Shown here: in pieces, positions 1 through 33,641 of the stretch
Layout: each line of letters starts with the position of its first letter
Numbering within the stretch: position 1 is the stretch's first letter
Origin: Sneathiella sp.
GTDB taxonomy: Bacteria > Pseudomonadota > Alphaproteobacteria > Sneathiellales > Sneathiellaceae
Assembly (NCBI RefSeq): GCF_002694385.1
Contig: NZ_NZMB01000012.1
Location: 617,338 to 650,978 of the forward strand
Reading direction: 5' to 3'
Length of the DNA stretch: 33,641 nucleotides
Notes under the pieces: generated by a model
Database searches by the model: none
Seen by the model: only the letters and a program-made list of their open reading frames with translations
Told to the model about the DNA's origin: nothing
Translations under genes and position numbers: made by a program

Positions 1-819
1 AACCGGCAGCAGCAGAAGCGCGACAATCCCTTCAATGCCAATGGTCATGGGCGGCAGCATTGAGGCCTCCAGAGAACCGACGAGAAAGTTGAAGATAAAC
101 ATGACAATGATGGCGACGATCAGGCCCGGCAGGGAGCCGAGAAAGCTGAGTCGGGCAAAGTAATTCTGAAACTGCTCGGCAATATAGCTGTCGCGCGCGC
201 CAATCAGATGCAGCACCTGTATGACTCCCGAATGCATGATCAGACCGGTGCGGACGGCAAAGATGACGATGATAACGGTGACCGCGCCGATCAGCAGCAT
301 GATCCCTCCCGCAAGGAGCTGGACCGAGCGACCCAGCAGCACCATTTTATCGAGCCACGGCCGATAGATATCCATCCTTGCGCCAGGCACCGCCGCTCCC
401 AACTTCTCATTGAGGGCGGCCAGATCAACCGCGCTGCCCTTTGCGATCACCACTTCAATCAGGCGGGGAATAGGGAGCTCGCCTAGGGCGGCATTGCGCC
501 CAAGGAAAGGCTCCAGCAGCTTCAATGTTTCCGCCTGTTCAATAGCCCGCGCAGAGGAGACCCCGGGCGTTGCAGTCAAAAGCGCAATGGCATCGGCAAC
601 TTTTTTATCGAGATCAGACGCCGGGTCATGCGCGATTTCCACGGTGAGATTACCGGTCAGGGTTTGTGACCAGATGCCGATGGCGTTGTTGAAGGAAAAC
701 AGCCCGCCGATTGCCAGGGCAGCCAAGAAGATCATGGCGGAAATAACCACGGGCAGATAGCGGGTGGAGACATCCTTTTCCAGTTGCAGTTCTGCGGTTT
801 TGTCGAAAAAAGGAATCAT
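1..819 (-). CDS. ftsX: Cell division protein FtsX, C-terminus cut by window edge
   Basis: Membrane partner of the FtsE ATPase. In the known family FtsEX sits at the division septum and transmits ATP hydrolysis to periplasmic wall hydrolases. An open frame of 273 codons runs from an ATG at 819 to the window edge without a stop. It shows a short cytoplasmic start (MIPFFDK), a first membrane segment at about residues 21-45, a periplasmic domain of about 100 residues, and further hydrophobic segments near the edge. FtsX is usually about 300 residues, so only a short C-terminal part is missing. The ATG overlaps the ftsE stop in an ATGA arrangement, implying translational coupling. The frame is absent from complete-ORF lists only because its stop lies outside the window. 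Assignment rests on topology plus linkage to ftsE. Confidence 0.88.
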   Translation of the reverse strand, partial: MIPFFDKTAELQLEKDVSTRYLPVVISAMIFLAALAIGGLFSFNNAIGIWSQTLTGNLTVEIAHDPASDLDKKVADAIALLTATPGVSSARAIEQAETLKLLEPFLGRNAALGELPIPRLIEVVIAKGSAVDLAALNEKLGAAVPGARMDIYRPWLDKMVLLGRSVQLLAGGIMLLIGAVTVIIVIFAVRTGLIMHSGVIQVLHLIGARDSYIAEQFQNYFARLSFLGSLPGLIVAIIVMFIFNFLVGSLEASMLPPMTIGIEGIVALLLLPV

Positions 820-1514
820 GATCCTTCCCCGCTGAACTGACTGGGCACCTCATTCTGACGACGCATGGCGAGAAGGCCGTCTTTCAGATACATGACCGGA
901 TTGCCAAAGCGTTTGATCAGTTCGAGATCGTGGGTCGCGACGACAACGGTTGTGCCGATTTTGTTGAGTTCCTGAAAAAGATACATGAGACGCAGGCCCA
1001 TTTCCCAGTCCATGCTGCCCGTGGGTTCGTCGGCGATCAGCAATTGCGGACGGTTGATGACGGCGCGGGCGATGGCGACACGCTGTTTCTCCCCGCCTGA
1101 TAGCGTCGGTGGTTTGGCATCCACCTGGCGGCCAAGACCGACCCATTCCAGTAGTTCCGCCACATGTTTGTAAATCTGGTCATTCTTCGCCCCGGCGATT
1201 TTCAGCGGCAGCGCCACATTTTCAAGGGCGGAGAGATGATCAAGCAGGCGGAAATCCTGAAACACGACGCCGATCTTGCGGCGCATGGCAGGCAGATCAT
1301 CGCGCGGAATGCCCGAAACTTCCTTGTTGAACAACGTAATCAGGCCTCGGCTTGGCCGATGGGAAAGGGCGAGCAGTTTGAGCAGGGAACTTTTCCCCGC
1401 GCCCGTCGGGCCGGTGAGAAAATGAAAGGATCCGGGTTGCAGGTCAAAACTGACATCGCGCAGCACCTCCGGTCCGAGGCCATATCGCATTCCGACATTT
1501 TCAAACCTGACCAT
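816..1514 (-). CDS. ftsE: Cell division ATP-binding protein FtsE
   Basis: ABC-type ATPase that pairs with FtsX at the septum. From the chosen start the protein has 232 residues, normal for FtsE. Visible motifs are Walker [10 protein letters not shown] (residues 35-43), the ABC signature LSGGEKQR, Walker [10 protein letters not shown] and the H-loop in VVATHDLEL. The frame is open up to 1544, but the ATG at 1514 has GGAGG about 5 bases upstream, and the protein then begins MVRFENVG as in typical FtsE, so that start is preferred. The last bases overlap ftsX. The gene is divergent from the zinc-ribbon gene at 1638, with about 120 bases between them that must hold promoters in both directions. 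Confidence 0.95.
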
Positions 1515-1637
1515 TCGTCCTCCGGGCAAAACGCGTCTGAGCATAAACTATGATAGATTTATCAGCCAGTCTTGTGCATGTGCAAGCAAACGCCTATAAA
1601 AAAGAAACTTTAATTCGTGAGATGGTGACTCTCGCCG

Positions 1638-2324
1638 ATGATTTTAACCTGTCCCAGTTGCGCAACCCGTTATTCCATCGATCCGGTTACCATTGGGCCG
1701 GAAGGCCGCGCCGTCAAATGCGCCAAATGCGGCCATAAATGGCGTGAATTTCAGCCCGATGACATGCCAAAACCGGTTGCTGCGGCAGAACCGGCGCAAC
1801 CAGAGCCGCAGCCCGAAGAAGGCCTGAGTATCGAACAGATGACGGCGCCACGCAAGGCGCCTGCGCCGCCACAGAAAAAGGGCAAGCGGAGCTGGATCGG
1901 CTGGTTTCTGCTACTGCTGTTGGTAATGCTTCTTGTTGCGGGCGCCTATTTTGCCCGCAATATCGTCGTACAGCTCTGGCCTGGCAGCGCCCCTCTCTAT
2001 CAGTCCCTGCGCATTGATGTGGAAACCCGCAATATGCTGGGACTTGAAATTCATGATCTGAAAACACGCTCCATTTTGCAAAATGACGTGACCACGCTGA
2101 CGGTCTCCGGCATTATCAAGAATGTGACGGCCAGTCCGCAGCCTTTGCCGCGGATCAGGATCGCGTTAATCGATGGAGACGGGCAGACGGTGTATAGCTG
2201 GACGACGACGGTTGAGGAACCGCAAGTCATGCCATGGGGGCAGGTGGAGTTTTCCAGCAGCATGAATCAGCCGCCCGAGGAGGCAAAAAATGTCAAGGTC
2301 GATCTGATTGACCCTGAGAGATGA
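1638..2324 (+). CDS. MJ0042-type zinc-ribbon, single-pass membrane protein (DUF3426-like)
   Basis: The 228-residue protein starts with a four-cysteine zinc ribbon (C5-x2-C8 and C28-x2-C31), the pattern of the MJ0042 finger-like domain. A proline- and glutamate-rich linker (about residues 40-80) follows, then a basic patch and one strong membrane helix (about 86-106), then a domain of about 120 residues of DUF3426 character. The ribbon should be cytoplasmic and the C-terminal domain periplasmic. The biochemical role is unknown. Its divergent position next to ftsEX is, to my knowledge, recurrent in alphaproteobacteria, but that alone does not show a role in division. hpt follows 54 bases downstream and may be co-transcribed. 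Confidence 0.85.
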   Translation: MILTCPSCATRYSIDPVTIGPEGRAVKCAKCGHKWREFQPDDMPKPVAAAEPAQPEPQPEEGLSIEQMTAPRKAPAPPQKKGKRSWIGWFLLLLLVMLLVAGAYFARNIVVQLWPGSAPLYQSLRIDVETRNMLGLEIHDLKTRSILQNDVTTLTVSGIIKNVTASPQPLPRIRIALIDGDGQTVYSWTTTVEEPQVMPWGQVEFSSSMNQPPEEAKNVKVDLIDPER

Positions 2325-2378
2325 CCGTCGGATTGTATTGGCGATGACGTTAATCGCTGCCATAAAGGAAGGGTCGAG

Positions 2379-2924
2379 ATGAACGCGGGCGAGACGAAAC
2401 CGGATATTGAAATCCTTTTTGCCAGCGCGGATATTTCACGGCGCAATCAGGAGCTCGCGGAAGAAATTGCGGCGACCATGGGGTCGGATATTCTGGTAAT
2501 TGCGGTTCTGAAAGGCAGTTTTGTTTTTGCGGCGGACCTGATCCGCGCGCTGCACCATGCCGGGGTCAATCCGCAGATTGATTTTATGGCGCTCTCTTCC
2601 TATGGCGACAAGACGGTCAGCAGCGGCAATGTTGTCATCACCCGGGATATTGTTGATACGGTGAAGGGACGCAAGGTTCTGTTGATTGATGATATTCTGG
2701 AATCGGGCCGAACCATGGCCTTCGCCAGAAAAGAGCTTTACGCGCGCGGGGCCGCCATGGTCAAGACCTGCCTGATGCTCGACAAGAAAGGCAAACGGGT
2801 CGCAGATTTCGAGGCGGATTTCGTCGGGTTTGACTGCCCGGATCTGTTTGTCGTCGGCTATGGCCTCGATTATGCGCATTATTTTCGCGAACTGCCCTAT
2901 ATCGGTTATATTGTCAGGCACTGA
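2379..2924 (+). CDS. hpt: Hypoxanthine phosphoribosyltransferase
   Basis: Purine salvage enzyme of the cytoplasm: converts hypoxanthine (and usually guanine) plus PRPP to IMP or GMP. The 181-residue length is normal for bacterial HPRT. The PRPP-binding loop is visible at about residues 100-113 (VLLIDDILESGRTM), and the LKGS segment at 44-47 is also typical. The loop has DDILESG where many homologues have a DTG-type sequence, a modest variation. The start has a strong AAGGAAGG ribosome site about 6 bases upstream. The CpdR-like gene follows after 13 bases, so the two are probably co-transcribed. Confidence 0.93.
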   Translation: MNAGETKPDIEILFASADISRRNQELAEEIAATMGSDILVIAVLKGSFVFAADLIRALHHAGVNPQIDFMALSSYGDKTVSSGNVVITRDIVDTVKGRKVLLIDDILESGRTMAFARKELYARGAAMVKTCLMLDKKGKRVADFEADFVGFDCPDLFVVGYGLDYAHYFRELPYIGYIVRH

Positions 2925-2937
2925 ACGGAGGGCATGA

Positions 2938-3369
2938 ATGGCGCGCATACTGATTGCTGAGGATGAGGCCGCGCTTCGGGAATTTATCAGCCGCGCCCTG
3001 ACATATCATGGCCATGAGGTGGTTACCGTTAATGATGGCGCCGCCGCGCTTGTCACCTTGCAGAAAGGCCAGCCATTCGATCTGCTGCTGACCGATATCG
3101 TGATGCCGGTGATGGACGGAATTGCGCTTGCTCTCAAAGTCTCGAAGGATTTTCCCGATCTTCGCATTCTGATGATGACCGGCTATGCGGCGGAACGACA
3201 GCGCGCCTATAATCTTGACATGCTGATCCATGACGTGATTGCCAAGCCCTTCACGCTTGATGAAATCTGCGAGAAGGTGAATGAGGCGCTGACGAGTGAC
3301 CGCAGCCCGTTACGCCCCGCAACCACGTCGGATGAGGGATTGCAACGACAGAAGCGGGATAAAAGCTGA
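2938..3369 (+). CDS. cpdR: CpdR-like single-domain response regulator
   Basis: A stand-alone receiver domain with the full phosphorylation set: acidic E8 and D9, phospho-acceptor D53 (LTDIVMP), T81 and K103 (AKPF). It begins MARILIAEDE, very close to CpdR. In Caulobacter, unphosphorylated CpdR is an adaptor that primes ClpXP for degradation of CtrA-pathway factors and is controlled by CckA-ChpT. The protein has 143 residues, about 20 more than typical CpdR, with a polar tail ending RQKRDKS. It lacks the terminal Ala-Ala linked to self-turnover in Caulobacter CpdR. GGAGG lies 8 bases before the start. The symbol follows family resemblance; a different single-domain receiver is possible. Confidence 0.82.
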   Translation: MARILIAEDEAALREFISRALTYHGHEVVTVNDGAAALVTLQKGQPFDLLLTDIVMPVMDGIALALKVSKDFPDLRILMMTGYAAERQRAYNLDMLIHDVIAKPFTLDEICEKVNEALTSDRSPLRPATTSDEGLQRQKRDKS

Positions 3370-3391
3370 CGGCCTTTGCAGGGCTGGCCGA

Positions 3392-3913
3392 CTACAGGAC
3401 CTTGAAATACTGGTAAAAGACAACCGCCCCGGCAATGGCAATGGCGACGCCATAGGGGAGTTGTAATCCCATACTCCTGACGGTTTGCAGCATGGGCGCC
3501 GGTTGTTTCAGGACTTTCACAAAGAACCAGTCGATCAGGCCGGAGAGGGCGGGCTTACGCAGGATCAGAACAGGCAGAACAAAAGCCAGCGCCAGCGCGC
3601 CGCCGGCAAGACAGGTCATCAGCAGCAACAGAAGAAGCTGATCCGGCCCGGCCCAGAGAGCCAGGGCTGCCAGCAGCTTGACATCACCGCCGCCAAGCCA
3701 TCCCAGTGCGAAGATGAAAATCCCGACAACAAGAACGCCCAGACCACAAAGCAGGTGCCAGGGAATCGACGCCCAGTCGCCGATAGCTCCGGCGCTGACG
3801 AAATACAGCAGCGCAATGATGACAGGAAGCAAATTCGGAATACGCCGCGAGAAGACATCCCATATGGCCGCAACCACCATCAGGCCGCCGGCCGACATCA
3901 TCAGAATTGGCAT
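3392..3913 (-). CDS. cpaA: Prepilin peptidase, CpaA type (A24 family)
   Basis: Integral membrane aspartic peptidase that trims prepilins, typically Flp/Tad pilins, at the inner membrane. The 173-residue protein has several hydrophobic helices and the catalytic aspartate pair of the A24 family: D19 in IWDVFSRRIPN and D77 in LGGGDVKLL. A late PYGVAIAIA segment is also family-typical. It lacks the N-terminal methyltransferase domain of long PilD-type peptidases, as expected for CpaA. No other pilus gene lies in the window, so its pilins must be elsewhere. It converges on the cpdR-like gene 22 bases away. Confidence 0.85.
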   Translation of the reverse strand: MPILMMSAGGLMVVAAIWDVFSRRIPNLLPVIIALLYFVSAGAIGDWASIPWHLLCGLGVLVVGIFIFALGWLGGGDVKLLAALALWAGPDQLLLLLLMTCLAGGALALAFVLPVLILRKPALSGLIDWFFVKVLKQPAPMLQTVRSMGLQLPYGVAIAIAGAVVFYQYFKVL

Positions 3914-3985
3914 ATCGTTTCCCCATCAACAGCGTGGTCAGGTCTGGGAAAATTCTACGCGCAAGGTCTTATCAATGCGTTAATG

Positions 3986-4014
3986 AAAAGGGCGGGATTA
4001 TCCGATAATTCGCC
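3986..4014 (-). terminator. Possible terminator after tRNA-Leu
   Basis: On the minus strand, 11 bases past the encoded CCA of tRNA-Leu, lies an interrupted hairpin: a GGCG/CGCC outer stem, an ATTAT/ATAAT inner stem and a CGG loop, followed by CTTTT. The core ATTATC-C-GATAAT at 3997-4009 is a perfect palindrome. The T-run is short and the stem has a mismatch and a bulge, so this is a moderate call. A protein-binding palindrome upstream of cpaA is the alternative. Confidence 0.4.
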
Positions 4015-4024
4015 GCATATTTGA

Positions 4025-4110
4025 TGGTGCCCCTGGCCTGACTCGAACAGGCACGCCCTGAGGACAACAGATTTTGAGTCTGTCGCGTCTACCAATTCCG
4101 CCACAGGGGC
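4025..4110 (-). tRNA. tRNA-Leu (anticodon CAA)
   Basis: Full cloverleaf on the minus strand. Acceptor stem GCCCCTG (from 4110) pairs with CAGGGGC, followed by discriminator A and a genome-encoded CCA ending at 4025. The anticodon loop is CTCAAAA, giving anticodon CAA (reads UUG). A long variable arm (TGTCCTCAGGGCG region) makes it class II, and the T-loop TTCGAGTC is present. Total 86 bases. It reads towards cpaA. Confidence 0.96.
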
Positions 4111-4127
4111 CAGTGTGGAAAATGCGC

Positions 4128-4155
4128 ACTATAGCGATGATTTTAAGCCGGTCAA
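4128..4155 (-). promoter_or_regulatory. Sigma-70 type promoter of tRNA-Leu
   Basis: On the minus strand a -35 box TTGACC (4150-4155) and a -10 box TATAGT (4128-4133) are separated by 16 bases. The expected start of transcription is about 10 bases before the mature tRNA 5' end at 4110. Both boxes are near consensus. Confidence 0.72.
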
Positions 4156-4271
4156 TAGAACTTCTTCAGACCCCAGTTTATCAAATTTTAAGGATAGCGA
4201 TTGTAGAAATGGGGGAAAGCGGCTAAAAAGCCAAATCTCAACATGGTAATATTACATTTTCTGGCCCGATT

Positions 4272-4853
4272 ATGCTTCGACGTTTGTATGATTTTACGAT
4301 GAGTCTGGCGGCGAAGCCGCGGGCAAAATGGTTTCTTGGTGGGGTTTCCTTTATTGAAAGCTCCTTCTTCCCGATTCCGCCTGATGTCCTGCTCATTCCC
4401 ATGGTCCTCGCCAACCGGGCGGAAGCCTGGCGGCTTGCCTTCATTTGTAGTGTGACATCGGTGCTTGGCGGGATGTTCGGATATCTGGTGGGCGCTTTCT
4501 TTTTCGAGCTGATTGGCGCGCCCATCATTGATTTTTACGGTTACGCAGACAAATTCATCGAATTCAGTGCCGCCTATAACGAATGGGGGGGCTGGATTGT
4601 TGCCTTTTTCGGGCTAACGCCCTTTCCCTACAAGGTGATTACGATTGCCAGCGGCGTGACGCATCTGGATATATTTGTGTTCATTTTCGCTTCTGTCATG
4701 TCCCGCAGCCTGCGTTTCTTCATTGTTGCCGGACTGTTGTGGAAATTTGGCGCGCCAATCCAGGTCTTTATCGAGAAATATCTCGGCTTGCTCACCATTC
4801 TTTTCTTTGTCCTGTTGATTGGTGGTTTTGTGGCGATTAAGTATCTGCTGTAA
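4272..4853 (+). CDS. YqaA-like membrane protein (VTT/SNARE-associated domain)
   Basis: A 193-residue polytopic membrane protein with about four to five hydrophobic helices. The segments FIESSFFPIPPDVLLIP (about residues 29-45) and GLTPFPYKVITIASG (about 116-130) match the proline-rich re-entrant loops of the VTT (DedA/YqaA) superfamily. VTT proteins are lipid scramblase- or flippase-like; the substrate here is unknown. There is no strong ribosome site before the ATG. It leads a likely operon with dsbB 37 bases and coq7 further downstream, all membrane or quinone functions. Confidence 0.85.
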   Translation: MLRRLYDFTMSLAAKPRAKWFLGGVSFIESSFFPIPPDVLLIPMVLANRAEAWRLAFICSVTSVLGGMFGYLVGAFFFELIGAPIIDFYGYADKFIEFSAAYNEWGGWIVAFFGLTPFPYKVITIASGVTHLDIFVFIFASVMSRSLRFFIVAGLLWKFGAPIQVFIEKYLGLLTILFFVLLIGGFVAIKYLL

Positions 4854-4890
4854 TCATCAGGGAAATATTGTCGGATAAAAGCAAGGGAAC

Positions 4891-5379
4891 ATGGTCTTGT
4901 TATACAAGAATGCTTTGTGGATTGCCCTTGCCGCCGCCGCGGGGGCGCTCGTTTTTGCGTTCACATCTCAGTATGTCTTCGGCCTCTGGCCCTGTGTTCT
5001 CTGCCTATATCAGCGCTGGCCCTATGCGGCGGTCATTGCAATTGCGCTTGCCGGAATTGCGTTGAGCAAACGGTTTGGCGCGACCCCTTTCCTGCTTTTT
5101 TGTGCTTTTGCTTTTCTCACAACGGCGGCCATTGGCGGCTATCACGTCGGGGTGGAGCAGGGGTGGTGGGAAGGCACGGCCGAATGCGTCGGGGATACCG
5201 GCGCTGTCTCGAATATTGAGGATCTGAAAGCCAGGATCATGTCGACACCGATTGTTCGCTGTAACGAGGTGGCCTGGTCTCTTTTCGGCATCTCCATGGC
5301 TGGCTACAATGTCATGCTGGCGGTAGTTATGGCTGTCTTTTGTCTCATCGCTGCGCTAGGTTCAGGGAAGCGCAAGTAG
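4891..5379 (+). CDS. dsbB: Disulfide bond formation protein DsbB
   Basis: Inner-membrane oxidoreductase that reoxidises DsbA and passes electrons to quinone. The 162-residue protein has four membrane helices and two periplasmic cysteine pairs: C35-x2-C38 (WPCVLCLYQR) and C99 with C124. The arginine after the first pair, implicated in quinone interaction in the family, is present (QR, residues 41-42). The ATG is preceded by AAGGGAAC. coq7 begins 9 bases after the stop; linkage of a quinone-dependent enzyme to a ubiquinone biosynthesis enzyme makes functional sense. Confidence 0.92.
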   Translation: MVLLYKNALWIALAAAAGALVFAFTSQYVFGLWPCVLCLYQRWPYAAVIAIALAGIALSKRFGATPFLLFCAFAFLTTAAIGGYHVGVEQGWWEGTAECVGDTGAVSNIEDLKARIMSTPIVRCNEVAWSLFGISMAGYNVMLAVVMAVFCLIAALGSGKRK

Positions 5380-5388
5380 GAGACGTTT

Positions 5389-5961
5389 ATGATCGACAAA
5401 TCTTCGCAAGACGACAAGCCACCCTTTGGCCGCCAGCCTGGCGATCTCAATCCGCGAGAGCAGCTTGAACGGATTATCCGGGTTGATCATGCGGGAGAGT
5501 TTGGCGCCGTCCGGATATATGAAGGACAGCTTGCGGTTCTGGGCAAGACGGAATCCGGTGAGACCCTTCGTCATATGAGAGATCAGGAACTCGTTCATCG
5601 CGAGAAATTCGAGCAGCTTCTTGCTGAGCGGCGTGTGCGGCCGACATTGCTCGGCCCGGTTTGGCATGTGGCGGGTTTTGCGCTCGGCGCCGGGACGGCC
5701 CTGCTCGGCAAGGAAGCGGCAATGGCCTGCACCGAGGCGGTCGAAGAAGTGATTGATGCCCATTACCGTGAGCAGCTCGACACGCTCGGCGAAGATGAAA
5801 CCGAGCTCAAAGAAACAATTTCCCGCTTTCGCGATGAGGAAATCGAGCATCGCGATACCGCGCGCGAGGCAGGCGCCAGTGAGGCGCCGGCCTATGAGTT
5901 GCTGACGACGGCGGTCAAGGCCGGATCAAAGCTGGCTATCTGGCTGTCATCACGCATCTGA
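5389..5961 (+). CDS. coq7: Demethoxyubiquinone hydroxylase Coq7
   Basis: Di-iron monooxygenase that adds the C6 hydroxyl in ubiquinone biosynthesis. The 190-residue protein is a four-helix ferritin-like fold with repeated carboxylate-histidine motifs. E37 lies in HAGEFGA; E67-x2-H70 is in QELVHREKF; further ligands lie around E119/E120 (EAVEEVIDAHY) and E151-x2-H154 (DEEIEHRD). Length and motif order match Coq7 rather than the flavin enzymes UbiF or Coq6. It implies aerobic respiration with ubiquinone. Confidence 0.94.
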   Translation: MIDKSSQDDKPPFGRQPGDLNPREQLERIIRVDHAGEFGAVRIYEGQLAVLGKTESGETLRHMRDQELVHREKFEQLLAERRVRPTLLGPVWHVAGFALGAGTALLGKEAAMACTEAVEEVIDAHYREQLDTLGEDETELKETISRFRDEEIEHRDTAREAGASEAPAYELLTTAVKAGSKLAIWLSSRI

Positions 5962-5980
5962 AGGCAGCCAGTCGCTGACT

Positions 5981-6709
5981 TTACGGAAAATCGCAGCGGG
6001 TCGCCGAAATGGTTGCGAAGCTCTGTTTTCCGGCAAGAATGCTGAAGCGATATTCATTTGCGCCGAATACAACGCTTTTGTGAAGCGGCAGGACGCCGGT
6101 CATTTTTTCCGTCTGGCCGCCGAGCTGGGTAAAGGTGATTTCCACCTCTTCGTTCGGATCATACCAGGCTTCTACCTTGTTCTGCTCGTTGACAACGGAT
6201 TTCCCGTTACCGGTGACAGTGATGGTTCCATTGCCGAGACTGACCGAATTGCCGGGGCTTGAGAAAATCGGCGTATTAACAATGAAACGTTTGGTTTCCG
6301 GGGCCGGATCACAATTTTGGCTGTTCTGGGCGAGGGTGATCAGGGAATTCAGCCGTTCCGGCTCCAGCCCGTCGGCGATCCGCTGCTGGACCAGGGTCAA
6401 AATATCCCGGACAGGCCCCGTTGGAATTTCATTTTCGAACTTGTCGCGCCAGGCGCGGGCTTCCGCAAGGGCGGCACTTTGTTTGTCCAGCGCCGCGCGC
6501 GCCTGATCGTTCAGCCGGTCGTTCTCACTTGTCAGGGCGATAACCTGACCTTCGATATCGGCGATGCGGCGCTCTGCGGTGGCCTGCCCTTCATAATAGC
6601 CATACATCCCCGCACCGGCGATCAGGGCGATATAGAAAATAATCTTGAAAAAGCGGTTACGCCGTTGCCGCGCCTGCTTTTTCTCCGAAAGACCAAGACC
6701 GTAACTCAT
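5981..6709 (-). CDS. Conserved-looking membrane-anchored coiled-coil protein, unknown function
   Basis: The 242-residue protein has a basic N-terminal stretch (residues 10-21), one membrane helix (about 20-39), a coiled-coil segment (about 43-95, rich in A, E, Q and L), and a predicted beta-rich C-terminal domain (about 130-242) containing a GNGTITVTGNGKS run. Topology suggests a type II inner-membrane protein with a periplasmic domain. Two cysteines (in NCDP and RCDF) could form a disulfide. I do not recognise the family. It converges on coq7, 19 bases away, and is first of four minus-strand genes counted from the left, though intergenic spacing makes a single operon uncertain. Confidence 0.8.
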   Translation of the reverse strand: MSYGLGLSEKKQARQRRNRFFKIIFYIALIAGAGMYGYYEGQATAERRIADIEGQVIALTSENDRLNDQARAALDKQSAALAEARAWRDKFENEIPTGPVRDILTLVQQRIADGLEPERLNSLITLAQNSQNCDPAPETKRFIVNTPIFSSPGNSVSLGNGTITVTGNGKSVVNEQNKVEAWYDPNEEVEITFTQLGGQTEKMTGVLPLHKSVVFGANEYRFSILAGKQSFATISATRCDFP

Positions 6710-6803
6710 TTTACATCACATCTCGACTTGAAACCGTTCAAATGAAACCGGTTCCTATATAGACGGCGACGGGCGGGTAAGGCAAGTGGGTGCGGGAAAA
6801 TCC

Positions 6804-7355
6804 TTAATGTTCCAGCTCGGTATCCCAATAGAGATAGTCGCGCCAGCTTTCATGAAGATAGTTTGGCGGAAAGGCGCGGCCCTGCCGGTTGAGCATTTGC
6901 GGGGTCGGGATATAAGGTTTTATTTCAGGAAACATATTCGCCTCACGCGGCAGGCGGCCGCCTTTTTTCATATTGCACGGGGCGCAGGCCGTGGTGATGT
7001 TTTCCCAGTTCGTCCGGCCGCCGAGACGGCGCGGCAGGACATGATCAAAGGTCAGCTCCTCCGCCGATCCGCAATACTGGCAGCGAAATCCGTCACGCAG
7101 GAACAGGTTAAAGCGGGTGAAAGCAGGCTGTTTGCTTTGCCGAACATACTGTTTCAGGCAGATCACGCTCGGCAGGCGCATTTCGAAGCTGGGGGAACGG
7201 ATAACCCGGTCATATTCCGAAACAATATTGACGCGTTCCAGAAACACAGACTTAAGGGCGTCCTGCCAGGACCACAGCGACAGGGGAAAATAGCTGAGCG
7301 GCCTGTAATCGGCATTCAGCACGAGGGCCGGATATTTTTCAACGGATGCATGCAC
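6804..7355 (-). CDS. HNH endonuclease family protein
   Basis: Contains a compact HNH domain: a zinc-knuckle C-x2-C in FRCQYCGS, the catalytic stretch LTFDHVLPRRLGG, then NITTACAPCNMKKG with the second C-x2-C pair. The N-terminal part (YPALVLNADYRPLSY) is typical of a stand-alone alphaproteobacterial HNH family of about 185 residues with no known restriction partner. The frame stays open to a TTG at 7421, but that codon has no ribosome site. A GTG at 7355 has GGGAGAG about 10 bases upstream and gives 183 residues, so it is preferred. Probable DNA nicking or repair role, not demonstrated. Confidence 0.85.
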   Translation of the reverse strand: MHASVEKYPALVLNADYRPLSYFPLSLWSWQDALKSVFLERVNIVSEYDRVIRSPSFEMRLPSVICLKQYVRQSKQPAFTRFNLFLRDGFRCQYCGSAEELTFDHVLPRRLGGRTNWENITTACAPCNMKKGGRLPREANMFPEIKPYIPTPQMLNRQGRAFPPNYLHESWRDYLYWDTELEH

Positions 7356-7503
7356 TGGCTTTTCACTCTCCCGAAGCGATCTCCGCTCATAAAGTGTGGC
7401 GCTTCCTCCGTGAAATTGCAAATGCTATTACATTATTTTGTGTGAAATAAATATTACACCACCGTATCTTGATGAAATGGCCGCATAATTCTGTGGCGGG
7501 ATG

Positions 7504-8142
7504 CTATTTCCCGCTTTTGCGCGTTGCGGCCTGAACCACATCGGCATAATAGCGCCAAAGGATCCGGGCGGCGAGAGTGCGATGGGGGCGCAGCGGTTCG
7601 CCAAGCAGGTCCATCGCCTTTGCATCGGGCCGCTGCGGCAGATTTTTCAGATGGCCGAGGGCGTTCTGCAGGGCAATATCCCCGGCAGGCCAGACATCGG
7701 CCCTGCCAAGGCAGGAGATCATATAGATTTCGGCAGTCCAGCGGCCGATACCCTTGACCTGCGTCAACTGCTCCAGCACGGCTGCATCCTCTTCTTCATG
7801 CAGCCGGTCAAGCAATAACCGGCCTTCAACAATATCTATGGCAAGGGCGCGGCAGTACCGGGCTTTCTGGCGGCTGAGGCCGAGGCTGCGGAGGCCGGCC
7901 TCATCAAAAGTGACCATCATCTCCGGCGTAAAAGGCGCGACCGCTTCAGAAAGGCGTTTCCAGATGGCTTCCGCGCTGGCGAGGGAGACTTGCTGCTCGA
8001 CGATGATTTTGGACAGATGTTCAAAGCCGGCGGGTCGGCCCCGGTCCGGCAGAGGTTTTATAAGCGGGAGGGCGCGGGCAAAATCCGGGTCCTGCGCAGT
8101 TATGAAGGCGAGGGCGTCGTTGATATTGCCGCCGCTTGTCAT
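7504..8142 (-). CDS. DNA-3-methyladenine glycosylase, AlkA-like (HhH-GPD)
   Basis: Base-excision repair glycosylase that removes alkylated bases. The 212-residue protein has the helix-hairpin-helix (LTQVKGIGRWTA, about residues 126-137) and the catalytic aspartate D155 in WPAGDIALQ. The IVEQQVS helix near residue 50 is typical of the family. There is no iron-sulfur cysteine cluster at the C-terminus, which separates it from Nth and MutY. It lacks the N-terminal domain of E. coli AlkA, so it belongs to the short form. Its ATG overlaps the stop of the upstream S41 protease gene (ATGA), so the two are translationally coupled. Confidence 0.9.
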   Translation of the reverse strand: MTSGGNINDALAFITAQDPDFARALPLIKPLPDRGRPAGFEHLSKIIVEQQVSLASAEAIWKRLSEAVAPFTPEMMVTFDEAGLRSLGLSRQKARYCRALAIDIVEGRLLLDRLHEEEDAAVLEQLTQVKGIGRWTAEIYMISCLGRADVWPAGDIALQNALGHLKNLPQRPDAKAMDLLGEPLRPHRTLAARILWRYYADVVQAATRKSGK

Positions 8143-9431
8143 TGTGCCGTGTTAAGCGCGGTTGTCAGGCTTGTGTTACAGTTCAGGCTCTTGGCGGCGA
8201 GGGAAATCTGATAGGCATCGCTTTCCCCCACAACATCCTTATGGGGAATATCCGGTGTTAATCCGACTCCGTGGAAAGTGGGGCCGCCACCCGTAGTAAA
8301 CCGGCCTGTCGTCAGCCTGAGCCCGCCACCATTGCGTAGCGGCATGAGAGACTGCATGAGCCCTTTACCAAAACTCTGTTCGCCAAACAGCTTCGCGCGA
8401 GCCTGATATTTCAGTGCCCCGGCGACAATTTCGGAGGAGGAGGCGGATTTCTTGTTCAACATGACAACAATGGGCGTTCCCCGTGCTTCATCGCCCCGGT
8501 CTGCATCGCGCGCAATCATCATATGACCGCGATTTTCGACGGCGTAAATATTGCCGCCATCCAGAAAGGCATCGGCAACAATCTCCGCCGCAGAGACCAG
8601 CCCGCCCGGATTGTCGCGCATGTCAAGGACGATGCCGCAAAGGCCGTCCCCGAGCTGCCGGTCAATATCTTTAAGCGCGACGGTGACGCCGGGGCCTGTC
8701 TTGCGGGTGAAGGAATAAATCCGGATATAGCCGATATTGCCTTCCACATGATGGGCAACAGAGGTGATGTCCACCTCTTTGCGGGTCACGGCAATTTGCA
8801 GCGGCTCGTTCATGGACGGACGACGGATGGTTAGGCTGGCGACGCTATTTTCCGGTCCGCGTAACAATGCCCGGGCTTCGTGCAGGGTCAAGCCTTTGAT
8901 GGGGGCGCCATCGACATGAGTGATAATGTCCTGCTTGCGAAGATCCGCCGCTTCTGCGCCGGAGCCTTTCAGCAGATCCATGATGGTGAGGCTGTCGTCA
9001 ATCATCCGGATATGCACGCCAAGGCCGATGAAATGCCCGTCCAGACTTTCCCGATAGCTCGAAAAGCTCTGCGGCGCCATATAGCCGGTAAAACGGTCCA
9101 TGGAGGACAGCATGGCGTTCAACGCACGGGTGGTCGGATCTTTTTCAAACGGGCCGTCACTATCATCGGCAGTCGCTTGCAGCGCCTCTATCGCTTTGTC
9201 GACAAGCCGTTCCGGATTGACGTTATCTACATAACGGCGATCAACTGTTTCCAGGACATCGGCCATAACGCCAATATTCTGCGCCATCAGAGGGTCATTT
9301 CTGACAATCTCGCGATAGGCGGCCTCGTAACGTTCCATTGCCACATTTATATCGTGATTGCGGGTAATCGGAATGGCGCAAGCCGTCACCAGCATCAGAA
9401 TATTCAACGCGATCAATATCCGTCTAAACAT
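8139..9431 (-). CDS. S41 family C-terminal processing protease, predicted lipoprotein
   Basis: A 430-residue Ctp/Tsp-type protease. It opens with a signal peptide ending in a lipobox (LVTAC, C18), so it should be lipid-anchored outside the cytoplasmic membrane. A PDZ domain lies around residues 130-210. The Ser-Lys dyad is visible: S331 in KKSASSSEI and K356 in SFGKG, spaced 25 residues apart as in Tsp. The MRDNPGG motif (about 271-277) precedes it. Family members cleave C-termini of periplasmic proteins, including wall hydrolases; the substrate here is unknown. It is coupled to the downstream glycosylase gene, and its upstream region carries a CtrA-type box. Confidence 0.92.
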   Translation of the reverse strand: MFRRILIALNILMLVTACAIPITRNHDINVAMERYEAAYREIVRNDPLMAQNIGVMADVLETVDRRYVDNVNPERLVDKAIEALQATADDSDGPFEKDPTTRALNAMLSSMDRFTGYMAPQSFSSYRESLDGHFIGLGVHIRMIDDSLTIMDLLKGSGAEAADLRKQDIITHVDGAPIKGLTLHEARALLRGPENSVASLTIRRPSMNEPLQIAVTRKEVDITSVAHHVEGNIGYIRIYSFTRKTGPGVTVALKDIDRQLGDGLCGIVLDMRDNPGGLVSAAEIVADAFLDGGNIYAVENRGHMMIARDADRGDEARGTPIVVMLNKKSASSSEIVAGALKYQARAKLFGEQSFGKGLMQSLMPLRNGGGLRLTTGRFTTGGGPTFHGVGLTPDIPHKDVVGESDAYQISLAAKSLNCNTSLTTALNTAQ

Positions 9432-9452
9432 TTGTCTCGCCCGTTGATCTTT

Positions 9453-9475
9453 TTTATAATTAAAAAACTGTTAAC
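9453..9475 (-). promoter_or_regulatory. CtrA-type box with adjacent -10 upstream of the S41 protease gene
   Basis: A TTAA-N7-TTAAC sequence occupies 9460-9475, matching the full CtrA consensus. On the minus strand it is followed directly by TATAAA (9453-9458), 22 bases before the S41 ATG. This is close to the arrangement of CtrA-controlled promoters, where the box covers the -35 region. CtrA itself is not in the window. Confidence 0.45.
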
Positions 9476-9571
9476 AAAGGCTAGCGTCGGGCCGGATGAC
9501 TGACAAGAAAAACAGATAAAATTTTAGGTGTATTTTGATAATTTTTTCCGAACCCGTTCCTTGTTAACGAT

Positions 9572-10417
9572 ATGGTAACTATAACGCGTTTTGCGCCCAG
9601 CCCAACCGGATTTCTGCATCTGGGACATGTCTATTCCGCAAGGCTCGCCCGAAAGGCGGCGCGGGAGGAGGGCGGGCATTTTCTGCTGCGGATTGAAGAT
9701 ATTGACACCACCCGATGTCGCCCCGAATTTGAGGAAGGGATCATTGAAGACCTGCGTTGGCTGGGATTGGAATGGGATTATCCCATCCGCCGGCAGAGCG
9801 ATCATTTCGATGATTATGCGGCGCTGCTGGAGAAGCTTGGTGATCGTGATCTGATCTACCCCTGTTTCTGCACACGCAAGGAAATTGCGGCGGAAATCAC
9901 CCGCAGCAATAGCGCCCCCCAGGGCCCCGAAGGCCCCATCTATCCGGGCATTTGCCGACATTTGAGCGATCTGCAGAGGCAGGAGCGATTTACCCGGGGC
10001 GATGCATATGCATTACGTCTGGATATGGTTAAGGCGATGGCGTCCGTGCCGCTTTCAAGCCTGCGGTTCGAGGAGGTGGGCAAGGGGATCATACAGTGTG
10101 ATCCGGCGCCTTTTGGGGATATTGTTCTGGCCCGCAAGGAGACGCCGACAAGCTATCATTTGGCGGTTACCTTTGATGATGCGTTGCAGGGGGTCAATCT
10201 TGTCGTGCGGGGGCAGGATCTGTTCGCGGCGACCCATATTCATCGTCTATTGCAGGCGCTGCTGGAATTGCCAACGCCGCGTTACATGCATCATGGCCTG
10301 ATCTCCGATCCGCAGGGAAAACGGCTCTCAAAACGCGATAAGGCAGCAACGGTCAGATCCCTCCGTGAAGAGGGATATTCTCCTGAAGAAGTGCTGAAAA
10401 TGGTGGATTATAGTTAA
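9572..10417 (+). CDS. gluQ: Glutamyl-Q tRNA(Asp) synthetase
   Basis: Truncated class I synthetase paralogue of GluRS that attaches glutamate to the queuosine base of tRNA(Asp). The 281-residue protein has the HIGH-type motif in PSPTGFLHLGH (residues 10-19) and a KMSKS-type motif KRLSKRD (250-256), and stops soon after, lacking the anticodon-binding domain of GluRS. A zinc-binding cysteine set is visible (PCFCTR and later YPGICR). There is no clear Shine-Dalgarno before the ATG. It is divergent from the S41 gene and converges on meaA. Confidence 0.93.
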   Translation: MVTITRFAPSPTGFLHLGHVYSARLARKAAREEGGHFLLRIEDIDTTRCRPEFEEGIIEDLRWLGLEWDYPIRRQSDHFDDYAALLEKLGDRDLIYPCFCTRKEIAAEITRSNSAPQGPEGPIYPGICRHLSDLQRQERFTRGDAYALRLDMVKAMASVPLSSLRFEEVGKGIIQCDPAPFGDIVLARKETPTSYHLAVTFDDALQGVNLVVRGQDLFAATHIHRLLQALLELPTPRYMHHGLISDPQGKRLSKRDKAATVRSLREEGYSPEEVLKMVDYS

Positions 10418-10449
10418 CATTCAGCACGAAGGCGCGAATCTTTAACGGG

Positions 10450-10475
10450 ATGAGGACATCAGGCGACATCCTCAT
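10450..10475 (-). other. Hairpin spanning the meaA stop codon
   Basis: Perfect 7-base-pair inverted repeat (ATGAGGA/TCCTCAT) with a 12-base loop that contains the meaA stop (10459-10461). No T-run follows, so it is not a canonical intrinsic terminator. It may protect the 3' end of the message or act in the short space between convergent gluQ and meaA. Confidence 0.4.
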
Positions 10476-12471
10476 ATTTCATGATAATATCCACCATATC
10501 TATAATGATCCCGGACATGTTGAAGTCCTTCGGTGTGTAGACCGCGCTGACCCCGGCATTTTTGAGCCGGACGGCATCTTCCTGGGGAATAATCCCGCCG
10601 ACAACGACGGGGATGTGCGACAGCCCCGCGTCTTTCAGGCGTTCACAGACTTCGGTGGCCAGCGGAATGTGCGATCCGGACAAAATCGATAGCCCGACAA
10701 GATCAACGGTACCCGCCTTGGCGGCGGTGACAATCTGCTCCGGGGTCAGGCGGATGCCTTCATATACAACCTGCATGCCGCTATCGCGCGCGGCGACGGC
10801 GATCTGCTCCGCCCCGTTGGAATGGCCATCAAGGCCGGGCTTGCCAACCAGCACCTTCAGCGGACGGCCCAGCTCTCCGGCGGCGATAGCAACTTTTTCG
10901 CGGGCGGGCTCCAGAATATCATTTTCGGCGTTGGAGACGGCAATGCCGACCCCGGTGGGCGCACGATATTCCCCATATACCTGACGGAGGGCTTCGGACC
11001 ATTCACCGGTGGTGACACCGGCCTTTGCCGCAGCGATGGAGGGAGGCATGATATTGCTGCCATCGCGGGCTGCCTTGGACAGGGCGTCCAGGGCGCGGCG
11101 GACGGCCGCGTCATCGCGGCTAGCGCGCCAGGCTTTCAGCCCTGCAATCTGTTCGGCCTCTGCCGCCTCATCAACGGTCATGATACCACCGTCAGCCTCC
11201 TGCGTCAGCGGGGAGGGGGCGGACTCTGTAAAGCGATTGACGCCGATGACGGGCAATTCACCGGCGATGACGGATTGCACCCGCGCCGTGTTGGAGTTGA
11301 CGAGGGATTCTTTCAAGTAGCCCGTATCGACAGCGGCGATGGCGCCGCCCATTTCCTCGATCAGGCGGAGTTCCTCGCGCGCGGCGGCCTTCAACTCTTC
11401 CACCTTGCGGTCAATCTCAATGGAGCCTTCGAAAATATCGCCGAATTCCAGCAGGTCGGTCTCATAGGCGACGATCTGTTGCAGGCGCAGGGACCATTGC
11501 TGATCCCACGGGCGCGGCAGACCGAGAGCTTCGTTCCAGGCAGGAAGCTGGACGGCCCGCGCGCGCGCCTTTTTGGACAGGACCACGGCCAGCATTTCCA
11601 GCAGGATACGATAGACATTGTTCTCCGGCTGCTGCTCGGTCAGGCCGAGGGAATTGACCTGCACGCCATAGCGGAAGCGGCGGAATTTTTCGTCCTGAAC
11701 GCCATAGCGTTCCAGCAGAATTTCGTCCCATAGATCGACAAAGGCGCGCATTTTGCACATTTCAGTGATGAATCGGATGCCTGCATTCACAAAAAAGCTG
11801 ATCCGCCCGGTGGCTTCCGGGAAATCTTCGGGGGAAATCTGCCCGCCTTCCTTTACCGCATCCAGCACCGCGATGGCGGTTGCAAGTGCGAAGGAAAGTT
11901 CCTGCACCGGCGTCGCGCCCGCTTCCTGAAGGTGATAGGAGCAGACGTTGGTCGGATTCCATTTCGGCATTTCACGATAGGTATAGCTGACAACATCGGT
12001 GATCAGCCGCATGCTCGGTCGCGGCGGGAAAATATAGGTCCCGCGCGAGAGATATTCCTTGATGATATCGTTCTGGACCGTCCCCTGCAGGGCAGAAATA
12101 TCGGCGTTCTGTTCCTCTGCGACAGCAATGTAAAGCGCGAGCAGCCATGCCGATGTGGCGTTTATCGTCATGGAAGTATTCATCTTTTCGAGCGGTATTC
12201 CCTCGAAAAGAGTACGCATGTCCCCCAGATGACAGATGGGAACACCCACCTTTCCGACTTCGCCGCGGGCGAGAATATGATCCGAATCATAGCCGGTTTG
12301 TGTTGGCAGATCGAAAGCGACAGACAGTCCCGTCTGACCCCGCGCAAGGTTTGTCTTATACAGCTCATTCGATGCGCTGGCCGAAGAATGGCCCGAATAG
12401 GTGCGGAAAAGCCAAGGCCGGTCTTTCTTTGAAGCGGCGGAATTTCGGGCTTCCTTGTCGTCTTTCTTCAT
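10459..12471 (-). CDS. meaA: Ethylmalonyl-CoA mutase (MeaA/Ecm)
   Basis: AdoCbl-dependent mutase converting (2R)-ethylmalonyl-CoA to (2S)-methylsuccinyl-CoA in the ethylmalonyl-CoA pathway. The 670-residue single chain carries the substrate barrel with LARGQTGLSVAFDLPTQ-like sequence near residue 45, and a C-terminal B12 domain with the cobalt-ligand motif D548-x-H550-x2-G553 (GLDGHSNG). Single-chain length near 670 and the MeaA-type N-terminus (RPWLFRTYSGHSSA) separate it from the larger methylmalonyl-CoA mutase alpha chain. Its divergent neighbour is ccr, the preceding pathway step. The cofactor can be supplied by the adenosyltransferase encoded at 18755. Confidence 0.94.
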   Translation of the reverse strand: MKKDDKEARNSAASKKDRPWLFRTYSGHSSASASNELYKTNLARGQTGLSVAFDLPTQTGYDSDHILARGEVGKVGVPICHLGDMRTLFEGIPLEKMNTSMTINATSAWLLALYIAVAEEQNADISALQGTVQNDIIKEYLSRGTYIFPPRPSMRLITDVVSYTYREMPKWNPTNVCSYHLQEAGATPVQELSFALATAIAVLDAVKEGGQISPEDFPEATGRISFFVNAGIRFITEMCKMRAFVDLWDEILLERYGVQDEKFRRFRYGVQVNSLGLTEQQPENNVYRILLEMLAVVLSKKARARAVQLPAWNEALGLPRPWDQQWSLRLQQIVAYETDLLEFGDIFEGSIEIDRKVEELKAAAREELRLIEEMGGAIAAVDTGYLKESLVNSNTARVQSVIAGELPVIGVNRFTESAPSPLTQEADGGIMTVDEAAEAEQIAGLKAWRASRDDAAVRRALDALSKAARDGSNIMPPSIAAAKAGVTTGEWSEALRQVYGEYRAPTGVGIAVSNAENDILEPAREKVAIAAGELGRPLKVLVGKPGLDGHSNGAEQIAVAARDSGMQVVYEGIRLTPEQIVTAAKAGTVDLVGLSILSGSHIPLATEVCERLKDAGLSHIPVVVGGIIPQEDAVRLKNAGVSAVYTPKDFNMSGIIIDMVDIIMKYEDVA

Positions 12472-12509
12472 AATTTTCTTTCGTTTTTCAGCTCAAAACT
12501 GACCAGTTG

Positions 12510-12535
12510 TTACGCGGCGTAATTGCCATGCGTAA
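12510..12535. promoter_or_regulatory. Palindromic candidate operator between meaA and ccr
   Basis: TTACGC-G-GCGTAA (12510-12522) is a perfect 13-base palindrome, and a third half-site GCGTAA recurs at 12530-12535, exactly 13 bases after the previous one. The cluster lies about 40-65 bases upstream of meaA and about 205-230 upstream of ccr. Such a layout suits a dimeric regulator acting on the divergent pair. A palindrome far upstream of ccr is bound by the TetR-type activator CcrR in Methylorubrum, but sequence correspondence was not checked. Confidence 0.5.
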
Positions 12536-12675
12536 TAACATATCGTCGTGCTGCAATGCAAAAAATACTTGTTATCTGCTCAAAGGTCAGTAATCTTCTC
12601 ACAAAGTGGGCCAAAGTAAAGGTCTCAGTTCCAATTTTTGATGCAATGCGATATATCATGGCGAGAATCGGGAAT

Positions 12676-12706
12676 TTGTAAATTCTAAATATCTACGCCC
12701 TATAAT
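12676..12706 (+). promoter_or_regulatory. Probable ccr promoter
   Basis: A perfect -10 box TATAAT at 12701-12706 lies 33 bases before the ccr ATG. The best -35 candidate is TTGTAA (12676-12681) with a 19-base spacer, which is weak and long, consistent with dependence on an activator. The rest of the 268-base divergent gap is AT-rich without recognisable genes. Confidence 0.5.
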
Positions 12707-12739
12707 ATAGAAACCCCACAAAATGCGAAGGATGTTTTG

Positions 12740-14044
12740 ATGTCAAATACGCACGCTGCAGCCCTGTCGGAAACAGGCACCACCCTACCGGCTGGCGAAA
12801 TCAAGGACCTGTATGAGGTAGGAGAAATTCCGCCTCTCGGTCATGTGCCCTCCAAAATGTATGCCTGGGCAATCCGCAAGGAACGCCATGGCGTCCCGGA
12901 AAAGGCAATGCAGGTCGAGATTGTAGATACGCCCGAGCTCGACAGTCACGATGTTCTGATTCTGGTCATGGCGGCCGGCGTCAACTATAATGGCGTTTGG
13001 GCGGCGCTTGGCGAGCCCATTTCCCCTTTTGACTATCACAAGCAGCCATACCACATTGCCGGATCCGATGCGTCCGGGGTTGTCTATGCCGTTGGCAACA
13101 AGGTCAAGCGCTTCAAGATCGGTGACGAGGTTGTCGTGCATTGCAACCAGGATGATGGTGATGATGAGGAATGTAACGGCGGCGATCCGATGTTCTCCCC
13201 GTCCCAGCGGATTTGGGGATATGAGACGCCAGACGGCTCGTTTGCTCAGTTCGCCCGGGTGCAGGACCGCCAGCTGATGCCGCGCCCCAAACATCTGACG
13301 TGGGAAGAAAGCGCCTGCTACACTCTGACGCTTGCGACAGCCTATCGCATGCTGTTCGGTCATCGCCCGCACATCCTGCGGCCCGGTCATAATGTTCTCA
13401 TCTGGGGCGCGTCAGGCGGACTTGGTTCGATGGCCATCCAGATTTGCGCGGCGGCCGGCGCCAACGCCATCGGCGTGATCTCCGATGAAAGCAAGCGGGA
13501 CTTTGTGATGTCTCTCGGCGCCAAGGGCGTGCTTAATCGCAAGGATTTTGATTGTTGGGGCCAACTGCCGACGGTCAATGGCGAAGGTTTTGGCGACTAT
13601 ATGAAAAAGACCCGCGAATTCGGCAAGGCGATCTGGGAGATCACCGGCAAGGGCAATGACGTCGATTTCGTGTTCGAACATCCCGGAGAGGCGACCTTCC
13701 CCGTGTCTTGTAACATCGTGAAGCGCGGCGGCATGGTCGTTTTCTGCGCCGGAACAACCGGCTTTAACTTGACAATGGACGCGCGTTTTGTCTGGATGCG
13801 GCAGAAGCGTATTCAGGGAAGCCATTTCGCCAACCTGAAACAGGCGTCACAGGCGAATAATCTGGTTGTGGAACGGCGTATTGATCCGTGCATGTCGGAA
13901 GTATTCTCCTGGGATGATATTCCACGCGCTCATACAAAAATGATGAACAATGAACATAAGCCGGGCAATATGGCCGTGCTGGTTTCTGCCAAATATCCGG
14001 GGATGCGGACGATTGAGGATGCGATCGAGGCAGGCAACGAGTAA
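12740..14044 (+). CDS. ccr: Crotonyl-CoA carboxylase/reductase
   Basis: Reductive carboxylase of the medium-chain dehydrogenase/reductase family: crotonyl-CoA + CO2 + NADPH gives (2S)-ethylmalonyl-CoA, the key step of the ethylmalonyl-CoA pathway. The protein has 434 residues, much longer than a plain quinone or enoyl reductase. The Rossmann motif is in LIWGASGGLGSMAIQ, and the family-typical segments GVNYNGVWAALGEP and FVFEHPGEATFPVS are visible. The frame is open from a TTG at 12737, but ATG 12740 with GAAGGA 7 bases upstream is preferred. Methylsuccinyl-CoA dehydrogenase follows after 29 bases in the same direction. Confidence 0.95.
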   Translation: MSNTHAAALSETGTTLPAGEIKDLYEVGEIPPLGHVPSKMYAWAIRKERHGVPEKAMQVEIVDTPELDSHDVLILVMAAGVNYNGVWAALGEPISPFDYHKQPYHIAGSDASGVVYAVGNKVKRFKIGDEVVVHCNQDDGDDEECNGGDPMFSPSQRIWGYETPDGSFAQFARVQDRQLMPRPKHLTWEESACYTLTLATAYRMLFGHRPHILRPGHNVLIWGASGGLGSMAIQICAAAGANAIGVISDESKRDFVMSLGAKGVLNRKDFDCWGQLPTVNGEGFGDYMKKTREFGKAIWEITGKGNDVDFVFEHPGEATFPVSCNIVKRGGMVVFCAGTTGFNLTMDARFVWMRQKRIQGSHFANLKQASQANNLVVERRIDPCMSEVFSWDDIPRAHTKMMNNEHKPGNMAVLVSAKYPGMRTIEDAIEAGNE

Positions 14045-14073
14045 TCAGCCAGACCCCAAAAGGAAGAACAAGA

Positions 14074-15768
14074 ATGACAACATCTGAAATGGTTGCGGCG
14101 TCCGGAGCCTTGGTTCTGGACGGGCTGGACGATCTTTGTGAAAAGGCGCTGAACGCTGCCGAATCCTTCAAACAGCAGGCGATCATGGCGGTTGCTGACA
14201 TAACCCGTGATGACAAGGGCCGGATCAGCGCCAAGCTGGTGGAGGCGAACCAGTATGCCACACATGGCCTTGCCTGGCTGGCCACTTATGTGGAAGCCAT
14301 GCGGGAAACTCTCAACTGGTCCCGGCATCTGGCGAGTGAGGGTCATTACGGCGAGCTGGAGCAGCTGATCCTGCAGGCCGGGTTCAGCGAGTATCTGGCC
14401 CAGATCGCGGGCGGTATTCCCATGTCCCTTGGGGAGATCATTCGTCCGGCTGATCTTGGTGTTGATGACGCGGCCATTGCCAAGTTCAAAACGCCGGAGG
14501 TACAGAACCTGATCGACGCGGGTTACACCGCAGGCATCAAGGACCGGATCGCGGTTCTCATCGCCGAAGGGATTGATACGGATCACTATGGTAATCCGGG
14601 CCTTGATGAGACCTTCGCCATGATTCGCGATCAGTTCCGCCGTTTCGCCAACGAAGAAGTCATGCCCTATGCCCATGACTGGCATCTGAAGGATGAGTTG
14701 ATCCCCATGCCGGTGGTCCGGAAAATGTCGGAGCTGGGTGTTTTCGGTCTGACTGTGCCGGAAGAATATGATGGTCTCGGCCTTGGCAAGATGTCCATGT
14801 GCGTTGTGTCGGAAGAATTGTCGCGCGGATACATCGGCGTTGGCTCTCTCGGCACGCGCTCCGAAATCGCGGCGGAGCTGATCCTGACCGGCGGCACGGA
14901 CGCGCAGAAGGAAAAATGGCTGCGCCCGATTGCGACCGGTGAAATCCTCCCGACGGCTGTCTTTACCGAGCCGAACACAGGATCAGATCTGGCGTCCCTG
15001 CGGACCCGGGCTATGAAGGACGGCGATGTCTACAAGGTAACCGGCAACAAGACATGGATCACCCATGCCGCCCGCGCCGATGTCATGACCATGCTGGTAC
15101 GCACCAACCCGAACGAGCCGGGATACAAGGGGCTTTCCATGTTCCTTGCCGAAAAACCGCATATGACCGAGACCGAGGATTTCCCGGCGGAAGGCATGAC
15201 CGGCGGCGAGATTGAGGTGCTCGGCTATCGCGGGATGAAGGAATATGAGCTTGGCTTCGACAATTTCGAAATCAAGGCGGAAAACCTGCTGGGCGAAGAA
15301 GAGGGCAACGGTTTCAAGCAGTTGATGCAGACCTTTGAAAGCGCCCGCATCCAGACGGCGGCCCGGGCGCTGGGCGTTGCCCAGAATGCCATGGAGCTTG
15401 GCCTGCGCTATGCGCTGGATCGTGTCCAGTTTTCACGCCCGATTATCGAATTCCCCCGTGTCGCGGGCAAACTGGCCTGGATGGCGGTGGAAATCATGAT
15501 GGCGCGGCAGCTTACCTATGCGTCCGCCCGGGCGAAGGATGAGGGGCGTCGCTGCGATCTGGAAGCGGGTATGGCCAAGCTTCTCGGCGCCCGCGTTGCC
15601 TGGAGCACGGCGGATAACGCCCTGCAGATCCATGGCGGCAACGGTTTCGCGCTTGAATATCCGATCAGCCGCGTGTTGTGCGATGCGCGTATTCTCAATA
15701 TTTTTGAGGGTGCCGGAGAAATTCAGGCACAGGTCATTGCCCGCCGCCTGCTCGAAGGGGCAAACTGA
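14074..15768 (+). CDS. mcd: Methylsuccinyl-CoA dehydrogenase (acyl-CoA dehydrogenase family)
   Basis: FAD enzyme oxidising (2S)-methylsuccinyl-CoA to mesaconyl-CoA, with electrons passed to ETF. At 564 residues it is about 180 longer than ordinary acyl-CoA dehydrogenases; an alpha-helical N-terminal domain (residues 1 to about 175) precedes a standard fold, which is characteristic of Mcd. Visible landmarks are FTEPNTGSDLAS, the flavin-contact GNKTWITHA, and the C-terminal QIHGGNGFALEYPISR plus IFEGAGEIQ, which carries the usual catalytic-glutamate position. The AAGGAAG ribosome site lies upstream. Its place directly behind ccr and the extension make the assignment strong. Confidence 0.93.
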   Translation: MTTSEMVAASGALVLDGLDDLCEKALNAAESFKQQAIMAVADITRDDKGRISAKLVEANQYATHGLAWLATYVEAMRETLNWSRHLASEGHYGELEQLILQAGFSEYLAQIAGGIPMSLGEIIRPADLGVDDAAIAKFKTPEVQNLIDAGYTAGIKDRIAVLIAEGIDTDHYGNPGLDETFAMIRDQFRRFANEEVMPYAHDWHLKDELIPMPVVRKMSELGVFGLTVPEEYDGLGLGKMSMCVVSEELSRGYIGVGSLGTRSEIAAELILTGGTDAQKEKWLRPIATGEILPTAVFTEPNTGSDLASLRTRAMKDGDVYKVTGNKTWITHAARADVMTMLVRTNPNEPGYKGLSMFLAEKPHMTETEDFPAEGMTGGEIEVLGYRGMKEYELGFDNFEIKAENLLGEEEGNGFKQLMQTFESARIQTAARALGVAQNAMELGLRYALDRVQFSRPIIEFPRVAGKLAWMAVEIMMARQLTYASARAKDEGRRCDLEAGMAKLLGARVAWSTADNALQIHGGNGFALEYPISRVLCDARILNIFEGAGEIQAQVIARRLLEGAN

Positions 15769-15781
15769 TACGGAGTTTCAT

Positions 15782-16207
15782 ATGCAACAAAGGCTGTCAC
15801 TGATCACACTCGGCGTCCGGGATCTGGCGAAAAGTACGGCCTTTTTTGAATCTCTTGGCTGGAAGCGTTCCGTGCGGGACGCTTCCGGCGTTTCCTTTTT
15901 TCAATGCGGGTCCATTGCCTTTGGACTCTTTCCGCGCACTGATCTTGCAAAGGATGCCGGGATAAGCGATGACGGCGCCGGATTTGAAGGGTTCTCCATC
16001 GCCTATAATACGCGCAGCAAGGAAGAGGTCGATCAGATACTCGATCAGGTTCAATCCTTGGGCGCAGAAATCGTCAAACCGGCGGAAGAGGTGTTCTGGG
16101 GCGGATATAGCGGATATTTCCGCGATCTCGATGGTCATCTGTGGGAAGTTGCCTGGAATCCGGGGTTCGAGATTACCGGCGACGGAGCCGTGATTCTGCC
16201 GGACTAG
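15782..16207 (+). CDS. VOC family (glyoxalase/bleomycin-resistance fold) protein
   Basis: A 141-residue protein with two VOC beta-alpha-beta-beta-beta modules: one from residue 3 (LSLITLGVRDLAKSTAFFESLGW) and one ending in GYFRDLDGHLWEVAWNP, where H and E resemble metal ligands. The usual first-strand histidine is absent (LITLGV). This argues against the ethylmalonyl-/methylmalonyl-CoA epimerase, which is also a VOC protein and uses an H-x-x metal site there. It starts 13 bases after mcd with GGAG upstream, so co-transcription with ccr-mcd is likely. The frame is also open further upstream inside mcd, which is overlap only. Substrate unknown. Confidence 0.85.
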   Translation: MQQRLSLITLGVRDLAKSTAFFESLGWKRSVRDASGVSFFQCGSIAFGLFPRTDLAKDAGISDDGAGFEGFSIAYNTRSKEEVDQILDQVQSLGAEIVKPAEEVFWGGYSGYFRDLDGHLWEVAWNPGFEITGDGAVILPD

Positions 16208-16210
16208 GCG

Positions 16211-17041
16211 TTAGCGTTTTTCCATCTCCCCCGTATATTCAAAGCCGAGCACCGCGGCGATGGACGCGCCGAACAGCACGATCGCCCAGCTTACATAAAG
16301 CCATATGAGGAAGAGCGGGAAAGCCGCCATGGCGCCATAGACCACCTCATAAGACGGGAAAAACTGCAAGTAGAGCATGAACAGATATTTCCCGAGCAGG
16401 AACAGCGCCGTTGCCACTGCCGCGCCGATAAAGGCATGGCGCCATTTGACCTCGCAGGCGGGAACGATGCGATACAGAATGAACAGGATCAGGAACGGCA
16501 GCAACATGGGCATGGTTGCGCTGACCAGCGTGAGAAGATCGGAAAGCTGGACGCCGGTTGCCTCCTCGCTGATATCGATGATCCAGTTGACGAGAGTAAG
16601 GCTACTGCCGAGAGCAATGGGGCCGATCAGCGTGATGACAATATAGGTCATCAACCGCTTGAAAGGATTGCGTGTTGCCGCGACCTTCCAGATTTGCGCA
16701 AAAATCTCTTCAATGCTGGCCATCAGCATCAGCGCGGTAATGGCGATACCGGCCAGGCCGAAATAGGTAAGCTGCCCGGCATTGAGGGTGAAATCATGCA
16801 TGGCGGCATCAATGGCCGTGAATTTGGACGGCAGCAGATTATCGAAAAGGAGATTGGTAAGCTTCTCTTTCAGGTGATTGAAGGCCGGTACGGCCGTAAA
16901 CAGGGCAAAGGCCACCGCCGCAATGGGAACAATGGCGAGAAGGGTCTGATAACTCAGCGCCGTCGCCATACGGAGGCAGTTCTGTTCCTTGAAATGCTGC
17001 CAAATGCGCACAAGAAAATTGATGAGAAAAATATCCTGCAC
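16211..17041 (-). CDS. YihY/BrkB family inner-membrane protein
   Basis: A 276-residue polytopic protein with about six hydrophobic helices. The N-terminal CLRMATALSYQTLLAIVPIAA and the C-terminal YGAMAAFPLFLIWLYVSW are hallmark segments of the YihY/BrkB family, once misnamed ribonuclease BN. Function is unresolved in the family. The start is GTG with AGGAA 7 bases upstream. It lies 12 bases after the tautomerase gene and probably ends a three-gene minus-strand operon, with only 3 bases between its stop and the stop of the convergent VOC gene. Confidence 0.9.
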   Translation of the reverse strand: MQDIFLINFLVRIWQHFKEQNCLRMATALSYQTLLAIVPIAAVAFALFTAVPAFNHLKEKLTNLLFDNLLPSKFTAIDAAMHDFTLNAGQLTYFGLAGIAITALMLMASIEEIFAQIWKVAATRNPFKRLMTYIVITLIGPIALGSSLTLVNWIIDISEEATGVQLSDLLTLVSATMPMLLPFLILFILYRIVPACEVKWRHAFIGAAVATALFLLGKYLFMLYLQFFPSYEVVYGAMAAFPLFLIWLYVSWAIVLFGASIAAVLGFEYTGEMEKR

Positions 17042-17053
17042 TTGTGATTCCTG

Positions 17054-17257
17054 CTATTTTCCCTTGTCCGGAAATTTACGGCTGGCAAGTTCACCGCCAA
17101 GGCCCCAGTCCTCCTTGGCGATATTGTTGATCAGCACATTGACGCTGGCTTCGCTGCAACCGGTGATCTGCACCATCGCGTCGGTCATGGCCCGTACCAG
17201 CTTCTGCTTGGTCGCGGTATCACGTCCTTCAAACATATCAATTCTGATTATCGGCAT
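17054..17257 (-). CDS. 4-oxalocrotonate tautomerase family protein
   Basis: A 67-residue protein. After Met removal the N-terminal proline (PIIRIDMF) is the general base of the tautomerase superfamily. The arginine at position 11 of the mature chain is conserved, but position 39 is asparagine instead of the arginine used by 4-oxalocrotonate tautomerase, and position 50 is tryptophan. The classical substrate is therefore unlikely. An in-frame GTG sits two codons earlier, but only the ATG at 17257 exposes Pro1 and has GGAG at proper distance. It lies 17 bases after the FAD oxidoreductase gene. Confidence 0.88.
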   Translation of the reverse strand: MPIIRIDMFEGRDTATKQKLVRAMTDAMVQITGCSEASVNVLINNIAKEDWGLGGELASRKFPDKGK

Positions 17258-17274
17258 TTCCACTCCAATGTTCG

Positions 17275-18453
17275 TTAGACAATATTATGTTCTGAGATGG
17301 CGTGGCCTGTCACGATCCGTTCATAGGAAAAGCGGGAAAGATCGAGGCTCCGGTATTCGCCGTCGGTAATAAGCTCGGCAATCGCCCGCCCAACCGCCGG
17401 GGACTGTTGCAATCCGTGTCCCGAAAATCCGTTGGCGAAATAGAAATTTGTAATCTCCGGATGCGGACCGAGGATCGCATTCTGATCCAGCAGGTTATAG
17501 GCATAATGCCCGGCCCAGGCCCGTTCCATCCGGATTGATTCGAATGCGGGAACACGATGCGCGAGAATGGGCCAGATATGCTCTTCGAACCAGCTATAAT
17601 CTACGTCAAAGTCGGTGCAGTCGGGATCATTGGCGGGATGGGGCGAGCATCCGGCAATAAACTGTCTTCCTTCGGGGCGAAAATGAACCCCGCTTGGATC
17701 CACAATCAGGGGACAGCCGGTTATTTCCTCCCGGCAGCTGAAGGAATAGGCATAGCGCTTGCGGGAACGTACGGGCAGCTCAATGCCGATCCATCCCGCA
17801 ACGGCCGCGGCGGCGGGGCCGGCAGCATTGACGACCGCTCCTGGGGCAATCCGTGATGCGTCCGCAAGCCGGACTGCGGTAACCTTGCCTTCGGTCACAT
17901 CAAGTCCGGCTGCCGCAATGGCGCGATACTCAACCCCCAGCGAGATTGCTTTCTTGCGAAACGCCTGATTGAGGCTGTAGGCGTCGAGCCAGCCTTCCCC
18001 GCTGAGGCCAAAGGACCCGCCCGCCAGATCGGCGACATTGAGCCAGGGAAACCCGCGCTTGAGGTCCTCCTGATCCAGCAGGCCGACATTGACGCCCAGG
18101 CTTCGCTGGATGGCATTGTTGGCGTAAAGTGTCGGGATATGCGGCTCTTCTGCGAGGAACAGATAGCCTCGTTCCTGAAAATCGACATTTACCGGGCTTC
18201 CATCGATGCCAAGATAATGGGTGATTTCCCGCAGGAATTCCTCGGTAAAGCGCGAGATCAAAATATTTTCCGGCGTTGAAAACTGCTGACGGACACCGCC
18301 CCATGAACGGGCGGTTGAGCCGAATTCATAGGTAGGGTCTTTCTCAAGGACCGTGACGCTGCCACTAAAGCCGGGCGTTGCCTTCAGGAAATAGGCGATG
18401 GAGGATCCGATAACGCCGCCACCGATTATGACAATATCCCGGGTTGCTTCCAT
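17275..18453 (-). CDS. FAD-dependent oxidoreductase, DAO/FOXRED1-like family
   Basis: A 392-residue flavoprotein with an N-terminal dinucleotide-binding motif (IVIIGGGVIGSSIAYFL, residues 7-23), the GSTARSWGGVRQQFS segment typical of DAO-family amine oxidases, and a C-terminal FANGFSGHGLQQSPAVGR flavin contact. Similar proteins oxidise secondary amines such as sarcosine or N-methylated amino acids; the substrate here cannot be read from sequence. It is the first gene of a likely operon with the tautomerase and yihY. It is divergent from the twin-TM gene at 18530. Confidence 0.87.
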   Translation of the reverse strand: MEATRDIVIIGGGVIGSSIAYFLKATPGFSGSVTVLEKDPTYEFGSTARSWGGVRQQFSTPENILISRFTEEFLREITHYLGIDGSPVNVDFQERGYLFLAEEPHIPTLYANNAIQRSLGVNVGLLDQEDLKRGFPWLNVADLAGGSFGLSGEGWLDAYSLNQAFRKKAISLGVEYRAIAAAGLDVTEGKVTAVRLADASRIAPGAVVNAAGPAAAAVAGWIGIELPVRSRKRYAYSFSCREEITGCPLIVDPSGVHFRPEGRQFIAGCSPHPANDPDCTDFDVDYSWFEEHIWPILAHRVPAFESIRMERAWAGHYAYNLLDQNAILGPHPEITNFYFANGFSGHGLQQSPAVGRAIAELITDGEYRSLDLSRFSYERIVTGHAISEHNIV

Positions 18454-18529
18454 GAAATTTCCTGTCCATATAGGGTGTATGGGTATAGCGTTGGATGCTT
18501 TATCCTTATAAGACAGATCGGATCAAGAT

Positions 18530-18724
18530 ATGATCAATTTTTTCATTGTTGCCGCTGTCATCGGTACGGCGGCTGTCCTCCTTTTCGGAGTGCTGACCAT
18601 GGCGCGTGGTGGCGACTTTAATCGCCGTCACAGCAATAAATTGATGCGTCTGCGCATCCTGATGCAGGCCATCGCCGTTGTGCTGATCATGATCGGCATC
18701 TGGTTGGCGAGCTCCGGAAACTAA
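18530..18724 (+). CDS. Twin transmembrane protein (HIG1-like)
   Basis: A 64-residue membrane protein with two helices (about residues 2-24 and 43-62) joined by a basic loop (RGGDFNRRHSNKLMRLR). The loop sequence matches the HIG1-type twin-TM family found in alphaproteobacteria and mitochondria, where eukaryotic members tune respiratory complexes. The bacterial role is unknown. It is first in a run with the cobalamin adenosyltransferase (30 bases downstream) and then etfBA. Confidence 0.85.
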   Translation: MINFFIVAAVIGTAAVLLFGVLTMARGGDFNRRHSNKLMRLRILMQAIAVVLIMIGIWLASSGN

Positions 18725-18754
18725 TAGAAAAACAACTCCGGACATGGAAATTAG

Positions 18755-19318
18755 ATGGTAAAACTGACGAAAATATATACCCGCGGCGGAGATAAGGGGC
18801 AGACATCTCTCGGAGATGGAGAGCGGGTCAGCAAGGCCGATTTGCGTGTGGATGCGTATGGCGATGTGGATGAGACAAATGCCATCATCGGTCTGGTGCG
18901 GCTGCATGTGACGGGTGAGACAGATAAAATGCTGTCGCGTATCCAGAATGATCTTTTTGATCTTGGCGCCGATCTCTGCACGCCGGAAAAGGAGAATCCG
19001 AAATATCCACCGCTACGTATCATCCAGCAACAGGTCGATCGTCTGGAGCAGGAAATCGATCAGCTCAATTCGGAACTTTCGCCGCTCAATTCCTTTATCC
19101 TGCCGGGCGGCTCCGCTGCGTCATCCTACCTGCATCTGGCGCGGACCGTCTGTCGGCGCGCCGAACGGAGAATAATCGCGCTGGCCGATTCGGAACATGT
19201 AAACTCTGCTGCCGTCGCCTATGTAAACAGATTGTCGGATTATCTGTTTGTCTTGGGACGTTTTCTCAATAATAAGGGGGCGGAGGATGTTTTGTGGGTG
19301 CCCGGCGCCAACAGATAA
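18755..19318 (+). CDS. Cob(I)alamin adenosyltransferase, PduO type
   Basis: Transfers the adenosyl group of ATP to cob(I)alamin, giving AdoCbl. The 187-residue protein has the PduO-type ATP-binding start (KIYTRGGDKGQTSL, residues 6-19), the VDETNAIIGL helix, and the late RRAERR plus YVNRLSDYLFVLGR motifs, all characteristic of this family. It is unlike the CobA/BtuR type. AdoCbl is the cofactor of MeaA encoded at 10459, and the link to etfBA ties this operon to acyl-CoA metabolism. Confidence 0.94.
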   Translation: MVKLTKIYTRGGDKGQTSLGDGERVSKADLRVDAYGDVDETNAIIGLVRLHVTGETDKMLSRIQNDLFDLGADLCTPEKENPKYPPLRIIQQQVDRLEQEIDQLNSELSPLNSFILPGGSAASSYLHLARTVCRRAERRIIALADSEHVNSAAVAYVNRLSDYLFVLGRFLNNKGAEDVLWVPGANR

Positions 19319-19376
19319 GCTGTTTCAGGGCCTTTAGCGCCCGGAAAACCGCCGATTTGCCTGCGTGAAAATGTCC

Positions 19377-19417
19377 CAATTCGGCGAATTGACAGATAGT
19401 CATTAGCTATTTATTGT
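19377..19417 (+). promoter_or_regulatory. etfBA promoter with palindrome overlapping the -35 box
   Basis: TTGACA (19389-19394) and TATTGT (19412-19417) are spaced 17 bases apart, a good sigma-70 type promoter about 105 bases before the etfB ATG. A perfect palindrome CAATTCG-G-CGAATTG (19377-19391) overlaps the first three bases of the -35 box, a position suited to a repressor. CGAATT also recurs just after the -10 (19425-19430). Confidence 0.55.
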
Positions 19418-19521
19418 GCACTGCCGAATTTAAGTATCTTTATGTTCACAAATTCACGCCGCCGGAAAACGGATTTCCGTCGGATGTTGAAAAAACTATG
19501 ACTCCGGGAGTAGACCGACCC

Positions 19522-20271
19522 ATGAAAGTTCTCGTCGCTGTTAAACGTGTCGTGGACTACAACGTTAAGATCCGCGTGAAAGCGGACAAAACAGGTGTAG
19601 ACCTCGCCAATGTTAAAATGTCCATGAACCCTTTCGATGAAATTGCCGTCGAAGAGGGGCTTCGTCTCCGCGAGGCAGGCGTGGCAACCGAAGTGGTTGC
19701 AGTTTCTGTCGGCCCGCAGGCCGCGCAGGAAACCTTGCGGACCGCGCTTGCCATGGGGGCTGACCGCGGCATTCTGGTGAAAACAGACGAAACGGTGGAG
19801 CCGCTCGGCGTTGCAAAGCTGCTGAAGGCGGTTGCGGAAGAAGAAAAGCCGGACCTTATCATTGTTGGCAAGCAGGCCATTGACGATGACTCAAACCAGA
19901 CGGGCCAGATGCTGTCCGCGTTGCTGGGCTGGTCGCAGGGCACCTTCGCTTCCAAGGTCAGCCTTGAAGACGGGACGGCGAAAGTCACTCGCGAGATTGA
20001 TGGCGGCCTGCAGACGATTGATCTGAAAATGCCGGCAGTTGTCACGACCGATCTGCGCCTCAATGAGCCGCGCTATGCATCGCTGCCGAACATCATGAAA
20101 GCAAAGAAAAAGCCGATTGATGAAAAAGCACCGGCAGATCTCGGCGTTGACATCGCGCCGCGTCTGAAGACGCTCAAGGTGGAAGAACCGGCCAAACGCG
20201 AAGCCGGTGTGAAAGTTGAATCTGTCGCCGAACTGGTCGACAAGCTGAAAAATGAAGCGGGGGTTATCTGA
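19522..20271 (+). CDS. etfB: Electron transfer flavoprotein subunit beta
   Basis: Small AMP-binding subunit of ETF, which collects electrons from acyl-CoA dehydrogenases and delivers them to ETF:ubiquinone oxidoreductase. From ATG 19522 the protein has 249 residues, the usual EtfB length, and begins [14 protein letters not shown]. The EtfB signature [16 protein letters not shown] and the [13 protein letters not shown] segment are visible. The frame extends 36 codons upstream, but that part is not EtfB-like and covers the promoter region. Its stop shares one base with the etfA start. Methylsuccinyl-CoA dehydrogenase is a likely electron donor. Confidence 0.96.
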
Positions 20272-21200
20272 TGACTGTTCTTGTTCTTTCTGATCATGAC
20301 AATAAGGCCCTCGGCGCTTCCACACTGAACGCGGTGACGGCAGCTACGAAGCTTGGCGGCGATGTTCATATTCTCGTCGCGGGCAGCGGCTGTTCCGCTG
20401 TTGCCGATGAGGCCGCGAAAGTGGCCGGTGTCGCCAAGGTTCTGCTGGTTGATGATGCGCTCTATGCCAACACGCTTGCTGAAAATACTGCAGCGCTGAT
20501 TGTTTCTCTTGCAGATAGCTATGACGCCATCATATCGGCAGCAACGACGGCGGGTAAAAACATCCTGCCGCGCGTTGCGGCGCTCCTGGATGTGGCCCAG
20601 ATTTCCGAAATTACGGAAGTTGTCTCTGCTGATACTTTTGTGCGTCCGATCTATGCCGGTAACGCCATGGCGACCGTGCAGTCGAGCGATGCGAAGAAGG
20701 TTATCACGATCCGGCCGACCAACTTCCCGGCCGCTGATGCAACGGGTGGTTCCGCCACGGTTGAGGCGGCCAGCGCGGCGGCTGATGCGGGTCTTTCCAG
20801 CTTCGTCGGGGAAGAGCTGTCCAAATCCGAACGTCCGGAACTGACGGCGGCAAAAATTGTTATCTCCGGCGGCCGCGGGATGCAGTCCGGCGACAATTTC
20901 GTCCTTCTTGAAAAAGTTGCCGACAAGCTTGGCGCTGCGGTTGGCGCAAGCCGTGCCGCTGTTGATGCGGGCTTTGTGCCGAATGAATTTCAGGTTGGCC
21001 AGACCGGCAAGGTGGTTGCACCACAGCTTTATATCGCTGTCGGTATTTCCGGCGCCATCCAGCATCTTGCAGGTATGAAAGACAGCAAGGTGATTGTGGC
21101 TATCAACAAGGACGAGGAGGCGCCGATTTTCCAGGTTGCCGATTACGGCCTTGTTGCAGATCTGTTCAAGGCTCTGCCGGAGCTGGAAGCAGCCCTGTAA
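20271..21200 (+). CDS. etfA: Electron transfer flavoprotein subunit alpha
   Basis: FAD-carrying large subunit of ETF. The 309-residue protein has the C-terminal FAD domain with [38 protein letters not shown], and the signature [16 protein letters not shown] followed by [10 protein letters not shown], all canonical. TGATG overlap with etfB gives tight translational coupling and equal stoichiometry. 3-hydroxybutyryl-CoA dehydrogenase follows 64 bases later and is probably in the same transcript, which ends at the terminator at 22153. Confidence 0.96.
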
Positions 21201-21264
21201 TGACAGCTACGGGTCAGGTTTTTGGCGGCATGATCGCGCTCACCTTTATGTTTGGAATTAAGCG

Positions 21265-22137
21265 ATGATAAACAAAGTAAGTGTGATTGGCGCCGGCCAG
21301 ATGGGGAATGGCATTGCCCATGTCATGGCGCTCGCAGATATAGATGTGTATCTAAAAGATATTTCCGATGAACGGCTGAAAGCCGCCATGGAAACCATCG
21401 AGTATAACCTGAAGCGCCAGGTTGGCCGGGGGGCTCTCTCCGAAGGGGACATCACCAAAGCCCTGACCCATATTATCCCGGTACTGGATGACAAGCATCT
21501 TTCGGAAGTGGATCTGGTCATTGAAGCCGCAACCGAGAATGAGGAGATCAAGAAAAAGATTCTCACCGCTCTCGGCCAGAAGTTAAAACCGGAAGCCATT
21601 ATTGCAACCAATACTTCCTCCATTTCGGTAACCCGCCTTGCGGCGGTGACGGACCGACCGGAGAAGTTCATCGGTATGCATTTCATGAACCCCGTGCCGG
21701 TCATGCAGCTCGTTGAGCTGATCCGCGGGATTGCCACCAATGAAGAGACGTTCGAGACGATCCGTGAACTGACGGTTCGTCTCCATAAAACGCCGACCCC
21801 GGCGGAAGACTTCCCGGCCTTTATCGTCAACCGCATTCTGCTTCCTATGGTCAATGAAGCGATTTATACTCTGTATGAAGGGGTTGGATCGGTGCGCGCG
21901 ATCGATACGGCGATGCGGCTTGGCGCCAATCATCCGATGGGTCCGCTGCAACTTGCCGATTTTATCGGCCTTGATGTCTGCCTTGCCGTCATGCAGGTTT
22001 TGTATGAAGGGCTGGCTGATACGAAATACCGCCCCTGTCCGCTACTCGTCAAATATGTCGAGGCCGGGTGGCTCGGGCGGAAATCCGGGCGTGGTTTTTA
22101 CGATTACACCGGGGACGAACCGATCCCGACGCGCTAA
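21265..22137 (+). CDS. hbd: 3-hydroxybutyryl-CoA dehydrogenase
   Basis: NAD(P)-dependent oxidoreductase interconverting (S)-3-hydroxybutyryl-CoA and acetoacetyl-CoA. The 290-residue stand-alone protein has the Rossmann motif VIGAGQMGNGIAHV (residues 7-20), then TNTSSISVT, and the catalytic histidine in GMHFMNPVPVM. The C-terminal dimerisation domain ends KSGRGFYDY. It lacks the fused enoyl-CoA hydratase of FadB. Linked to etfBA, it may work with the facing thiolase gene on C4 acyl-CoA chemistry feeding or draining the ethylmalonyl-CoA pathway. Confidence 0.94.
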   Translation: MINKVSVIGAGQMGNGIAHVMALADIDVYLKDISDERLKAAMETIEYNLKRQVGRGALSEGDITKALTHIIPVLDDKHLSEVDLVIEAATENEEIKKKILTALGQKLKPEAIIATNTSSISVTRLAAVTDRPEKFIGMHFMNPVPVMQLVELIRGIATNEETFETIRELTVRLHKTPTPAEDFPAFIVNRILLPMVNEAIYTLYEGVGSVRAIDTAMRLGANHPMGPLQLADFIGLDVCLAVMQVLYEGLADTKYRPCPLLVKYVEAGWLGRKSGRGFYDYTGDEPIPTR

Positions 22138-22152
22138 GGCGTTACGTTCAGG

Positions 22153-22180
22153 AAAGGGCCCGGTTATCCGGGCCTTTTTT
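22153..22180 (+). terminator. Intrinsic terminator after hbd
   Basis: Perfect stem GGCCCGG/CCGGGCC with loop TTAT (22157-22174), followed by TTTTTT. The stem extends by A-T pairs from the AAA at 22153. It lies 15 bases past the hbd stop. Confidence 0.92.
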
Positions 22181-22189
22181 ATTGCCCAT

Positions 22190-22227
22190 AAAATAAAAAT
22201 CCCGGAGATTCGGTTGAACCTCCGGGA
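22190..22227 (-). terminator. Intrinsic terminator after the thiolase gene
   Basis: On the minus strand a perfect 8-base-pair stem TCCCGGAG/CTCCGGGA with a 12-base loop (22200-22227) is followed by TTTTTATTT. It starts 26 bases past the thiolase stop at 22254, and is separate from the hbd terminator that faces it. Confidence 0.9.
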
Positions 22228-22253
22228 CATCATCGGCGATATGGAGGGCAGTC

Positions 22254-23438
22254 TTACGCCACTTCGAAAAGACCGGCGGCGCCCATGCCGCCACCAATAC
22301 ACATGGTGACAACCACATATTTGGCACCGCGGCGCTTGCCTTCGATGAGGGCGTGGCCCGTCATCCGGGCACCGGACATACCGTAGGGATGCCCGATGGA
22401 AATGGCACCGCCATTGACATTCAGCAGTTCGTTTGGAATGCCGAGCTTGTCACGGCAGTAGAGAACCTGCACGGCGAAAGCCTCATTCAGTTCCCAAAGG
22501 CCGATGTCATCCATCTTGAGGCCATGACGTTGCAGCAGCTTCGGCACGGCAAAAACCGGGCCGATGCCCATTTCATCAGGTTCGCACCCGGCCACGACAA
22601 GGCCGCGATAGATGCCGAGAGGCTCAATATTCCGCTGTTCGGCGAGTTTGCTGTCCATGATCACACATGCAGACGCGCCATCGGAAAGCTGGCTGGCGTT
22701 GCCGGCCGTAATAAAGCAGTCCTCGCCCATCACCGGTTTCAGCGAGGAAAGCCCTTCAAGGGTCGTGCTCGGCCGGTTGCCTTCGTCCTGGGTGAGGGTG
22801 ACGTCCTCATACATCACCTTGCCGGTTTCCTTGTTTTCGATCGCTTTGCTTGTCGTCATGGGGACGATTTCCTGGTCGAAACGCCCGGCCTCCTGCCCGG
22901 CGGCGGTGCGCATCTGGCTCTGGTAGCTGTATTCATCCATCGCCTCGCGGGTGATGCCATAGCGGGTCGCGACCGTCTCCGCCGTTTTCAGCATCGGATC
23001 ATAAATCGCGGGTTTGTTGGCCATCAGCCAGTCGCTTTTGGAGCGATAGCGGTTGGCATGCTCATTCTGGACAAGGCTGATGCTTTCCATGCCGCCCGCG
23101 ACCATGACGGGCACCTTGTCGACGAGGACGCGCTGCGCTGCCATGGAAATTGTCTGTAGGCCTGAGGAGCAGAAGCGATTGACTGTCGTACCTGAGGTGG
23201 TGACCGGCAGACCGGCGGTGAGCAGCGCTTGCCGGGCGATATTGCCGCCCATGGCGCCTTCCGGGTTGGCGGCGCCGATGATCACGTCTTCCACCTCGGC
23301 GGGATCAATGCCCGCACGGGCGACAGCATGTTTGATGACATGTCCGCCCATGTCCGCCCCATGCGTGTTGTTGAAGGCGCCGCGATAGGCTTTGCCGATG
23401 GGTGTTCTTGCGGTTGATACGATTACGGCGTCTGCCAT
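22254..23438 (-). CDS. Acetyl-CoA C-acyltransferase (thiolase)
   Basis: Thiolase cleaving or forming 3-ketoacyl-CoA. The 394-residue length is standard. The nucleophilic cysteine C90 lies in [11 protein letters not shown], the catalytic histidine in [11 protein letters not shown] and the second cysteine in [10 protein letters not shown]. The RFCSSGLQ form resembles degradative FadA/FadI thiolases more than the biosynthetic PhaA type (usually NQLCGSGL), so beta-oxidation use is favoured, though substrate range cannot be fixed here. GAGGAGAAAACTC precedes the ATG. It converges on hbd with back-to-back terminators between. Confidence 0.92.
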
Positions 23439-23583
23439 GAGTTTTCTCCTCGATGTTTTTATTTATGCTCCCGTGCCGATCATTATGACCGGAAAATTCC
23501 CGCAATTCTATAGCCAGCTTCGACGGATGAAAAGACGGATTCTCTGTCTTTCTCAATATGAAGAAAGGCCGCGCCTTACAGAT

Positions 23584-23931
23584 TTACAGGATTTCCAGAA
23601 CGGATTCCGGCGGGCGGCCAATCCGGGCCTTGCCATTGGCGAAAACAATCGGCCGTTCGATCAGTTTCGGATGATCAGCCATTGCCTGGATGAGGTCGGC
23701 ATCGCTGAGCGATGCGTCGGCGAGATTGTTTTCCTTGTATTCCGCCTCGCCTTTGCGCATCAGTTCGCGGGGCTTCATATCGAGCAGATTGAGGATTTCC
23801 TGCAGGCGTTCCTTGCTGGGCGGTGTCACAAGATATTCGGTGATGGTGGGATCTATCCCCTTTTCCTGCAGCAGGGCGAGTGTCTGGCGTGATTTGCTGC
23901 AACGGGGATTGTGGAAAATTTCAACGGACAT
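23584..23931 (-). CDS. arsC: ArsC-family reductase (arsenate reductase, glutaredoxin type)
   Basis: Small thioredoxin-fold protein of 115 residues with the single catalytic cysteine in NPRCSKSRQTL (C11), characteristic of glutaredoxin-linked ArsC. The C-terminal RPIVFANGKARIGRPPE carries the conserved arginines and cis-proline area. No arsB, acr3 or arsR gene is nearby, so a role in arsenate resistance is not assured; many chromosomal ArsC-like proteins have other or unknown roles. GGAGG lies 7 bases before the ATG. The thiolase gene is 145 bases downstream on the same strand. Confidence 0.9.
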   Translation of the reverse strand: MSVEIFHNPRCSKSRQTLALLQEKGIDPTITEYLVTPPSKERLQEILNLLDMKPRELMRKGEAEYKENNLADASLSDADLIQAMADHPKLIERPIVFANGKARIGRPPESVLEIL

Positions 23932-24081
23932 TCTTTTACCTCCATCAGCGGGACTGGTTTCCTGGTTGTCTTTTAATAGCCCAGTCTTTTATCTGAGGCT
24001 AGCCGCCCTATATGTGATGGGCGTCATCAGCTTTGCAATTGATGGCTTGCCTGCCGGGCGCGAATTGAATATTTATCCGGC

Positions 24082-24921
24082 ATGACATCTCATATCATAA
24101 CTCAAAGCGATACCGATAAAACCGGCCTTGCCTTGCGGATCGTTCATAAAATCGGTTTCGGTAACTGGCGTGGTTTCCTTACGCTGCTGTGGAAGGAAAT
24201 TCACCGGTTCTTGAAAGTGCCACTCCAGACGATTCTGGCGCCAATGATGACGACGGTCCTGTTCCTGGCGATTTTCTCGCTCGCGTTCGGCGGAAGCGGC
24301 CGTTATGTGGGCAGTGTGAGCTATGAAAATTTTCTGGCGCCGGGACTGATCATGATGGCGGTGATCCAGAATGCGTTTGCCAATACGTCTTCCTCGATCC
24401 TGATCTCGAAGATACAGGGCAATATTGTCGATATCCTGATGCCGCCCCTGTCGGCAACGGAGCTAACTCTCGCCTTTGTTCTGTCGGGTGTTGCGCGCGG
24501 GATCAGTGTCGCGCTGGTCGTCGGGATTGCGATCTGGCCATTTGTCGATATCACGGTGCATTCATGGCCCGTTATCATTTATTATATCGTCGGATCCGGC
24601 CTTATGCTGTCGTTGCTGGGCATTATTGCCGGCATTATTTCCGAAAAGTTTGATCATATGGCGGCGGTCACGAACTTCATCATCATGCCGCTTTCTTTTT
24701 TGTCAGGGACCTTCTATTCCATCGAACGGCTGACCGGCATCTGGTATCAGATCAGCCATCTGAACCCATTTTTCTATATGATTGACGGGTTCCGATACGG
24801 CTTTATCGGAACATCGGACAGCGCCGTATGGGTGGGGGCGACGCTCATCGCCGGGATCGACATCCTGCTCTATATTTTCGTGTGGGTGCTGATAAAAAGC
24901 GGATATCGGCTGAAAGCCTGA
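24082..24921 (+). CDS. ABC-2 type transporter permease without adjacent ATPase
   Basis: A 279-residue protein of the ABC-2 permease family with six hydrophobic segments. The NFLAPGLIMMAVIQNAF motif and the late PLSFLSGTFYSIERL and LNPFFYMIDGFRYGF segments are typical of YadH/NodJ-like exporters. No ATP-binding gene lies next to it; the partner should be encoded elsewhere. The start lacks a visible Shine-Dalgarno. A promoter-like element begins 29 bases after the stop, so argD probably has its own transcription start. Confidence 0.9.
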   Translation: MTSHIITQSDTDKTGLALRIVHKIGFGNWRGFLTLLWKEIHRFLKVPLQTILAPMMTTVLFLAIFSLAFGGSGRYVGSVSYENFLAPGLIMMAVIQNAFANTSSSILISKIQGNIVDILMPPLSATELTLAFVLSGVARGISVALVVGIAIWPFVDITVHSWPVIIYYIVGSGLMLSLLGIIAGIISEKFDHMAAVTNFIIMPLSFLSGTFYSIERLTGIWYQISHLNPFFYMIDGFRYGFIGTSDSAVWVGATLIAGIDILLYIFVWVLIKSGYRLKA

Positions 24922-24949
24922 AAATATCAGTCAGATGATAAGAGATTGA

Positions 24950-24978
24950 TTGACAGGAACCGGTCTCCTGTCAATACT
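24950..24978 (+). promoter_or_regulatory. Palindrome coinciding with a promoter upstream of argD
   Basis: TTGACAGGA and TCCTGTCAA form a perfect 9-base inverted repeat with a 7-base centre (24950-24974). TTGACA at its start and AATACT (24973-24978) have a 17-base spacing like a sigma-70 promoter. No T-run follows, so an operator-promoter fits better than a terminator for the permease gene. Confidence 0.45.
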
Positions 24979-25040
24979 TCCGCGCTTTCTGGTATCGGAA
25001 ATCGGCTATTGGCCTTTTTTATTTTTCGTGGAGAAAGCAT

Positions 25041-26216
25041 ATGATTCCCGCACTCTTATCGAATTATGCTCCTGCTGACCTTGCCTTTGAAAAAGGGGAG
25101 GGGATGTATCTTTACGGGAATGACGGCCGACGATACCTCGACTTTGCGGCCGGTATTGCGGTGAGCGCCCTTGGTCATGCGCATCCGCGGCTTGTGGCCG
25201 CACTGGTAGAGCAGGCGAACAAGGTCTGGCATGTGTCCAACCTGTTCCGTATCCCGGGGCAGGAGGAGCTGGCGAAAAAGCTGGTGGACGCCACATTTGC
25301 CGATGCGGCCTATTTTTGTAATTCCGGGCTGGAAGCCAATGAGGCGGCCATCAAGATGGTGCGAAAATATTTCAGCTTTACCGGCCATCCGGAAAAATAC
25401 CGGATCATCACTTTTGAAAATTCCTTTCACGGGCGCTCCCTTGCCACCATCGCGGCGGCGGGACAGCAAAAGCTGCTGGAAGGGTTTGGTCCGGTCATGG
25501 AAGGATTCGATCATGTCCCCGTCGGGGATATCGAAAAGGTGAAAGCGGCCATAACCGATGAGACGGCGGCTATTATGATCGAGCCTGTGCTTGGCGAAGG
25601 CGGCATTCAGGTGGTGGCGCCCGAGTTTATGCGGGCACTCCGCAAGCTATGTGATGAGCATGATCTGTTGCTTGTGCTGGATGAAATTCAAACCGGGATG
25701 GGGCGAACCGGCAAATTGTTCGCCTATGAACATGCGGGCATCACCCCGGACATCCTGTCCTCGGCTAAAGCGCTGGGCGGTGGCTTTCCCGTGGGCGCTT
25801 GTCTTGCCGTTGAGAAGGTGGCGAAGGCGATGACGGTCGGCAGTCATGGCTCCACCTATGGCGGTAATCCGCTGGCTATGGCCGTTGCGAACGCGGTTGT
25901 CGATGTCATGACGGAAGAAGGTTTTCTCGATCATGTTGCCGAGATGGGCAATCATCTCAAGCAGGGGCTGGCGGGCGCCGTTGACAGGCACCCCGAAGTT
26001 CTGGAGGAAGTGCGCGGCATCGGGCTGCACATTGGCCTTAAATGCAAGGTTGAGAATACGCTGCTGCTCAACAAGCTGCTCGAAAAAGGTGTCCTGACGG
26101 CGAAGGGCGGAGACAATGTGATCCGTCTTCTCCCGCCGCTCATTATTGAAGATACCGAGATTTCGGAGTTTATCAGCCGTCTCGATGAAGCCTGCACGGA
26201 GCTGGAAAATGGCTAA
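25041..26216 (+). CDS. argD: Acetylornithine aminotransferase
   Basis: PLP-dependent class III aminotransferase of arginine biosynthesis: N-acetylglutamate semialdehyde to N-acetylornithine, often also acting on succinyl-diaminopimelate precursors. The 391-residue protein has [14 protein letters not shown], the [14 protein letters not shown] motif and the PLP lysine K243 in [16 protein letters not shown] lies upstream of the ATG. Its last eight bases overlap argF, so the two enzymes of the ornithine-to-citrulline branch are coupled. Confidence 0.94.
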
Positions 26217-27135
26217 ACCTTTGCATTTTCTCGATCTGAACGAGCTGTCGAACTCTGATCTGCGGCATATTATAGATGACGGAATCGCCCTCAAGGCATC
26301 CCGCAAGGGATTGCCCAAAGGCACGGTGGATCCCGAAACACCGCTTGCGGGTTATACCCTTGCGACGATTTTCGAATTTCCGTCCACACGCACGCGGGTA
26401 TCCTTCGATATGGCCATGCGCCAGCTCGGCGGGCATACCATTGTTCTGAATGGCAATGACATGCAGCTTGGCCGCGGCGAGACGATTGCCGATACGGCGC
26501 GCGTCCTGTCGCGTTATGTGGATGCCATCATGATCCGGACTGATGACCATGCGAAGCTGCTGGAGCTGGCGGAAAATGCGACGGTGCCGGTCATCAACGG
26601 CCTGACCAATGACAGCCATCCCTGTCAGCTGATGGCCGATGTCATGACGTTCGAGGAGCATCGCGGTCCGATCCGGGGCAAGGTGGTGACCTGGTGCGGG
26701 GATGGCAACAATATGGTGACATCCTGGATTCATGCGGCCGGGCAGTTCGGCTTCGAATTTCGCGTTGCCTGTCCGGAGGAACTGGCGCCCGATCCGGCGG
26801 CGCTGGCCTGGGCGCGGGAAACGGGCGCGCGTGTTCATGTGATGCGGGACGCGGCCGAAGCGGTTGAAGGCGCCAATTGCGTGGTGGCCGATACCTGGGT
26901 CTCCATGGGGGATGATGCAGCCAATCGCCATAATATTTTGACGCCTTATCAGGTTGATAGCAAGTTGATGGCGCGCGCCTCCCGTGATGCCATTTTCATG
27001 CATTGCCTCCCCGCCCATCGGGGAGAGGAGGCAACGGCGGAAGTCATGGATGGCCCGCAATCCGTCATTTTCGATGAAGCGGAAAACCGTCTGCATGCGC
27101 AAAAAGCCGTGCTGCGCTGGTGCCTCGGCGCATAG
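26209..27135 (+). CDS. argF: Ornithine carbamoyltransferase
   Basis: Joins ornithine and carbamoyl phosphate to give citrulline. From ATG 26209 (inside the end of argD) the protein has 308 residues, normal for OTCase. The carbamoyl-phosphate motif STRTR (residues 59-63), HPCQLMADV, the ornithine loop DTWVSMGDD and the catalytic HCLPAHRG are all present. The frame is open further upstream, but that part only overlaps argD. An Hsp33 gene follows after 28 bases, an arrangement I believe is common in alphaproteobacteria. Confidence 0.95.
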
Positions 27136-27163
27136 GCTTTCTGACAGAAGCAAAGGAAACCAA

Positions 27164-28069
27164 ATGGCCGAGACTGGTCAGAAAATCATGACGGACAATC
27201 TGATACAGCCGTTTCAGATGGCGAAATCAGGCGTCCGCGGGCGCGTCGTGCGGATGGGGAGTGTGGTTGACACCATTCTTAACCGGCACGGCTACCCCGA
27301 TGCGGTCGCCCGATTTCTGGGGGAAGGGCTTGTGCTGGCGGCGATGCTGGGCGGGGCGCTCAAATTCGACGGGATATTCACGGTTCAGACCAAAGGCGAC
27401 GGCCCAATCAATATGATCGCGGCCGACATGACGACGCCCGGGAATATGCGTGGATACGCATCCTTTGACGAAGGATTGATCGAAAGACTTGCTGGCGGGA
27501 ACAGCAAGCGCGATGTCGTGACCTATCTTGGCACGGGCTATATCGCCTTCACGATTGATGCGGGCACGGATCGTAAGCGTTACCAGGGGATTGTCGAACT
27601 GGAAGGCGACAATCTTGCCGAATGTATGGAAAATTATTTCGACAGGTCGGAGCAGATTGAAACGCTGCTGCGGGTCTCTGTTGACAAGGTGGATGGGAAA
27701 TGGCGCGCAGGGGGACTGATGATCCAGCGCCTGCCCGATGAGAGTGCGGCCGAGATCAGCCAGGATATCGAGGATGAAAACTGGCGCAACGCACAGGCGC
27801 TCGCCCGTACCGTCACGGCGGAAGAGCTGACAAGCGGTGTTCTGAAATCAGCGGAGCTGCTGTACAGGATTTTCCATGAAGACGGAGTGTGGCTCTATGA
27901 TCCGCAGGCGCTGGAGGATCAATGCAGTTGCAGCGCGGAGAGGGTTAAAACGACGCTGAAAACCTTCGCCGGGGATGATCTGGAGGAAATGGCGACGGAG
28001 GGCGTGATCACGGCCGATTGCCAGTTCTGCTCCAGCAAATATGAAATACATCTGAAAGACCTGGCCTGA
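27164..28069 (+). CDS. hslO: Redox-regulated chaperone Hsp33
   Basis: Holdase chaperone activated by oxidative unfolding and release of zinc. The 301-residue protein has the N-terminal substrate-binding domain and the C-terminal zinc centre: C-x-C in DQCSCSAER and C-x2-C in ADCQFCSS, about 35 residues apart. The start ATG 27164 has AAAGGAA upstream; a longer frame reaches back into argF but is only overlap. The gene probably belongs to the argD-argF transcript. Confidence 0.94.
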   Translation: MAETGQKIMTDNLIQPFQMAKSGVRGRVVRMGSVVDTILNRHGYPDAVARFLGEGLVLAAMLGGALKFDGIFTVQTKGDGPINMIAADMTTPGNMRGYASFDEGLIERLAGGNSKRDVVTYLGTGYIAFTIDAGTDRKRYQGIVELEGDNLAECMENYFDRSEQIETLLRVSVDKVDGKWRAGGLMIQRLPDESAAEISQDIEDENWRNAQALARTVTAEELTSGVLKSAELLYRIFHEDGVWLYDPQALEDQCSCSAERVKTTLKTFAGDDLEEMATEGVITADCQFCSSKYEIHLKDLA

Positions 28070-28166
28070 CACGGAATTGAACCGCTTGCGTGAAGGAGAG
28101 GGTTGTCTTTCCGCCTTGGCCCGTAATAGAGTATGCCGGTTCCATTCCCTGAAAAGGTTTAGCAAC

Positions 28167-28760
28167 ATGGCAGGCATACGGCGTTTTCTGACAGTGGTTT
28201 CCCTGATAATGGCAGGCGTTCTGACCGGCTGCGTGGAGGCGCCGCCCACGCCGTCTTATCCGGATATTACTTTTAAGCATCTGCGTCCGTTATATCTTGA
28301 TGTGGGGGAAATCCGGATTGTGGATGAATTTCGCCCGCCTCTGCAACGGCCGCATGTTGAACATGAATTGCCGGTTTCCATCAACCAGTCCATTCGCAAC
28401 TGGGTTCAGGATCGTTTGCAGACCACCGGGAACAGCGGCGCGGTCGCCATCGTCACCATCAAGGATGCCAGCGCCGTTGAAAAAGAGCTTTCGAAGGAAA
28501 CAGGTCTGAAAGGGCTGGTTACCAAAAGCCAGTCGGAGCTGTACGAATTCCACGCGCTTGTTGAAATCAAGATAAACGAGATTTCCGGCTCTTCCGCCGT
28601 CGTTACGGCAGAGGCTACCCGCAGCAAATCAGTGCCGGAGGGGATCACGCTGAATGAGCGTGAGAAAATGTATTATACGCAGGTGGAGGCTCTGATGCGG
28701 GCTTTTGACCAGGAGTTGGAAAAGAATATTCGGGCCTTTATGGGAGCTTATTTGCGATAG
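28167..28760 (+). CDS. Predicted lipoprotein of unknown function
   Basis: A 197-residue protein with a basic start (MAGIRR), a hydrophobic signal segment and a lipobox VLTGC with C22 as lipidation site. There is no aspartate at +2 (V follows), so outer-membrane sorting is likely by the E. coli rule. The mature part is mixed alpha/beta with a charged C-terminal helix. I do not recognise a family. AAGG precedes the ATG; in-frame sequence upstream lacks a signal peptide. It lies about 100 bases after hslO and may share its transcript. Confidence 0.82.
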   Translation: MAGIRRFLTVVSLIMAGVLTGCVEAPPTPSYPDITFKHLRPLYLDVGEIRIVDEFRPPLQRPHVEHELPVSINQSIRNWVQDRLQTTGNSGAVAIVTIKDASAVEKELSKETGLKGLVTKSQSELYEFHALVEIKINEISGSSAVVTAEATRSKSVPEGITLNEREKMYYTQVEALMRAFDQELEKNIRAFMGAYLR

Positions 28761-28867
28761 CCGGTATCGGGGCCTGCCCGGCTTTCCATCCGGCAAGGGC
28801 AGTTCCGATCTTGTTCGTCCCTTAATTTATCCTAGCCTATGTCCATTCATACGATTGACCCAATTTA

Positions 28868-29533
28868 ATGACAGAATCCGGAATATCCACATCTGACAGG
28901 ATGGTTGAGGTTGCAGGCCACCTCTTTGCGGAGCGCGGTTTTGGGGCTGTCTCAACCCGCGAAATTGCGAAGGCGGCCTCGGTGAACCTGTCGGCAATCT
29001 CCTATCATTTCGACAATAAGGAAGGGCTTTACCGGGCGGTATTCGAAAAAATTATCCGCGATCTGAAACCGCTGCGCCGGGATCTTGCGCTATTGCTGGA
29101 GCACCGGCTGGCGTCGGCCGACAGTAATCATATGGCTTATGCAGATATCATCCGGGAGTTTATCTCCCGCCTCATCGGCGAGACGTTACCATCGGAAGGC
29201 CGCTGGCGAATACGGCTTATCCTGCGGGAAATAGACAAGCCGGGTGAGTGTTTTCCGGTGATTATGGAGGGGCACATCAATGTCGTACACGACCTGCTGG
29301 TCATCCTGCTCGCCAGATATCGAGGAGAGGCGAGCACACAGGAAACGATTCGTCTCGAAGCCTCCGCCATCCTGATGTTTTGCCTGCAACAGGGCGCCGG
29401 GCTTGCGGTGATAAAAGCGCGGCTGGGTTGGCAGGAAATCGGGCCGGAGGAAGCACAGAAGGTGAAAGATGCCGCCATACGGCTGGTGCTTGGATCACTC
29501 GGCCTTCCGAGGCCTGCACCTTTCCCGAAATAG
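28868..29533 (+). CDS. TetR/AcrR family regulator, CecR-like
   Basis: A 221-residue repressor-type protein. The N-terminal helix-turn-helix (about residues 12-58) includes AERGFGAVSTREIAKAASV and SAISYHFDNKEGLYRAVF, a textbook TetR motif. The C-terminal ligand domain resembles the CecR/DUF1956 group (RLILREIDKPG). Its target is unknown; no efflux operon is adjacent. It converges on trkH with 4 bases between stops. It could in principle be the ligand of one of the palindromes in the window, but nothing shows this. Confidence 0.9.
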   Translation: MTESGISTSDRMVEVAGHLFAERGFGAVSTREIAKAASVNLSAISYHFDNKEGLYRAVFEKIIRDLKPLRRDLALLLEHRLASADSNHMAYADIIREFISRLIGETLPSEGRWRIRLILREIDKPGECFPVIMEGHINVVHDLLVILLARYRGEASTQETIRLEASAILMFCLQQGAGLAVIKARLGWQEIGPEEAQKVKDAAIRLVLGSLGLPRPAPFPK

Positions 29534-29537
29534 AGGA

Positions 29538-30989
29538 TCAGCGCAGCCAGAAGCGGCGCGAGAAAAGCACCAGTACCGTAAAGAGTTCCAGCCGTCCCAG
29601 CAGCATGGCGAGGGACATCATCCATTTGGCGGGATCGGAAAGTGACTGGAAATTCCCGGAAGGCCCGACAATTTCCCCGAGCCCCGGCCCGACATTGGTG
29701 ATGGCGGTTCCGGCGCTTGACAGGGCGGTCACGAAATCAAGGCCGGTCAGGCTGAGACCAATCGTGATCAGGCCAAAGATTGTCAGAAATAGGAAGATGA
29801 AACTCGCGACCGAGGTAATGGTTTCATCCGGCAGGGGGCGGCCATTATAGCGTGGTATGAATATGCCATTGGGGCGAATGATCTGCATCAGACGGCAACG
29901 TAATGTTTCGACAACAATCTGAACACGGAAAACCTTGATGCTGCAGGAGGCGGACCCGGCACAGCCTCCGATAAACATCAGGAAGAAGAAACCCGCCATC
30001 GCGAATCCGCCCCAGGTGCTGTAATCCACCGTGGCGAATCCGGTTCCCGTTATGACGGATGTGACACTGAAGGTCGCCTGGCGTAAGGCGTCCCAGAACG
30101 GTGTTTCATTACGGAAAATCTGCCAGCAGACCATTATGAAAATACTGAACAGGATGAGCGACAGAAACCAGCGGATCTGGCTGTCCATCAGGAAGCTGCC
30201 CGGCTTGCCCTTGACGAAATGCAGGTACATCAGGAAAGGCATGGCGCCCATGATCATGAAAACGACCATGATGCTTTCCACCAGCGGGTTATCGAACAAC
30301 CCGGCTGATTTGTCGGAAGTGGAAAAGCCGCCGGTCGAGATGGTGGTCATGGCGTGATTGACGGCTTCAAACAGGCTCATGCCCGCCGCCCACAGAGCAA
30401 GCACGCAAATCATGCTGAGGGTGAGATAGATATAACCGATGGCCTTGACGATATCACCGACGCGCGGCAGCATTTTTTCCGATGAAGCGTCGGATGACTC
30501 CATCCGGAAAAGCTGCATGCCGCCGACGCGTAGCAGCGGCAGGATGGAAATCGCCATGACGATAATGCCGATCCCGCCGAACCATTGCAGTAACGAGCGC
30601 CAGAGCAGGATGCCGGGCGGGGTGTTGTCAAGTCCGCTCAGGATCGTGGCACCGGTGGTTGTCAGCCCGGACATGGTTTCAAAAAACGCATCGGTGAAGG
30701 AAATGTCGAGATTGCCGAACATCAGTGGCAGGGCAGCGGCGGCGGGCATGACAATCCATGCGGCAGTTGTCAGAATGAAGGCCTGCCTGCGGTCCAGCAG
30801 CAGGCCGCCACCGCGATTGGAGAGATACAGACCGCCGCCAATGAACAGAAGTATTGCCGCCGAGATGAGAAAGACCTGCCAGTCCGTGTTGCCGGCTATC
30901 AGATCAACAGCAGCAGGAATCAGCATTGCCCCGCCGACGAATACGAGCAGAATGCCAAGGATGGTGAGGATCAGGCGAAAGTTGATCAC
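29538..30989 (-). CDS. trkH: Trk-type potassium uptake protein TrkH
   Basis: Membrane subunit of the Trk potassium transporter. The 483-residue protein has about ten to twelve helices and the repeated pore-loop elements with selectivity glycines: TMSGLTTTGATI (about residues 105-116), TTISTGGFST, SVTSVITGTGFATVD and SSAGTAITNVGPG. It begins with GTG, 13 bases after the folE stop, without a clear ribosome site, suggesting coupling to folE. The regulatory TrkA gene is not in the window. Confidence 0.94.
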   Translation of the reverse strand: MINFRLILTILGILLVFVGGAMLIPAAVDLIAGNTDWQVFLISAAILLFIGGGLYLSNRGGGLLLDRRQAFILTTAAWIVMPAAAALPLMFGNLDISFTDAFFETMSGLTTTGATILSGLDNTPPGILLWRSLLQWFGGIGIIVMAISILPLLRVGGMQLFRMESSDASSEKMLPRVGDIVKAIGYIYLTLSMICVLALWAAGMSLFEAVNHAMTTISTGGFSTSDKSAGLFDNPLVESIMVVFMIMGAMPFLMYLHFVKGKPGSFLMDSQIRWFLSLILFSIFIMVCWQIFRNETPFWDALRQATFSVTSVITGTGFATVDYSTWGGFAMAGFFFLMFIGGCAGSASCSIKVFRVQIVVETLRCRLMQIIRPNGIFIPRYNGRPLPDETITSVASFIFLFLTIFGLITIGLSLTGLDFVTALSSAGTAITNVGPGLGEIVGPSGNFQSLSDPAKWMMSLAMLLGRLELFTVLVLFSRRFWLR

Positions 30990-31002
30990 GAGCGGGTAAT
31001 CT

Positions 31003-31608
31003 TCAGCCTTTGTCGATAAAGGAGAGCAGTTCTCTGCGGGTGATATCCGAGCGTCTGAATACGCCGAGCATGGTGCTGGTCACCATGGTGACGCCATCCT
31101 TATGCACGCCCCGCGTTGTCATGCACTGATGCGCGCTTTCGATAATGACGGCAACGCCCTTGGGTTGCAGGGCCCGTTCGATTGTTTCCGCAATCTGCCG
31201 CGTGAGCTTTTCCTGGATTTGCAGGCGCTTTGCATAGGCGTCCACCACCCGCGCAAGCTTGGAAATGCCGACGACCCGATTGCTCGGCATATAGGCGACA
31301 TGGGCGACGCCGATGATCGGAACCATATGATGCTCGCAATAGCTTTCAACGCGGATATCCTTAAGGACAACCATTTCGTCATAGCCGTTTACCTCTTCGA
31401 AGGTGCGTGCGAGATAGGCGTCAGGGTCTTCATTGTAACCCGCAAAAAATTCAAGGTAGGAGCGGACAACCCGGTCAGGCGTGCCGCGCAGACCTTCCCG
31501 CGCCGGATCATCTCCCGCCCAGCGGATCAGGGTACGGACAGCGTCTTCCGCCTCTGCCTTGGTCGGACGGTCCTTTGCCGGAGTGCCGGGGTGAGTGTGC
31601 TTGTTCAT
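31003..31608 (-). CDS. folE: GTP cyclohydrolase I
   Basis: Converts GTP to 7,8-dihydroneopterin triphosphate, the first step of tetrahydrofolate synthesis (and a source for queuosine precursors). The 201-residue protein has the zinc ligands in [11 protein letters not shown] (Cys and His) and in [10 protein letters not shown], and the GVFRR motif at the C-terminus. It follows apaG and precedes trkH on the minus strand, with short gaps on both sides. Confidence 0.96.
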
Positions 31609-31642
31609 GAGACCTGCTTCCTAACATGTGATGCGCCGCGGA

Positions 31643-32050
31643 TCAGTGAAGAGATGAGATAGCGCCGGGGCTGTCCAGTGAAAAGGCGGGAATATCAACG
31701 GAGAAAAAAGCGCCCGCTTCTTCCTCCATATCATAGCTGCCGACCATAATGCCGGAAGGCGTCGATAGAGGCGTTCCACTGGTATATTCATATGATTCAC
31801 CGGGAGCGAGAACGGGCTGTTCGCCCACAACGCCTTCCCCATCAACTGTTTCCGTGTGGCCTTTGGCGTCCGTGATGCGCCAGTGACGGTATCTGAGGGT
31901 GACCGTTTGCGCCCCCTGATTTTCAATTTTGACCTGATAGGCCCAGACATACAGGCCGTCTTCCGGGCGAGAGCGATCCTGGAGATAAATGGGAGTTACC
32001 GATACCCGAATATTCCGGGTCGTCTTGCTGTAGATGCCGGATGCCATCAT
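31643..32050 (-). CDS. apaG: ApaG domain protein
   Basis: A 135-residue single-domain ApaG protein (immunoglobulin-like beta sandwich) with the diagnostic WAYQVKIENQGAQTVTLRYRHW, VVGEQPVLAPGESYEYTSG and IMVGSYDM segments. Bacterial ApaG has been linked to cobalt/magnesium phenotypes; its molecular activity is unsettled. Two consecutive ATGs at 32050 and 32047 follow a GGAAGGAAATAAG ribosome site; the first is chosen. The open frame upstream of them lacks family similarity. It lies 132 bases after metZ on the same strand. Confidence 0.93.
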   Translation of the reverse strand: MMASGIYSKTTRNIRVSVTPIYLQDRSRPEDGLYVWAYQVKIENQGAQTVTLRYRHWRITDAKGHTETVDGEGVVGEQPVLAPGESYEYTSGTPLSTPSGIMVGSYDMEEEAGAFFSVDIPAFSLDSPGAISSLH

Positions 32051-32208
32051 CTTATTTCCTTCCGCGACCTGCCCGACGGGCCGGGTATTCCCTGAATATT
32101 GCGCCAAGGGACGATTTTGTCCAGTAAATCGGACAGGTCTTTGCGCCAATCACCGGATGGTTGATTGGTTTCTATATGACGCTCAACCGGCCTTCCGGTT
32201 GAGCGCAT
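32047..32208 (-). CDS. Possible small ORF between metZ and apaG
   Basis: A 53-codon frame starts at an ATG inside the end of metZ and ends with TGA overlapping the first apaG ATG (ATGATG), the pattern of translational coupling. The middle (GDWRKDLSDLLDKIVPWRNIQG) looks helical and protein-like, while the first 20 residues are forced by the metZ frame and hairpin. No good ribosome site is visible before the ATG. It may equally be a chance frame in the 132-base metZ-apaG gap. No family recognised. Confidence 0.25.
   Translation of the reverse strand: MRSTGRPVERHIETNQPSGDWRKDLSDLLDKIVPWRNIQGIPGPSGRSRKEIR
32180..32205 (-). other. Perfect 11-bp hairpin spanning the metZ stop codon
   Basis: CGCTCAACCGG and CCGGTTGAGCG pair perfectly around a 4-base loop (32191-32194); the metZ stop TGA (32183-32185) lies within one arm. 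No T-run follows on either strand, so it is not a standard intrinsic terminator. It could stabilise the upstream message or limit read-through to apaG. Confidence 0.6.
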
Positions 32209-33397
32209 ATCCGAGGTCGTCAATGAGATCATCCGCATCTTCAAGGCCGACCGACAGCCGCACCATGCTTTCGGTGATCCCCAGTTCCAGCTTTGTCGCG
32301 TCGCTGACGCTGGAATGGGTCGTTGTCGTCGGGTGGGTCAGCAGAGATTTCGCATCACCGAGATTGTTGCTGATGTCAATCAGCGACAGGCCGTTGATAA
32401 AGGCAAATGTATCTTCCTGATTACCGGCGATCTCGAAGGCGATGAGGGAACCGCCCCGCGACATTTGCGCTTTTGCCAGGGCGTGCTGCGGATGACTTTC
32501 GAGGCCGGGATAGATGACCTTGGCCACAGCGGGATGAGACGCAAGAAAAGCCGCAACCTTTTCCGCATTGTCACAATGCTTCTGGACCCGCAGATCAAGC
32601 GTTTCCAGACCTTTGAGGAGAGTCCAGGCGTTGAAGGGGCTGAGCGCCGGGCCTGTATGCTTGAGATAGGGGGCGAGGGTATCCTCGACAAATTCTTCCG
32701 AGCCCAGAATAATACCGCCGAGACAGCGGCCCTGCCCGTCAATATGTTTGGTGGCGGAATAAACGACAATATCGGCGCCAAGGGAAAGCGGATGTTGCAA
32801 CACCGGCGTTGCAAAGACATTATCAACAATCACCTTTGCCCCAACCTTGTGCGCCAGATCGGAAATGGCGGCGATATCCATGATTTCGAGGGACGGGTTT
32901 GAGGGGGTTTCAAAAAAGACGCAGGCCGTCTTCTCCGTAAGCGCGTTTTTCCACTGATCAATATCGGTGCCGTCGATAAGGGTGATATTGATGCCAAAGC
33001 GCGGCAGAATGGTCTCGATAATATAAAGACAGGAACCAAACAGCGCCTTCGGCGCGACCACATGATCCCCCGCCTTGAGTTGTGACATCAGCGCGCCGTT
33101 GACGGCGGCCATGCCGCTGGCCGTCGCGCGGGCGGCTTCGGCGCCTTCTTCAAGAAGGATCATCCGCTCTTCAAACATCGAAAGGGTTGGATTGGCGTAG
33201 CGGGAGTAGATGAACCCCTCATTCTCTCCCTTGAAACGACCGGCGGCCTGCTCGGCGCTGTCATAGACAAAGCCGGAATTGATATAAATGGCTTCGCTTG
33301 TCTCGTTGAATTGGGATCGTCTGGTTCCGCCGCGGACCAATTTTGTTGCGGTCCGGTATTCTTTCGCGCTTCCCTGCGCTGCTTTTCTATCCGTCAT
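32183..33397 (-). CDS. metZ: O-succinylhomoserine sulfhydrylase
   Basis: Cys/Met-metabolism PLP enzyme making homocysteine directly from O-succinylhomoserine and sulfide. From ATG 33397 the protein has 404 residues. It shows the YSRYANPT motif (residues 64-71), the PLP lysine K217 in YSATKHIDGQGR, and the C-terminal VRLSVGLEDADDLIDDL. Gamma-family relatives (MetB, MetY) are alternatives, but length and the SATKHIDGQGR and THSSVSD segments favour MetZ. The GTG start at 33433 is rejected because it lies in the terminator hairpin; GAAGGTGA precedes 33397. Expression is placed under a SAM-II riboswitch just upstream. Confidence 0.93.
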   Translation of the reverse strand: MTDRKAAQGSAKEYRTATKLVRGGTRRSQFNETSEAIYINSGFVYDSAEQAAGRFKGENEGFIYSRYANPTLSMFEERMILLEEGAEAARATASGMAAVNGALMSQLKAGDHVVAPKALFGSCLYIIETILPRFGINITLIDGTDIDQWKNALTEKTACVFFETPSNPSLEIMDIAAISDLAHKVGAKVIVDNVFATPVLQHPLSLGADIVVYSATKHIDGQGRCLGGIILGSEEFVEDTLAPYLKHTGPALSPFNAWTLLKGLETLDLRVQKHCDNAEKVAAFLASHPAVAKVIYPGLESHPQHALAKAQMSRGGSLIAFEIAGNQEDTFAFINGLSLIDISNNLGDAKSLLTHPTTTTHSSVSDATKLELGITESMVRLSVGLEDADDLIDDLGYALNRKAG

Positions 33398-33416
33398 GTC
33401 ATCACCTTCGAGGCAT

Positions 33417-33444
33417 AAAAAAACCCCGACCATAGATCAGGGTT
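33417..33444 (-). terminator. Intrinsic terminator in the metZ leader
   Basis: On the minus strand AACCCTGA (33437-33444) pairs with TCGGGGTT (33422-33429), with one G-T pair and a 7-base loop, followed by a run of T. It ends about 20 bases before the metZ ATG and after the SAM-II aptamer, so it is the expression platform. Its 5' arm can also pair with a GGTCGGGG copy in the aptamer. Confidence 0.88.
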
Positions 33445-33452
33445 CCTGCGAG

Positions 33453-33513
33453 CCCCGACCTTTTAGCGTTTCTTTTACGTGGCCGCAAGCCGGTCGGCAC
33501 AAATCACCACGGC
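33453..33513 (-). ncRNA. SAM-II riboswitch
   Basis: On the minus strand, stem P1 is CGTGG (33507-33511) with CCACG (33478-33482). The loop carries the conserved TGATTTG and CTTGC elements. The 3' part carries GCTAAAAGG, and the pseudoknot is CCGACC (33492-33497) with GGTCGG (33455-33460). This matches the SAM-II (metA motif) consensus known mainly from alphaproteobacterial methionine genes. It precedes metZ, a typical target, and should turn expression off when S-adenosylmethionine is abundant. Confidence 0.92.
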
Positions 33514-33519
33514 AAAATA

Positions 33520-33546
33520 ATTATCCCTCCCCTTTCGGGCTGTCAA
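33520..33546 (-). promoter_or_regulatory. metZ promoter
   Basis: A perfect -35 TTGACA (33541-33546) and a -10 GATAAT (33520-33525) on the minus strand, 15 bases apart. The spacer is short, but the predicted start at about 33513 coincides with the first base of the SAM-II aptamer, which supports the call. Confidence 0.62.
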
Positions 33547-33596
33547 GATTTTCTGTTGCGGAGACTAGTGACTTTCTGTACTTAAACGGAAGGCGC

Positions 33597-33641
33597 GCGG
33601 GCGTAGCTCAATGGCAGAGCAGAAGCTTCCCAAGCTTACGA
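33597..33641 (+). tRNA. tRNA-Gly (anticodon CCC), 3' part outside window
   Basis: The 5' half of a tRNA is visible: acceptor strand GCGGGCG, D-arm GCTC-AATGGCA-GAGC, and anticodon loop TTCCCAA giving anticodon CCC (reads GGG). The variable loop has just begun when the window ends, so the T-arm and 3' acceptor cannot be checked. Confidence 0.9.

Follow-up and report, generated by a model that had tools for sequence, protein, structure and literature searches.

A SAM-II riboswitch in the metZ leader of Sneathiella, with a pseudoknot strand predicted to double as antiterminator

The metZ leader and its SAM-II aptamer

The 33,641 nt stretch of Sneathiella sp. DNA analysed here (the window) includes, close to its right-hand end, the metZ gene for O-succinylhomoserine sulfhydrylase, identified by TIGR01325 (566 bits, cutoff 510). 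On the same strand, 3′ of metZ, positions 29538-32149 encode an ApaG domain protein, a GTP cyclohydrolase I and a TrkH-type cation transporter. A tRNA-Gly gene (anticodon CCC) at approximately 33597-33641 on the plus strand (1655-1728 in L001) is divergent from metZ and is cut by the end of the window. The features of metZ and its leader are listed below in the direction of transcription.

33541-33546, minus strand: TTGACA, the −35 element of a likely promoter for metZ, with an 18-nt spacer to AATTAT
33517-33522, minus strand: −10-like element, AATTAT or, with a 17-nt spacer, TAATTA, by consensus match only
33443-33520, minus strand: SAM-II aptamer (RF00521, SAM_alpha), Rfam covariance-model match
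33507-33511, minus strand: P1 5′ strand CGTGG, partner of CCACG at 33478-33482, from the Rfam alignment
33492-33497, minus strand: P2 pseudoknot 5′ strand CCGACC, from complementarity to 33455-33460
33478-33482, minus strand: P1 3′ strand CCACG, from the Rfam alignment
33453-33460, minus strand: copy 1 of GGTCGGGG, from sequence; nt 1-6 serve as the P2 3′ strand and all 8 as the antiterminator strand
33435-33444, minus strand: shared arm AACCCTGATC, from pairing; the terminator 5′ arm, of which CCCTGATC is the antiterminator 3′ arm
33424-33431, minus strand: copy 2 of GGTCGGGG, in the terminator 3′ arm, from sequence
33417-33423, minus strand: U-tract (T7) of the intrinsic terminator, from sequence
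33404-33414, minus strand: GCCTCGAAGGT, with a likely Shine-Dalgarno sequence inside (GCCTCGAGG in relatives), from conservation in the genus with small variants
32183-33397, minus strand: metZ, 404 aa, ATG at 33397, from TIGR01325

The match to RF00521, the only SAM-II copy in the genome, scored 67.3 bits (gathering score 36, E 3e-13) and spanned model positions 1-79 of 79, so that the aptamer is full length. P1 (CGTGG:CCACG) and P2, in which CCGACC at 33497-33492 forms six Watson-Crick pairs with GGTCGG at 33460-33455, together make up an H-type pseudoknot. The setting is also that of a SAM-II riboswitch, namely an alphaproteobacterial metZ leader with TTGACA-18-AATTAT just upstream of P1. 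TTGAC(A) is present at about the same position in Sneathiella relatives, and the promoter consensus places the predicted transcription start near the P1 5′ strand. An earlier note, made from the sequence alone, had named this leader a SAM-II riboswitch of metZ, and the covariance score and the identity of the downstream gene bear this out. As a member of the SAM-II family, the aptamer would be expected to bind SAM.

The metZ start codon is similarly placed in relatives. The Shine-Dalgarno segment GCCTCGAGG is conserved with small variants in Sneathiella and is not found in the Oceanibacterium leader L006. This segment, which reads GCCTCGAAGG in the window, is partly palindromic and lies just before the metZ start, and its CCTCGA is able to pair with the TCGGGG of either copy of the octamer.

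Competing pairings of the octamer

The octamer GGTCGGGG was found at 33453-33460 and at 33424-33431. Two occurrences in 33.6 kb, where 1.4 are expected by chance, are unremarkable by themselves. Judged from sequence comparison, the part not due to chance is the arrangement, with the copies 29 nt apart, a common complementary arm between them and both copies exact in 22 of 24 leaders from the order. The parts that the earlier note gave to the two copies hold: copy 1 is the 3′ half of the pseudoknot, and copy 2 belongs to the 3′ arm of a terminator whose 5′ arm lies between the copies. The terminator stem, AACCCTGATC-TAT-GGTCGGGGTT at 33444-33422, has 10 pairs (−12.6 kcal/mol), and AACCCTGA of its 5′ arm is at 33444-33437. 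A T7 run at 33423-33417 overlaps the end of this GC-rich stem and continues past it, completing an intrinsic terminator between the aptamer and the open reading frame. A simple terminator scan missed this hairpin, possibly because the predicted stem runs into the T tract.

Copy 1 (33460-33453) can also pair with 33442-33435 to form the antiterminator. This pairing and its 10-nt loop were as proposed earlier, but the six pairs then counted are in fact eight contiguous pairs, and the hairpin has an energy of −13.4 kcal/mol. It uses the whole of copy 1, including the 6 nt common to P2, together with the terminator arm, and its formation does not have to wait for copy 2. Because six of the eight bases of copy 1 are the P2 3′ strand, P2 and the antiterminator are mutually exclusive. 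This supports a switch that SAM would turn OFF by terminating transcription.

When P2 was omitted from the in silico folds, P1 plus antiterminator at the end of the U-tract gave −34.8 kcal/mol and P1 plus terminator −29.8 kcal/mol; as base pairs made by the U-tract, which would sit in the polymerase, account for part of the −34.8, only the sign of this difference is used. The P2 helix alone contributes −9.5 kcal/mol before pseudoknot cost and ligand. On these figures, which ignore the pseudoknot, magnesium and the polymerase footprint, the modelled energetics are balanced, as needed for a switch.

We consider it likely, with a probability of about 0.82, that the riboswitch represses metZ through SAM-dependent premature transcription termination. 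Transcription would begin just upstream of P1. When SAM is scarce, copy 1 (GGUCGGGG) would emerge free of P2 and form the 8-bp antiterminator with the arm that follows it (CCCUGAUC) while copy 2 is still to be transcribed, so that RNA polymerase would read into metZ. When SAM is bound, P2 (CCGACC:GGUCGG) would hold copy 1 and leave the arm free to form the 10-bp stem with copy 2, and this stem and the U-tract would bring about termination. The OFF direction and the termination itself are those expected from the SAM-II family.

A pairing of copy 1 with the Shine-Dalgarno region (TCGGGGC:GCCTCGA) appears in the lowest-energy fold if P2 is ignored. It was not adopted because it forms only once transcription has passed the U-tract and would hide part of the Shine-Dalgarno sequence when SAM is absent.

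Conservation, control terminators and leaders lacking the U-tract

Of 25 genomes in the order, 24 carry SAM-II. The exact aptamer 32-mer was found in Sneathiella chinensis, S. litorea, S. sedimenti, S. chungangensis and S. glossodoripedis, and also in Oceanibacterium, the other genus of the family. A plasmid search for named relatives returned no match. The two order leaders in which the octamers are not both exact deviate in copy 1 (GGTCTGGG in L007 and AGTCGGGG in L020). Copies 1 and 2 barely vary in Sneathiella, leaving almost no covariation within the genus. In these order leaders the arm is found as CCCTGATC, CCCTGACT, CCTCGACT or, in Oceanibacterium, CCCTGACC, with pairing to both copies kept, and the variant CCTCGA (L004 and L008) likewise still pairs with both.

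L007, from a genome that is 66% complete, is alone among the order leaders in having copy 1 substituted at its centre; its antiterminator pairing is weakened, with an arm duplex of −9.7 kcal/mol rather than the usual −11 to −13.6 kcal/mol or thereabouts. Related leaders that retain the aptamer but in which copy 1 no longer pairs with the arm would, according to the earlier note, speak against the scheme. Within Sneathiella only L007 approaches such a loss. Weak pairing is seen in a sizeable minority of the leaders from outside the order.

The comparison was extended to 132 leaders, made up of those from the order and a class-wide sample of Alphaproteobacteria, and our own scan detected a terminator in 112 of them. 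At least six contiguous antiterminator pairs were present in 51 of 91 leaders outside the order, compared with about 26% of control pairings; this count keeps some misplaced P2 strands (one leader was excluded), so pairing is if anything understated. The remaining 40 of the 91 had five or fewer. The arm is often altered together with P2, as in L069 (GACCGGG/CCCGGTC), L074 (GGCCGG/CCGGCC) and L055 (GGCCGGG/CCCGGCC). Pairing of each arm with its own P2 strand averaged −10.8 kcal/mol, while swapped arms averaged −10.1 and shuffled arms −6.7 kcal/mol. Only 1 of 20000 permutations was as good in the full set and 95 of 20000 in the non-redundant set (n=34), a modest result (p about 0.005 when non-redundant) in which phylogeny is uncorrected and relatedness crudely handled. 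Conservation of the antiterminator is thus seen both in the 22 order leaders identical in the two copies and in the swap test, and it is not universal. On this sequence evidence, the strand-swap design is common, though not universal, across Alphaproteobacteria. The conserved competition and the class-wide comparison both support the proposal in the earlier note that the ligand-sensing strand would itself be the antiterminator of an OFF switch.

The same data bear on whether the terminator might instead be constitutive, with the second copy coincidental and SAM binding not in control. As GGGG/CCCC is frequent in the terminators of these GC-rich genomes, their arms should in any case be complementary to copy 1 to some extent, and the mean energy of pairing between copy 1 and the control arms is −7.8 kcal/mol. 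There is also a precedent in the terminator after the SAM-II aptamer of Sinorhizobium meliloti metA, for which no control by SAM is predicted (PMC9373788). However, only 4 of 106 other terminator-like hairpins, taken as controls from the named loci and the window, reach eight contiguous pairs with copy 1, whereas most riboswitch arms reach eight or nine, and own arms beat both swapped and shuffled ones. We regard a constitutive terminator as very improbable.

The terminator and U-tract are kept in 20 of the 24 order leaders. The four leaders with no U-tract (L014, L018, which is S. glossodoripedis, L019 and L021) form one group in the metZ tree with support of 93/94. All four retain the full aptamer, copy 1, the arm, copy 2 and CCTCGAGG before the start codon, and L014 and L018 have CTCGAG after copy 1, which is able to pair with the Shine-Dalgarno region. 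Predicted pairing of the Shine-Dalgarno sequence in the SAM-bound state was 0.75 in L014 and 0.87 in L018 (0.47 and 0.60 when antiterminated) and 0.55 in L019 and 0.46 in L021 (0.50 in both when antiterminated). In leaders with a U-tract, the SAM-bound values were mostly 0.03-0.37 (0.66 in L005) and below those of the antiterminated state. In this exploratory comparison of four sequences, the folds suggest that some members of the U-tract-less clade may have shifted to controlling translation. The U-tract would have been lost once in this clade; that the strand swap was re-purposed from termination to control of translation within one genus is possible, but doubtful. The clade provides a natural comparison in which the output of a riboswitch might change while its aptamer does not.

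Leaders of this kind, which lack the U-tract and keep the rest, would fit a riboswitch that is mainly translational, with P2 or a downstream structure occluding the ribosome-binding site and the hairpin secondary. Well-studied SAM-II riboswitches (metX, Sargasso Sea) do mask the Shine-Dalgarno sequence in P2 (PMC10907184, PMC9373788). In the window, however, the start codon is more than 50 nt past P2 and has its own Shine-Dalgarno sequence, with a strong hairpin and U7 between. The predicted pairing of that sequence is 0.25 when SAM is bound and 0.39 when antiterminated. An OFF switch would need the opposite, and SAM-bound sequestration of the Shine-Dalgarno sequence was rejected for the window on this sign. 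For the window, we consider mainly translational control very improbable. Dual control, in which SAM-dependent termination is combined with Shine-Dalgarno occlusion in read-through transcripts, draws on the conserved CCTCGA(GG) beside the Shine-Dalgarno sequence, which is complementary to TCGGGG, and on the dual platforms described in PMC2258182. It too appears improbable, as the folds give no SAM-dependent change of the right sign at the Shine-Dalgarno sequence in the window or most relatives.

Comparison with known systems

SAM-dependent termination, the reading preferred here, is not new in kind, as SAM-II riboswitches with terminators have been known since 2005. Corbino et al. (2005; PMC1273637) described SAM-II with terminators after P2, OFF logic and a requirement of P2 for SAM binding. 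In that founding set, which includes Agrobacterium tumefaciens metA (PMC1273637, PMC2258182), the H-type pseudoknot and the need for P2 are as in the class to which the window belongs. As in the window, many terminators lie between P2 and the open reading frame and the promoter is just upstream of P1. The pseudoknot was named there as the interface to the expression platform. The window differs in that its strand swap is set out explicitly and examined comparatively here; the word "antiterminator" is absent from the 2005 text. The earlier note, unsure whether this geometry had been described for SAM-II, was thus looking at a known kind of switch, one whose overall plan had been published before. 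We found no explicit statement in the openly readable literature, supplements aside, that the P2 strand serves as a SAM-II antiterminator, and we make no claim of priority.

Two other metZ riboswitches are close in design. The S. meliloti SAM-II (PMC9373788) shares the aptamer class, the gene and a predicted intrinsic terminator with the window but belongs to a different order. Its terminator is predicted to be SAM-induced, and an RZ RNA of ~100 nt is increased in high-SAM medium. PMC5756330 gives 20-fold coverage of the 5′-UTR over the open reading frame for metZ of Gluconobacter oxydans 621H, and a terminator and antiterminator predicted computationally, citing Millman et al. The aptamer and gene are those of the window, and the likeness of the expression platforms is at the level of the predicted conformations. 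The Bacillus subtilis preQ1-I riboswitch of the transcriptional type (PMC11625349) differs in aptamer, ligand and sequence but is also compact, an H-type pseudoknot whose 3′ portion is shared with an antiterminator, and its ligand favours the terminator.

The metZ leader in the window, in other respects a normal riboswitch, provides a fully readable example of a SAM-II pseudoknot wired to a terminator, a link left implicit by structural work, which has mostly been on translational SAM-II. The comparison shows this wiring recurring in Alphaproteobacteria.
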